DNA from: Mayamaea pseudoterrestris | Taxonomy: Eukaryota; Bacillariophyta; Bacillariophyceae; Sellaphorales; Sellaphoraceae | NCBI GenBank assembly: GCA_027923505.1 | Contig: BROI01000001.1 | Coordinates: forward strand, 1,024,501-1,088,500 | Direction: 5' to 3' | DNA length: 64,000 nt | Position numbers and translations under genes: made by a program | Part shown: piece by piece, positions 1 through 64,000 of the stretch | Position numbering within the stretch: position 1 is the stretch's first letter | Layout of the letters: the number at the start of each line of letters is the position of its first letter | The notes under the pieces: model-generated | What the model was told of the DNA's origin: nothing | The model's input: the letters and a program-made list of their open reading frames with translations, nothing else | Database searches by the model: none

Positions 1-2
1 AA

Positions 3-179
3 GTACTGGCGCTTTTGAAACGATCCCACTACAAGGAGCGAATGGAGCAAGCATTGCAGCAGCCGCATTGTCCAATTCCAATACGATTGGTGTTGGATTG
101 GCTAGTTGATCAAGGACAAGTTGAGCGTGTCGAGCGAGCTTCTGGAACCATGATTCGGTTGGTTTCCAACGTCGAGTAA
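3..179 (+). CDS. C-terminal end of an unidentified protein (5' truncated by window edge)
   Basis: An open frame enters from the left edge and stops at TAA, giving 58 codons rich in charged and hydrophobic residues. The last part (VLDWLVDQGQVERVERASG, then TMIRLVSNVE) looks like the end of a winged-helix fold: a helix, a basic turn and two short strands. I do not recognise the family. No in-frame Met near the edge is needed because the gene is cut. It is read toward the minus-strand fibrillin gene, with 186 bp between the two stops. It could also be a final exon only. Confidence 0.5.
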   Translation, partial: VLALLKRSHYKERMEQALQQPHCPIPIRLVLDWLVDQGQVERVERASGTMIRLVSNVE

Positions 180-365
180 GATACACGAGGCTGCACAGCA
201 GGTAGTTGGTTTTACTATATAAATATTTATAGAAGTTTCAATACTCCCATAGCATGTGGCTTGCTCTTAATCGGTATATGCATCGCCAGTGGCCGAGCAA
301 ATGCACGTCGGAAGTCAAATGCTACCGGTAGATTGATTGGTACACTCATCACACGTTTCAGGCAT

Positions 366-1178
366 TCATCGCGTCAAAATAAATACAGAGCCCTTGTTTC
401 CTCTTGTAATGCGTAAGTCGTTGTCAATGTAATCGGTTTGCAGCCATCCAGTCGGTCCAATGGGTCCCAGCGGAATGAGAAAGTTGATTGGCGTTTGCGC
501 AATGGCAACTCGACAGGATTGAAACTTGACATTGATGCGACGAGCCTTCAAAGCATCGGGAGTAAAGCTAACCGTCACGGTCAAGGTCGCTCGTCGCTTT
601 GCATCATTTCCAAGCACGATGCTGACAACGTTGATGACTTGTTGCTTCCTGATGTCGATCGTCTGCGTGGATTTAATAGGTGCATCAATAACAGACTGGC
701 TATTGTCGCTTTGTATAAGTCCAATTTCTTCGAGTCGATCCTGGATGTTTCTTGGCAAAACTGGATTTGCTCGTCCATTTGGATTGTTGCTGTAGGATTG
801 GTTTTCAAGTGGATTGATAAAAGCGAAAGGATTCTTGGCTTCAGTGCGTGTCCTGTCCTGCGTCGTCCATTGCAAGGTCCAGGTGCCTGCTAGCTTGTCG
901 AGAACGTCAGACGAGTCTGTCGGACAATACGTTTCTAAATTCTGTACAGTAGCTAGGATTTCCGATGTCAGAGATGCTGGAGTGGAAGCCCCTCGTGGCG
1001 CTTGCTGCAAAAGATCCAGTAAGAGTTCCTTCGTGTTGATGAAAGTTGTTGCGGCGGATGCAGATCGATGACTGGAGAGCTGACACACGTCAATCCTCCT
1101 TGTAAGAGAAGGATATGCGAAGGAGTGAACGTTATAGCAAAATGCTATCGAAGCCACTAAAGGAAAGAAAGGTAACAT
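366..1178 (-). CDS. Plastid-targeted PAP/fibrillin family protein
   Basis: A single-exon protein of 270 residues. Residues 1-18 are a hydrophobic signal peptide. The motif VHSFAYP follows, with Phe20 as the expected first residue of a diatom plastid transit peptide (ASAFAP type). The body (about 50-270) has the PAP/fibrillin layout: a helical N-terminal stretch with a conserved-looking LAGTWTLQWTTQDR strand, a central beta region (TLTVTVSFTPDALKARRINVKFQ) and the C-terminal LQTDYIDNDLRITRGNKGSVFIL, which matches the typical fibrillin end (YLDEDLRISRG.. type). Fibrillins bind lipids in plastoglobules and thylakoids and help in photoprotection and plastoquinone storage; the lipid-binding role here is inferred from family. 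The start is chosen because it gives the complete presequence. Confidence 0.88.
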   Translation of the reverse strand: MLPFFPLVASIAFCYNVHSFAYPSLTRRIDVCQLSSHRSASAATTFINTKELLLDLLQQAPRGASTPASLTSEILATVQNLETYCPTDSSDVLDKLAGTWTLQWTTQDRTRTEAKNPFAFINPLENQSYSNNPNGRANPVLPRNIQDRLEEIGLIQSDNSQSVIDAPIKSTQTIDIRKQQVINVVSIVLGNDAKRRATLTVTVSFTPDALKARRINVKFQSCRVAIAQTPINFLIPLGPIGPTGWLQTDYIDNDLRITRGNKGSVFILTR

Positions 1179-2689
1179 GGTGGATTGGCCGATCAGGTGT
1201 GCGGCTACCGGTGTCGCTGCGATCCAGCGCCATTTCGAAGAAAATTGTCAATGTCGCACCACGATCATTTTTTACGCACGACTCAATTAGGCGTCATTGT
1301 TTACACGAGGCGACGCTATCGATCGTCGGCAGCACGTGCACGAAAATTATTAGCTGATGGTGAGATCCCGCTGGACAGATAACATTGGTAGATTTACTTC
1401 CACAAGTAGTACTCGTAGTGTAGGCAGCTTAAGAAACTGTTTGTTTAAGATGGAGAATAGCGATTTATCCAGGGAGAACTTGGTTCGACCTGTCGACCGT
1501 CACCAATCAGGTTGCTGAATGCGAAACTACGAGTATAATTCAGTCTTCACCTATGTATATAAGTCTACATGATAGAATAAGATAACAGTCGGCTTTCATT
1601 CAGTACATATTGATATGGCGACACACTACAGTAATGTCCAGGACATCCAAAGTCCAAGGTCCAAGGGGCAAAGAGGTCGAGGAATTTGCGATGGTCGTCG
1701 CCGAAAATATGCGATGACGAGTACTCTATTCAATAGCTCGACTGTCGGAACTCGTACACGTACTGACCGGCGCCATTCGCTTTTCAAAGCTCACAATTAC
1801 AGTACTCGATTGTCTTGGCCAATGTTTTAGAGCGACAGTGGTGGTATGGCGAAGTTTAGGCATCTCTTGGATGCTGCCGGCAAATATGGCGACGAGTCGC
1901 GAAGCTGTCGTCAATGAAATGAAGCGATCAGTGTCAGTTCGAACCTTGTCTGCAGATGTATTCTAAAACATTGAAAGGCACGGCATCTGCTGTTAGATAT
2001 CAGATCAATTCACGTTCGACGCTCGCACCTCGCACCTCCAATCACTTCATGTTCTATGCAGCATGCAGCAGCATGCGGCAATGCAGCTATGCAATAACTG
2101 AAGACGCTTGTATCAACTTGACGAAGATACTGCAGTTGCAATCAACAAGAGGCGTGCGTGATTATTCGTCGTCTGCTTCCGAGAACTCAAGTCGTGGCAT
2201 CGTTCATGAAAATCCGGCGGATGTGGGAGTCAGATTGCAGATCCTGCATAGCACTTCCGAGTTCAATTTCGCGTTGAAGTCGAAGGGAGCTCGCAAGTTT
2301 CGTGGACAACACATCCATGTCACCGTGTTCGACGATTGGTGTCATTTATGACTCATCAAGTACACCATCGATATAGTAATCATGAAAATGCGGCTTTGGA
2401 TACATTCCATGAATGTTCGTCAGCACTCGTGGATGAGCGACTTTTTTAATTAAGCCAAGTTGACACGATCCCAGAAGTTCCAGTTTCGTCGTGCTCTTCA
2501 CAACAACCCGCCGTGAATCAAGCGATCGCCTTGCTCCACCTTTTGCAGCACCAGAATAAAAACTCACACTCCAAACAAAATTCTTGAGACAAAGCCCTTG
2601 AGCTTACGATCATTTTATTCAAAAGAGCCAGCACTCTTCTCCTACCTCGAGCAGCAATCCAGCAGATCCAGTATCCAGCACCTTTCAAC
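1179..2689. other. Intergenic region without supportable gene
   Basis: About 1.5 kb between the fibrillin start and the CGRGK-domain gene. Short open frames exist on both strands (the longest 131 codons at 1956-2351) but none shows recognisable domains, good codon texture or splice partners. It should hold the 5' regulatory regions of both divergently read genes. The stretch at 2060-2095 has a small cluster of GCATGC/ATGCAGC repeats. Confidence 0.5.
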
Positions 2690-3510
2690 GTGACAACAAT
2701 GCACCTCCTCCCAGCGAACATTTCAACAGCCATGTCCGAGACATGTACATCCTCCAAGATGCCCAAGACGCGGCTGGCCGACGACTTTCAGCCCAACAAC
2801 TACACTGTTTTATGTGGACGCGGCAAGGTAAGTATTGTCTTGGTGTTTGCATGGCTTGCAAGTCTAAGATCCAACTGCAACGTATTTACACTCCCCAACC
2901 CCACTTTTGTTCTCAGGAGTTCTTCAACTATGTTGGTAATCGCCGATTTCGGATCCTTGTTGACATGCACTTGGAGCGCTACTCGTTGGCAGAAACCAAG
3001 ACGGACAAGACTCGCATTGTGATCGAGATCGTTGAACAGATTCGCCACGCTGGAGGCGGCTTTTGCAAGCAAGACAAGGTCGGCGATTGGTACGACGTTG
3101 GTGACGCTGTCGCGCGTGAAAAGGTGGGCGCTCTCTTTCGCGACTGCTTGTTTAACATGTACAAGAGCAGCTCCAAGGCCAAGACGGCGGTTCGTCGCCA
3201 GCGCCGTCGATGCAATGCGCGCAATGCGAACAAGCCATCTCGGTGTCGTGGCACGAGCAATGGCAGCAGCGGCGGATCCATTACCGATAGCACTATAACA
3301 GATTCATCTTACCATTCCAATTCGTCTTCGTCGAGTGAAGTTTATGACTATGAAGACTGCAAAAACAACAACAATGGGCAATGTCATGACTCGCTTCATG
3401 TCAAGGAAGTTCAATTCAACTTTCTCGAGCATGACCTCCAGCCGTTAATGTACGACGTTGAATTTGATATGGATGAAGATGTTGCTGCCTTTAACTTTGT
3501 GGAAATTTGA
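2690..3510 (+). CDS. Diatom-type CGRGK-domain protein (DUF6824-like)
   Basis: Two exons, 2690-2827 and 2917-3510, joined across an 89 bp intron (GTAAGT...TTCTCAG); the spliced product is 243 residues. Splicing joins YTVLCGRGK to EFFNYVGNRRFRILVDMHL, which restores an uninterrupted domain at about residues 38-130. It ends in GGGFCKQDKVGDWYDVGDAVAREKVGALFRD. This pattern (CGRGK, GNRRFR, DK, GG.F..QD, W.E/D.GD..AREK) belongs to a domain strongly expanded in diatoms and listed, as far as I recall, as DUF6824. Its function is not established; a DNA-related role has been suggested mainly because of the basic composition. After the domain comes an Arg-rich stretch, then Ser-rich and acidic tails. 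ATGs at 2702 and 2732 are alternative starts. Confidence 0.82.
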
Positions 3511-3654
3511 TATTTGTAAGTCGCAGATGGAAATCACCTACATTTTTACATGTACGAGTAACGAAAACACAAGATATAAAGCTCGTCATTACAAGCCGTT
3601 AATTGTTATAATAATAATCGTTTGTACAGCTCGCTTCTCGCCAAGAGCTATAGT

Positions 3655-6600
3655 CTAGTCCTTCAGTATCGAGCACTCTGTCATCTTCGTCAATACCTTG
3701 GTATACAAGCTTTTCATGGAACGAATATTGTCAAAAACTGCAATGCTGCTGTATCGGTTTAATCCTTCGTCTCCGCTCGGCACATCCAAAGCCAACCACA
3801 ACACATCGTTAAATGCAAATTGAACGCGTTGTGCACCGCCGAGCGCAAGCTTTAAACATGCATCGATTAATGCAAGATCCATGGCGTCGACACGCTTGCT
3901 GCCTTCGACCATTGACAACGCAACACAGAGCGCCCTAGCCACTGCACGTTGCATTTCCATTGTTTCCTTTTCCGTCAAAATCTTCATCAATTCAGTTTCA
4001 TGCGACGAAAAGCCTAATCGAGGATTCGAGTATCGACCAATCACCGCTCCAAGAGAAACAGTTGCTGCCTCGCGCACCATGCTCGCTTGATCGTTAAGTA
4101 GTTCGCGGACTCGCTGCTTCATTTTCGGCATAATCATCTCAAGCTGCGGCCCAATTTTGGATTCCAGTATACGTAGTATCGCACACATTTTGCCGTGACG
4201 TATAACGTCTTCACCGTCGTCTGTCTTGTCCATAATGACTTGTTGCACCAATTCGATCGACGCATCCACGTCAAGGAAAGCACATGCCTCGCCCATTACT
4301 TTAGCTGCTGCCTCTCGCACACCTAAGTCAGGGTGTTCAATCAGCTCCTTGGACGCGTCCAGTGCCGACGGAATGCTCGCTGGCAGCTTTGCTTTTTCAC
4401 CGCCTTTGGCCAAAACAACTGCTAGAGCTTCCAATGTGGCATGCTGTACCGAGGCGGCCGCAAGTCCATCAACTGTGAGCGTCTGTCCTAACGCACCTGA
4501 TACAAGTTCTTTGATGAGCGGGTCAACCCGAGTCGTGAGTGGCATGAGGAGTGAGAGAGCGTCAATGGCAGCCAAGCGAACTCTTCGCGATGGATCAGAC
4601 AACGCCTTGACAAAAGTTGTTTGAAACTGTGGTACAAATGCACGCAACGCAGGTCCGCCTTTGACAAGTATGAGCCCAAGCGTATTAAGAATAGCAACCT
4701 TGACATTTGCTGGATTGCGATCGCCTACAATACGCAGCAATGGACCCGTCATTTTGACAATCAATGGGCCGGCAAGGTATTTCGGAGAAGTGAGCGAGAT
4801 GACTTCGCCCAATCCTGCGGCTGACACCTCGCGAATTTCGGGACTCCCGTACAAAATCCCTCGTTGAAAGATTGGTAACAGCGGCTCTAGACCTGCGCAG
4901 ATGAGAGTTTAGACAAAGGCGAATGAGGTTAATCAGTGCAACATGACGAATCAACAACAGCATTTAAAATCTCCAATCAGTAAGACTAATCGTATAGTGC
5001 CTCATGGTGTGTCGGCAACTAATATCTCATCACTTCGGCCATTGAAATGATAAATGCAAAGGTGCTACACTTACCGTTTGGCAAGTTAAATCCAGGGAGC
5101 AAAAATTCTCCTCTTCCGCCAACTCCCCCTTTGCGAAATCGAGCTTCGGATACCATGCTGGCGATAAGGTTCTTCATAAAGCTGACATGTGTCACCAGCT
5201 CTTCGGCAGGTGCATGTTTCGTGAGGGCAGCAAAGGCTGAGATGGCAGCCAACAGAACGTCGTGATCATCGTCGTTCAGCCGATACACGAGTTCTCTAAT
5301 AATGACGGGAATGTTCGGATAAAAATCTTGCTTTTCGGCTCCTAAAAAAGAAAAGGAAGGCCACGTATACATGTGAGTAACGACGAAGAGCACCAGAAAC
5401 AGCTTCATGCGTAAAGAGCCGTCAGACAGAAATCTCATAGTAGAACATCTTTCATAGAGCCAGCAAGGCACGATAAAGACTATTTGTCATCGTCACTCGG
5501 CATACTTGAACCAATAAACGTTCGCTGGTTTAAACTTACGCTCCGTGATAAGAGTCTCGAGCATCCAACAGCATTCTCGACGGAGGGTATTTTTGTCGCT
5601 TCCGCACTTCGACGCAATTTCGTTAACGAGTAAGTTCACACCCTCTCGATTCGTCGAGGCACAAATTGAGCGAGCACACTCTCGCAAAGTTGCAAAAGAT
5701 TCTTCGTCGCTGTTGATTTCAGATAAATCTCGAAGTACTGCTGGCAAGATGGAACCAAAATGCGAATAGAGAGTGTTTCCGGTAACTGCTGCAATCCCAG
5801 CCAAAGCATTGGCGTGTTCTATACTGATAGGCTTCGTGATTAGTCGAGGAATTATATACGGCAACAATTCTCGGCTCCGAACGCGCAAAATGCTCGTTAT
5901 TCCATTCAGCGCTCGAACGCGCGCGGAGGTGTTGTCATGGTTCTCAAGCGCAACCATTAGCGATGGTACAACCTCATCCAAAGCTCTGTTGCCGATGACG
6001 GCATGAAGACTTTGAAAACTTATAGCAGCCATCTTTCGGACATTCTCATTATCGTCGCAGAGAGCATTCGTGACAACCTTGGCCAAAATTTCAATAAATC
6101 GCAATATCTGGTCCTTAGTTGAACATTTGATTACTTCGGTAAGCCCGACGCAAACTCCTTCTCTAGTGTGCTCGTTGCCTTCATTCAATGCATTGCGTAA
6201 AACAGGCACAATTTGAGGGAGCACTGTCTCTCCTAGCTTACTGACAACGTCCCCGAGACATCTCCCAGCAACCATGGTCTTTTCCTCTTCGCCACTCGCA
6301 AGGTCATTAATTATTCGCGACACTAGATCTGGAAGGATTTCGCGCAAAGTCCGACCTGTGACACTGACAACCGTCTTCCAAACCTGCAATGCATTCTGAC
6401 GCACCACGTGGACCGTATCGTTGCGAGCAAGGTATAGGCCACTGAGTACACGTCTTCTTGTCTCTGCGCCCAGCGCAAGTGCAATCGCAGCTTGGGCGCG
6501 TTCGGCCCGGCGGATATCATCCTGTGTATCGCCATCTCCCTTAACCAGCGTAGTATTTCCTATCATACTGAGTAAATCGCCAAGCAGTGACAGTGAGGCG

Positions 6601-9600
6601 ACTCGGATGCGATAGTCCTCGTTAGCAAGACCATTCTCGAGACTAGGGAGGATCTTGTCAAGATGGTGCCTTCCGTGCGAACGAATCAGAACTCTGCCCG
6701 CCCGCATCGCAACATCTCTCACCGGCTCACTGTCATCCGATAGACCGCCAATTAGAGCTGGTAGCGACTGGTCCAGCAGTGACATGAATCCTTGTCCCAT
6801 GGCGGGCGGAAGGAATGTGAGAACCCAGAGAACACCTTCGCGTGTACTAGCTTCCTGATGATTCTGCAGCGGCAGAATCTCGTCATGGACTACATTCTCA
6901 ACCAGACTGCTGCCGGAGGCTATCAAAACTTCCGTCAGGCCCTGTGCAGCGCCACTACGCTCGGCAGAGCTGCATCCACGGTCACGTAATTTAGTCAGCA
7001 ACCAAGGGCGAAGCTCGGGCAAGATCTCGTCTCCGAGACTACGAGTTAGAGATCCTAACGCCTTTGCTGCGGTGCTCCTGACGTCAGGTATAGGATCCAG
7101 AAGGCATGATTGTAGGTCTGGAAGCAAAAGAGGCAGATAAGGAAGCATATCTTTTGGGTCAGCTATCATGGTGGTGATATTGCCTGTGATAAGGCCTCCA
7201 AAGCGCTTTGTGGTTGCTCCCCTGTCGCGAAGACCACGGTGTAGAATGGGAGCAATCAGTGCAAGACTGGGTGCATCGATGGCATGCAAAAACTCTGTCC
7301 CGATCAACGATTCAAGTGCTCGGGCCGTATAGTCAGCTGGGTCAGTGAGTGCCTTCATGAGAATGGAACTGATCGACGAGATTTCAGGATTTTTTATAAC
7401 CGTTCCGATCTCGTTTAATGCCTCTTGAGCCGATGCCTTCACCTTCGGGTGAGTGTCACTGAATGCTTCTGTCAGCTGCGGAACTACCTTCGGAAGCGCC
7501 GACGCCAACTGTTTCGGTGCTAAATGACTCATCGCTCCAGCCATTTGAATAGACGCTTGTTTGGTTCGCCACGATGGATCAGTGAAGGCGGACAAAACTG
7601 CAGGCATGATGAGTTTCACCCCATGGGCACTAAGCTTGCTCATTATAATTTCGGCCGTATGCGCAGCAGCTGTCCGGACATGATCGCTGCTATCTGAGAA
7701 CGATTTTAGCAAAGACGGGAGAAGTGCAATCACATATGGCTCAAATAGGAGTCCAAGTCGTGCGCTCAATAGCTCGATGGCGAACAAGGCTCCTTCCTTG
7801 TTTGTCGAGTCGCCTCCAGCGCATGCATCTTCGAGCTTTTTGACCACGTCAAACCTTTTCAGAGTCCCGATACCCGATCCTTTCACCATTGCCGCAATAC
7901 CGTATGCAGCGCCTCGTTGTACAGCCATGCTACTCCCTGACAAACAGTCCTCCAACAAGCGGGTCAAAATTAGATCCATTCGATCTTGCGTATCTCCCTT
8001 CTTTGCTAACTTTGTAATCCCATCGGCAACGCTCGCTTGAACATCTTCAGAAGGCGTCCGCAATGCCTCTATAAGCATGTCGACCGTTTTGTGGATCTGG
8101 GATTCATTTTCAGGCCCTTTCAGATGTAGTGCGACAGATCCCAGCGCAATTACAGCTCCTTCCTTCCTGCGATCTGACGACTCAACGTCATCTGGTATCT
8201 TCTCAATCGGAAGAGAGCCTAGCTCCTGCTCCGTTAAAGTGCCAGTCTTAAGCACGCTTTCCAACTGCGGAAGCAGAAATGTGACAGCGTCGTCGTCGCC
8301 ACCGTATGAAGAAATAAGAGCACACAACGCTCTGCGCGCTTCGCCCTTGACTTCCTCCACACTATCGGCCAGACCAAAAGCAATCAAAAAAGTAGTTAAA
8401 GACTTCAAAACTGATGCATCAAGATAAACTTTTTCACTCGTCTCAGTGATTGCAGCCATAACGCGCAAAATGCCCAATCGGATTGCGACTTTAAATGGCG
8501 AATCGTTTTCGTTATCTGTTGGCGTTGAAGATATGAACTTCCCGACAAACGCATCAGGTTCTAATTGTCGTTCCTGCTTAGGTTTTAGCAGGGCACTCGT
8601 TACGACAGCTTTTTTCTTGGTGGTTTTTGGTCGGCCAATACCAGCTACAGCCAATGCCGATTTTGTAGTGGTTGCCTTCTTTGATAATCCAACCCCAGGC
8701 AACAAATTCTTCTTTTGTGAAGCTGGAGCCGCTCCTGCACGTATATTCCCCGCAACTGGCGCTTGTATTGGCAACTTTCCAAAGGGGACGGAGTCGACAT
8801 AATTTTTGCACAGCATCTCAGTAGTTCGCGCGATAGAACCTCTGTGCCTTGCCATGGCGTTCGCAAGCGCCAAGGCGGCGGCTTCGGCAATACTTTTGTC
8901 GTTATTACTGAGCAATGGTAGCAAAGGAGGCGCATAGAGAAGCGACGGACTTGGCAGAGCTGTACTGTCGTCGTGCATTTCGTCACTAATTCCGTGCACG
9001 ATCAGCCACGCTCTTCGAGCAGCATGGCTAATTTCCTCGTCCAAGTCAAAACAATTGCACCAAATTCGATTCTCTACAAGTGGATTGTTTGTTAAAAGCG
9101 ACCGGTGTCGAGACCCAACCTTTTCGAGCACTAGCATTGACGCAATTCTGCAATTTCGATTACCCAATGCGCCTCGCTCGTCCAGCAATGGTGATATCTC
9201 CGAAGTGGATAATGCTGGACTGTCTTTAGCAATATCGTCCGTATTGAAGCATTGTATCAAAGCTTCAAAGGGAGTTGGCTCGTGAAATGACTGTGCCCTA
9301 TCGTACCGCAAGAGCTCCAGCACCGACATGGCCATTTCTCGTCGCATTCCAAGAATCCGAACGTCCTTATCTGAGCCGGCCAGAAGGGTAGTGTGTCTCG
9401 CTAGTAATCGTAGCGCCGCTTCACACCCTGGGGGAGTTCGAGGACCCATAAGTGATGCTTGTATAATAGGAAAAAGAAAAATGAAGGATGGCCCAGACAA
9501 ACATTCGTGAACGTTATCCATTTCATCGATAGCACAGGCGACAGCGGCACACGGCGACGGAAGAGCTGAGGTCAAAATCAATGGCTTCGCTGCAGAAATT

Positions 9601-12548
9601 GATTGATTGCTTTTGCAACTAACAATGAGCGCTTGTGCTAGAGTCGGGGCATGGATTTCATCAATCTCGTAGACGCATGCAGCTAGAGACGCAAGGACCG
9701 ACAGTACTTTCGTCTTGAGAATAGTGAGAGCCGCCATCGCAGGACAAGTACAAACGGCCAGAAAGAGAGTCGCGTCTCTCAAAACCGGCAAGCATTCGTT
9801 CCCAACGGCTACATCAGATACACTCAGGCAGCGTATCGACTCCAATAACCTCGGTAATCTGACATCCAACAGCCCAGCGAGTTCCACGCGCCTTCTGTCT
9901 TGTTCTTGTTGGAGCCGAACTTCATCAGCTGTGCGCTCATGAATAGAATCGCTTGACATTTCTTTTTTCTTTGCAAGTTCCATCTTTATATTCATCTCCC
10001 ATTCTTCGTCTGCTGTCAGCCGTCTATCTTTCTTCTTCGCATCCGTAGTCGCCTTTTCGGGTACAATTAACACACCAACAGGACTCAGATATATATCCAT
10101 GTCCACCTGCGACAAAGATGCAACTAGTTCATTTACTTCCCACATCGCTTCATTTATTTTTGGGCAAAGGTAGTCAATAAACATTTTGGACAACACAGCG
10201 TATGGTCGCATATCATCATCCTCCGGATCATCTATTCCGCGAGTGTAATTTGACGCAATTCCTCCCAGTGTCAGCAGAAGGCTAAGTGCTGCCTTGTGCA
10301 CAGCCGCGCTAATCACATATACTGACACTGCATCTCCGCTAATCGACTGACGAGTCGATAGCACCAGCAGTTCGTCAAAAACTTCAGACAAAATCGCGGA
10401 ATTCGAGTCCCTAGGAAGCACATCATCTCGAATGACCCTTAAAGTATGTAGAATCAACTTGGCCCTCTGTTGACCTTCATTTTTTAACGATGAGCCAGCA
10501 TGCATTAGTATCATCACTCTTGCCAGCGATGAAGGCTTCAGGTGTTGCATCGACAGCAGCCCAGCAACTAAGCGCACGGCGTTCGAATCGAAATTAGAGT
10601 GAGAGGCATGGATGCTTCCCTGACCTTTTACAAGTACTTCCTTCTCCCATTCTCTTGCTTCTTTCGTTGCGTTTAGACCCATAACAAGCTCTTCGTAAGA
10701 TCTTGCCGACGCATCGACTTGTTGAAAGATAGACTTTACGAGACCTTCTGCGGCGTCAGGCAGATATCTTAAGATTGATGTTACGCCTTTTACTAAGGCG
10801 CTGCTAGCGTAATGATCTTTGTCGTCCAATATGGAGGCCGGATGCGTGACACATGCCGCCATTGCTCGTGATGCCGCCGTTTCATCAGCTTTGAACAAAG
10901 GTGGACTAGATACCGTCGACGATAACTGGGTATACAAGCACAATGTTCTCGCCATCAGTAAGCTCACCACTGGGTTGGTAGCGACAAGCTCTATCATTGA
11001 ATCTGAATATAGAAACGACTTTCCGCCACCTTTCACCGACGATCCTGCTGACACAATTTCCAAGATCGCATCCGATATGTTTTCTTTAGTTTGTAGAGCA
11101 AACACCAAGCTCAAATACACAGCCACAAGGCCCTCCACTTGTACTGCCTTTTTTGATGTAGCCTGACCAATTATACCCTCCAAACCTTGTCGAAATGTCG
11201 CATCCGAAAACAAGCTCACCACAATCAAGTTTAAAGTGTCGGGATGGACTAACTGGACTAGCAACGTAAACAAGGGCCCAAACTGTTCCGATTTGCCGGC
11301 GACGGTTGACCGCATGTAATCAAGAGCCTTGTCATATCCTTTGCTGCCACTGTTGGCGCGCCGCCGACAAGCCACAACGAGCCAAGCAATCAGGGCCTCC
11401 TGCCCAGCGACGCAATGTTCGCTTTTTGTCTCTTTCGCCAGCATGGCAACAATGCCTTCCAAGGCGACACTAGCAACATTTTCGTCGATTCCCTCATTTT
11501 CATGTGCCGACTGTCCGTCCAGCGCCGCCATTTGCTGCAAGGTTGCGTACACCGTCATGCGCGCCGGAACGAGGGTCACCTTAGTGGTAGCCAATGACTT
11601 GGTCCATTGGCTCCTCGCATCTACTCCGTGTTTCGACCAAGCCACGATAATCTCACTTGCCGTTGCGCGATTCTCCTCCTTGCTGCCAATCAGATGCTTT
11701 ATCAAAAGCTCTGTCCATTCCGAATCCACTTCGGCAACATTTAAATGTTGAATCCATCCTAGAATGGTTGACAGGGCCTTGTCGGGGTGCGACTTGAGTT
11801 TGAGTAACAGAGCGGGTCGAATCGACGAGCGCCAGTCTTCCACCGATAGTTCCGTCAAAAAGCACTGCACAAGACTCAAATTTGTAGAGAAAGTCGTCAG
11901 ACTGTACTGCAGCAAAGCTCCGAGCCAATCAAAGCTTTGCTGTTGCTCTAGGCCTGATCCGAGACCAATCGCCGCGATGGAACGAGAAGAAAGTGGCTGG
12001 AGCAACATGGCAAGTTGATTTCCCTGCTTTGCAGTCGACAATTCCTTTCGACAAGATGCGAGAAGCGCAGGGTCATTTGCTTGCTCCAATAGATGCGTCA
12101 GTGATTCAACAAGAGATCGTTGAATATCTAAATCGTCGCTTTGTAACAGACTGAGTGTGACGAGAGGAATCACTCGTCGATGCGCATGCAGGGAGGAACA
12201 TTTAACATCTGCAAAAGGGCACGACATGGGATAAGAAAACAGATTGCATTTAAGAGACTACCCTATCTTCGTCACAATATTGCTCGTACCTCTCAACGCA
12301 GCCGCCAATATTCTCCTGGCCGACGCTTCCTCACGAAGGATTTCAGTCGCTCGTTCCACGAGGCGACGTCGCTTCCATGGAGCGTAGCTATCTGGACGAC
12401 TCGAAGCTAGTTCGAATAGTAAACTCGAGATTTCCGTTTCCAAATCAACTTCGTCTGCATTACTATCAATAATGTGACTGTCTTCCGACATGGTAGAAGC
12501 AGCGTCGGTCGAATATGGTTGGCGCAAGCTGGCCTCGACATTCGACAT
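3655..12548 (-). CDS. GCN1: GCN1, HEAT-repeat activator of the GCN2 eIF2-alpha kinase
   Basis: Four exons on the minus strand, 12290-12548, 5540-12208, 5075-5341 and 3655-4892, with introns of 81, 198 and 182 bp. All phases agree, giving about 2810 residues; fungal and animal GCN1 are around 2670. The protein is an array of HEAT repeats. The C-terminal part matches GCN1 closely: the segments GFNLPNG, GILYGSPEIREVSAAGLGEV, TGPLLRI.GDRNPANVKVAIL and FVPQFQTTFVKAL correspond to the region that contacts the GCN2 RWD domain and beyond. The mid-protein eEF3-like HEAT region (about residues 1350-1750) follows a basic Lys/Thr linker. Known role: GCN1 sits on stalled or collided ribosomes with GCN20 and delivers uncharged tRNA signals to GCN2. 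The first intron was placed from reading frame and a GTACGAG donor; its exact donor is the least certain. Confidence 0.95.
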
Positions 12549-13094
12549 GATGTGCGGTTCCGAGGAAAATTTCAGTTTCTGTCTGTCCGTTACTCACTGC
12601 GACACGATCGGTCGAGAGCTATGCCTACGACAGAACGACGATTACCAAATCACAACGCTGCCATTAGTCTGTCAGATATGATACGACGAAATGTTACCCG
12701 CAACATAATGTACGTACAGCTCGAAGAATTTCATCTTGTCAACTTAATGCGTCTCTCACCAAAGGGCACATCACACCACACATGCCATGAGCCAAAGAAT
12801 ATCGAAGCAGGCTTTGCTTTGAAGATTGAAATGTACAGGACGACGGAAAGGCATGGCGCCGCTTTTGAGGAATGTTTCCAATGCAAAGAAACTTGGTGTG
12901 CAAGAAAGAGGCGGCATACCTGGAGTAACAAGTATAACTGTATTGTTCTAAAGAGATATGTATTGGATTTATCTCATAATGAATCCACAATGCACTCTAC
13001 CAAAAAACAAGCAGCTTTGGGTTCTTGAAAAGCATGAAGATTTATCAATCAATGTTTCCAAGGTGTCCATCAGCGCTTCCCGTGCCATCAATCA
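12549..13094. other. Intergenic region, GCN1 upstream side
   Basis: About 545 bp between the GCN1 start and the stop of the small secreted protein. It carries overlapping short open frames on both strands (up to 184 codons on plus, running through the GCN1 start), but they have no domain signature and look like chance frames. It should include the GCN1 promoter and the 3' UTR of the minus-strand neighbour. Confidence 0.45.
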
Positions 13095-13580
13095 TCATGC
13101 AACCGAAGTTGGCGCCATTGATGGACTATCGCTAGGCGCTAGTGACGGCGAGTCGCTTGGAGGAGCAGAAACAGATGGCGTGAGACTAGGAGCGTCGCTT
13201 GGTTCAAATGTATCAACTGGAGCAGTGGTATCAACCGGAGCAATAGTGTCAATTGTTGTAGGCGCAACAGTATCGACGCCATCATTGAGAGCAGTCGTTT
13301 CTGTTGAGTTTCCACTAGGTGCAAGAGTTTTGACGGTTGTAGTATTGAGAGTATCAACGTTTGTAGTATTGCTGCTTTCCTGCGCAAGTCTTGTTATTGA
13401 GGCAGCTTGTGCTTTAATGAGACTCTTTGTGTTGGCGGCAGTGACTCTATCGGCTCCTCGGATTGATCCAGTGACTTGGTCATTTGCCTGCAATTCAGTA
13501 AGCGACTTGCCACCTAGCCAAAATCCAGAGGCTGGAACAGATGATAGAGTAATGATGAGTGAAAGGATGGAGAATCTCAT
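13095..13580 (-). CDS. Small secreted Thr/Ser/Pro-rich protein
   Basis: A single exon of 161 codons if translation starts at the Met that opens a clear signal peptide (MRFSILSLIITLSSVPASG); an upstream in-frame Met at 13679 would add 33 polar residues before the signal and is less likely. After cleavage come a short helical stretch (residues 20-65), several N-x-T/S sequons, alternating TVAPTTIDTIAP-type Thr/Pro repeats, and a final series of SDAPSL/PSDSPS units. Such PS/PT-rich tails are common in diatom extracellular and cell-wall-associated proteins and are probably O-glycosylated. No catalytic domain is visible. The protein may be cell-wall or mucilage material; this is inference. It shares a 273 bp divergent promoter with the methyltransferase gene. 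Confidence 0.7.
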   Translation of the reverse strand: MRFSILSLIITLSSVPASGFWLGGKSLTELQANDQVTGSIRGADRVTAANTKSLIKAQAASITRLAQESSNTTNVDTLNTTTVKTLAPSGNSTETTALNDGVDTVAPTTIDTIAPVDTTAPVDTFEPSDAPSLTPSVSAPPSDSPSLAPSDSPSMAPTSVA

Positions 13581-13853
13581 GGTGTGGTTGTGTGGTTGTA
13601 AACTTGCGGGTGATGGATGATGGGTGGATTTTCGATTTGTGAGCGATCGCACCTCGTCGGATGTGCAACCAATCGCCATCCCGCTCGCAGAAATGATAGG
13701 GCAATACTATAGTTATTTCAAAACGATCAATTTTCGAGCTCCTCAGTTATTATTACATATGCCTCATCCTGGCGCGCGTGCCATGAAACAGCTGTGTGAC
13801 GCAATAGAATTCGTCGTCCTCCATCCATCAGTTCAACGGAGCGCGAGTTCACC

Positions 13854-14903
13854 ATGGCGCTCCTCTCCGCGGCGCTCGTCTTGCTTCTTTCCCGAACAAG
13901 CACTCGCCGAATTATCTCTCCATCGCGTCTCTTTTCAGTGACGTCATTGAAAGTCAGTTACAATGAAAAGAATCTCATCAGCAGCACCAAGTCCAACACT
14001 GTCAGGATCTTCCAGTCGCTGCTCGCCAAGCGCCAGAAGCGTCAGGAACTTGAAGCGACCGTCGTCGAAGGTTCGAAGATGATTTTCGACTTGCTGCGCA
14101 ATCCTGAGACTCGCGATTTGGTTCAGCACATTCTTGTTTCGACAGACGACTGGAATGATTACGTGCCAATACTCGACAAGCTGATTCATTCGCATGAAGA
14201 ATATGGCAAGACCACGCAAGCACCGATAGTGCCCTTGATTTCCCCAGCCACAGCATCCGTTGTTCGAGCTTGCTCTGACGTCATCACTAATCAAGGCATT
14301 GTTGCGAAAGTTTCCATTCCAAAGCCACAAATTTCGCTGCGGCAGCATAACTATCCATTCTACGTCATTGCCGATGGCTTGCAGGATCCAGGCAATGTTG
14401 GCACACTCCTTCGAAGCTGCGCTGCGGCTGGTGCAGCTGGGTTTATCGTATTGCCAAACACGTGTGACCCATGGTCGCCAAAGGCTGTCCGCTCGGCCAT
14501 GGGCACGTCCTTTCAGCTGCCAATCATGCAGGCCAGTGGTTGGGAGGAGTGTTGCGAACTACTGGAGCAGTGCAATTGTCGCCGCGTATTGGCAGCGACC
14601 ATGCTTGTGAATAACGACGAAGACAATGAAGGCAAGTTAACGCAACAATCCACGTGCTACTTTGACATTGACTTTACGAGCGAACCGGTGGCGATTGTTT
14701 TGGGGTCGGAAGGCAGTGGACTTTCGAACGAGATCTATAAAGAGTTGCTCGCTTCTCCAGATTCAGTCGGCAAGGACGGTGAACTTCGAATGGAAGCAGT
14801 CCACATCCCGATGCAAACGGGTGTGGAAAGCTTGAACGCTGCCGTTTGTGGAAGTCTCATGCTTTACGAGTATGTGCGCCAGCGAACGATCAAGGAGAAG
14901 TGA
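13854..14903 (+). CDS. SPOUT (SpoU/TrmH) rRNA 2'-O-methyltransferase, organellar
   Basis: An intronless 349-residue protein. Residues 1-30 are hydrophobic then Arg/Ser-rich, suggesting import into mitochondria or plastids. The substrate-binding N-terminal domain covers about 40-155. The SPOUT methyltransferase domain has all three knot motifs: motif 1 DGLQDPGNVGTLLRS near 174-188, motif 2 VLGSEGSGLS near 280, and motif 3 HIPMQTGVESLNAAV near 320. These bind S-adenosylmethionine in a deep trefoil knot. Family members of this layout (RlmB, mitochondrial MRM1/MRM3) methylate ribose 2'-OH groups of large-subunit rRNA. Which rRNA site is modified cannot be told from sequence. The gene faces NRT2 tail to tail with 269 bp between stops. 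Confidence 0.9.
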   Translation: MALLSAALVLLLSRTSTRRIISPSRLFSVTSLKVSYNEKNLISSTKSNTVRIFQSLLAKRQKRQELEATVVEGSKMIFDLLRNPETRDLVQHILVSTDDWNDYVPILDKLIHSHEEYGKTTQAPIVPLISPATASVVRACSDVITNQGIVAKVSIPKPQISLRQHNYPFYVIADGLQDPGNVGTLLRSCAAAGAAGFIVLPNTCDPWSPKAVRSAMGTSFQLPIMQASGWEECCELLEQCNCRRVLAATMLVNNDEDNEGKLTQQSTCYFDIDFTSEPVAIVLGSEGSGLSNEIYKELLASPDSVGKDGELRMEAVHIPMQTGVESLNAAVCGSLMLYEYVRQRTIKEK

Positions 14904-15172
14904 TGCGTACAAGTTGGCTATACTTCTGCATCGTAGTAGTCGATTGAGTTGTTTGACATGAAGGACGAAGACGGTACACATGACACGGAGTTGTGGCTAC
15001 ATGTTGGTGAACAAGCTTGTCAGATAGCCGTCACTCTGGCTTGACAATCGTTGAAAATTTGCGCAGCCAGTACCGTCCGCGAAAACAATTACTACTAAAA
15101 GACTATATGAAAAACATATTGAAAACCGAGATTAGTAAAATTGTAAAATTGTATCCTGCGCTTGGGATAGAC

Positions 15173-17257
15173 TCACGCTACTTGTAGCGACAAATTGGCG
15201 TCGCGGCGACGAGACGATCGGGAACCGGAGCGGGACGACGTATCGTTCACCACAACAATTTCTCCCGTTTCAGGATTGACGCGACGATCCACGCCCCAAA
15301 GTAGACTGCGATGTCCTCGAATGCTGATGAACACACTTAACAGACTTGATGACATGACTGTAAGACCCATGATCAAAAAGGCTTTTTCGTAGTAGAGATT
15401 TCGAATGGCCCACCCGAAGCAGACGGCACCAACGTTTCCTCCTGCTCCAACTATTCCAATGACACTACCCATGTGGCGGGGATTTACATATGGAACTGTG
15501 GCATCGAAAAAAGTTGATAGAATGTGAGCCAATAGGATCTATATAAAAAACATTTGAACAGCGAGCCAGAATGGCGTATATCTGTGAAGTAAACTTACCA
15601 ATACCAAAGCAAGTTCCATCGGCCGCCTGAACAAATAATGAAAAGATGACCAAAGTAATAATCGATGCACCCAAAGACTTGGAATGCTCAAAAATGAGGA
15701 TGAAGCAACCTTCACCCAACAGACAAATCGATTGAATCCAAAGACGCCCTCGCATGCCATACTTTTGCATGCCGAAATCGGAGAGCGCTCCACCAAGGGC
15801 TCGAGCAAAGAGGTTGAGCCACCCAAAGATCGATGCCAACGAGGCGGCTGCTTCCTTCGACTGTCCCAAAACGTCATGGAAGTAGTGTTCCGCCGCTACC
15901 GTCATGGTCAATTCAACGCCGAAGCTACAAGCATATTGGGCACACAACAGCCATGTGTTTAAATCCGTGGCTGCTTCTCTAAAGCTCTTGACGGCCGACA
16001 CCGGAGAAAGAACTCCTTGCTTCTTGAGTTCGCTGTAGTTACCTTTGGGAGAATCATCAGATCGAAAATAAACAAAGATGCCCGTAACGACGCCGACCAT
16101 GGCTGGTAGCACGCAAACGGTTCGCCACGCCAAGTCGTCATTGCCTCGGTAAATGGCAGTGAACATGGGCAGAAGAATGAGTGTGACAATGAGATTCGTC
16201 GTTCCGGCAGCAACGTTTCCCCAACCAGCAGCCAGACCATTGGCGGTGCCCACAATATTCTTTGCAAACATGCGACTCGTCCAAAACTGATTCATGACGA
16301 AGACGCCTCCATTAATACCAATGAAGGCTCGAAGGATGATCAATCCTCTAGCCGAGTTAACAAAGCCAGTGCAGGCGGTTGGTATTGCGCCAGCGATGAG
16401 TATCCCACTCACAAGCACGCGAGGACCGTACACATCGCACAGTGGGCCTATTGACAAAAGGGGCGAATATTCGGTATGAGAAACAAACATAGCAACGGAA
16501 TGATATAATTGAGGTCGTATATGCCAAAACGATGCTCACCAAGAATGAGTCGGACGAGAATGGTCGATCCGAATCCAGCAAGTGTTGAGTCCCAAAGCTC
16601 AGCCTTTGTTAGATCGAGAGTCGCCTCTATCTTTGGCAGAAGCGGAACAATTGAAAACCATCTGTCGGGAGAAAAAGAACGACGCTTAGAATTGGTGCTC
16701 ACACAGCGAAGAAAGGAGCAGCAAATAATATGCTCTGAATGCTACATACAAGAAGAACGCCACGCTAAAAGAGAACCAGGCAGCATGGAATGAGCGTGAG
16801 TGTGGACGCTGAAGGCTGCAGAGTAGAATCTCCTTAGACTTGTCGTCCTGTTCCGGATCAACTTCCACATTGTAGTATTTGAACTTTCGCCATTGCAGAT
16901 TCGTCGGCCCAGCCTGATGGAGCAAAGAACGCAAGATTAGAAACGGATGCCAAAAAACAGAAGTTACAAGGACGGCATCCTCTAAAGCTTCGAATGATCA
17001 AGAACATGACGGCAACTCGTCAAGCTCAATCTCTTTCACCGTGATTGAGGACATAATGGAATGGGGTCGGCGACGAGTGACGAGCCGAGGCAGGAGGCCC
17101 ACGCCCACCAGGCCAAGTGTTTCGCATTCAGCAGAGATGCATGCATCTGAAAGGCAGCATCAGCACTCACCAACGAGACATCAAGATCGTTCACGCTTTC
17201 GTCTTCATCCTTCATCTTCCTTTCCAACTCTCGCATAGACTGTGAGGTCTGTTCCAT
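15173..17257 (-). CDS. NRT2: High-affinity nitrate transporter, NRT2/NNP family
   Basis: Five exons on the minus strand, 17171-17257, 16750-16913, 16540-16661, 15599-16447 and 15173-15495; introns are 257, 88, 92, 103 bp, all GT-AG with matching phases, giving 514 residues. The protein is a 12-helix major facilitator. Marks of the nitrate/nitrite porter family are LGPLCDVYGPRVL after the second helix, PTACTGFV, the NNP signature AAGWGNVAAGTTNLI and the second glycine motif GIVGAGGNVGAVCFG. Role: proton-coupled nitrate import at the plasma membrane. The first exon is acidic and poorly conserved; the start was taken at MEQTSQSM, with an alternative at 17320. The C-terminus is short and Ser/Arg-rich (RSGSRSSRRRD), a possible phosphorylation region. 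Diatom NRT2 genes are normally controlled by nitrogen status; no site is visible here. Confidence 0.94.
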
Positions 17258-17848
17258 GGTGAGGATCGAGTTGATTTCACCAGGATTGTTTCTTGCTCGC
17301 GACAAGCAGCCGTGTGACAAGCTTATCGTGGTTCGTACATTATCATGATATATATTTAAAAATGATAGAACTCAAATACTATAGTTTCAAAGTGTATAGA
17401 GGTCATTGCAATAGGCTTTTGGCCCAAAAAAGGGCATAAGTCAACCTTGCTTCCGGAACAATGACTCTTGATGCCGTCACACGAGAAGAAGTTTCGCGGC
17501 GCCTAGATCGCATCCATGCTCTGAACCATTGTCGCGATCGCCCTTTAGGCCGCCCGAATGACCACACAAGCGTTCATTTTTATTACGGAGGTTGGTGTCA
17601 TTTTCATGGGTATGACAAAGTACAAGTGAACAGGAAGGATAGCTTGCGCATCGCTTGTTGTTAATGGTCACTTATAACACGCTGTTCCGTTGTACCTGAA
17701 TGCCATTATTTGGCATAGATGTAGATGCATCCTAACTCAAGTGAAGAGCCTAATATTTAAGGCCAGACAGAGAGTATTTTAGCAATTATAGTTTTATGTA
17801 CATATATTTGGTAGACTAATGTGTTGATAGCAACCAGCAGAGCACTGA

Positions 17849-18340
17849 TCAAACTTCTCGTGGACAGAAATACGAACTTGTAGTGGAGGCCATATGCTTA
17901 TCACTCACCATCGCCACTTCCATCCGTACTTGTCTACAATTGTTCTCAAGAATCAGACCCTTCAGGGAACATGTATCCTGTATAGCAGCCGCATGATAGC
18001 AAGTATGCCTCCTTTGTCGACTGTTATTTCCTACAACACCTGCTCCTCGCAACGGCATGATTGGGATGCAATCATTTTTGGCTGAGGTCAACACAGATTT
18101 GACAAAATCTACTGAAACGCGTCGGGTGGGAGACACATGTCGGACAGGTCGTCGCGGTTTGGTGTCACTGTATTGTGAGGAGCTATGATCTGATGTATCC
18201 AAGGACTGCTTGCGAAGCGGCCGCCGTGGCTTGATGTCCTGATGAGGACTCGACGGAAGGTGATCTAAAACAATCTGTAGCTCGTGCCGCTTGCCATATT
18301 CCATTCTTGTAGGGATGAAGATGGCTTGAATAGGCGGCAT
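17849..18340 (-). CDS. Weak hypothetical basic protein
   Basis: An open frame of 163 codons. Its only internal feature is a duplicated basic unit, DIKPRRPLRKQSLDTSDHSS followed by SDTKPRRPVRHVSPTRRVS, with RRxS-type phosphorylation-like sites. The rest is Cys/His-rich and not ordered-looking. There is no homology I recognise, and the frame lies in otherwise gene-free DNA. It could be an exon of a small spliced gene or a chance frame. Confidence 0.25.
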   Translation of the reverse strand: MPPIQAIFIPTRMEYGKRHELQIVLDHLPSSPHQDIKPRRPLRKQSLDTSDHSSSQYSDTKPRRPVRHVSPTRRVSVDFVKSVLTSAKNDCIPIMPLRGAGVVGNNSRQRRHTCYHAAAIQDTCSLKGLILENNCRQVRMEVAMVSDKHMASTTSSYFCPREV

Positions 18341-18843
18341 GTTGGTTTTGGAGAAGCGAAAGTTGAGACAATGAGGGCATCTGCGGATGGTGCGTTTGAC
18401 ATTAAACCCCGGAGCTGCGGGAAACGAACAGAAAATGAACTAAACACACAACAAGCTTACTTTATCCTCTTCTACGCTCTACTCTCATTCTCCATCCATG
18501 TTGTCATTGTCGTATCATCTTCTCCGCCCATCAAGAAGGCGACCGACACATAATGTTGCGCCGTTGTGCATCACATTTGGCGTACCAGTTCTGCCCTCCA
18601 TACGGAACTGGATCCGTTATTGCTTCACAGCAAGCACAATAACCTACCTGTAGTCGTACTCAAGATTGCCGTCACGCTTGCGAGCATACAAGACAATCCT
18701 TGTGCCACTAGCCCTTGCCCCAGCGCTCACTTCACCATGGTCAAACCATTGCCAGTCTCTTGTCGATGGGTCATGAATCGTACACATTCATCCACAGTGC
18801 CAACGAAGAACAGACACGAACGCGAAGCCGTTAAGTAATCAAA

Positions 18844-19383
18844 TACCGTTTCGGATAAACTTTTAATGTGCGAAAAGTGTACGATATTTGTCCGAATAAA
18901 TCGTACACTTTTCGTATATAGTAAACATGTACGAAAAATGCATCCATGGCGATTTGTGCTAACTTTGAGCCCCTCTATCTCCATGATGGCAAGTCGCGGG
19001 ACCAAACCAACTATATGAGCTAATAGAGGAGGAAAAGATCTTTTAAACGACCGAAGGCTTTTCTCTCATTCAGTATGTTGAGGGAGATATGATGACTGAA
19101 CGTATGTGTGTTTGCCTCTAAAACTCCAATTCGTACATTCTTTGAACATCAATATCTTTATAACCACAAAGAGTTTTGCTACCAAATTGATACATTAGAT
19201 AGAGCACAGTATCCTATTTAAGTTGATATAATGGGGTAGTCTCGGAGCCAGTACTGGTGGAGAGATCCCGCGGCAAACTTTGTTCGAATTATTCGTATAT
19301 AAGAATTTTGTCGGAAAAACTCGTACATAATTCGGGCATAATTCGCACATTTATTAGGCATAAATAATTTATCCGAAGCGGTA
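18844..19383. mobile_element. MITE-like element with TA-flanked terminal inverted repeats
   Basis: The left end TACCGTTTCGGATAAA (18844-18859) is matched in inverted orientation at the right end, TTTATCCGAAGCGGTA (19368-19383), 15 of 16 bases. Similarity continues inward in a looser form (both ends have a TTTAATGTGCGAA/ATAAATGTGCGAA block and several TCGTACA motifs). Both ends carry TA at the outer edge, as expected for Tc1/mariner-type target duplications. The roughly 540 bp interior has no transposase frame, so this would be a non-autonomous element. The call rests on structure only; a second genomic copy would be needed to prove it. Confidence 0.45.
18871..18914. repeat. Perfect 14 bp inverted repeat (hairpin)
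   Basis: CGAAAAGTGTACGA at 18871-18884 is exactly complementary to TCGTACACTTTTCG at 18901-18914, with a 16-base loop. It sits just inside the left end of the MITE-like element and shares its TCGTACA motif, so it is most likely a subterminal repeat of that element. Confidence 0.7.
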
Positions 19384-20644
19384 CACAACATATATGCCCT
19401 ATTCATGGCTTGAGTAGCAAGGCTTATATAGTTACTTCCTTTCATTGGTGGGTGTCAAGTGTGCATCACGATGTGGCGCACGGAGCGCTTCCACGCTGCG
19501 CGATGGAAGAAAGGAACCACCATGGGGATCGAGCGCTCAAGCACGCAATTTCAAGCGTCCCTTGATGCTATGGATTACCGCAACCCTGCCCACTGCCTTT
19601 GGAAGGTGAAACTGATTCGGGCTTGTAGACATGCATATGTATTCCACTTGTAGAGCTGCCATAGCGACAGTCGTCTGTCGTCGGCGAGCAGAGCAAGAAA
19701 AGCTTGCTGCTCTTCGTATTGCAGGACTCAATCATAGAAAGGCAGTTTCTAAAATATAGCTCTATAGAAGACTGTATTAATATTCATTCAATCGAGAGTT
19801 GATTTCTGTTAGAATCCCGCAGCTCCCCCGCCTTCGGTGTATCCATTGTGACACATCCGTACCGGTACTGCACGAAGAATGTCCGAGAATGTCCGAAAAG
19901 ACATAATGAGCAGAATAATGTCCCGCACACGCGATCGTGACAAAAATGCGAGCGACGAAAAGGCCAATCACAAGAGCCGGCATGAATCGGCGACGTATGC
20001 TTTACACGATCCACCGGTACGTAGGTGACAACGTACTGCCGGTCGTCAACGCAGCAATACCGGTCATCCATCGCATGACATTCATTTTTTGTGGTAGGAT
20101 CTATCCGGACATGCTTCACGACATTAATTGAGGCTCTGCCATTGCGACATGAATGATTGCTCTTCGCGTGCGTCTGCGCAATGCCGTTGACCCTCTCTGC
20201 GACATCTGCTACCTTGCATGAGACAGTTATTGGCAAGTGATGGAGCAAGTTACTTTGAATCCGTAAAGCTACTTTAATCCATTAGTACATAGTATTTGCG
20301 CGCGCGAAGCGCGCGAATGCCCCTGATCCCTTTCAAAAGCGTTGATCCTACCACCTCCCCGCTCCGCGAATGTGTTAGCTATGCGACCAATACTTTCCGC
20401 GAAATTGTTGCGGTAAAAGTTGGAGTCAGAGGTATTTTTTTGTCTCTCGTCTCGTGAATGACAAACACGACCGCCTGCAAAGAGCCAAGAAATAAATCGC
20501 TGCATAATCCTCAATAAAGAATTATCCTTTTCATATTTCGAGGGCGGGCTAGTGAATTATGTGGTATGTCGACGAGCCTAAAGTCTAAAGATTGTTTTGT
20601 TACGCTTCGCAAGTGCATGTGCATCATCGCCCACGTCGCCCTAA

Positions 20645-23510
20645 TTATTTATTGACTGCCGACAAGCGTTGTATCAAACGGTCTAGTGCTCGCCTGGAAA
20701 GCTGCTCTGTGATGTCGTCAAACCGAGTCCTTGCCGCAGGATCCAATGAAGCCAAGGCTTCAATGATCTCCTTGTTAACGATCGCGCTTTCCGCTGAATC
20801 CCGCCCACCAGTTTGTATAGTATCAATTGCGTTACCGACAAATTGCAGCGCAGATCTCGCAGCGTCATTGTCCAGCAATCCATTTCGGCCAAGTACTCCA
20901 GAGCGAAGGGCTTGCAAAGCAATTTGGACGGTCTGCGGATCAATCACCTTCTCGCCCTTGATTAAAGAGCCGATATTTTCACCAAAAAACTCCTTAGCAC
21001 CTTCACCAACTCCAATGGCAAAAATTTCTTCATCTTGATCCAGTTTAGGCGCCACAACATCAATAAGGTCTTTCAACGTGAGCATTCTAATTGACGGCAC
21101 ACCAACAGACCCATTAGCGTCTAGCGAAGGAAGTAGTATTGGCAGTGGCACTTGATCTAGCGTGGGTGTCGGAGGAAAGATATCACCAAAGAAGGGCAGC
21201 GCCGGAGGACGCGGCGGCGTCAGTGCAATCATGGCTTCCGTCGCGCCTCGCCGGAAGACTTGTCGACTAATGACATCAACTACTGCATCAACTTCCTTCT
21301 CCAGAAGCCCTCGCAAGCCTGCCGCATTGTCGGACAAAAGATAACTTAGTCCTTCTTGCAGTGAAATACCATTCTCTGGCACCTGATTAATATCGACAAA
21401 TGCTGCACCGTCCTGACGGGCGACCTCGCCTGCCGCATTGTTCAGCAAGGCCAGTAATCGCGTCAGTTTGAAGCCCGCACTACCGCCACCGTCGTTTGAA
21501 TACAAAACTTGCTGCAAAGCCTTTTGTATTTCTGGCCGACCTTCTCGCATAAGCTTTCGAGCAACAAAAGGATAGCTTGCTTGAATTATCGCGTAGTTTT
21601 CGTCGCCTGTCAACGCAATCCCTTCCAGCGTGACAATCGCTCGTCCCAACAAAGCAAAGTATGGCGGAATCGTAAACGGAATATCGTTCAAAACAGTTAA
21701 CGCATCTATTCAACAAAGAAATGAGTTAAAAATGCTGCATTGTCTGGCTGTACACGACATCACACTACTACCGTTGGGCCTCCTTACCTTGCGTCATGGC
21801 TTGAAACCCACCAACTTGCGACTGCATCGACCCGCTCTCCATGCCATAAATCTTTTTCAACTCTTTCTCGTAGTTCTTAGCGCCTCCACCTTGCACATAC
21901 GGACTCAAGGCCTTGTCCATTAATGGAATAATGGCCGCGCGATCCGAGTCCAAAGGTAAAATACCCAAACCGATAAAGTCATCAACGAGACTGGCATAAT
22001 CCTTATTAGCCAAGTGAATCACGGCGGAAATCATGTTGTCACGATCCTTCATGTCAATGGATGCCATCAAACCGCAATCAATTAAAGCGATCTTGGCACC
22101 TTCGGGTGTTGGCTCGTTCAGCACCAATATGTTGCCTGGATGAGGATCTGCCGGTTTACATCGGAGGAGAAGCTGAGCTCACGAAGGCTGTGAAAACGCT
22201 TCTGCAATCAAAGATTTATAAGACTTACCAGCATGAAAGAACCCCAATTCGAACAACTGCGTCAGGAACGCTTCCTGCGCAAGCGGTGTCACTTCGTTGA
22301 CAACTTCCGCCGGCACGCTACTCAGCTTCGTCCCATCAATCCACTCGCTTACCAAGATGCGACGAGTACACAGGTGATCAAAAGTCTTTGGTACAATCAC
22401 GCCCGTGACATTTTGTGCTATCAACAGCTCTCGCAACTTTCGCTGGTTTGCTGCCTCATTTTGTAAATTGAGTTCCGTGTAAAAGCCAATAGCCCACTCA
22501 TTCAACAACGCCACGTAGTTCGTTTTTTGCTGCGGAGCGAATCGATCCACCAGTCCCTGCCATACTTCAGCGGCTCGCCGCAATACATACAAATCCTTAC
22601 TGACAGTGCCCAGAACGTTTGGCCGCTGCACTTTGATGGCAACTGGAGTTTGAAACTCATCATTCAAGGTTGCCTTGTATACTTGCGCCAAGCTTGCCGC
22701 TGCTACTGGCTCCTGACTAATCGAGGAAAAGAATTGTCCAAGCGGCCCACCAAGTTCCCGTTCAATTTGGGCAACAGCCACAGTCGTATCAAACGCCACG
22801 ACGGAATCTTGCAACAGTTGGAGCTCCTCCAATGTTGCCTGCGGCAACACATCAGGACGAACACTCATGACTTGTCCAAGTTTGATAAAGGTGGCACCAA
22901 GGTCCTGCAGATCAATTCGTGCTTGCTTGGAGAGTGCTGGTATTTCTGCATCAGTAATTTTTCCATCGCGGATCCATAGCGTTACAATTTTGGTAAGAAA
23001 TGGAACCGTCTTGCCAACAAACTCAGCCCATCGTTTCTGTAGTGCACCCCGCTCTTTGGTCCAGTATCGTTCAATGAGTTCCTTATTGTATGTGAGTGGC
23101 AAACCTTCCTCGTCGAGATTGCTAGGATCATTCGCGTCATCTCCACTCATGGCAATGTAGGTTTTGCTCGTGTCGGGCGCTTCCAAACTCTTCATGGCCA
23201 CGGCAGCGTTGACTGCCGCAGTCGCTACGGCGGCAGCTGATGCGAGTCCACCGCTTGCTAGTCGTGACGAGAATGAATTGTTCTTTTCTTGCTTTGATGG
23301 CTGCTGTTGTGATCGATTGCTGTTTCGAAGCGAGTGCGTCGACTCGAGTTCCTGCTGCTCCTTGGTAGGAGTTGACATGTGCAGATGGGATGTCGAAGAT
23401 GTTGCAGCATGATTGCGTCCTTGTGACTGTATTGAGGGTGCAAATGAATGTAAATGTTCGAGGAGCAAGAAAAGTATTGCGATGCTTGAGGCAGCGTGTT
23501 TAGTCAGCAT
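20645..23510 (-). CDS. ABC1K: Plastid ABC1/UbiB-family atypical kinase
   Basis: Three exons, 22229-23510, 21788-22147 and 20645-21705, with 81 and 82 bp introns that split the codons for the Asp of DPHPGN and the Asp of TQDALT; 900 residues in total. A signal peptide (about 1-21) is followed by HSFAPS, an ASAFAP-like motif, so plastid import is expected. The kinase core has the ABC1 hallmarks: KLGQ at 210-213, an Ala-rich loop (AAASLAQVYKA, near 270) replacing the usual Gly-rich loop, the ATP lysine in AIKVQRP (Lys293), the TELNLQNEAAN motif near 345, and DPHPGN at 428-433. The metal-binding DFG is DCG here (LIDCGLM, Asp451). The 350-residue C-terminal extension is typical of plastid ABC1K proteins, which act at plastoglobules on prenylquinone metabolism. 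Confidence 0.92.
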
Positions 23511-24115
23511 GACGGTATATCAAAGTAAATATTGTTGCGGTTTGTGGTCAAGGCTCAATGCTCAGAGGAGGTGCGGAAGAGCGGCTGAAATGCGCGATAA
23601 AAGGGGTCGTGTATCGATGACTGGACAGTTCACTGAGCTTCACTGCTTATGTTTGTCCATGTCCTGGCTGACTGGGCGATGATTCCATGTGCTTCATGAC
23701 GATCGAACAAGAACCATCATCGTCGTCATGAGCAAACGAACGAATGAGTCGGCCATTCGAAAACGTGGCGAAGAGCGCACGCACAGGTCGCAGCGGAACT
23801 CATCTGTGTCACGCGTCGCATCGGTTCAAAAGCGCGGGCGCCGCGGCTCCGCGCTTCCATCGACCACCATGACTGTTCAAGCCGCTCTTTTGTGCCAAAA
23901 GGATGAATGACGCGTCGGGCTATGCGATTCATTGACATAGATTATACACAATCAGACAGACAGCTTTATTGTGAAGCCATACGCATTCAAAAAACAATTA
24001 CGCTCAGCCAGCTACTTGTCTACTGACTACTCCAATTTTTAATCTCCACGTCCACGTGAAAGCTTACATTAACCTGTATTAAGCAACAAAACTACCGTTC
24101 TTACTATAAACCACA
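23511..24115. other. Divergent intergenic region between ABC1K and an orphan gene
   Basis: A 605 bp region shared by two genes read away from each other; it must hold both promoters. A high-GC patch near 23830-23850 and an AT-rich patch near 23935-24050 are visible. No gene is supported. Confidence 0.45.
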
Positions 24116-25089
24116 ATGCCCCGATTTCGAGATGAATGGGTCGTGGACCGCGTCTTGTTTGACTACATGGCTGGCGGCTCCTGCGCCTGCTGTGGCTTTT
24201 CCTTTCTACCCAATGGAACGGCCGACCTGGTGCACGCCGTTTCGGACATTGACACGGACGCGGCCAATGACGAAATTCAGGCCATGAAGCACGATCCATG
24301 GCCTAAGGAACTTCGAGACCAGATATGGGCAGATCGAGTGCGACTGAGGCAAAAAGCAAAGTTGCGAATGAAGACGTATCAAGCGTTCGTAAATGAGCAG
24401 TTTGATGAATTTGCAGATTGGATGAAGCAGCAAGGAAACTTGAATCGCATGCTTCAGTTGCCTCGAAGTGAAATTATGAGTGTTATTCGTGGGAGTCTGT
24501 ATGATGTGAGTAACGTTTGGGGTATTCGAATTGCTTCAGACGGTCGGAGTACGATTGAGTGAATTAATCGCCTTAGTAAATCTTTTCATGTGGCGCAATT
24601 CTCACCGCCTGCTTTTTCAAACTTTTGCAACAGATACATTCTGCGTACGCGGTGGTTCTAGATATTGTCATGGAGCAGGTAGCGTTCTTTTCCTTGACCG
24701 AATATGGCCCGGATGGTCGGTCCGCTGACGAGCTCGCATTTGAGCAACAATTACTGCAGTTTGACAAGCGAGGAGGTTTTGTATTGAAATTGCTGAATGA
24801 TGATGGTTCTAGTAGTGAGGAGTTGCTGAATATGTGGCTACAACGAATCAAGTCACTCGGTGGCCCAAAGCTATTGGATCGGGGACCGTCCAAGGAAGAC
24901 GAGGCCGAGGAAGGGTTCGACGCAGACGCTGGACCGTCAATAAATACTAAAACTGAGCAGCAAGCTTCTACGGGTGCTAGCTTTCAGTCAGATCGACGGA
25001 TCATCCGACTAATTATTGCGAGATTTTGGGCTGATTTGTTGATGGATAAGTTTGCGGAAGCAAAACGAGCCAAGTCGATTGAAGTTTGA
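24116..25089 (+). CDS. Conserved-looking hypothetical protein, two exons
   Basis: Exons 24116-24505 and 24634-25089 are joined across a 128 bp GT-AG intron in phase 0, giving 281 residues. The N-terminus has a CACCGFSF cluster (three Cys in four positions, residues 22-29) that could bind a metal or be oxidised. A charged helical middle follows (KELRDQIWADRVRLRQKAKLRM), then a helix-rich C-terminal part and an acidic/polar loop (about 220-250) before a final hydrophobic-basic helix. There is no signal peptide. I do not recognise the family. The good splice sites and ordered composition make it a real gene. It is divergent from the plastid ABC1K. Confidence 0.75.
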
Positions 25090-25695
25090 TAGCCTGCATT
25101 GCAGCTGTCACCACCACGTACTAAAACAAAATTGCAGCCATGCGAGCGAGAGCTTAACTTTGGTAAATCATGCTACTAGGACCCTGTGCGCTATGCGCTA
25201 CTGTTCATTTGTCAGACCCATTCGACGCACCAAAAGTCTCTCTTCGCGCTTAGTTCGTTGACAACGCCATTTCAACAGCTTTAATCTCCTTTACCTGGTG
25301 GTTTGGTGAACAGATTGTAATATCGGTAGAGCTACCGGTATTATGCTGGTAGAAGTCGTCGTGTGCCTTATGTGTGCAGTCGTGCCGTCGATGCTAATCC
25401 AGCAGCGAATGTTTACCAGTACAGTCAAACCTATACAATGATTACTACTGTAAAACAAACAGTCCTAATTGTTTCATGGGGCATAAATTTAATTCGGGTC
25501 ATGTGAAGGCCTTTCGTCGAGCGCCGGGCGAGCCGCCGATTTTGCAAGAATTGATCCGATGGAATCACAAGACTGGCTACAAGCTTGGACATTAGCCGAC
25601 ACGGACGCTTCGTAGCTGCAGAGCAAGCAATACAAAGGAAGCAATAGAAAGCTGACAAGATTGACAGCGCGAAGAGGTGTATTATTTAGAAAGAG
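25090..25695. other. Intergenic region upstream of the tandem glycoprotein genes
   Basis: About 606 bp, holding the 3' UTR of the orphan and the promoter of the first secreted glycoprotein. It contains an exact TACCGGTA palindrome (25332-25339). No gene is seen. Confidence 0.45.
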
Positions 25696-28600
25696 ATGGC
25701 TGTCGACCTTTTACTCAAAATGCTTCGGCGTCGGACAACTTCCTCGAACAATTCACCTCTGTCGATGCGCCTGGTAGTGTTGTTGTCACTCGCCAGCCTC
25801 GCATCTACACAGCAAATAACATGCCCCGACGGATCGACGGGATACGGAGACATATGTGGGTTGAATCATGACATTAACGGTGAAGTCCAACGAATACAAG
25901 ATGGCGGTGACTCAAAGCTGCTATACCTTTATCGGCTCTGTCCCGGTGTCGAAATGAACATGACGGAACCATTAGTGCCAAAGCTTGATGGATCCGTATT
26001 TCGCTGCGGAAATAGTGGACTACCGGCCGAAGACTGTAAATTTAGTGGAGGTCTAAATCAAGTAATAATACAGCCAAGCAAAATACCTTCCCTGCCACTG
26101 CAAGATGTCCGAATTGAAGGAGTTACCTTTACTGGCTTTACCGAGACTGCAATATCGGGTGAGGCGACGGATGTGACGACAGTATCGCTGGAAGAAATTC
26201 AGTTTATTGTAAGTCTTAATGTTGCAAGAGAGTGATGCACCTTTGACCAGCGACTGCGGACTAACAACGTGTTCTCACCTTTGTCTACATCTCAGGCATT
26301 TGACGCAACCTTTGCTATTAAGCAAGGCAACTCACTCGAAGGCAAAACCCCATTCTCGGTCGATATCTTTGGAGGCTCTGTCGTTGGAGCTGGCGGAATT
26401 GGATCAGTTTTTAGCAACGATGGAGGAAGCTTGACAATTGAGCAGGTATCTGTCGTCGATTCGAATGATGTTATGGCACTGGTAGCCACAGGTGGACGAG
26501 GAGCAACTATCGCAAGAGACATTACAATATCAGGAGGAACAATTGCAGTAAGTCGCGAATGATGATGAGTAGCTGTTGCCTTGTGTAAAATGCTCATCCC
26601 ACGCTTTGCTTGGACAGGACGTTTTCTCTATCGTTGGCGGAGGTACACTCATGGCGAGCGGCATTTCTATTCAAGACATGACCTTCATTAAAAATGGCTT
26701 TGAAATCCAGGGCAGCAACAGTCGAGCAACCATCAGTAATACAAATTTCATGACTAACACACGCCTTCCTCCGGCGCAAAAGTGGCAAGGCATTTCAGTT
26801 GTTGCTGGAGGCAGCGCCGTTGTGAGCTCCACTGCTTTTATAAATAATCGTCAAATGCTGGCAGTACTCTCTGCAGTTGGAGAAGGTGCGATTTTGATGG
26901 CAGACGAAATTACTATCGAGTCCGTCTCTGGAACGACAGCCGACGACAGTGTAACCGCCGCAGGCGTAATCTACGCAAACGCTAACGGCAAGGTCACAAT
27001 GTCACGCGCGACAATAAATCGTGCCCAAGCCTTCACGGTACGTACGAGCAACTTATGTCAATTGACAATAAAGTCTCGATGCTTACATGCTCTGCTCTGC
27101 TTGGTTGTTCCAGGCACTCATTTTCAGCAACCAAGGAAGCAGTGTGACAGTAAGTCAGTCGTGCTTTGAGGCTGGAACAGTCGACGCAGTCGTGTACCAA
27201 AGCGAAGAATCGATGGTCACTTCTGTTGGCAACTTCATAGATGAAGCAGGCATCAAGAGTGGCATATGTCGTACGGATGGGCTGAGAACAGCAATCGAAA
27301 AGCCTGGATCTAATTGCTTCGAAGGAGGAACCCCGTGTGAATGGAGTAAGTGCGATGAGACGCAGCTCGATAAACAATTGTGCAACCTACCTAACAGCCT
27401 ATTCCCGTTCTTTTGCAGCATGCACTCAATTTACTAATGCAGGCCAATGTTTAGCCCGATCGTCGCTCCAACCCGGATTTCAGGCGCCCTTCAATGCAAC
27501 ATTGGCCCCAAACTTGCCTAATGTAACTTCAACTTTCCCACCCACTGTTCCAACAAACAACGGGACTTTGCCACCTTTCACTCCACCTGTAAACGGAACA
27601 GCAACAAATGGCACTGTTTCACCAATTGCCACTTTAGCGCCAACTGTGACTCCTACACTGTTGCAAGCGACAGCTCCTCCGGTCATTGGTAACGCTACTG
27701 TAATTCCGGGCAATGCCACTCTGCCGCCAGTGGGGAACGTGACGTTAGTTCCGTCTCCTGGCGGCAACGCAACGATAGTTCCGGGAGTCAATGCTACATT
27801 GCCCCCGGCAGGTAACGCGACGTTGCTTCCAACTCCAGGCGGCAATGCAACACTTGTGCCAGGAATTAACGCAACTCTGCCGCCAGTTGGAAATGCGACA
27901 ATCATCCCGACGCTTGCTCCTGTGGAAAACGCAACGTTTGTACCAGGAGGAAATGCGACTATTGTGCCCAGTCTCACCCCGGGAGGAAACGCTACAATTG
28001 TCCCAGGGAACGCGACGATAGTGCCTAGCAATGGTACGTTGTTTCCGACCTTTGTGCCAGGTAACGCGACTTTCATACCAGGCAACGAGACCACTTCCTT
28101 TCCGACTTTTGCCCCAGGGAATGCAACTTTTGTACCAACTAATGCGACAATATTTCCAACTTTTTCTCCTGGAAACGTTACTTTCCCAACGCTGTCTCCA
28201 GCCAATGCAACGCTATTTCCGACTGTGTTGACCAATGCCACGCCAGTGTCAACGGCATTTCCAACTGCGTCGCCAGCACCAACAACAACATCGAAGCCGA
28301 CTCCTTCGGAGCCAACGTTAAGTCCAGTCGTCCCATCCCCTTCACCAACAATCGAGCCAACCACTACCCCTGGCCCGACGGCAATGCCCTCCGTGCGTCC
28401 TTCGACAGCTCCAACAATATCTTCACAACCGTCGCTGTCAAGCCAACCTTCGTTTCCGCCATCTATATCATTTTCGCCCACGACGTCGGCACCATCAGCG
28501 TCGCCCACCGCTGTGCCTTCGCTCAGTCCATCTGGCTCACCAACAACGCTCGCGCCATCTTACTTGCCATCAAGCGCACCTTCCGCTGCCCCGTCAAAAA

Positions 28601-29346
28601 ATCCATCTGCAGCTCCGTCTGCACTACCAAGTATCCCTCCGACGAGGAGTCCAGCACCAAGTGGGATACCAACAGAAATGCCAAGCTCTGTTCCATCCAC
28701 ATCAGTTCCCAGCTACCGACCGAGCCCGGTTCCATCATTAAATCTGGCGGCCGTTCCCACTAACCCGCCAGCGACTGCAAGCCAATGTGACTGTCGGTTG
28801 TACTGGTTTGATGGCAATTCATATTTTGGTAACGACCCAATCAACTATGGAGACGAAGCACCGACCAACAATGCAGCAGTACCAACGCAAATGCCGCCAC
28901 CTCCACCTTACGTGACAGGCACAATAGTGTACCCACCGAAACAGCCGAAACTTGGCAGTCACAAGCAAAGGCGACGTACAAGATCACGACCAAACGTCGA
29001 AGTCTCGCATCATCGGCTAAAAGGCGCTACCGCTTTTGACCTAGTTGCCGATAACAATCGACGTTTAAAGGATATTAAAGGCAGCAAGAAGTATAGCTAC
29101 AAGCTACCGCCTCCACTACCTCCGCCAATAATACCTCAACCGTCACCCATTGTTCCCCAGCCGCCATTTGCGGGCGGCAATGGCGGTACTACCGATCCTT
29201 GCTGGTACTACTGCAAATGGTTATCATTTCAGGACTTTGACGTGACCATTCCAGCGAGTCCTCCCGTTAGCAGAGGGCAAGCAAATCCTCCCGATGGTGG
29301 ATACCATGGTCCAAAGCCTGATGGTGACGCCTCTTTCTTTCATTAA
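25696..29346 (+). CDS. Large secreted glycoprotein: beta-helix-like head, N-x-T/Pro-rich stalk, basic silaffin-like tail
   Basis: Five exons, 25696-26208, 26296-26547, 26618-27037, 27114-27345 and 27419-29346; introns are 87, 70, 76, 73 bp; 1114 residues. A signal peptide lies in residues 24-38 (MRLVVLLSLASLAS), so Met24 (25765) may be the real start. Residues 40-470 have repeated short strand-turn units (DVRIEGVTFTGF, ANGKVTMSRATINRA, GSSVTVSQSCFEAG) like a right-handed parallel beta-helix, with Cys at the ends. Residues about 490-760 are a run of NATxxP units, extremely rich in N-glycosylation sequons. Then comes a PS/PT-rich stretch and a Cys pair (ASQCDCRLYWF). The tail is basic (RRLKDIKGSKKYSYK) with Pro-rich ends. 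No enzyme motif is visible. It is probably a cell-wall, girdle or adhesive protein. The next gene downstream is its paralog. Confidence 0.82.
27489..28260 (+). repeat. Degenerate coding repeat encoding N-x-T sequons
   Basis: Inside the last exon of the first glycoprotein, units of roughly 21-39 bases encode variants of GNATIVPG, VNATLPPAG or NATFVPGG. I see more than twenty Asn-x-Thr sequons in about 255 residues. Unit sequence and length vary, so this is an old, diverging repeat rather than a recent tandem amplification. The same bases give a long open frame on the other strand, a by-product of the repeat. Confidence 0.85.
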
Positions 29347-29681
29347 GAAGAGGACGACAACAGGCCGGTTGCCAAGACTTGACAATGAATGTAAAAAGAA
29401 ATGTTGTATACAATTTATTATAGATTATCTTCATGTTTTATTGCTTTGTGAATCTCTTCGATTGGAAGCACAGTACTGTCCTCAACATGCCTTTGATTGA
29501 TTAAAAAGGATAGTACGGTAGCTAATACCAAGCACAGCCGCCAGTCTGGATACAAGACTGTACCGGTATGAGCCGGTACGCTCGTCAAGCGTTGGATCAC
29601 GCAGACGCTCTCACAATTTCGTCGAGCATTTCCTCGAAGGACTCGCTCTGTCAACACACCAATCACCACTGCTACTCCACC
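29347..29681. other. Intergenic spacer between the tandem paralogs
   Basis: About 335 bp between two genes in the same direction. It holds the 3' UTR of the first, AT-rich at 29390-29450, and the promoter of the second, with an exact TACCGGTA at 29561-29568 followed closely by the half-site GCCGGTAC. Confidence 0.5.
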
Positions 29682-32217
29682 ATGATGGAACGAAGATTCA
29701 ACATGCCGCGACGAATAATAGAGCAAAAGCTCTTTTTAGCACTGCTAATAATAGGGACACTGCTAGTGCCAGAAGCAAATGCCGAGCCAGAGCTCTGTCC
29801 AGGCTCGACGACAGAGTTTGGCTATACATCAATCAACTCCATCAATACCGACATTACCAATGAGCTCATGCGCATACAGAGTGGTGCGACTCCAAATGGC
29901 ATATATACGTACAGTCTCTGCAGGAATACCGTCTTTGACGCAAACGCCGGCCCCTTACGACCTGGCCTAAGCAACTCATTCTTCATTTGCGGGCCAGACG
30001 GAAATCCAAACAACAAATGCACGATACAAGGCGGAAACATTCAAGTCGAAATAGTTAATTCCATGCTGCCAAATTATGAGCTTGCCGAGATCACTTTTTT
30101 GGGCATTCAGTTCAGTGGATTCACGACGCAAGCAGTCTCGGCGTATGCATCCTTTCCCACACAAGCAAACTTTCGGAACGTTTTATGGACAGTACGTTGA
30201 GGAAACACAAGTTTGACATCATGTAATGATTGCTGCTTTACCTCTGACACTCATTGCTTTTATTTCGCTTCATCTAGGACTTTACGAGCGAATTTGTTGT
30301 CCGGCAACAACCGGGCAACGGCACAAGCACCGACATCGCACCTCCAATGACAATCGATATATCAAATTCGACAGTGTCCGACGGCACGACTAGCGCCGTA
30401 TTTGACAATGACGGAGGCTCGCTGCGGGTGCAGCAATTGCAAGCGACGGGCGTAACAGCGCCCGCGTTGATGGCAACATCAAATGGTGGCAACTCCTTTT
30501 TTCAGGACTCGGTTGTTTCGGCCAGTCGACTGGATTACGTGACGGAAACGTCTGGATCGGGTGCCCAGAGCGTCATCAATGTCCAGGTCCGTGACATGCT
30601 ATCCATGGTCAATACATTTCGCGTCCAGGATGTCGGCAGCCAGTTGACAATAAATAGTGGTGCAACTATTACAAACAATAAGCTCTCTGGGTCGCGATTC
30701 TCTGGCGTTTACGCAGAAACTGGAGCAACAGCGAAAGTGAATGATTTTACCATGAGTGGCAATGAAGGCGTTGCCTTTGCCTTTTACTCAGTTGGCGTCA
30801 ACACGAACGTGCAAGTCGCTGACTCGATAGTCGACGACAATGTTGGAACGGTACGTGGAAGAGGAGAACGAAGTTAAGCATGAAAAGTGATCGGAGCAAC
30901 CATTAGTCTCAACTATTTCCTTACGTGCAGGCTAATCCTCGGTTCATTAGCGCGCCTGGCATTGCGCTGTCAAATGGAATTCTTTCGGTAGACAGCACAC
31001 TGTTCAATCAGAACAACCAGTTTGCGGTAAGCCATTGCCCATTCGTGGCTCCGCGCGGTATATTTGTTTGCTCATGATGTGTTTGGCTCATGTTTTTGGA
31101 TGCCCTGTTTTTCCAGGGAGCGCTGCTGGCTCTTGTCGGATCCCAATTAAACATTGTCAGGTCATGTTTCACTAATTCGCAGTCAGAGTACGTTGTCTTT
31201 GTCGATGCTAAGTCGAATTACACGCAATCCGATAATTTTGTATCTGGGTATAGCTCTTCAAGATGTGCAACGGAAAGCGGGCGTCTATTCCAGGAAAACT
31301 CAGAAGCAGGATGCTTCACAGGCTCCAATATTTGTACCGGAGAGTGCAGGATACTGGCCAACGCAACGGTGTGCATGGCGAGCACCATGCCTACGGCCGC
31401 GCCGGGATTTCCAACTGCAATTCCGACGACTATGCCTACAAGCATCGCTGTGGGACCCTCCGCAATGCCAACTGTTGAGCTTACGACGGAACCAGTGCCG
31501 ACGCAAAGACCTTCAACTTCTAGGGTTCCTGTACCTACAGCTGTGCCTACGACGCTGAATACCGTCCAACCCCCAACGATCGATACGTTTATACCCACGA
31601 CACTAACAAACAACACCTCACAGCCAACAACGCTCACAAACAACACTATTCAGCCTACATCGCTGACGAACGTTACTTTCCAGCCTACAGTCGCGGCATT
31701 GACAGGACCACCTTCCAATGCGCCATCGCCTGTACCAATTACACCCGCCCAATCATCCCAACCAGGCGCCCCAACTTATGCGCCGCTACAAACGCCCACG
31801 ACCCGGCAAACACCTCGGCCAGCGACGCCGTCACCAACGGCCTGTCTTACTTCAAAAGGCATCAAAGGCTCCAAATTGCCAAAGGCCCCAAAAGGTAGTA
31901 AAGGATGGTATAGCAAGGGCGCAGCACATGGAAGTAACGTGCATGAGCTTTGTTCGTCTTCAAAAAAGGAAGACAAGAAGGAAGCTAAAGCTAGCAAAGG
32001 CAGTGTAAGTGGAGCCTTGCCTGCTGCCAAAGCAAAATATAGAAATGGTTCCTGGTCCGGCTCTGATGGGAATGGTATTATGTCCATGATTTACGTAAGC
32101 GATTCAGGATCAACAGCAGTATCGGGGAAGGAACGAGCAAAGTACGGCAGGGACTTGCGCGATGTGTCGCCACCGAGACAAAAGCGGAGGATTCGGCACC
32201 ATCACAGTCGCAGGTGA
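29682..32217 (+). CDS. Second secreted glycoprotein (tandem paralog) with Lys/Ser silaffin-like tail
   Basis: Four exons, 29682-30191, 30278-30850, 30931-31026 and 31117-32217; introns are 86, 80, 90 bp; 759 residues. A signal peptide is centred on LFLALLIIGTLLVPEANA; Met at 29703 is another possible start. The head is paralogous to the upstream gene: CPGSTTEFGYTSINSINTDI aligns with the CPDGSTGYGDICGLNHDIN region, then EL.RIQ.G and SLCRNTVF align with EVQRIQDGG and RLCPGVEM. Intron positions are similar, with one intron missing here. The stalk has TTLTNNTxQPT repeats. The tail (from about residue 638) is basic: SKGIKGSKLPKAPKGSKG, then KKEDKKEAKASKGS, resembling silaffin-type Lys/Ser clusters. 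Probably cell-wall or silica-associated; inferred. Confidence 0.82.
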
Positions 32218-32439
32218 TAGATAGCTGGTGTAGCAGTTTCCATGTAAGATAGAATCCATGTCATGCACAAACACTGTGTTATTACATTAAAGTTGTAGTA
32301 GTTGTAGTAAAACCAACAAAAAATTGACAATGCGGTAGTTTACAAACATAACTCATTGTTAATAGGCATATACCTAAGATATATAAGAAGCGAAGCAACA
32401 AGCTCACGACATCCCATGTAGCGGTAGCACGTCTTCGCA

Positions 32440-34086
32440 TTACGAAGTTGCCTGCCGTTGTTGCCGCTGGTTTGAGGGCCGCCTCCTCCTTCGCAATGGA
32501 TTTTTCCAAACCCGCCTCCATATTCCCGAAAGAACCGACGACGTTCCGATACCAAACTTTTTGAAGAAGGAGCCAATTCGCCATCCTAACAAACGCCACA
32601 TTCCAGCCGTGCCTGGTCGGCCGAACCCACCAAACGCGCGCGAATGAAAGTTGATGAGAGCCTTTTCGTACTGAACATTCCTCAAGTAGCTCGTTGCAGC
32701 CTCCCATCCCCATCGCTCGGCCTCCTTGCGTGCCGCCTTGCCCATTCTCTCGCGAAAGTTGGCGTCACGCAGTTGAGTCAATCGCTGTACATACGCATCA
32801 GTGTCACCCGGCTCGACCAAAAAGCCAGTCTTGCCTTGATTGATAATATCGGGAATACCTCCGGCATTGGCGCCCACGACGGGTACGCCGCTCGCCATGC
32901 TTTCCAGCACGACGAAACCGAGTGTCTCGGAATCCGATGGCATGCAAAAGACGTCAGCCGATGCAAAGGCTTCCGATAGTTGCGTTCCACTCAATTGTCC
33001 TGTAAAAACAGTATTGGTACCCTTGAAAAATTTCCGCAACTCCTCCTCCTGAGGTCCTTTGCCAACAATGGCCAATCGCGTATTGCTTGGTAGACGCTCC
33101 ATCACTTGCTTCAAATCCTTCAAGCGCTTCTCCGCTCCCAGTCGTCCAACGTAAACCATGAGAAAGTCATTCGGGTTATTATCCGTCATGATGTTTCGCA
33201 TATCCTTTGACTTGAACTTTGGATGAAAGCGAGTTGTGTCAATGCCCTTGCGCCAAACATCGACTCGTGCAATTCCATTCGACACAAGTTCATCGCGCAA
33301 CTGCGGACTCGTCACGAGCGTCAAGTCGGCTCTAGCATGCGCCCACCTCAATACTTCCCAGCAGGCTGCTTCAATGCCAGGAATGAATCCAAGATAGTTG
33401 CGTCCATAAAGCGGCAAGTGCGTGTGATAGCTCATGACGAGCGGCACGCACATGACGCGAGCATACAAAATGGCGGCAAAGAGTAAAAAGCCAGGCGACG
33501 TAACGTGAATCAAATCGGGTCGGGTAGTTTCCAGCATGCGGGCGCCCTTTAGTTCTGGAACATCAAAGGTTAACGAAATGTGATTATAGAGGGGAAAGGT
33601 GAATCCCTGCGTGTGTTCAATCGAGTAACCGGAAAACTCCTTTGGTAAATCCTTGACAGGCGTTTTGCTGTCGACGGTCAAAATGTCGACTTTGTCATTG
33701 GCCTTGGCCATGTACTTTAACATTTCCTGAAATCGATTCGCATAGCCGGAGACGTGCGTAAAAGGCGTTGGCTCCACCATGAGGCATATCTGTCGGGGTG
33801 GACTGCGACGAAGCGGAGGGACTGAAATGTTGCTGTCGTCATTCGTATTGTCGCTGTTTGAATCATTACTATGATTGCTGTTCTTGTTCTTCCTGTTTCG
33901 ATTCAAGGAAGAAATGGAAAGCATGGTATTGCTTTTAAATGTAACTAGTCCATGACGGGTAGCGATGGATTTCGACATGCGAGTGCACTGAGAGGCGGTA
34001 GGTGGAGCAAATGCATCAACGACGACATCCATTAACGCGACGAGCATGAGCAAGCCGAGACAGCATGATCTTGCCATCTGATGCAT
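32440..34086 (-). CDS. SQD2: Sulfoquinovosyl-diacylglycerol synthase, SQD2-like (GT4), plastid
   Basis: An intronless protein of 548 residues from the Met at 34086 (MHQMAR); upstream in-frame codons to 34155 would put 23 polar residues before the signal and are probably not translated. Residues 1-24 are a signal peptide with the ASAFAP-like VDAFAPPT, so plastid import is expected. The GT-B glycosyltransferase begins with the donor-site loop PTPFTHVSGYANRF and continues with LIHVTSPGFL, SYHTHLPLYGRNYL and WRKGIDTTRFHP, all typical of SQD2. The GT4 signature is FCMPSDSETLGFVVLESMASG then PVVGANAGGIPDI. The enzyme transfers sulfoquinovose from UDP-sulfoquinovose to diacylglycerol, making the thylakoid sulfolipid SQDG. 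A basic C-terminal tail (LRRRRRPSNQRQQRQ) is unusual. Confidence 0.92.
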   Translation of the reverse strand: MHQMARSCCLGLLMLVALMDVVVDAFAPPTASQCTRMSKSIATRHGLVTFKSNTMLSISSLNRNRKNKNSNHSNDSNSDNTNDDSNISVPPLRRSPPRQICLMVEPTPFTHVSGYANRFQEMLKYMAKANDKVDILTVDSKTPVKDLPKEFSGYSIEHTQGFTFPLYNHISLTFDVPELKGARMLETTRPDLIHVTSPGFLLFAAILYARVMCVPLVMSYHTHLPLYGRNYLGFIPGIEAACWEVLRWAHARADLTLVTSPQLRDELVSNGIARVDVWRKGIDTTRFHPKFKSKDMRNIMTDNNPNDFLMVYVGRLGAEKRLKDLKQVMERLPSNTRLAIVGKGPQEEELRKFFKGTNTVFTGQLSGTQLSEAFASADVFCMPSDSETLGFVVLESMASGVPVVGANAGGIPDIINQGKTGFLVEPGDTDAYVQRLTQLRDANFRERMGKAARKEAERWGWEAATSYLRNVQYEKALINFHSRAFGGFGRPGTAGMWRLLGWRIGSFFKKFGIGTSSVLSGIWRRVWKNPLRRRRRPSNQRQQRQATS

Positions 34087-35211
34087 TGTTAAATGACTAA
34101 TAGCTGTAAAATGCAGTGAAGTAGCGTAGCTGGGCTGTTGCTTCTCAATTCTCAACTGTCCCTAATTCGGATTGAAAAGGTGAATGTGAATGAACGACGC
34201 AAGAAGACTGGTTGATTGCTGCTGCTTCGCTTTGGCTGCTAAATCGGATGTTGCTTTGTAGCGACGAATGGCTGCTGCTGCTTTCGGCTGCAAGAGTCTC
34301 GCTCGATCTCTCTTGGTGATCCTGGCAGAGAGCTCTCCCATGGACGAGTGCGCACTGCAAAGCAGCAGCAAAACTTGCGCGCGAGCTTCCCTTCAACCGT
34401 TTCGTGAGCAACGGGTCATGGCCAGACGCTTGACGTAGAATCCTTACCAAGTTCCACGTGAGTGACAGATTCGTCACTGCGAATCTTGATCGTCGGACCG
34501 GTATCTGGTAGCCAATTCTTCGACGACGAGCCTAGCCCGACTCCACGCTAAAACCAAAATGCCTTGCTCAAACCCCATCTTTGAGCCAAGCAACTGCGTT
34601 GCCAACGATCTCACTATCGGTTTCCACCTCACCCTTGCAGATTTTACCATATGCAACAACAACTTGGCGCAAAGAGATGCTCCAACAAGTTTCGCTTTGC
34701 TGTGAGCTACTTACGCAGCATCCGCTATGCAGATTGGTTCCATCATAACACTTCAACCTGTATGTCGTGCCTGATGTGTGCCGCGCATACAATGGCATTA
34801 TCAGGTTGTTTAGAGATATCAATGCAGCAGGTGCGGCAGCTGTCATTGTCTTTAGTAAATAAATTGTGTCTGCCATTTCCACCGAACTTGACCTCGTCGC
34901 TTATGCACTGGCACGCGCAGATCCGCACCTTCGTGACCATGTTGCGAGTCGCACATCCCTAATCCACAAGCAGATGGATGTTCCAAGATCATGTTCCTGC
35001 TGCTTTGAGCCAATCATGGTTCCACTAAAATTTTCGTGACGCTTTTGCGTCAATTGTGATGCCGCCTCTTATGCTGCCACGCGCGGGGTTAACTGTCGCG
35101 TGCCTGCTCGTGCCAGCCACAGCCGTTCTCGAGCTGGCGCAATAAGGACATGAAACATCCCGTGAAAGGGCACTCACAAAACATCAGTTTTGGATTCCAA
35201 CCAACTGCTTT
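34087..35211. other. Unresolved intergenic region
   Basis: About 1.1 kb between SQD2 and the ferric reductase. Both strands contain short stretches with natural-looking protein texture. One is on plus near 34757-34860, ending AAGAAAVIVFSK; another is on minus near 34450-34540, ending TIKIRSDESVTHVEL before a good GTAAGG donor. I could not assemble an open, phase-consistent gene. It may hold a decayed gene and the 5' exon of the ferric reductase. Confidence 0.35.
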
Positions 35212-38185
35212 TTGATCCTTTCAATCAATCGACGATACAAAGAAGCAACCGATAGTCGAAAGGTAGGCAGAGGAAGCGTTTGGGCTGTTTCTACGTTTTC
35301 GTTTCTCACATTTTACGCGATCCTCAGCAACATGGTGCTCGGAACGTACCTTCGCGAGAACGGCAAAATGATTGTCTCGCGGATGATTCCATACTGGCTG
35401 ACCTGCGTATCGGCAGCCTGGATCGTTACATTCTTGTATATCTGGTTAGTAGATGCGGCTTACGCTTGGTATGACACGGTGTTTGGGTCAAAAGTAAGTA
35501 AATGCCGCGGCGCTTTCGCATTGGTGTAACGGACTGTAGAACAACGCCTTTTAACACCACCTTCCCTTGATATATACGCTGCATGTTTCTTGTTATAGGT
35601 AAGAACAGTAGCGGTTCATTGACATCTTGCCTAGTCTCTTCATTCTCATTCTAACGCTGTCGTTCCTCACCTCCCGTTCGAAGATTTTCAAAAACTTTGG
35701 CGACGAAATGATTGTTGGATATGGCTCTATCATGGTCGGCCTCATCGTTCCATTGATGTCTACCGCGTCAATCGCCGCTTTTCTTGTGACCAAGACGCCG
35801 CTTCCTGCATGGAAATTTTCCTGGGCCAACAAATTCTTTACCATGATCCGTCGCTTCAGAGCTGACGACGCAGAATACGGTCGCCACCTGGCTAAAAGGA
35901 ATCAGTTTGCGAAGGGGGAAGCAAACTTTAATCTGATGGCCATTTGGTTTGTTGCCCTTCCCAGTCTCATTGGCGCATTTGGCTATGTGCCATTTACAAT
36001 CGAATACGCGCCCATTTCGGCAGAGGAGCACGGAGTGAGCGAGGAACGCATGAAGTGGGTTCATGCCTCTGCCATTCTCGGATGGGGATCAATCATCGCC
36101 ATGTCAGCTTTTTTAATACCAGGTATGAGAAATGCGAATGCGATTTGATCTATCACATTCCTTACCATCAACTGCATCGTTTTGCTGACTTGCTTCTGCT
36201 AATAATTGCCATCGCTTAACCTTTTGCCAGTGGCCCGACATTCGATTCTATTGACTGCCATGGGGTAAGGATTTGTTGTCATTGCATGCGATTCACACCT
36301 TTACTCCAAACATACGGACTCAATCAATAGATCTGCTTCTTGCACGTTTGTTCCAACAGATGGTCTCCTATTCATGCTTTGCGCATACATATTTGGGCAG
36401 GATATTGCAGCTTTCTCATGGCCATGAGTCATACGGTCACCATGTTTGTGGTCTTTTGGGGCTTTGACAAGATTCCGCTTCGAGACCAATTTATTCCCAA
36501 GGCAGAATGCTGGGCGAAGGATGCCAACTTTACGCTTGCGGAAGGCGAGATGCACCCGCCACCAGAGGCTGATTGCCTTTGGCAGTGGTGGAATCTGACA
36601 GGAGGGTTTGCAGCGCTGTTTTTAGTCATCCTCTGGGCGACAAGCATCAATTGGGTCCGTCGCAAGAACTATCGTGTATTCTACGTCTGTCATGTTGTGT
36701 TTGGAACGCTCTTGATCCTGGCTACTTTCCTTCACTTCGATTTCTGCGCCATTTATATGTAAGTTCATGTTTGAGAGTGCATGATAGTGCAGTCAGGTGA
36801 AAAGGCTAAACCGCTAGACAAACGCATGCCGCAGGCTACCTAGCACGGCCTACTACATTGCAGCGACGGCGCCGTCTTTGATTCAAGCACTTGCTTCTCG
36901 CTTCCGCGGCGGAAACAAAATCGTTAAGGTGGTGGCGCTCCAAGATGCCGGGGGTTGCGTCGAGTTCCATGTCGCCACTGACTCTGAAGCTGGCAAGGTA
37001 ATTAGCACGGAAACCAATCTCTACGTCAAGCTTTGCGTCCCCAAGAATTCCTTGATCTGGCATCCATTTACCGTCTACCAGCATCCAGCCGATCACAACA
37101 TTGTCCGAGTCCTTTTCCGCCCCGTCGGTCCCTTTACCAAGCTTTTGTCCCTTCACTTGACCGCTCCTGAGCGTCCGGTTACCATTTTGGATGGCTTTTA
37201 CCGCGGTTCAGACCGAGTCGCCCATTCGCTCTTGCACGACCATGTCACCATCATTGCAGGCGGAGTCGCCATTACTTCCTTCCTTTCCTTTGTTCCGCGT
37301 CTGCTGGATGCCGTAGCCATGCAATCCAAGGAAATCCGCCTTTTGAACAGCATCACGCTCCACTGGGCTGTTCGCGAAACGGGTCTCGAGAAGTATATAC
37401 TCAAAGAGTTTTTACGTGTCTTCATGGCAAAAGCCAACGTGATCGACGGGCTTGATTTTCAGATCAAGATACATTGCACGGGAAGAAAGGCGACGGCGGT
37501 GGCGACTGAGGGCAAGGACATTGAAAGCTCCGACGATGGTGCCGAGCCGGCTATTGCAGTGGACGAGACGAGCTCTGGTTCTGATAGCGCCGAACTGATC
37601 AAGGAAGACACTCAGGCGGCAGTGGTTCACGACATTGCCAATGACACTGGCTTTGCCATGGAGCTAGCTCGCACCATGCCTGCCCGCTTTACGGAAATGC
37701 AGCGAAATATACCATACGCAGCTGGTTTTGTGGGCTTCATGTGGCTTGGATTCCACTTGACATTTTTCCAATACTCGTGGAATGATGACATCAACTATGC
37801 TGGTCTTACCAAAGTGACTTGGTACACGATACTCTTTGTCGTCCTGTCCGTTGTCTACGGCGCTGTTGTCGAAGGAGGGGAGCTCTTGTACCGCAAGTAC
37901 GTCCCGGCACCGCACGCGGATGACTTTATCGTGGAGCAAGGCATCAAGACTTTGGACGATGAGACGAATGCTGCCGTTCTCTTTGACTCTGCCAAGCTGT
38001 CAAAAACCTTTGGTCGTCCGACTCCCGAGTTGCTCTTGAGTGAGGCTAGTAATTCCGAGGCGCCTGGCATTTTCCTCTGCGGCCCGACCGCGTTGTGCCA
38101 TGATGTGTTCAAGGAGGCGCGCAAGGAGAATTCGTTCTTGGGGCTTACGCGATACTGCATCTACGATGAGCCGTTTGAAATGTAG
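35212..38185 (+). CDS. FRE: Ferric-chelate reductase / NADPH-oxidase-type flavocytochrome (5' end unresolved)
   Basis: Exons about 35212-35493, 35612-36122, 36231-36264 (only 34 bases), 36360-36758 and 36835-38185; introns are 118, 108, 95, 76 bp with consistent phases; 858 or more residues. The first exon has no ATG in the open frame, so the true start or a 5' exon is missing. The membrane part carries the two heme-coordinating His pairs: RIHIWAGYCSFLMAMSH and HVVFGTLLILATFLH. The FAD site is WHPFTVYQHP (near 485), and the NADPH site starts at IIAGGVAITSF (near 550). Two further membrane helices (GFVGFMWLGFHLTFF and TILFVVLSVVYGAVV) are inserted late, before the terminal FLCGPTALC motif. It would reduce Fe(III) outside the cell using cytosolic NADPH. 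Confidence 0.88.
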
Positions 38186-38449
38186 TAGTAGTCACTAATC
38201 TCTAGTGCGCTGAAGTTAATAGTGTTTGGAACATGATCTACCAGAACAGTACAGTGCCGGGAGTTCTTGCCGTCGAATCGTCGTACGAGGTACTGCCTTC
38301 GGGTGAATAGCTCGCCATCGCATCGGTACTCATAGACTTTTCGCAGAGCGAGAAACCACCATGATGATCCATGATCCATTTCCGCCACTGCCTTTAACGC
38401 TACCCAAGCGATTACGCATCAAATGAATTAGCATATCACATCATTTATC

Positions 38450-41400
38450 ATGTCAATTTCTCCTCGTCTATCGCAAATATTGACGCCTCCGCCCATGGCG
38501 ATTAGCAGCAGCAGTCTCGAATCAATCACCGGCTCGGCAGCCATTCGCTCGCTCGCAGCGCAGACAAGCCTGCATCAGTGCGGTTTTGATACTGGTACGA
38601 CTAGCAATCAGGTGAATACGTCAATGACTAGCAATAAAGGTCGATCGGGAACATCGGATGCAGCACTGAGTTCGAGCGCAACAAGCACTACTGGAGCTGC
38701 CCATGCGACGCAGTTTCAAAGCATTCAGCGAATGATGACGCTACATCCAGTCCTTCCTTGGGTCGCGTACGTCTTGGAGTATACAAAGTCACATACGCAA
38801 CAATCATCTTCATCATCATCGAGTCAGCATAAGACGCTCGTCGTGCAGGATTTACAGACGCAGCAAGTTCATTGGAGCTTGACATGGATGGATCTAGCGG
38901 CTTGCTTGTATCAGACGGAAAATACGCCCAGCAAACTAGCGAGTGCTGCCAAGAGCCTTGGAAGCATTTTTGCATTAGAATTCGTCGATGCTTCTACTCT
39001 ATATTGGTCCGGAATGAGTCCGACGGCAAGAACGCGACAATCATCATCAACAGCAGCAGCAGCAGCAGCAAATTCATATTTACCACCTTCAGCCTACTTG
39101 CTTGTTCAAACGTCTCATCGCTGCTTGGTTTTGCAGCTACGCAAGTCGCCCTATAGCGACTGCATCGTTTGGACCAAGGCGGAAGTTTCCTCTCGATTGC
39201 TAGCCCGACAGGCGCTGCTTGTTTCGCACATGGAGCCGCCGTCGCATCATGGTCATGCCAGCACTGATGACGACAAGAGCACTAGCGCCTCTTCCGACAA
39301 GATCTTGCCATCAAGCAACTGGTTACCACTGTCGGATGCACTCTACTTGGTCGGATGTTCCGATGGAAGCATGCAGTGCTGGAACTCGCGTTTGGGACAA
39401 GTCGTCAAAAGCATTCGGGGTTTGGGAAGTAGCTCCAGCGGCGCCGACAAGGATTGGATCACCATGCTGCACGCGGCGAATCCATATCACAAGCGATCTA
39501 GTGCTGCGAGTGCGACAAGTGGGATATTTGGTGCGTCGAGTGGAGAAGTGGAACCGTCGGCTGCTGCAGCATCACAGCGCAGACGCATTTTGGCAGTCAC
39601 AAAGAAGGGACTGGCATATCTCATGGAGATTGAATGGCATGAAGTAAGCATGGCATCTGTGGATTCGTTGGAGGACGACTTTGACGACATGAACATGATG
39701 ATTGAAATCAAGCCTCCACTTGCCCGCTTCGTCGGTGGGGCTGGTACTTTGAGTAGCCGTGACACAGCATTGATGGAGCATCAGCTATTTCACTATGATG
39801 CTCATCGCGACTGGATTCTATGGCTGCAGCCGGTGTCGCCACTTCAACCAACAACGTCCAAAAGCAAGCATGCAACGACGACGACCGCTCCGACGCTGCT
39901 CGTGTGGAACCTCAAGCTACTGGAGAAGGAAATAATGGCCAACGCCGTTGGAGGAGGCAAGTCCATGATGAAACCCGAACCTACGCTGACAATGCAATTT
40001 TCCGCCGCGCCGGAAGACTCAATAATGACCGTACTACCATTGCAGCAACACACGCCATTTAATGAAGATACAGTGGTGTGTGCGGTGGTCTCGACGAATG
40101 GCGATTTTTGGATAAGCGCAGCGTCCGCACGATCGAGAAACACGGCGGCGATTCCAATATTTGCCATGCATTTATCGAATTTACTGCAGAGTGGGGCTGA
40201 CTTGGATCATGCTCCAATTGTTCGTATACATGGATTGGGTAGTCAACCATTAAGTGATAAGTCAATGCTCGCGCTGGCGACAAACCTTGGCATTATCATT
40301 CTCGAAATTCCAGCTGCAACGGGCGATCGCCACATGCATTTGGGAGCCGGTCTTGGCACATTTGGCAAAAGCCTACTGAGTGTACACAGCAACTCGGAGC
40401 TCGTTTACGAATCGCTGGACGTGCTCAAGGCTAATCCATATGGCATTATGGAACCGAAGAACCCTGTCCCTGTGTATGAGCTACGACCGCCGGTGCATTT
40501 ACCGATGGAATATCAAAAGCGATCATTTCGATTAACGCCCTCATTCATTCCAAGCCCATCCGGTTTGTACTTGTGTTTGTTCAATCCGGGCGAGTTCCAG
40601 TATGAAATACTGCATCTGCCGTCGCTCCTGCAACGGGTCGGACAACAGCGTGGGAACGCCACGCCAGGTGGATCCAAGCCACTCGTTGCTTCTGGCACAG
40701 GCATAGCGTCGTTTGCATGGGTTGGCGATGAAGACTGCTTTGCTATACTGCATGCAGAGGAATGGATGAATGAAGCTTCAATGCTTATATCAGCGGCGTC
40801 AGCAATTAACGCGGGCGAAGGAACGCCCGCAGCATCTTCATCGCTGCTGGCAGGTGTCACATCAACAACCAAGATGGTTGGAGGGGCCGCGGCACTTGTC
40901 GGCGGGGCGACTCTCAACCTTACGAAGGCAGCCAAAAGTACAACCATGGCAGCTGCAACGGGTGCGTCGAAGGCAGCAACCATGGCAACCACCACCGCAA
41001 CAAAAACGGCAGTATCGGGCTTCAAAAAAGGCGCTAAGCTTGCGACATTTGGTGTATTTTCCAAAAAGAAAAAGAAAGGTGGTGATGATGACGAGGGAAT
41101 GAGTACAATGACGGATGACATGGAGGAAACGAGTGCGAATCTAGAAATGCTACAAGTTGGCGGAGCACCGCTGCCGATTGACACTGCTGGGTCGGAAATG
41201 CGCATCGCTTTGAAGCGACGCTATGTGGAGTTGAAATTGCTGATATTAGTCGAAAATTCGGGAGACCCTGCTATTGGCAATGTTCCAGCGGCGACTACCT
41301 CATCTATTGGCAATCTAACGCTCCGGGGCGGTGGGCAGAATCTTCCTGTCGCATTGTTTGGTGGACCGGTTCTTTGCGTTGCGAGTCAGACGGATGGGAA

Positions 41401-42475
41401 TGACGCTGGTTATGCACACTTTTATACCCTTAAAAATGATGAAACGGAGAAAGATGCGTCACTCTACATTTCGACGGGCCCAGCTTTGCCCTTTCCAGAC
41501 CTTTGTGTTTGGGACGACGAGGGCGTTTTATGCGCGATTGTGATGTGCAATCGGGTTTCCATCTACATGTCGCAGAGTCCTGAATTTGTTCTACTTGGGT
41601 CGGTTGGCATAAACACCAGCTCAACAATTCAAAATGCCAAATTCATACATGGTGTTTTATATTGCTGCAGTTGGCATTCGGTTTCCTGTGTAATCCTGGG
41701 CGATTTGGACGGTCAGGTGTGCGATGTGGACTGCTACATGCTAACTGCTTCGTCTATCCAAGGCATTCCAGACATTCGTTTTTTGGATGGAGACTACCAT
41801 TCTCTTTCGCCTTCATGCCGTCCTTTACCTCTTGTGCAACCAGCTGTCCTTGGTTATCAGAATGGATCTTTGCTGATTTCGACGGCTCGTGGCGTTTTTG
41901 CACTACCACTTGATCATCCTATCTTGCGCATCGGTCTGCTGCTCGCATCAAATCAGGTGGAACGAGCGACAAAATGGCTCGATGCCATTCCAGACCACGA
42001 CCACGAACCTTTGGCAACATTTCTGGAGCGTCGTGGTCAAGTTGAATTGGCGTTAAAGCATTTGAACGGTTTAAGTCTAGAGACTATCATTGACATGAGC
42101 ATGCGCCACGGTTTCATTGATCGCCTTTGCGAAGTGGTAGAGGAGTTTGGTGTCAAAGGTATCTGCGCTGTGGATTTGGGGCGCGGCTACAGCACGAATG
42201 GCATGTTTGGCCCTGAGCGTGAAAGTCAGAGTTTGCTTGTCTGCGCCGCTGCCTATCTCCTCGGTCATGGAAAGGTCGAAATTGTACGTCGACTGACCAG
42301 CGAGCTACTTCGCACTGATAACGGCAGAGAGGACGCACTATTGCTGGCGACATTGCTGTTACATGTCAATGAACCCGATGCTACAAGACTCATGGGACGT
42401 GCCGTCGAAGGCAATCTCAGCTCCGACTGGGTCATGGGCGCGTTTGTCCGTTATCATGTGCTCAAACAGCCATAG
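38450..42475 (+). CDS. WD40/beta-propeller protein resembling TSET/TPLATE subunit TWD40-2 (TTRAY)
   Basis: One open frame of 1341 residues. Ser/Thr-rich residues 1-90 precede a propeller region. TLHPVLPWVAYVLEY (97-111) matches the ALHPTHPW opening of TWD40-type propellers, and TLYWSGM and VGCSDGSMQCWNS are WD-like blades. Near 605 LALATNLGIIILEI matches the TGTNVGIIVSE segment of the plant protein. Near 1137 NGSLLISTARGVFALPLDHP followed by ILRIGLLLASNQVERATKWLD resembles the plant DGVLWLIDRY...LNHPGIR.R.LAAYGDAV segment, leading into an alpha-solenoid. A basic/acidic linker (FSKKKKKGGDDDE) lies near 869. TSET is an ancient membrane-trafficking adaptor-like complex needed for plant endocytosis. 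The assignment rests on pattern memory and needs a profile search. Confidence 0.65.
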   Translation: MSISPRLSQILTPPPMAISSSSLESITGSAAIRSLAAQTSLHQCGFDTGTTSNQVNTSMTSNKGRSGTSDAALSSSATSTTGAAHATQFQSIQRMMTLHPVLPWVAYVLEYTKSHTQQSSSSSSSQHKTLVVQDLQTQQVHWSLTWMDLAACLYQTENTPSKLASAAKSLGSIFALEFVDASTLYWSGMSPTARTRQSSSTAAAAAANSYLPPSAYLLVQTSHRCLVLQLRKSPYSDCIVWTKAEVSSRLLARQALLVSHMEPPSHHGHASTDDDKSTSASSDKILPSSNWLPLSDALYLVGCSDGSMQCWNSRLGQVVKSIRGLGSSSSGADKDWITMLHAANPYHKRSSAASATSGIFGASSGEVEPSAAAASQRRRILAVTKKGLAYLMEIEWHEVSMASVDSLEDDFDDMNMMIEIKPPLARFVGGAGTLSSRDTALMEHQLFHYDAHRDWILWLQPVSPLQPTTSKSKHATTTTAPTLLVWNLKLLEKEIMANAVGGGKSMMKPEPTLTMQFSAAPEDSIMTVLPLQQHTPFNEDTVVCAVVSTNGDFWISAASARSRNTAAIPIFAMHLSNLLQSGADLDHAPIVRIHGLGSQPLSDKSMLALATNLGIIILEIPAATGDRHMHLGAGLGTFGKSLLSVHSNSELVYESLDVLKANPYGIMEPKNPVPVYELRPPVHLPMEYQKRSFRLTPSFIPSPSGLYLCLFNPGEFQYEILHLPSLLQRVGQQRGNATPGGSKPLVASGTGIASFAWVGDEDCFAILHAEEWMNEASMLISAASAINAGEGTPAASSSLLAGVTSTTKMVGGAAALVGGATLNLTKAAKSTTMAAATGASKAATMATTTATKTAVSGFKKGAKLATFGVFSKKKKKGGDDDEGMSTMTDDMEETSANLEMLQVGGAPLPIDTAGSEMRIALKRRYVELKLLILVENSGDPAIGNVPAATTSSIGNLTLRGGGQNLPVALFGGPVLCVASQTDGNDAGYAHFYTLKNDETEKDASLYISTGPALPFPDLCVWDDEGVLCAIVMCNRVSIYMSQSPEFVLLGSVGINTSSTIQNAKFIHGVLYCCSWHSVSCVILGDLDGQVCDVDCYMLTASSIQGIPDIRFLDGDYHSLSPSCRPLPLVQPAVLGYQNGSLLISTARGVFALPLDHPILRIGLLLASNQVERATKWLDAIPDHDHEPLATFLERRGQVELALKHLNGLSLETIIDMSMRHGFIDRLCEVVEEFGVKGICAVDLGRGYSTNGMFGPERESQSLLVCAAAYLLGHGKVEIVRRLTSELLRTDNGREDALLLATLLLHVNEPDATRLMGRAVEGNLSSDWVMGAFVRYHVLKQP

Positions 42476-42498
42476 CTACCGGTACTCTACATACTTAC

Positions 42499-42603
42499 GA
42501 ACCCGACGCTAGAAAACTCATGGGACGTGCCGTCAAAGGCAATCACAGCTCCGACTGGGCCATGGGCGCGTTTGTCCGTGATCATGTGCTCAAACAGCAT
42601 TAG
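42499..42603 (+). repeat. Tandem duplicate of the 3' end of the TWD40-like gene
   Basis: This 105-base stretch repeats 42371-42475, the last 35 codons of the upstream gene including its stop, at a constant offset of 128 bases. I count nine substitutions and no gaps. The copy still reads as an open frame ending in TAG in the same relative place, but it lies after the true stop and lacks a start. It is a pseudo-3' end from local duplication. Confidence 0.9.
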
Positions 42604-43493
42604 TTATAACTCATCAACTCTCTAACGTTGCATGTATGGCGTTGTGCAATACAACCTGTTCAAAGCAGCATGACTTTAAATTGTATGGAAATGGAGCCGC
42701 TACTTAAATTGTCTGAAATTATCGTAACGATTCATGCGTACTTTTACCAAGAGGTAGAGAAGTTAAACGGCAGCAAGTGGATGAACGGTCGACTGTCGCC
42801 CAGTAGGTTATAGTCGTGCTTTTAATATTACCTATAGCTTGCGAATGCGTCTGTTCAGTGTTTTCTCTCGTACATACCCGTCGGTTGTATTGCATTTGTT
42901 GCTGAGTCGCGACGTTATGGCTGAACAAACATGGATACCATATGGCACAGCAAAGCTCAAGTAGCCAGCCCAGATATGCAGCCGTCAAGGATGAACCGGA
43001 GACCATCTGAAAAATAAGCGGCAATAGGTACCGTGATGACGGGTGACATGTAAGATTTGAGCAAAGGCAATCAGCATGTCGAATGTTGATCGCTCGTGGA
43101 TGGGCGAGGGATGCAATACCGATAGGTGTTGCAGCGCAATCGCCTCCTGAGATACATTGCTGGCAGCGAGAACAGGCTCCTATTAATAGTTTGATGAATC
43201 ATGGCAAGTATAAGAAATTTGTGACGCTGCTGTAACAGGTATCGCAGCCATCATGAACGATGACAATCTTCTAGTCGCACGCGAATGCAAAATGATCGAT
43301 GCGTGTGACGCTGCGTCATTCTGACGTCATTGTGACGTTTTGAAGATACCCACACCCTTCATGCATCACATCTACGGCGTGAATTGAGATTGCGCATAGT
43401 AATCCCGCCGACTACCTCGGCTAAGCCAGCGAAAGGTTAGCATAAATCGTTATGATCCTTCTAGTATTTTATCACGCAATCAGTTATCTATAA
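42604..43493. other. Intergenic region, no gene seen
   Basis: About 890 bp between two converging genes. Only short chance frames are present. It contains the 3' UTRs; 43270-43340 has repeated TGACG motifs (GTGACGCTGC, CTGACGTCAT, TGTGACGTTT), which include CRE-like half sites. Confidence 0.45.
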
Positions 43494-45283
43494 TTAACTC
43501 TTGTGCTCCGTCTCTTCGTCTCGCTCCATGGCATTCCACTTGAATCCAATGGATTCTAAAAGTCGCATTCGTTCAAGCGTCATGTGAGTAGGCTGGTTAT
43601 CTTGATACTGCTTGAATTGTGACCTTTGAGTACTGACCTGTGTTAAATGTGTGAGAGTCCTTCTGAGATAGCAGTAGAATAATGAACGTTTCGTTAACAT
43701 TTTGCGTACTTACCCATCTTCCCAGTGCAGGATTCTCTGCAAACTTGGTAGGAACTTCAGAAAGGACGCGGAATCGGTGATTAAGTTAGAGTGAGTTTGA
43801 TTTGGACGTGTAGATGCAACGACAAGATGTACAATGCCTACTTACCTCTGCAGTGCCCATTCTGTTGTGCATATTCCTGCAACTGAGCAAACCGAGTGTC
43901 CCACGAAGGTTGCCCTTTGCGTTTCGCCCACGAGAAGCCAATGTCGTTCAGCGCTTGCTGCTTGGCGGCGGTCATGCTTGACTTCAGCCCTTCTTGTTTA
44001 AATTTTGCTTCCATACGTTGTTTGTTGACCCATATACCCAGTGCAGGATTCAAAGAATACTTCTGTGGCACGGCACAATCGCCCCATAACTCCTTGTAGG
44101 CAATCAGGTCCGACAGCCGTTGGTACCACACAATTAGTGCCGCCTTTGCTCGAGGAGTTTTGGCATCTTCGAGTTCTTTGGACGAAGGCAGGCGCTGCGT
44201 TACGCGGGTAACGTTATCTTCATTCGGCTTTGACGGCGGTTTGGCGAGCTGCTTCTTCTTCAAGGCAGCAGCTCGTTGTCTGGCAGCTCCTCGCCTCGCA
44301 TTCAAAGGCGTCGGAAGTGTTCCCAGCGGAGGCTCGCGCGAGTCGCTCTGCCTTATGTCTTCTGCAAACATCGGAGGAACGTGTTCAAAAACCTCATTCC
44401 CACCTAATCGATACTCAATAGGATAACGCGGTGGCGGGGGCGGGTACATGCCATACGACCCAACTGGGGAGGAGTATTCCGGACGAAAATGTGAAATTGC
44501 GTATCCCGGAGTCGGCATTGCGTCTTGCATTGCATACTGCGATAAAGGCAAACGTTCCGCCTTGGGCAATGCATCATATTCATCATACGTATGAAGCTTG
44601 TTCTCGCTATCTTCATTGGCTTGGATGACCGAGAATGTGCTTTCCGTTGCCCCAACAAAAGAGCCAGTGGCGCTAGAGTCTCGCTTATGGTTCCGTTCGT
44701 TGGGCTGAGCGGCAGGTTTTTGGTATTGCTCATCGGCATCATCTCGCGCGGCATGAGAATCAATATTGTGGCTCTCTTGTTCCTCGTGGGTCGCATCTGC
44801 GGTGGCGACGGGATCGTTGTCGAGATCGCAAAAGGGCGAGTTGTCAAATGCACTGTAAGTTCCGACATCATGACATGGTCCTCCAAGATGTTGATGAGGA
44901 GAATGAAGATATTGTTCGGCGCCCACAGAAGCTGGCTCGGGCGAATGAGTAACGAGACTGCCATCATCACGGTACATGTGATAGAGCTGTGGCGCGTATC
45001 CCATTGCTCGTTCCTGCGCCTCAAGCATACCGCCCACCCACGCCTCCCGGTTCATGGCAACTACAACGTTCTTGTCAACTGCAGGCGGATGTGCCGTGGT
45101 CGTATCCATTGATAATGTCACGTCCTGAAGTTGTGTCTCGAATCTACACGGGTGAACACTCCTCCAATGGAGAAACATTCGTCGGAGGAAGCCATTGACA
45201 TCTTTTTCGGCCACGAGAGCGACAAGGTCGTCCATACTTTCGCGTTCTTGAGTGAGGCATCGGCTTTCCTTCATAAGTATCAA
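43494..45283 (-). CDS. Helicase-associated (HA) domain protein without helicase core
   Basis: Three exons, 43846-45283, 43714-43754 (41 bases) and 43494-43637; introns are 91 and 76 bp in matching phases; 540 residues. The first two thirds are disordered: acidic His/Asp-rich, Pro/Tyr-rich (YPPPPPRYP), then a basic stretch (RRGAARQRAAALKKKQLAK). The C-terminal 160 residues carry two helicase-associated repeats. Repeat 1 has WYQRLSDLIAYKELWGDCAV, then NPALGIWVNKQR and ALNDIGFSW. Repeat 2 has WDTRFAQLQEYAQQNGHCRV, NPALGRWVSTQR and LLESIGFKW, and is completed only when the micro-exon is spliced in. HA domains are greatly expanded in diatoms and probably bind nucleic acid; no ATPase is present. 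Confidence 0.83.
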
Positions 45284-45713
45284 GCGAGTTCTTTGAATGT
45301 AGGAGTGTGCCTATGCCTCTTTGTTTGGGCTTGGAGAATGCTCCGAGACTGTTTCTAGCGACCGCCATTATCATGTGATAAAAATTTCGCGATGGATTGT
45401 GTATGGGACAGACGCGTTGCTTCCCTCAAAAGCTGCAGCTGGCCCTCCCAGATTATGCTTTACTGATGGTTCTCAACTGACTTGAGAGAGGTGCAGCATT
45501 GGAATGTATTCGGTGTTTGCCGCGTCACTGTGTCACTTGAAGCGGTTGCGTGGGGGCCGCGGTGCCCCACTGCAGATCGCTGCATAAGTGATGATATAAG
45601 GCGAATACATCAAATGAGATCCAATTGATACAAATATATTTAGTATTTAGTTGCTTTCCATGTTTACACACCGAAAACCTTGTTGCCGCACGGAAGTCGA
45701 TCCGTTTTAGATT
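45284..45713. other. Intergenic region
   Basis: About 430 bp between two minus-strand genes. It should hold the promoter of the HA-domain gene and the 3' UTR of the acidic hypothetical. A GC-rich patch (GGGGGCCGCGGTGCCCC, 45552-45568) is the only notable sequence. Confidence 0.4.
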
Positions 45714-46325
45714 TCACAGCTTGCCTTCGTTCTCGTCCTTGAGCGCCGCTTGAACCGCATTCCATGCAATAGAATTGCAGTGCAAAGTAGACGAAATATT
45801 AACCGACGAGCAATCATCAATGATGAAATGAATTCCACGCGGCTCGTCGTCCTCGTCGTCGCTCCATTCCATGTCGACGTCATTCTCATCCTCGTCGTCC
45901 GCGTGCTGGTCGAAAATACTTTCAAGACTAAGTGTTTGCAGTCGCTCATTGTTTCGAAACGAGCGCACTCTATCGCGGTGATATGGATCGTTATTCCATG
46001 CCTGCTGGCTTGGAGAATAGTAATAGTCAATCACTTCTTTGTACGAGTTGTTCTTGTCCACGAGCAGCAACGACGATGACAAGTCCGCCATGACAGAAAC
46101 GGGTGATTGTGGTGAACTTGCAGCTTCAGCCCTTATTATTTCGACGCCCTCTTGATCAGCTTCAGCCTCATAGTTATTTTCTTGCTTGAAGGAAGTCATG
46201 TCGGAATAGTGAGTAGCAGAGGATGATGCTAGACAGCCGATTAATTGTGAGCGCTCAAGGAAGGAGCAAGTCATGTTGCTATATGGTGTCTTCGGTTGAT
46301 GATGTCGATCATGAAGGTTCACCAA
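45714..46325 (-). CDS. Hypothetical acidic protein
   Basis: A single frame of 203 codons. The C-terminal half contains a strongly acidic block (DQHADDEDENDVDMEWSDDE), then PRGIHFIIDDCSS and an Ala-rich helix-like end (NSIAWNAVQAALKDE). The middle has YKEVIDYYYSPSQQAWNNDP. There is no signal peptide and no known domain. Composition is better than chance frames nearby, and no competing frame exists on the other strand. In-frame Mets at codons 18 and 43 are alternative starts. Function unknown. Confidence 0.5.
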   Translation of the reverse strand: MVNLHDRHHQPKTPYSNMTCSFLERSQLIGCLASSSATHYSDMTSFKQENNYEAEADQEGVEIIRAEAASSPQSPVSVMADLSSSLLLVDKNNSYKEVIDYYYSPSQQAWNNDPYHRDRVRSFRNNERLQTLSLESIFDQHADDEDENDVDMEWSDDEDDEPRGIHFIIDDCSSVNISSTLHCNSIAWNAVQAALKDENEGKL

Positions 46326-47045
46326 GTGATCTCGACTGTCTTGTTGGATCGAGGTGATCTTGCTGATACAAGAGGTTGACTAGGATGCAATTGAGAGACG
46401 GCAAACGGCTGTGGCCTTGTGGGGTCTTGCATGGATCTTGTGAGCGCAAGATGTGTGGATCTGTCTCAAAAATCCACGAGCGAGCCCGTCACACGACTCA
46501 ATCATTCACATGCGAGAACTTTATTACCGATACGACAAATTTGAAATTTTAAGTTGCCGATTTCCAAATCAACGAGCAATAATGGACTGTGTGACTTCGT
46601 CTGTACGAGGAAACCCTTCAGGTTTGTGCTGCATTTTCATACAACCCATATGGATCTTTGAGAGCATGATTCAGTTCCAGTTGCAACATCCGTTTAGTTT
46701 GAAATTAGGACGTGGGCATGGGACGTTGCGGCACGGCCACACGACGGCGATGAGCGATGTGAACAAGACGACTCTACGTGGCTTCAACTACAAAATACCT
46801 CACCAAGCGTTAATATCAGCGATATTGAAGCTCCTTCATGTAGCTTGCTAGCTAAATTGGTAAACGCCCGGACTCCGTTTTGCCTTTGCAACGTGGGGTG
46901 GGCTCAATTTCGACTTTCGACCATGGCCTTCGCTGAAAATTGACAGAAGCGTCAGTTGCCCATCACGCCAGTCCAATGAAATCAGCGTGGCGCGATGAAC
47001 CATTACAAGCAATCGAGCACCATTGACCAACAATAATAAAGCAAG
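46326..47045. other. Intergenic divergent region
   Basis: About 720 bp between a minus- and a plus-strand gene. A 132-codon frame on plus (46453-46851) lacks domain features and is not called. The promoters of both neighbours should be here. Confidence 0.4.
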
Positions 47046-47858
47046 ATGAAAGATCTCAACGAAACCGACCGAATGGCAGCCGACGAAGCGGAAAAGCCTG
47101 CAAAACGATCCAAGACTGCAGGTATAGAAGAAGAGGGAATCAATCTTCCACTGCAAGTTCGCACTGTAGCGCTATGTGTCAATCGTTGCTTTCAAGAACC
47201 TGGGTTGACGAAGATCATCCAGGGATACTATGCGGGCGTGCTGATGGAAGATGCGTTCCAGAGAGTGAGAGCCGCGTGTCTATCTCTCGCCTTTGCAAAT
47301 GCGGTTGACAGTCGAGTTCTCTCCATTCACCAAGAACTTTTGAGTTATCTTCATTACTATGCGGAGAGTATCACGTTCAATTCAAGTTTGATGGATTGTT
47401 TATTGTGTCGGCAGTGGTGGTGGCTGCTGACTCAATCGACGGTGCGTCATGAGCTCATCATGACATTGATTGGCCCATTAGTTGAAGCAAGCAGGCGCTC
47501 GATGTTTGAGCTTGGGATAAAACTTGTCTTTGTCATTGAGGCGTACTTTGATCCTTTGGAGCACGGACGTCCACCTGGCGAAGCCATGACGCAATGGAAC
47601 CGGAGTTTTGTTGGACACCTCTGTTCCTTGAATGCTATAGACACTGTACTTGATGTTGCTGACAATATGCGAGCACATGTCGATGTTGCAGAGGAGGGAA
47701 GTAAGGCTCGTTCGGTTTTCGGCGTGTTGAACGTGATGTCTGCTGTTCGGCTGTCCTTGCGGCAGGATGACCCGTCCCATGAGTTACTCACTCGGCTCCA
47801 ATCTCGTCTGGAACGAGTGGAGATAGAGTTTGCTGATTTCCTACCGGCAAGGGACTGA
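47046..47858 (+). CDS. Hypothetical helical protein, single exon
   Basis: A 270-residue protein without introns. The first 35 residues are charged, with a possible nuclear signal (KPAKRSKTAG). The rest looks all-helical and well ordered: VRTVALCVNRCFQE, YYAGVLMEDAFQRVRAACLS, LMDCLLCRQWWWLLTQ, ELGIKLVFVIEAYFDPLEHG and a final amphipathic helix LLTRLQSRLERVEIEFADF. A Trp-rich segment (QWWWLL) is unusual. I cannot name the family. The reading frame is the only long one here and the composition supports a real gene. Confidence 0.65.
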   Translation: MKDLNETDRMAADEAEKPAKRSKTAGIEEEGINLPLQVRTVALCVNRCFQEPGLTKIIQGYYAGVLMEDAFQRVRAACLSLAFANAVDSRVLSIHQELLSYLHYYAESITFNSSLMDCLLCRQWWWLLTQSTVRHELIMTLIGPLVEASRRSMFELGIKLVFVIEAYFDPLEHGRPPGEAMTQWNRSFVGHLCSLNAIDTVLDVADNMRAHVDVAEEGSKARSVFGVLNVMSAVRLSLRQDDPSHELLTRLQSRLERVEIEFADFLPARD

Positions 47859-48111
47859 CGGACATGATGGCATGCCATCGTGGAGACAATGATGACTTAT
47901 TTAAAACTATGGTCATCGTTCTTGCGTCGTGCATAGTAACATTTATTAACGTCAATCTCAAGGCATACGGAGGATAGCTAACGATCATGCGACGTACGTA
48001 CCGCGCAAAACCTTTGCGACAGTTGCTGAAGACCAAGCAAACCGATGAACGAGGAAATGGCGCATCACCATGTTGTCACTTTTCGCTTGAGCATCTATTT
48101 TACATGGAGGC

Positions 48112-50486
48112 ATGAAGCGACCTAGACCATATGAAAATATAAGCACTAATACTCAACGAGCAAACAATAATTCATTGTCGCGTTGTAACGTTGCACTTGT
48201 CATTTGGTTCTGCAGCCTTGCTTCGATAGACGCATTCACCTCGCCGTCGACTCACGCATTTACAACCGCGTTTGATCGGCCATCTATCCATCAGTCGCGA
48301 CGTTTGTCAAGTACCGTCTCTGTAGAATCGTCACTTGAGTCGCTGACCGTCAAAGAGCTCCGAGAGCTAGTCAAGCAACGAACAGATTTCGAGCGGGGCG
48401 TCATGTCGCGTTTGAAGCGAAAGCAGGATCTCATTGACTACTTGAGCACTACGGAAACGAGTAACCATGACGAACCACAAGCAAAGATTGCTGACGAGAT
48501 GCAAGTTGAGATTGAAAATTTAGAAGAAATTGCCGTTGGATCTGCTGTAGTACCATTAATTGGAAATGAAGATGCTCCACGCAAAGTCGTTGAAGAGACA
48601 TCCAGTCAACAGGCGAAACGACTTCCCATCAAACATCTTCCATTGCCCGACTCTGCGTCAGTCAGTTCTACTGATACTATTTTGACTGCCAAGGATATCA
48701 TTCTACAGGATGTCTATCGACGATATCCGCCAGTCGGGGAGGAAGCTGAAGCAGCTGCCCTGCTGCATGCATCGATTGAAGCCATTGAATCTTGCAACAA
48801 TGAAACATCCTTTACCACTGACATTAGACAAAACTATCATCCCATGCTACAAGCTATTCGCAACGTCTCAGCCACGTCCGACATGGATCTTGTCTTTATT
48901 GGAACGGCAAGCTGTACTCCAGGAGTAACCCGAGGCGTGTCATGCACGGCACTTCGGCTCAATTGGAAGCGTAAAGCAAGTACGTTGGCCTTCCAAGACG
49001 GCAAGGTGCAAGCGCAATCAAAAGTCGATGCCTCTGGACAAGGTTTTCAGGGTGGGACTTGGTTGTTTGACGTCGGTGAATGTACTCAGGTAAGCCGATG
49101 AGTAGTATGCTAAATATCACTTCCATCGACGAAAAGAGGCTAATGATTAAACTAAAGATGCTGGCACCCGTCCGAGAGTGCTATTCTCATTGTGCTCGTT
49201 GCGGATTCTCTTCTTGCTTTTTTATATGAGGCCTTTTTCAAGACATGCCTTGTTACATGTTGATTACTATTATATTTAACATTGCCTCACCCGCGCCTCA
49301 CCTACTTTTATACCAGCTTCAAGTGCAACGAACCAGTTGCATTCGGCCGAGCAAGATTACCAAGATATTTTTAACGCATGCACACGGCGATCATTCTTTT
49401 GGGCTGCCTGGCTTACTATGCCTCATGGGCCAAGATCGCGACCGCGACTCCAACGGACCACCCATTGAAATTTACGGACCTGAAGGCTTGCGCATGTGGC
49501 TACGAGTCGCTATTCGATACAGTGTCAGCCGCATCGTTCCACCATATCGTGTCCATGAAGTTATGAATGTGCCCATGGCACCCGAGTGGGAATATTCGCA
49601 TCGCTCTCGGCGATTTTATCGTCGCGCATGGACAGGCAAGGAGGCGAGCATGCCATGGGTTCCAAAGGGATTGGCTGGCGAGGATGGAATTAATTGGATC
49701 TCCCAGGCAAATCGGCTTGACCTTGAACCTTCATCCATGTACGGCGAGATTGATGGAGGCCGAAACATTTATCCCATAAATGATCATCCTCGGTCAGTTG
49801 GCGGTGCGCCGGTTTGGGAGATTGAAGATGAAGGCGACGTCAAAGTTTTTGCGGCTCCCATGAGCCATGGAATTCCATGCTTGGGATACGCTGTCGAGGA
49901 GCTACCTCGAGCTGGTCGATTACGAAACGAGCTGGTGGCACCAATGGTGAAGCGTAATTTTGCGGCTCTGAAGGATGCTGGATTCAAGGTGCCAATGAAA
50001 GCCTTGGCTGTTATCAAGGATTTATCGATTGGCAGTTCCTTCACATTTCCCGATGGCACTGTGATTACACAAGAGGAAGCATTAGAGCCGCCTCGGCCGG
50101 GCCGCAAAGTTGTAGTTTGCGGCGACACGGCCGATGCTCGAGCCTTGCATAAACTTGCGCAGGGAGCAGACGTGGTTGTTCACGAAGCAACCAACAGCTA
50201 TCTGTCTGGTGTCGATAAAGATACAAATTTACGAGAAGTTACGCGTGACGCTGTGCTGCACGGCCATTCGACGCCTCATTTGGCTGGTGACTTTGCCCGC
50301 GCCGTTGAGGCTAAGCGATTGGTTCTAAACCATTTTTCGGCGCGCTATAAGGGCGACGTTTCGGCCGATTCGTTGTCCATAATGATGCGGATTGAACGTC
50401 AAGCAATCAAGACATCCAAGCTGGATGAAACACAAGTGGCAGCAGCTTGGGATCTCATGGTGGTGCCCATTCCTCGGCGGCGTTGA
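48112..50486 (+). CDS. RNase Z (tRNA 3' endonuclease), plastid-type, with SAP-like N-terminal domain
   Basis: Exons 48112-49089 and 49317-50486 (227 bp intron, phase 0), 715 residues. The N-terminus has a hydrophobic stretch (NVALVIWFCSLASIDAFTSPS, about 26-46) with Phe42 placed like a diatom plastid transit start. Residues 74-112 resemble a SAP helix-extension-helix (LESLTVKELRELVK...RKQDLIDYLS). The metallo-beta-lactamase core starts at MDLVFIGTASCTP; the splice joins LFDVGECTQ to LQVQR. The zinc motif is THAHGDHSFGLPG (His347, His349, Asp351, His352), with VCGDTADA and VVHEATN, then HSTPHLAGDFA and LVLNHFSARY downstream. The enzyme removes tRNA 3' trailers. A 100-residue insertion between the first two motifs contains Tyr/Arg-rich text. 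Confidence 0.88.
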
Positions 50487-50592
50487 GTGCCGCTTTACTG
50501 TCAAGTATTTATAGAAACATTTATAACATCTTCCTGTATAAAGTCAATAGCATTTTCATCATCTTATTATGCTTGTTATAATTTGACATGTA

Positions 50593-51687
50593 TTAAACAA
50601 TAATGAACGTTGCCGCCGTCGCAAGCATTGTCATGACAACCATCAACCATGCACATCCACTGACTGCAGCCGCTCCACTCAGCTCCTGAATGGTTCCATC
50701 GCCTGCACCCGTTGGCGATGCGGTTGGTTTTCCAGCTCCGCCCTCGCAAAAGGCACATTGCTCTCCCGAGTAGTCGCAACCCAAGCTGCAAGTGCCGTTG
50801 CAGTTGCCTCCGCAGTCGATCGTCACGCATGTTGCAAAGATGAATGGGTCTGGGACAGCAGTTTCATTAGTAGTGTTTGTCATAATTGTAGCATTCGCCT
50901 CATCCTGCAACCAACGACGCATCGCAACCGTCTCTAAAGCGGTTGGAGCCGTCGTTAGAAAGGGTGATATGACCGTGCCGGCTGGAGTAGGACCGGCAGT
51001 GGCCGCTGACACTGTCTCGTTGGTAAGCGCGCCATCAGTCGCTGCAGTTGGAGTTTGCGTCATGCTGCCAGTTGTTGGAGGTTGCGTCATGCTCGTTGAC
51101 GTTGGAGCCATGGTCATTGAAATGGATGGCGCCATTGTCGTTTCAGCCGTGGATGGCGGCATGGTTTGATCGGCCGTGCCAATGTCTCCTTCACTGCTCG
51201 GCGCCATGCTTGGGGCTTCCGATGGAAGGTACCTGCTGCAATCCAAACTCAGCGATGAGCTTCCAAAATCAATGGGGCAAACTGTACAAGGACAGTTCTT
51301 GGGAATCTTGCTTGTATTCGATGGCGTGATCAAGACGCTGCAGCTGCATCCATTCGCACGTCGGAAGTCAAACTGCGCCACGCCCAGCTCGCAAACAACT
51401 GTGGCATTCAAATCGACATAATCTTCCGGCGTTCCGACTCGCTGATGAATGAGACAAGCAAACTCCAAGCCGCCCTGGGTGTAACAGTCCGAGCTCGGGG
51501 CAATCAAGTCGGGCAAGGTGCCTCCCGATGTCTGAAGGGCCCGAGGTGACTGCTCGCGCAAGTAGGCGGACCGAAAGTCATGAAACTGGAGTGCCGCATG
51601 GGTTGCTCTTGGAGAATTCAATAAGAGGGCAAGAGCGATTAACAGTAGAGACATCCACGACGAGGTTGCCGCTGAAACGGTGAGCAT
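50593..51687 (-). CDS. Secreted Cys/Thr/Pro-rich protein with hydrophobic C-terminus (possible GPI anchor)
   Basis: A single exon of 364 residues. The signal peptide is MSLLLIALALLLNSPRATHA (Met12; Met1 adds polar residues). Residues 60-150 form a Cys-rich domain (CYTQGGLEFACLIHQRVG, then FRRANGCSCSVLI and NCPCTVCPIDFGS). A long Thr/Ser/Pro/Met stalk (STSMTQPPTTGSMTQTPTA) follows. A second Cys cluster is CVTIDCGGNCNGTCSLGCDY, then SGEQCAFCEGG. The last 22 residues are hydrophobic (WLMVVMTMLATAATFIIV) after small residues (SGAAAVSG), as in GPI-anchored proteins. It is likely a cell-surface protein. No enzyme motif is seen. It has the same Pro/Thr stalk style as the glycoproteins at 25.7-32.2 kb but no shared head domain. 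Confidence 0.75.
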   Translation of the reverse strand: MLTVSAATSSWMSLLLIALALLLNSPRATHAALQFHDFRSAYLREQSPRALQTSGGTLPDLIAPSSDCYTQGGLEFACLIHQRVGTPEDYVDLNATVVCELGVAQFDFRRANGCSCSVLITPSNTSKIPKNCPCTVCPIDFGSSSLSLDCSRYLPSEAPSMAPSSEGDIGTADQTMPPSTAETTMAPSISMTMAPTSTSMTQPPTTGSMTQTPTAATDGALTNETVSAATAGPTPAGTVISPFLTTAPTALETVAMRRWLQDEANATIMTNTTNETAVPDPFIFATCVTIDCGGNCNGTCSLGCDYSGEQCAFCEGGAGKPTASPTGAGDGTIQELSGAAAVSGCAWLMVVMTMLATAATFIIV

Positions 51688-51825
51688 GATGCAATGGTGG
51701 CTGACGAAAGTGAATGTGATTGGTGATGCTGGGCGAATGTGAAGGTGCGATGACAGAATGAGCAGTGAAAGCGAGGATCTACCAGCCGATAGACAAACGG
51801 ATTCTTCTTTCTTTTACTTGAGCAA

Positions 51826-51871
51826 TACAAGCTGGATTCGCGCGCGCGATACCTCACGTAGCCCTTACCAA
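51826..51871 (+). repeat. Left arm of the 46 bp inverted repeat
   Basis: Starts TACAAGCTGGATTCGCG and ends CCCTTACCAA. Exact reverse complement of 52856-52901. Confidence 0.95.
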
Positions 51872-52333
51872 CGTCGTTCCGGCACTGATTCGCCACCACA
51901 CAACTCAATCATGACGCACCAAGGGCAGACAGTCGATAACGGACTCTCGCCACGACAAGCTGATTGTGATCCCGCCGGAAACGCTATAACTACGTGAAGC
52001 AGCAATATAAACTATACAGGCTTACACAATACAATCATCCAGTGTATACGACGCTAAAATTAAGTCAATCGGAGCTTGTTTGAGTATGTGGGACCCGCTG
52101 CAATGTGAAGGATTCATTTGCGCGCTCCCTTGCCGGCGAAATGGAATTAAATGCCTCAGATAATGATCCAAGTAAGAAATCCAGCTATCAGCTCATTACT
52201 CATCATATAATTAAGACAGCGTTGACGCAAAACATGCTGAAAATTGTACCCTTTCAGGTCGTAAATGGAGGCAGCAACCAGAGAGACAATTTGATGAGCT
52301 CTTCTGAGGCAAGTAAACTCACCATCCAACGTC

Positions 52334-52409
52334 GTTAAGGCCACTATTACTCATCAATTGCATCCATGGCATGTGTATACTCGTTTCATCCAATAATAGT
52401 GGCCTTAAC
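52334..52409. repeat. Small foldback unit, copy 1
   Basis: A 76-base unit whose ends, GTTAAGGCCACTATTA and TAATAGTGGCCTTAAC, are perfect 16-base inverted repeats. Its centre shares ATCAATTGCATCCATGGCAT with copy 2 in slightly changed form. This is the shape of a very small MITE or a protein-binding palindrome pair. Confidence 0.85.
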
Positions 52410-52666
52410 GCCTCATACTTGTCTTCATCTTGCCAGTTTTGTGGCGGCGGCATGGAACGAGCCCTTGCCCAAAACGATGATTTTGACGCACTAGCCGATC
52501 CTTAGGCTGACGAATCGCTAGATATGACATCTCCGTGATCACGTTTGAGTATGGACAACTTTGCGCCGGTGTTGAAAGACCTCTTCGGTTTGATCGAACC
52601 AAATTTTGCCGAGCATGGTCGAGGCAACGTACCACTGCGAGGAGAATTACTCATGATCCCTATGTC

Positions 52667-52743
52667 GTTAAGACAACTATTATTCATCAATTTCATCCGT
52701 GGCATATTAACGCATGTTACGGTCCAATAATAGTGGCCTTAAC
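52667..52743. repeat. Small foldback unit, copy 2
   Basis: A 77-base relative of copy 1. The right end (TAATAGTGGCCTTAAC) is identical; the left end (GTTAAGACAACTATTA) has two changes. Both copies are preceded by GTC and followed by GC, so the flanks may belong to the unit or be part of a preferred target. Confidence 0.85.
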
Positions 52744-52855
52744 GCGTCAAACTGGTCTATAGTTGACTCAAGAGCAGCTCTCCGTCGAATTATCGTGTGA
52801 TTTAACACGGAGTACCGGTACGATGATAAGCGAAGCCCATTCAACCGGTGCGACT

Positions 52856-52901
52856 TTGGTAAGGGCTACGTGAGGTATCGCGCGCGCGAATCCAGCTTGT
52901 A
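52856..52901 (-). repeat. Right arm of the 46 bp inverted repeat
   Basis: Exact reverse complement of 51826-51871. Confidence 0.95.
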
Positions 52902-53395
52902 GTAGCAGATATTGTAGAGGTGCGAATTGTGGCAGCAGGTCGTCTTGGTCGCTCGGAACGTTGGGCCGCGAGTTATTGGATCGACCAAGAATGACCAAAT
53001 GACAGTTTACTCACGGGCGTCGTAGAATAGCGCATGAAAACCCCACAAATTGGGGTTGTAGACGCAAGTAAGTATAATCGAGAACCGGTCCGATTCTATT
53101 CTAAGCCGGAGCGACATTTCATTCTTTCGCCGTTTTGGTCATTTTTTGGCGAGGCAGTCGAGCGTCGCGCAGTCGATCGACCTTCATTCTCGCCCATACG
53201 AGCTGCAAGTATCGAGCTGCTACTTCCACACTCGATATACCTTGCATCAAGCAGCTCGTAGACACAGAGGTGAGATGATTTGACGCCTTATTGCCTTGTG
53301 TGACAGGACTTGCATGCTTGAATGGAAATGCTTGCTAGTGGCTTCTTTCGATTGTTACAGATTATTAATTGTGATAGTAAGCGTATATTAGAACT
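52902..53395. other. Intergenic region right of the inverted-repeat segment
   Basis: About 490 bp before the GT8 stop codon. Only short frames; no domain or splice evidence. It holds the 3' UTR of the GT8 gene. Confidence 0.4.
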
Positions 53396-54829
53396 TTACA
53401 GTAGTTTCTCGATCCGCTCGTTTGCCATTGCTCGACCATGCTTCTCCAAGTCTGATCGGGTAGCGTAGCCACCTAGCGGTGGCTGCTGCCAAACCTTCCA
53501 GTGCGCGAAATCAAGTTGCAGGTCAAGCTTGTCATTGACCCTCATCAAAGCATACCACCATATATGATAGGCGTCGGTGTTTCGAGTGGTGTGCGAAATA
53601 CCTTTAGGCGGCCGCTTGAGCCACTGTACAAAATATGAGGTGAGTGACATGACGTGAAAATCGCATACCACTCACTAAACGTCTGTTCACATACCGGCTT
53701 CTTGCTACCCACGAAATGCATAAAGTCGCACATGAATTTTCGGCAGGCAGTGGTCACATGTATTCGCGGTTTCGAGTAGTTTGCAAAGGGGTTTGAAAGG
53801 ATGCTCTGCAGGTACACTTCTCCCTTGTCATTGGCAGCCCAATTCTCAACCTTGTCTGGAAATACAATGGACACCGAGCGCTTGTAGTACTTTGTCCAGT
53901 AGTACAAAAGTCCTTGGTCACTAAACGCAAAATGAAACGTCCAATTGGTTCCTCGCACGCCAGGCCGTCGAGCGACCCACTCATCTGGCATCTGAATCGT
54001 GTGGCCCCATCCCCTCAGCTCATCAAACTGGTAGTTATTATCAATCGAGCTCTCCTCGCGTCTCCGAATCACCTTGAGCAAGGAATCGTAGTCGCCTGGT
54101 TTGAGCATGAAGAATCCGCCATTGGCAGGCTCGAGCGCACCCGCCACCACGACATTTTCCTTTAAAGTTCCATGTAGCGATAAATCAAACAAATAATCCA
54201 TGTTTCCCATGGGCATGACATCACCGTCCATGAGTAACACTCGTTTGTATTCGGTCAGTTGCAGTATTTTGAACTTGTTTATGACCTGGAGAGAAAAATC
54301 GCAAGTCTGTGAGTATGCGCAACCATTGATATCTTTCACTTGCTCGCAAGCGATCCTTCGTCGTCATTCAAGCTGTCATACTCACAGTATCGAAAAAGCT
54401 TTCCAGTGGAGAAGGAGGAATGTATCGTATCCTAACATTCATATCCGTAAGCGCTCGCGTATGTTTTGCTGCAAGGCTTGCGCTGGTCGAGTTGATGGAC
54501 ATTTGAAAGATTGCGACAATATTCTGCGTGGAACCTTCCTCTCGAAGAATGTGAGCAGCGACCAGTATATTGTAGATAAAGCCGTCGCATGAAGTATCAT
54601 CAACTTTGCATCCTCCAATGACGAATGCATATGCGCATTGACTAGTAGATGAAGCAGACGATGCTTGTTGAAAGCTTGACAAATCGTACGAGAGCCTTGT
54701 CCTTGTTCCATTGCTTGAAATAGCCGATAATTGTTGCAAATTTTGCCCAAATTCCCAAATGACTTTGGTCCATATGAAAATGGCCAATATAAATAATAGA
54801 GCCTTGGCCCGGCGAGAGACACTGGGCAT
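53396..54829 (-). CDS. GT8-family glycosyltransferase (glycogenin-like), Golgi type II membrane protein
   Basis: Three exons, 54386-54829, 53695-54285 and 53396-53623; introns are 100 and 71 bp, all phase 0; 420 residues. A single membrane anchor (ALLFILAIFIWTKVIW, residues 10-25) after a short basic tail gives type II topology. The catalytic domain begins at AYAFVIGGCKVDD. The metal-binding DxD motif is LLMDGDVMP (Asp168 and Asp170), followed by GNMDYLFD. Other GT8-like features are ANGGFFMLKPG and the acceptor-side HTTRNTDAYHIWWYAL near the C-terminus. Family members use UDP-sugars with retention; the acceptor here is unknown. It shares a 177 bp divergent promoter with the RagA gene. Confidence 0.87.
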
Positions 54830-55006
54830 GCTTAGAACCTCCTCATCCTTGCAACGAGCCGAATGTTGTGATGATGTTGTTGTTGTGACGGCATCTCATG
54901 GTGTCACGTCAGTACCGGTGCGATATTAGCCATATCTTGCAGCGCTTTTCTCCCTCCACACTCCACACACACAAAACGTACCAAGAGCATCAAACTCGAC
55001 GCAACC

Positions 55007-56130
55007 ATGGCGAAGAAGAAGGTCCTCCTTATGGGAAAGGCCCATTCGGGCAAGACGAGGTAAATGAATTGCTGCAGTGCTGCTCTATGAGAGAAAGTGG
55101 AGCTAATCTGCAGAGTTCTTCTACTCAGTAGCTCCTTTTGCTGGCTGCTGCTTGCTGCTACTTTTGTACCTCCTCCATTTTGTGTTAAAACTCTTTATTT
55201 ATTCTTATTCACTCTCTTGTCAATTCTTGTATTAGCATGCGATCCATTATATTCGCCAACTACTTGGCCCGCGACACTACGCGCCTTTCGCCAACACTCG
55301 AAGTGGAATATCACCACATTCGTTTCATGGGTGATTTGACGCTCAACCTTTGGGACTGCGGTGGGCAAGACGCCTTTTATGACTCCTACTTTGAACGTGA
55401 TCGCGAGTCCATCTTTCGAAGCGTCGAGCTGCTCATTTACGTCTTTGACATTGAGTCAGAGTCGCCGGAAAAGGATTTTGATCACTTTTGCGGAGTCTTG
55501 GAAGCTATCGAAGAAAACTCGCCTGATGCTCGCGTCTTTGTATTGGTTCATAAAATGGACTTGGTGGCCGAGGAGGATCGAACGGCCATTTTGGAGGATC
55601 GCAAGCGGTTGATTGCGGATAGCTGCCAGTCGTGCGGAGTCGAAAACTTTGTCATTTTCGGAACCAGCATTTGGGATGAAACGCTCTACAAGGCGTGGAG
55701 CGAGATTGTCACCAACCTCATTCCAAACATTGGCTTGCTGGAGAATCACTTGCAAAACTTTTGCAGAATCTGCGACGCGGACGAAGTTGTCTTGTTTGAG
55801 CGAGCGACTTTTCTCGTCATTAGTCACGCACAAGTCAAGCCGTCGGCGGATGACCCAACCCTGACGCAGCGGACGGAACATTTTGACGCGCATCGCTTTG
55901 AAAAGATTTCAAACATTGTCAAGCAGTTCAAGCTTTCCTGCGGCAAGGCGCAGTCCTCCTTTCAGGGTATGGAGGTGCGCAACTCGAGGTTTTGCGCCTT
56001 TATTGACGCATTCACGGCGCATACCTATATTATGGTGATTGTGAGCAACGCGCAGGTTCATACGGCAGCCACGGTGATGAACATTCAGAATGCGAGGAAC
56101 CATTTTGAAAAGTTTATTCCGCGTGTCTAG
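55007..56130 (+). CDS. RAGA: Rag GTPase, RagA/B (Gtr1) ortholog
   Basis: Exons 55007-55059 and 55236-56130; the 176 bp intron falls inside the codon after the P-loop Thr; 315 residues, the same length as animal RagA (313). The P-loop is [14 protein letters not shown], with Ala-His where animals have Ser-Gly. Switch and G3 regions are [16 protein letters not shown]. The specificity motif is [20 protein letters not shown] and [13 protein letters not shown] are characteristic of RagA rather than RagC. The C-terminal roadblock-type domain ends [11 protein letters not shown]. RagA pairs with a RagC/D partner on lysosome or vacuole membranes and passes amino-acid sufficiency to TORC1. Its partner is not in this window. 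Confidence 0.96.
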
Positions 56131-56242
56131 GTTTAGTATGGGGCCGGCAGGTGACGAGTTGAAGCATATATTGTAACATTGTCGGCGTATGTATTTAGTA
56201 GCGACTTTATCTTGTTCTATTCTACCAGTACATGGTACTTTC

Positions 56243-59200
56243 TTAGTCGTCGAAAGCACCCAGCTCATTCATCCAAGAACGTCGCATTTCGACTTCCTCG
56301 CTATGGCGTTGACGCTTGCCAAGGGCTTTTGCCCGATCACGAAGCTCTACGGCAACCTTTGCTTCCTCGCCTTGCTCACGTTGCTTCTCGAAAACAATCT
56401 TTGCCATGGGTAGCAACAGCTTTAATAGAACATCAACCAGCTTGTCGACTGATTCAAAGTCGCGAACAATGAAACGAGGATACTGCTCCAGATCAACCTC
56501 ATCAATATGCTTGACATTGACGGCGGAAGTTATTTCCTTGATGGCTTCACTTTCCTCCTGATCAATCTGGTCCCATCCTTCGTCATCTTGATCGTCTGAA
56601 CTTTCGCCACCACTGATTCGTTGTATATCCTCCTTGCTTCCACCACTAATTTCAATGTCAACACCGAACGGTGAAAATCGGCCAGGAAAGCAAACATCAA
56701 CTCCTTTTGGAAGTACACCACGTGGAAGCAAAGACGCAATTGTCGCAATGTGCCGAGGCCGCAAGCCAGGGCTTCGTAAAACACACTCGGGCCCATCAAC
56801 GCCTTCCACAATGCCGACCAGATCGATGCCAAGTCGCCGGCACGACGCATGTAGATGCATGGTTTTAAGCTGGCTTTGCAGGTGAGCGGGCAGCGGCCCA
56901 TATGTTTCCTTCCAATAGTTTGTGAGAGCAACCAGCTGCGCAGTATTCTCAGCGAGGCGGGCTTTGGCAGCCTCTTTATACATCACTTCCTTGTCTTGTA
57001 TGTAATCTTCGGAAACCGAAAACGTATCAGGAGATCCAAAAGTAGGAACGAGCATACTCGTTCGCACCACAAGCGGCAAGTCCAAGCCTCGAAGCTTGCG
57101 AATACTCTTCTTCAGCATGCGCATGTAGAGATCAAAGCCAACTTTTGCGGCCAAACCAGACTGCTCCGTGCCTAACAAGCTACCAGCGCCACGGATTTCT
57201 AGATCGCGGTTCGCGATATCAAAGCCGGACCCCAGCTCATTCATTTCGGCCAGAGCTTGCAGTCGCATCGCTGCAGTCTCTGTATAAGACTCCACTCGAT
57301 GAAAGAAGTACGCGTACGCTTGCTTGTCGGATCGGCCAACTCGACCTCGGAGCTGGTACAAGGTCGACATTCCAAAAGCCTGGCTGTTCACGACAATAAT
57401 TGTGTTCACAGTCGGAATATCGACACCATTTTCAATCACAGTCGTTGCCAATAAAACGTCATGCTTGCCTTCGGCAAATGCTGCGACATTTTCTTCTGCG
57501 CCGTTTCGCAGCATTCGACCATGAGCTCGAATAATACGAATGTCAGGTGATATCTGCTTGATCGTTTCCTCGGCATCGTCAAGCATGGAAATCTTTGGAA
57601 CAACGTAGTAAATTTGCCCTCCGCGATTCAACTCTGTTTCAATGGCTTGGCGAACCAGATCTTCGTCGTACTCCTGAACGTAGGTGACAGTCGGCTTGCG
57701 CATCGGCGGAGGAGACCGAAGCGTCGACGTGTCCCTGATACCGCTCAAACTCATCTGAAGTGTTCGCGGAATCGGTGTTGCACTGAGAGTAAGAACATCA
57801 ACTCCGTTGTAGATGAGCTTGAGTCGTTCCTTCTGCTTGACGCCAAAACGCTGCTCTTCATCCACCACCAAAAGCCCGAGATTTTTGAACGAAACACGGT
57901 TAGACAAAAGGGCGTGTGTACCTACAACCAAGTCTGCTTCGCCGGAAGAAATTTGCTCTCGAATATCTTTCGCGGAAAGTGTTCCTCGCTTACTGCCACC
58001 GCACAGCAAAGCAATTTTTAGATTGAACGGCGTGTCGGGGCCCATTCGCTTCATCAAATTCTTGTAATGCTGCGATGCGAGGACTCCAGTTGGCGCCAAT
58101 AGGGCAGCCTGTTTGCCATTTATGATGGCTCTATACAAGGCCCTAAAGGCAATCTCGGTCTTTCCAAATCCGACGTCACCGCAGACAAGCTTTACATAAA
58201 AAGATAATTGGACACGATGAGTTCAAGGCAATGCAGATTCAAGACATTTCATTTGCCAACAAGTCACACTTACTCTATCCATCGGTCGACTGCGCCATAT
58301 CATGTCATTCTCCACATCTTCAAAGCACTTCTTCTGATCCACCGTCGGTTCAAAAGCAAACGTTTCCTCCAATTGCTTCACCTTAACTTCCTTGGCCGGA
58401 TCAAATGGCGTTCGCTGCACCGTCTCTCGCGTTGCGTACAGCGCCAAAACATCCTGTGCCATTTCCATGGTATTTTCCTCAACGCGCTGCGTTGCCTTGG
58501 CCCACGTGTCGCCCCGCAGCCGCGATAGTTTTGGTTTAATTGCAGCGTCGCCAGCTCGGTAGCGACTCAATCGATACGCTCGATCCAGTGGCACGTGAAC
58601 AATGCCATCCATGTAGGAGACTTCCAAGACTGTCGTTTGCGGATTGGATACAATGTCAGTGTCTTCCTCCGTTCCAAACTTGTCGCGAATTTCATTAATG
58701 TCCTTCGCCGTGACAGATCCGTTGATGTCTTGCAGCTCCTTCAGCTTGATTGTCAGTATCTCTGCTCGTCGTTTGTCGCGAGCTGCGATTTCATCAGTTG
58801 AAAGCTTGGTTTTTGGTTGCAGGCATGTCCGATCAAATCGCCCGATTCCATATTTGCGATGAACAACAAAATCTCCGGGAAATACTTCCAACGACCATCC
58901 ACCGGCGCTGCCAATGCGAATGCCAGCTCGTTTCGCAAACGATAATGACTTGTTGGGTAGTACAGGTGCTGGTGTCGATTTTGCACGAGCGTCAACCTCC
59001 TCTTTATCTGTATCACTTGCCAATCCAATCTCTAACTTTTTATCAGTTGTACTGTCCTCTGCATCACCTTCCATGAGCGCTTCCCACTCGGCTGTCATTT
59101 CAGCGTCCATTTCGCCGCCTCCGGCTTGCTGATTGGCTTTATTGTTCTTATTTACTTCATCCATTGACGGCAAGACAACCTGAAACTCAAGTCCCTGTGC

Positions 59201-59782
59201 TTGTGCAATGGCGGCATGTATTGCATGCTCCTTGTCCTGCTGAGCTTGAAGCGCTTGTTGTTGCTTCAATGCTCGCTTGGCAGCAGCAGCTGCTGCTTCT
59301 CTTGTTTCTTCTGAAAGTGATGCAGCCATTGCTGCTTGCTCTTCCTCTATCCGTTGATTGTTTTTGGTAATGGAACTTTGCCAGCTGGCGTCTTCGTCAT
59401 CCCCGTCAGTATCATCATCGTCATCGTCGTCTTCGTCTTGAACAGCTCCCCATTTGCTATTTGAGTCGTCGTCGTTGATCCGTTTCCGTTTCACTTGATT
59501 GCTGCCGACAACGACATCCAAGTCGTTTGGATTGTGAAAGCGAGCCATTTCGAGTCGAGTACCTGATACTCTGAAAGAATAGAATAGTCCATGCCTTTGC
59601 CTCTCGTCTTGTCGCCTCGAGTGAAAGTTTGATTGATGTAATGCTGGAACGAGTGCAACAGAAGCATGTCGCCGCGTGACGGATGCCGAAAAGGAGAGGG
59701 TCGTTGGCCAATTGAAAAGACATGCAGACAATATGACAGCCAATGTATTCAAGCTATAGGCGTCTCGTCTTCTCCTTATCAT
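56243..59782 (-). CDS. MFD: Mfd-like transcription-repair coupling helicase, plastid-targeted
   Basis: Exons 58274-59782 and 56243-58189 (84 bp intron, phase 0), 1151 residues. A signal-anchor-like stretch ([13 protein letters not shown], 11-23) followed by LSFSASV and basic residues suggests plastid delivery. Residues 100-300 are acidic and low complexity, and the UvrB-like module of bacterial Mfd is missing. The CarD-like RNA-polymerase-interacting domain starts at [16 protein letters not shown] (about 301). The RecG-like translocase has [16 protein letters not shown] (Walker A, split by the intron just before it), [22 protein letters not shown] (DEEQ box), [14 protein letters not shown] and [22 protein letters not shown]-like C-terminal domain is present. 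It would clear stalled plastid RNA polymerase. An upstream Met at 59998 is less likely. Confidence 0.92.
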
Positions 59783-60077
59783 GACGTTATAGTTATAATG
59801 GGCGCAAAAAGTGGAAGGAAAGATGGACCTTCGAGCCCAAAATGAGCTGATCGTTCCAATCGAATGGCAAAATCTTTTGTCGCAGTGGTGCTCACGACGA
59901 CTTACACCATGGGATATGGGACGCAGAATCGGCGATAACATTATTGACTGGCACAAGCAACTCAAAGACACTTGTGTAGCTTCTATATAGTGGTTCATCT
60001 AAGGCATGCTTGACTTTATTGACTTCGTGTAACGTGTGTCTGGCAGCAACTTTACCCAGCGTCACTCGTCATTCATT

Positions 60078-61370
60078 TCAATTTTCGGAATCGTCATCCG
60101 AAACATTCAACCACACTTTTGCCATTTCGTAAGTTCCAAATCCAATGGCGGAAAAGGCGCCGGAAAAGGCCATGCGCGAGCCTGCGCCAGCGTACAATCC
60201 CTTCAATCCTTGCTCGGTGACCACCAAGTTGACGCAGGCTGGTATATCCACTGGACATGTTCCTGTAGATACTCTCGTTCTTAATACATCAAAGGGGGTC
60301 ATCAAGCCGCTCGCCAATGCGCCAGCCAAGGCACCTGCCAAGAAGATGCGAACTGGAACAGCCGTGGCGGATGGGAGTGCGTGATCATCTGCGCCATTTG
60401 TTGACATTTGTCCTCCCGTCCTTGCTCGTGGCGTAGACGCTGCTGATACAATGACGGCTCGCTTTAGTTCCTCGTAAATGCAAAAGCGCAATATGGCTGA
60501 TGGTATATTCCGTAGCAAAGTCGTTTGCCAGCCGCGATACAAACTATTGACAAAGTGCGCTGCAATGACTGGCTCCTTGACCAGCAGACTACGACTCGCA
60601 CCAGCCGAAGCACCAGAAGCAGCTGCCGACCATAGTGTTGCCAAGGTTGACCCAAGATTTTGACCCGTGTATTGCATCTGTTGCTTCAACAGTTCCTTTG
60701 GCACGAAGATAGCCGACGACGCCAAGTTGCCCGAGGCAGCTGCCAATGCGTGAATGAAAAATCGTTGCGGAAAGGTCAAGTCGTGATTGTCTGTCTGCTG
60801 TTTTCGAACTCGTCGATGTAAATGTCGCTTGACACTCGCATACGTTCCAAAGTATAGAGCCGAGGAGGGTATTGCTCCAATGGTGCTCGACACCAAGCCC
60901 TTGTAGGCTCGACCGACATGCCATGTCGATTGAGTTGATGGAGTTGCTGCTGGAGTATGAATCAAGCCCTTCAGTGCATTTTGGACGGATGGGTATTTGG
61001 AAGGATTGGCTTGTCGCAATGTCTTGGCAGAATCCATGGGAAAGAGCACTAATGTACCAACGGCTCCGCCGAGTCCTCCGCAAAAGCCTAGTTTCAATGC
61101 GTCGATTAAAGAGTGCTGATTGCTGTGGTGAGATTGTGATGATTGTCGTGATGGTTTTATCTTTGAATCTCTTTGCGGTCTATGATGATATGGTTTATGA
61201 GCCAGAAGATACTGTTCCCTTTCTGTCCGTATTCTTCCACTTGACGTATCATGGTTCCGCAGCGTGTTGGAAAGATGTTGCGAATTGGCATGGACAGTCA
61301 AATGTCGATAACAAGATGACAATAGCAGTGGCAGTAGTAGCACGTAACAAACATTGAAAGAAGACTTCAT
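60078..61370 (-). CDS. Mitochondrial-carrier-family transporter with signal-like N-terminus (SAM-carrier-like)
   Basis: A single exon of 430 residues from MKSSFNVCYVLLLPLLLSSCY; the frame stays open upstream to 61607 but that would overlap the SmB start. Three carrier repeats are visible. Repeat 1 has FPMDSAKTLRQ after LGFCGGLGGAVGTLVL. Repeat 2 has VPKELLKQQMQ. Repeat 3 has TPFDVLRTRV followed by GLKGLYAGAGSRM. Each P-x-D/E-x-x-K/R motif closes the salt-bridge gate. The general pattern, with QG.KGLYAG and SA..F..YE, resembles S-adenosylmethionine carriers, but substrate identity is inference. The signal-like start is unusual for this family and suggests plastid-envelope or ER-derived routing. 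Confidence 0.85.
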   Translation of the reverse strand: MKSSFNVCYVLLLPLLLSSCYRHLTVHANSQHLSNTLRNHDTSSGRIRTEREQYLLAHKPYHHRPQRDSKIKPSRQSSQSHHSNQHSLIDALKLGFCGGLGGAVGTLVLFPMDSAKTLRQANPSKYPSVQNALKGLIHTPAATPSTQSTWHVGRAYKGLVSSTIGAIPSSALYFGTYASVKRHLHRRVRKQQTDNHDLTFPQRFFIHALAAASGNLASSAIFVPKELLKQQMQYTGQNLGSTLATLWSAAASGASAGASRSLLVKEPVIAAHFVNSLYRGWQTTLLRNIPSAILRFCIYEELKRAVIVSAASTPRARTGGQMSTNGADDHALPSATAVPVRIFLAGALAGALASGLMTPFDVLRTRVSTGTCPVDIPACVNLVVTEQGLKGLYAGAGSRMAFSGAFSAIGFGTYEMAKVWLNVSDDDSEN

Positions 61371-61605
61371 AGCGAGTGGGCTTAGACGTATCGGCTTTCT
61401 CCGTCGTTTAATCATGACTTGGCCGTTTCTTGATTTGAATGCGCGAAGAATTAGCGGCGCAGAATCATCATCATGGTGGCGGGAAGGCGAAAGATGGGGC
61501 GGATACAGCTTCAATACCGTTAAGACTTTTCTTGAGTACCGCTGCGTCGTTTCACAGCACAGAACCCGTCGCAGCTTTGCAGCCCAGCCACAAAACCGTT
61601 TCACC

Positions 61606-62306
61606 ATGGTAAGTGCTTCCGCTGCTACTGCTGCTAAATTCCTGTCTCGTTATAAAGTCAAACCTGTCTCATGAATCTTTTTGCAATGAGCAGTGGTAAA
61701 ATCTGGAAGGATTTTGTTGCGTTTGTCATTTTGAATCAGTGTGCGTCACATTTTCGTTGCTCGTTACTTTGTCTCTGACATTTACCATTGCTTATTTGTT
61801 TACAGCCAACGGGGAAGGGAAGCAAACTATTAAAATACGTGGAGCATCGACTCCGCGTGACTCTCCATGATGGTCGCAGCATTGTCGGAACCTTTTTAGC
61901 CTTTGACAAGCACTTGAATCTGGTACTGAGTGAGGCTGAAGAATTTCGCATTTTGAAGAAAAAGGGCGCTCTATTGGAGGAGCGAACCGAGAAGCGCAAC
62001 CTTGGTCTCGTGCTGGTGCGAGGCGAAAATGTGATTAGCATGGCTGTTGAAGGTCCTCCGCCACCGTCGGCTCCCAAGGCAGCTCCTGGTGGACCGGGAA
62101 TGGCGCGCGGCGTTGGTCGAGGAATGTTGGTTCCGCCGCCACAGCAACCACCCGGCGGCATGGCTCCGCCGGTTGGTTTGGGTGCCGCTCCTGTCTATGG
62201 CATGGGAAACTTGCCGCCGCCACCGCCTCCTCCGCATGGTGCATATCCGCCGCCCGGAATGGGCAGAGGCATGCCACCGCAACAGATGAGACCTCCTGGA
62301 TATTGA
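61606..62306 (+). CDS. SNRPB: Spliceosomal core protein SmB/B'
   Basis: The first exon is only the ATG (61606-61608); a 197 bp GT-AG intron follows immediately, and exon 2 is 61806-62306; 167 residues. Residues 2-45 are Sm motif 1 (KLLKYVEHRLRVTLHDGRSI, then VGTFLAFDKHLNLVLSEAEE), with the RNA-contacting DKHLN. Sm motif 2 is LGLVLVRGENVISMAVEG. The C-terminal half is Gly/Pro/Met-rich with PPPPPPP and GRG, as in animal SmB, which binds other splicing factors and carries methylated arginines. SmB is part of the heptameric ring on U1, U2, U4 and U5 snRNAs. It is divergent from the carrier gene with 235 bp between starts. Confidence 0.95.
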
Positions 62307-62382
62307 GCGAGTATAAAACGCATTATAGCAGTGTTCAGGGGTATAGGTTCTGCGTAGTAGAGTCTTTTACTTCTTATCAAAG

Positions 62383-62832
62383 TTAGTCCATATTCAATAG
62401 ATGACTGTTAAATTTTAGGTGAATTTCTCGTCTTGGTTGCCGGAGGAACATCACCATCGAATCGAAAGGGCAAACCGTTAAGCTGTCACCTACTTTGCTT
62501 TCCTTGTCTTCCATGCCCGTTTCCAGTAGAATTACGTTACCTGTAAAAACACTTTGGCTGTCTTTGCTGGACTGCGGCTGGTAAAAAAAGTCAAAACGTT
62601 TGTTTAGTGAATTTGATATAAGCAGCTCAATCTGCGGCGTGATAGCCATTAAGCACAACCATGACATTTTATCATCGATGTTAATGACGACGTCCCAGTA
62701 GACTTTCTTCAATGGGCTTGGTGTGAACGAAAGACAAGTAATGACTACTGTAGGGCGAAAGCGAGTCATCTCAAGGGGCAAGCGGCGCGAGTCGGCAGGA
62801 TCACAGATTGTCCGAGCTCCCCTCGCTCGCAA
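62383..62832 (-). CDS. Hypothetical protein, 5' end uncertain
   Basis: A frame of about 150 codons with no ATG at its beginning; the first in-frame Met begins EMTRFRPTVVITCLSF (about codon 22). The body SPLKKVYWDVVINIDDKMSW and the end REIHLKFNSHLLNMD look like beta-strand-rich protein. A possible 5' exon lies at 63048-63208 on the same strand (MVMVRRAAAVSLSQRF...), but I could not place splice sites that join the two. No known domain. It converges with SmB: the stops are 76 bp apart. Confidence 0.45.
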   Translation of the reverse strand: MRARGARTICDPADSRRLPLEMTRFRPTVVITCLSFTPSPLKKVYWDVVINIDDKMSWLCLMAITPQIELLISNSLNKRFDFFYQPQSSKDSQSVFTGNVILLETGMEDKESKVGDSLTVCPFDSMVMFLRQPRREIHLKFNSHLLNMD

Positions 62833-63268
62833 TGAAAGTGGAAAAGGCTGCTTGAAAGAGCCATGGGTAGTTCATAGTGCTTGCTTGCTCCGATTTTGGT
62901 TAAAAAAAATTGGCATCGACGGCAGTTAATAAGAAATGTGTATCGTTTTGCTTGCGCCTGTGAGCGCCTGACTTTGGATCAAGCATCGTTCGGAGCTACG
63001 GGATCAGCAAAGAGTCGTAACTGCGGGAACCAATTCTCGCGAATCTGCTAGAGCTTCCCGTCCACTGTAAACGAATTGGTGAGAGTGTCATGGGATGAAC
63101 AATGAACACTGTCATCATGCTCATTGATTCGACAGGTCAACTCAAGCTGACGTCCGAAAAACCGTTGCGACAGAGAAACTGCTGCTGCTCGGCGAACCAT
63201 CACCATGGGATTCTTCGATGAAGCTGCCGTTAACGTACTTGAGTAGCTACAGCAGGTAACGAAGCAGC
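62833..63268. other. Divergent intergenic region
   Basis: About 435 bp upstream of both the minus-strand hypothetical and the plus-strand low-complexity gene. It may contain a 5' exon of the hypothetical (63048-63208, minus). A T-rich/A-rich patch is at 62905-62912. Confidence 0.4.
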
Positions 63269-64000
63269 ATGTCTTGGAACAATAACAACAATAGCTTGGG
63301 CGATATTCGAGAGGATGATTCTGAAGATGGAGAAATTGACGAAGAGGAGGGAGAAATTGTATTGCCAAGCGACAATCCGCCTCCACCACCAGCTTCGGCT
63401 TCCGCGCCAATTAATCAGCCACCAGCTTTAGTAAGCAGTATCAGCGGCCTTCAAAATAATCCTGCATCTCAGCAGCAGCAGCGGCCTCCTCCTCCAAATT
63501 TTCCTCCTCCGTCTCTTGCCCGCCGCAATTCATGGCAGGGACGAGGAGGACCGCCCGATGGTCTTGCAGCTCATCGAGGCCGAGGATTTCCTCGCGGTGG
63601 CGGACGACTTGGAAATAGACGTCACTCCTTCAACACAAGTGACGTTAACAATAATAATCAGAGACTTCCTTTACCATTGCCTGGAGCATCAAGGTCGCAA
63701 AGCTTTTCGGCGGTTCCCATGCACGTTGTTTCGCAGTCGCAGCAGCAGCTACACCAACAGCAACATGGTCCTTCCAACCTTGCTCCAGCGGGATTGTCGC
63801 CTCGGCCGACGGATCCGCGTTTTCGAGGAGGCTTTGTTGGAAACTCCAGTCATCCGTCGGCCATGAAAGCGCGCATGGCGGCTCTGGAGCACAGCGAAGC
63901 TGGCAGCGCTGCTGCTTCTTCATCATTGCTCGTTCAGCAGCTAGATCAACCTGCACCCGACCAGCGCGAACATAGTTTGGAGCCCAGCTCCAGCGATGGA
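63269..64000 (+). CDS. N-terminal part of a low-complexity Gln/Pro/Arg-Gly-rich protein (3' truncated by window edge)
   Basis: An ATG at 63269 opens a frame that stays open to the window end (244 codons). The start, MSWNNNNNSLGDIREDDSED, is followed by the acidic GEIDEEEGEI unit. Then come PPPPPAS, QQQQRPPPP, an RG/GG-rich part (SWQGRGGPPDG, RGRGFPRGGGRLG), SQSQQQLHQQQH and Ser-rich stretches. Such RGG plus Q/P-rich sequence is common in RNA-binding or mRNP proteins, whose folded domain would lie beyond the edge. Family not recognised. DGEIxEEEGEI is seen at the N-termini of some nuclear and RNA-processing proteins; this is only a hint. Confidence 0.75.
   Translation, partial: MSWNNNNNSLGDIREDDSEDGEIDEEEGEIVLPSDNPPPPPASASAPINQPPALVSSISGLQNNPASQQQQRPPPPNFPPPSLARRNSWQGRGGPPDGLAAHRGRGFPRGGGRLGNRRHSFNTSDVNNNNQRLPLPLPGASRSQSFSAVPMHVVSQSQQQLHQQQHGPSNLAPAGLSPRPTDPRFRGGFVGNSSHPSAMKARMAALEHSEAGSAAASSSLLVQQLDQPAPDQREHSLEPSSSDG

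Follow-up and report, generated by a model that had tools for sequence, protein, structure and literature searches.

The 64,000-nucleotide stretch of DNA analysed here (the window) comes from the freshwater diatom Mayamaea pseudoterrestris and contains two neighbouring genes, g1 and g2, that encode proteins built from a head, a long stalk and a C-terminal tail. Their locations and parts are as follows.

25696..29346, + strand: g1 gene (GenBank MPSEU_000037900), five exons
25696-26208, 26296-26547, 26618-27037, 27114-27345 and 27419-29346, + strand: exons of g1
25696..25809, + strand: g1 residues 1-38, likely signal peptide by hydropathy, with the hydrophobic LVVLLSLASLAS at residue 26
25810..27345, + strand: g1 head, residues 39-472, predicted parallel beta-helix, three introns inside
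26209..26295, + strand: g1 intron 1, phase 0, alignment column 177, as g2 intron 1 (30192-30277)
27038..27113, + strand: g1 intron 3, phase 0, alignment column 405, as g2 intron 3 (31027-31116)
27472..28281, + strand: g1 sequon stalk, residues 491-760, 25 sequons, mostly NAT
28282..28776, + strand: g1 PT/PS stalk, residues 761-925
28777..29346, + strand: g1 tail, residues 926-1114 and stop, Arg/Pro-rich, with two short Cys motifs (CDC and CWYYC) and a single KGSK
29068..29103, + strand: g1 KDIKGSKKYSYK, residues 1023-1034, five Lys in 12, two of them adjacent
29682..32217, + strand: g2 gene (GenBank MPSEU_000038000), four exons, 759 aa
29682-30191, 30278-30850, 30931-31026 and 31117-32217, + strand: exons of g2
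29682..29783, + strand: g2 residues 1-34, likely signal peptide (FLALLIIGTLLV) by hydropathy
29784..31383, + strand: g2 head, residues 35-482, predicted parallel beta-helix with a helical cap, three introns inside
31384..31845, + strand: g2 PT stalk, residues 483-636, predicted disordered
31846..32217, + strand: g2 basic tail, residues 637-759 and stop, predicted disordered
31855..31902, + strand: g2 residues 640-655, KGIKGSKLPKAPKGSK, six Lys spaced exactly three, two KGSK

The g2 translation matches the deposited protein letter for letter, and the g1 product is 1114 aa by the present gene model versus 1078 aa in GenBank, with in-frame Met codons at residues 1, 9 and 24. The two heads share 29% identity across 461 aa (E 1e-43), and two phase-0 introns fall in identical alignment columns, so that the tandem, related pair seen in the initial annotation is borne out and alignment identifies g1 and g2 as tandem paralogs. 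The signal peptides proposed there for both are likewise consistent with the Kyte-Doolittle hydropathy of the N-termini, a hydrophobic stretch being present in g1, g2, two relatives on contigs C38 and C2, and the metagenomic fragments P0004-P0006; both products are thus presumably secreted through the ER. Fragment P0005 begins much like g2.

The head of g2 is a confident right-handed parallel beta-helix in the AlphaFold2 model, with stalk and tail unfolded or disordered, and the g1 head is predicted to fold likewise, in agreement with the earlier description of both as beta-helix-like. As modelled, the heads have the widespread pectate-lyase-like beta-helix fold. At E <= 1, Pfam matches only Beta_helix (g1 and g2) and DIP2116-like_N (g2 only, E 7e-4, below cut-off); the latter was set aside as a likely cross-match of repetitive beta-structure, as was NosD (one member, E 0.0092). 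Searched by sequence, the PDB gives a single match to the g2 head (E 0.18) and none at E <= 1 to a four-head profile, and both of the two NCBIfam matches lie far under their cut-offs. Elsewhere in the genome there are three places matching PF13229, on contigs C36, C26 and C16.

The closest structural matches are a mixture of adhesins, tailspikes of phages and enzymes that act on polysaccharides (Vag8, PfbA, phage tailspikes, AlgE epimerases and PL6 lyases), all at 7-14% identity, and on whether the head belongs to a known non-wall family the comparison is neutral. That the proteins are wall-tethered polysaccharide-active enzymes (lyases, epimerases or hydrolases) that remodel the diatom's mucilage is a reading we consider very unlikely. 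First, identity to beta-helix lyases, epimerases and hydrolases is only about 10%. Second, none of the 8 aligned members matches a Pfam enzyme family (E <= 0.1). Third, an alignment of seven sequences (the g2 clade and g1) has 331 columns covered by at least four of them, and in these the charged or Tyr residues that never vary are just E45, Y48, D57, E61, D197 and D247, with no Lys, Arg or His among them once g1 is included; the g2 clade alone has four invariant Arg, and columns beyond 365 are hardly covered and could hold a site. Unlike pectate-lyase-like proteins in general, g1 and g2 have a diatom-specific Cys-bearing cap, a stalk and a tail, and no conserved basic catalytic residue was found in them.

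The head is less isolated than the new family first suggested, given its widespread fold and the occurrence, elsewhere in this genome, of two or more relatives that look tail-anchored. Among 5.8 billion proteins (E <= 1e-5 or 1e-3, about 7,990 candidates scored each time, lengths limited), the homologs found are proteins of the same species and five metagenomic fragments with 47-68% identity to g2, and others may exist in Phaeodactylum, Seminavis or further diatoms. The relatives on C38 (MPSEU_001095900) and C2 have in common with g1 and g2 a cap motif, a terminal Cys motif (C-x4-5-A-x2-C) and a phase-0 intron 16-19 residues ahead of the SCF/TCF cysteine; they differ in their shorter beta-helix, short stalk, absence of a lysine cluster and, by hydropathy, a hydrophobic GPI-like C-terminal tail that g1 and g2 lack. 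The cap motif may be widespread among diatoms. With C2 as the query, weak genome matches also appear on C21 (E 0.01) and C34 (E 0.08).

The stalks had been described as sequon- or Thr/Pro-rich. The g1 stalk has 25 sequons against a shuffle mean of 4.0 (sd 1.8, maximum 11, 2000 shuffles) and that of g2 has 4 against 1.4 (sd 1.0, maximum 5), and the excess is therefore clearly beyond chance in g1 only; the description stands for the g1 sequons and for the PT stalks. The g1 sequons have been retained while their codons drifted, and this protein has 53 P[TS] pairs between residues 491 and 925. The heads, in contrast, are poorer in sequons than their shuffles (1 versus 4.0 and 4 versus 8.2). These patterns suggest that the stalks are glycosylated.

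Mucin-like stalks of this kind also suit adhesive mucilage. Very large trail proteins and the mucin-like CaFAP1 are described in the raphid diatom Craspedostauros australis (PMC11420354, in excerpt), and vWD/GDPH proteins are tied to diatom adhesion (PMC7335047, in excerpt); CaTrailin4, Ca5609, CaFAP1 and the vWD/GDPH proteins resemble g1 and g2, themselves presumably secreted, by description and not by sequence, as secreted, large, mucin-like or modular surface proteins of raphid diatoms. It could thus be argued that g1 and g2 are parts of raphe strands, trails or biofilm matrix and not bound to silica, with glycosylated stalks, basic tails that crosslink acidic polysaccharide and a sticky beta-helix head, whose fold also occurs in PfbA and other bacterial adhesins. 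However, neither protein has a vWD or other adhesion domain in Pfam (E <= 1), both fall far short of the size of the trail proteins that the excerpt of PMC11420354 names, and the g2 tail has silaffin-type spacing. We regard the mucilage role as rather unlikely.

The tails were initially read as Lys/Ser-clustered and silaffin-like in both proteins. Silaffin-like/KXXK proteins of Thalassiosira pseudonana have a signal peptide, repeated KXXK(S/G) motifs and a pentalysine cluster, with PT repeats in some members, and were screened for KXXK (X = S or G) repeated 1-6 residues apart (PMC5501833, in excerpt). There are KXXK motifs at 643 and 652 in g2 (gap 5) and a single one at 1026 in g1. A pentalysine cluster, defined as five non-consecutive Lys within 12-14 residues, occurs twice in g2, in overlapping copies starting at 640 and 643 within its lysine repeat; in g1 the five Lys at 1023-1034 do not form one, because two of them are adjacent, and KGSKK (residues 1026-1030) is a lone motif 84 residues from the end in a stretch not rich in Lys or Ser. 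A cingulin lysine-enriched region, which requires two or more K(X)2K (S/G) motifs separated by four residues at most (PMC9650480, in excerpt), is present in neither, the g2 gap being one residue too wide and the g1 motif single. The reading accordingly survives for g2, which passes the lysine-motif part of the SFLP screen (PMC5501833), as a likeness of sequence and not as established kinship with silaffins; it fails for g1 on repeated KXXK, on the pentalysine cluster and on S/K composition.

How unusual are these motifs? Repeated KXXK(S/G) as in g2 arises in 0.125% of 20,000 shuffles of its tail and a pentalysine cluster in 22%, so that composition by itself largely accounts for the cluster. 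Among the 147 six-frame ORFs of at least 100 aa in the window, KXXK(S/G) occurs at all in six and repeated only in g2, and a pentalysine cluster in two (g2 and one 101-aa ORF). Silaffins and cingulins are recognised by composition at 18% or more S and 10% or more K over 100-200 aa; residues 632-731 of g2 have 20% S and 16% K, and the best g1 window has 10% and 6%. Further copies of either tail are not found in the genome (E <= 1). RXL, a short motif for a candidate protease site, occurs as RRL at 1020 in g1 and as RIL at 471 and RDL at 738 in g2.

The repeated KGSK, the pentalysine cluster, the Ser and Lys content of residues 632-731 and the RXL sites of g2 could also mark a silica former, with a polyamine- and phosphate-modified tail, cleaved or not, that polymerises silica in the silica deposition vesicle and the head as its carrier. 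This seems very unlikely: the silaffin-like part is only 123 of the 759 residues, and the large folded head is unlike the known silaffins. Frustulins, for their part, have acidic Cys-rich repeats.

Several known wall proteins bear comparison with g2. It is like the T. pseudonana silaffin-like proteins in its repeated KXXK(S/G), pentalysine cluster and PT repeats and, judged by hydropathy, in a likely signal peptide, whereas g1 lacks the repeated motif and the cluster; theirs is a class set by composition and motif and not by descent, and, in contrast to g1 and g2, the excerpt of PMC5501833 speaks of no head with a beta-helix. The cingulins CinW2 and CinY2 are secreted, as g2 presumably is, and like it have clustered K-S/G-K motifs, but hold nearly all their Lys inside such motifs (PMC9650480). 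In T. pseudonana, pentalysine clusters carried eGFP to the frustule, and both of two proteins from a screen for a signal peptide, no transmembrane segment and a lysine region or other motif proved to be frustule proteins; of four CinW2 lysine regions tested one at a time, two gave a mainly intracellular signal, and deleting or mutating two of them left the location of the tested fragment unchanged (PMC9650480). AC3362 of Amphora coffeaeformis is a Lys-rich, biosilica-associated wall protein from a benthic pennate diatom, compared here by description only; it is also Tyr-rich, and the excerpt says nothing of a beta-helix head (PMC4220933).

Net charge along head, stalk and tail is -17, +1 and +19 in g2 and -20 (residues 39-490), 0 and +6 in g1. 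Because one of the two tails, that of g2, is lysine-rich and of the kind by which silaffins reach the silica shell, g1 and g2 may well be shell-surface proteins. We propose, at what we judge an even chance, that they are wall-coat glycoproteins, exported via the ER and retained outside the cell. Their basic tail, which is clear in g2 but weak in g1, would fasten them to the wall with its anionic silica and organic matter, and the Pro/Thr/Asn-glycan stalk would keep the acidic head at a distance from it. The head would present a surface that serves for binding or as a barrier, probably without catalysis, and its ligand may be carbohydrate from the cell's own mucilage or from neighbouring cells. 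A role as a biosilica protein, as judged from tail sequence, is plausible for g2 and unproven for g1.

The pair may derive from GPI-like-tailed beta-helix surface proteins or have a common ancestor with them, the hydrophobic tail being absent and the stalks longer in g1 and g2, with the putatively silica-directed lysine tail in its place in g2. That the family changed its anchor in this direction, from the GPI-like tail of the two relatives to a silaffin-like tail with its pentalysine cluster, carried on a mucin-like stalk, is offered tentatively, at somewhat less than an even chance; it would make g2 a modular, glycan-stalked, silica-mounted display protein, of which we found no diatom example in the open-licence PMC literature. 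The apparently tail-anchored relatives make the idea of an anchor swap testable.

Known biosilica proteins are mostly disordered and of low complexity, and which folded, specific surfaces a diatom shell shows outward is therefore largely open. If g2 sits on silica by way of its tail, it would show how a folded domain can naturally be mounted on the frustule, would put pentalysine targeting to a direct test in a pennate diatom, and would let wall proteins be found by their head rather than by composition. In the open-licence PMC literature we found no beta-helix tied to the diatom cell wall or frustule, and no 'right-handed beta' in diatom papers among the matches listed. Judged by title, the one paper there that joins diatoms, Phaeodactylum and parallel beta-helices concerns carbonic anhydrase, and none of those that join diatoms and beta helices deals with diatom walls.

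Two neighbouring forward-strand genes, g1 (MPSEU_000037900, 25696–29346) and g2 (MPSEU_000038000, 29682–32217), encode proteins with related predicted beta-helix N-terminal parts (heads), as the initial annotation had proposed. The heads are 29% identical over 461 aa (E 1e-43), and introns lie at the identical place in both genes at alignment columns 177 and 405, both in phase 0, which indicates that g1 and g2 are tandem paralogs old enough that most identity is gone. Two more introns in g1 and one in g2 are unshared, and the likeness of the middle parts (stalks) and C-terminal ends (tails) goes no further than composition. The host, Mayamaea pseudoterrestris, is a diatom of the class Bacillariophyceae and family Sellaphoraceae, with a 30.6 Mb assembly in 41 contigs (window at C1:1024501–1088500).

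The genes have five (g1) and four (g2) exons, with GT donors and AG acceptors; 25696 is the first ATG of g1 and 32217 the g2 stop. The g2 product is identical across 759 aa to a deposited hypothetical M. pseudoterrestris protein. The start of g1 is uncertain because Met 1, 9 and 24 are all in frame and the hydrophobic stretch in the hydropathy profile begins at residue 26. In the deposited g1 model (P0002) one splice acceptor lies 24 nt downstream of ours (27419–27442), so that TCTQFTNA is lost, and 28 stalk residues (678–705 of our model, about 28033–28117) are missing as well. The deposited model is probably wrong at that acceptor, since g1 retains the C-x4-5-A-x2-C of three relatives only with the upstream one; alternative splicing there is conceivable.

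The head family extends beyond the pair. Within the genome the g1 head has no match outside the pair and the g2 head only a weak one on contig C38 (E 4.9e-4). The C38 gene as query yields one match on C2 (E 1.9e-6), and C2, with a provisional exon join, returns C38 (E 5e-11); in BLAST comparisons with C38, E is 2e-7 for g2 and 7e-4 for g1. By our splicing these relatives encode 449 aa (C38; 490 aa in the deposited P0003, MPSEU_001095900, through an upstream start) and 379 aa (C2). All four aligned heads have cap cysteines and glycines, an SCF/TCF coil and a terminal C-x4-5-A-x2-C, and all four genes have a phase-0 intron 16, 16, 18 and 19 residues ahead of the SCF/TCF cysteine (position in C2 read by eye). 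The first C38 intron aligns with the first intron common to g1 and g2; the first C2 intron does not. Five metagenomic proteins (P0004–P0008) are 47–68% identical to portions of the g2 head, without extending into its stalk or tail; they look like exons that a prokaryotic gene caller has continued into the adjoining introns (e.g. VLWT|VR in P0005). When g1, g2 and these fragments are combined in one profile and C38 and C2 in another, the two profiles match with a probability of 96.5 and an E of 9.4e-10 across 112 columns, cap only. Weaker C2 matches at C21:310973–311083 (E 0.01) and C34:14605–14706 (E 0.08) are possible further relatives. The Pfam beta-helix family PF13229 scores above its curated cut-off at C36:156076–156450 and C26:180924–181286, and at C16:288441–288611 only together with its neighbours.

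Lyases and epimerases with a beta-helix fold rely on basic, Tyr or His residues. Among 331 head columns, each covered by at least four of seven sequences (g1, g2 and the five fragments), 52 are invariant; the only charged residues or Tyr among them are E45, Y48, D57, E61, D197 and D247, and there is no invariant Lys, Arg or His, coverage past column 365 being slight. A non-catalytic head is therefore the favoured, if provisional, reading. A catalytic site specific to one clade, or lying in the thinly covered columns past 365, is conceivable; R93, R220, R310 and R365 are also invariant in the g2 clade alone (columns with at least three of six sequences).

The stalks had been described as sequon- or Thr/Pro-rich; an excess of sequons holds for g1 and not clearly for g2. 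Residues 491–760 of g1 contain 25 sequons (4.0 in 2000 shuffles, sd 1.8, maximum 11); the g2 stalk has four (1.4 by shuffling, sd 1.0, maximum 5), not clearly above chance. In the two heads sequons are rarer than by shuffling (1 vs 4.0 and 4 vs 8.2). The 18 NAT units of the last g1 exon comprise 14 distinct 9-mers and use both Asn, all four Ala and three Thr codons; within the sequon region, DNA identity between copies of the repeat is 60–84%. These features argue that the array is no fresh slippage product and that its sequons were retained during DNA drift. The predicted g1 structure has short, regularly spaced strands at P0002 residues 557–674 (within 27472–28281), with pLDDT near or below 50; a regular glycosylated stalk is possible but not supported.

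Of the silaffin-like Lys/Ser tails attributed to both proteins, that of g2 stands. First, its net charge is +19, and K640–K655 holds six Lys, each exactly three apart. Second, a published screen (PMC5501833) asks for a signal peptide and for KXXK motifs (with S/G) that recur 1–6 residues apart; g2, with a likely signal peptide, passes it and g1 fails. Of the 147 window ORFs that are 100 aa or longer, g2 alone has repeated KXXK(S/G). Third, g2 has two overlapping pentalysine clusters and g1 none. Of 20,000 shuffles of the g2 tail, 0.125% contained repeated KXXK and 22% a pentalysine cluster; the cluster therefore says little more than that the tail is lysine-rich. By a stricter lysine-region rule (PMC9650480) g2 fails by one residue. 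According to the same source, pentalysine clusters directed eGFP to the T. pseudonana frustule, and two proteins picked with related criteria, one through lysine clusters and one through a different motif, both proved to be frustule proteins. Of four CinW2 lysine regions used singly, however, two produced signal that was mostly intracellular, and deletion or mutation of the remaining two left the fragment's location unchanged. The g1 tail is Arg/Pro-rich, with two Cys motifs (CDC, CWYYC).

The most economical reading is a wall-mounted display protein, g2 in particular being held at the wall by its tail; it is suggested by the charge layout, by the g2 tail criteria and by the hydrophobic C-terminal tail that C38 and C2 have and g1 and g2 lack. 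We infer a change of anchor between the hydrophobic tail of the relatives and the basic tail of g2, and likewise its direction. Anchorage of g1 may be via its Arg/Pro-rich tail, its Cys motifs or partners. A role in adhesive mucilage is a possible alternative, because polycationic tails bind acidic polysaccharide too. In sum, g2 is a candidate frustule protein and g1 probably a secreted glycoprotein; these results establish no descent from silaffins and give no grounds for claiming silica formation. The initial observation was sound and its interpretation half right.

No silica-related Pfam family is found in the nine window ORFs scanned. Pfam assigns the following:

22182–23513, minus strand, ABC1 kinase-like
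32443–34086, minus strand, group 1 glycosyltransferase
36818–38182, plus strand, ferric-reductase NAD-binding domain
55234–56127, plus strand, Gtr1/RagA GTPase
56246–58222, minus strand, DEAD/DEAH helicase

The ORF at 50593–51813 (minus strand), with no Pfam family at E ≤ 1e-4, has a hydrophobic N-terminus, a PT/PS stalk, a Cys-rich motif (CGGNCNGTCSLGCDYSGEQCAFCE) and a hydrophobic C-terminus, and its product is probably another secreted protein.
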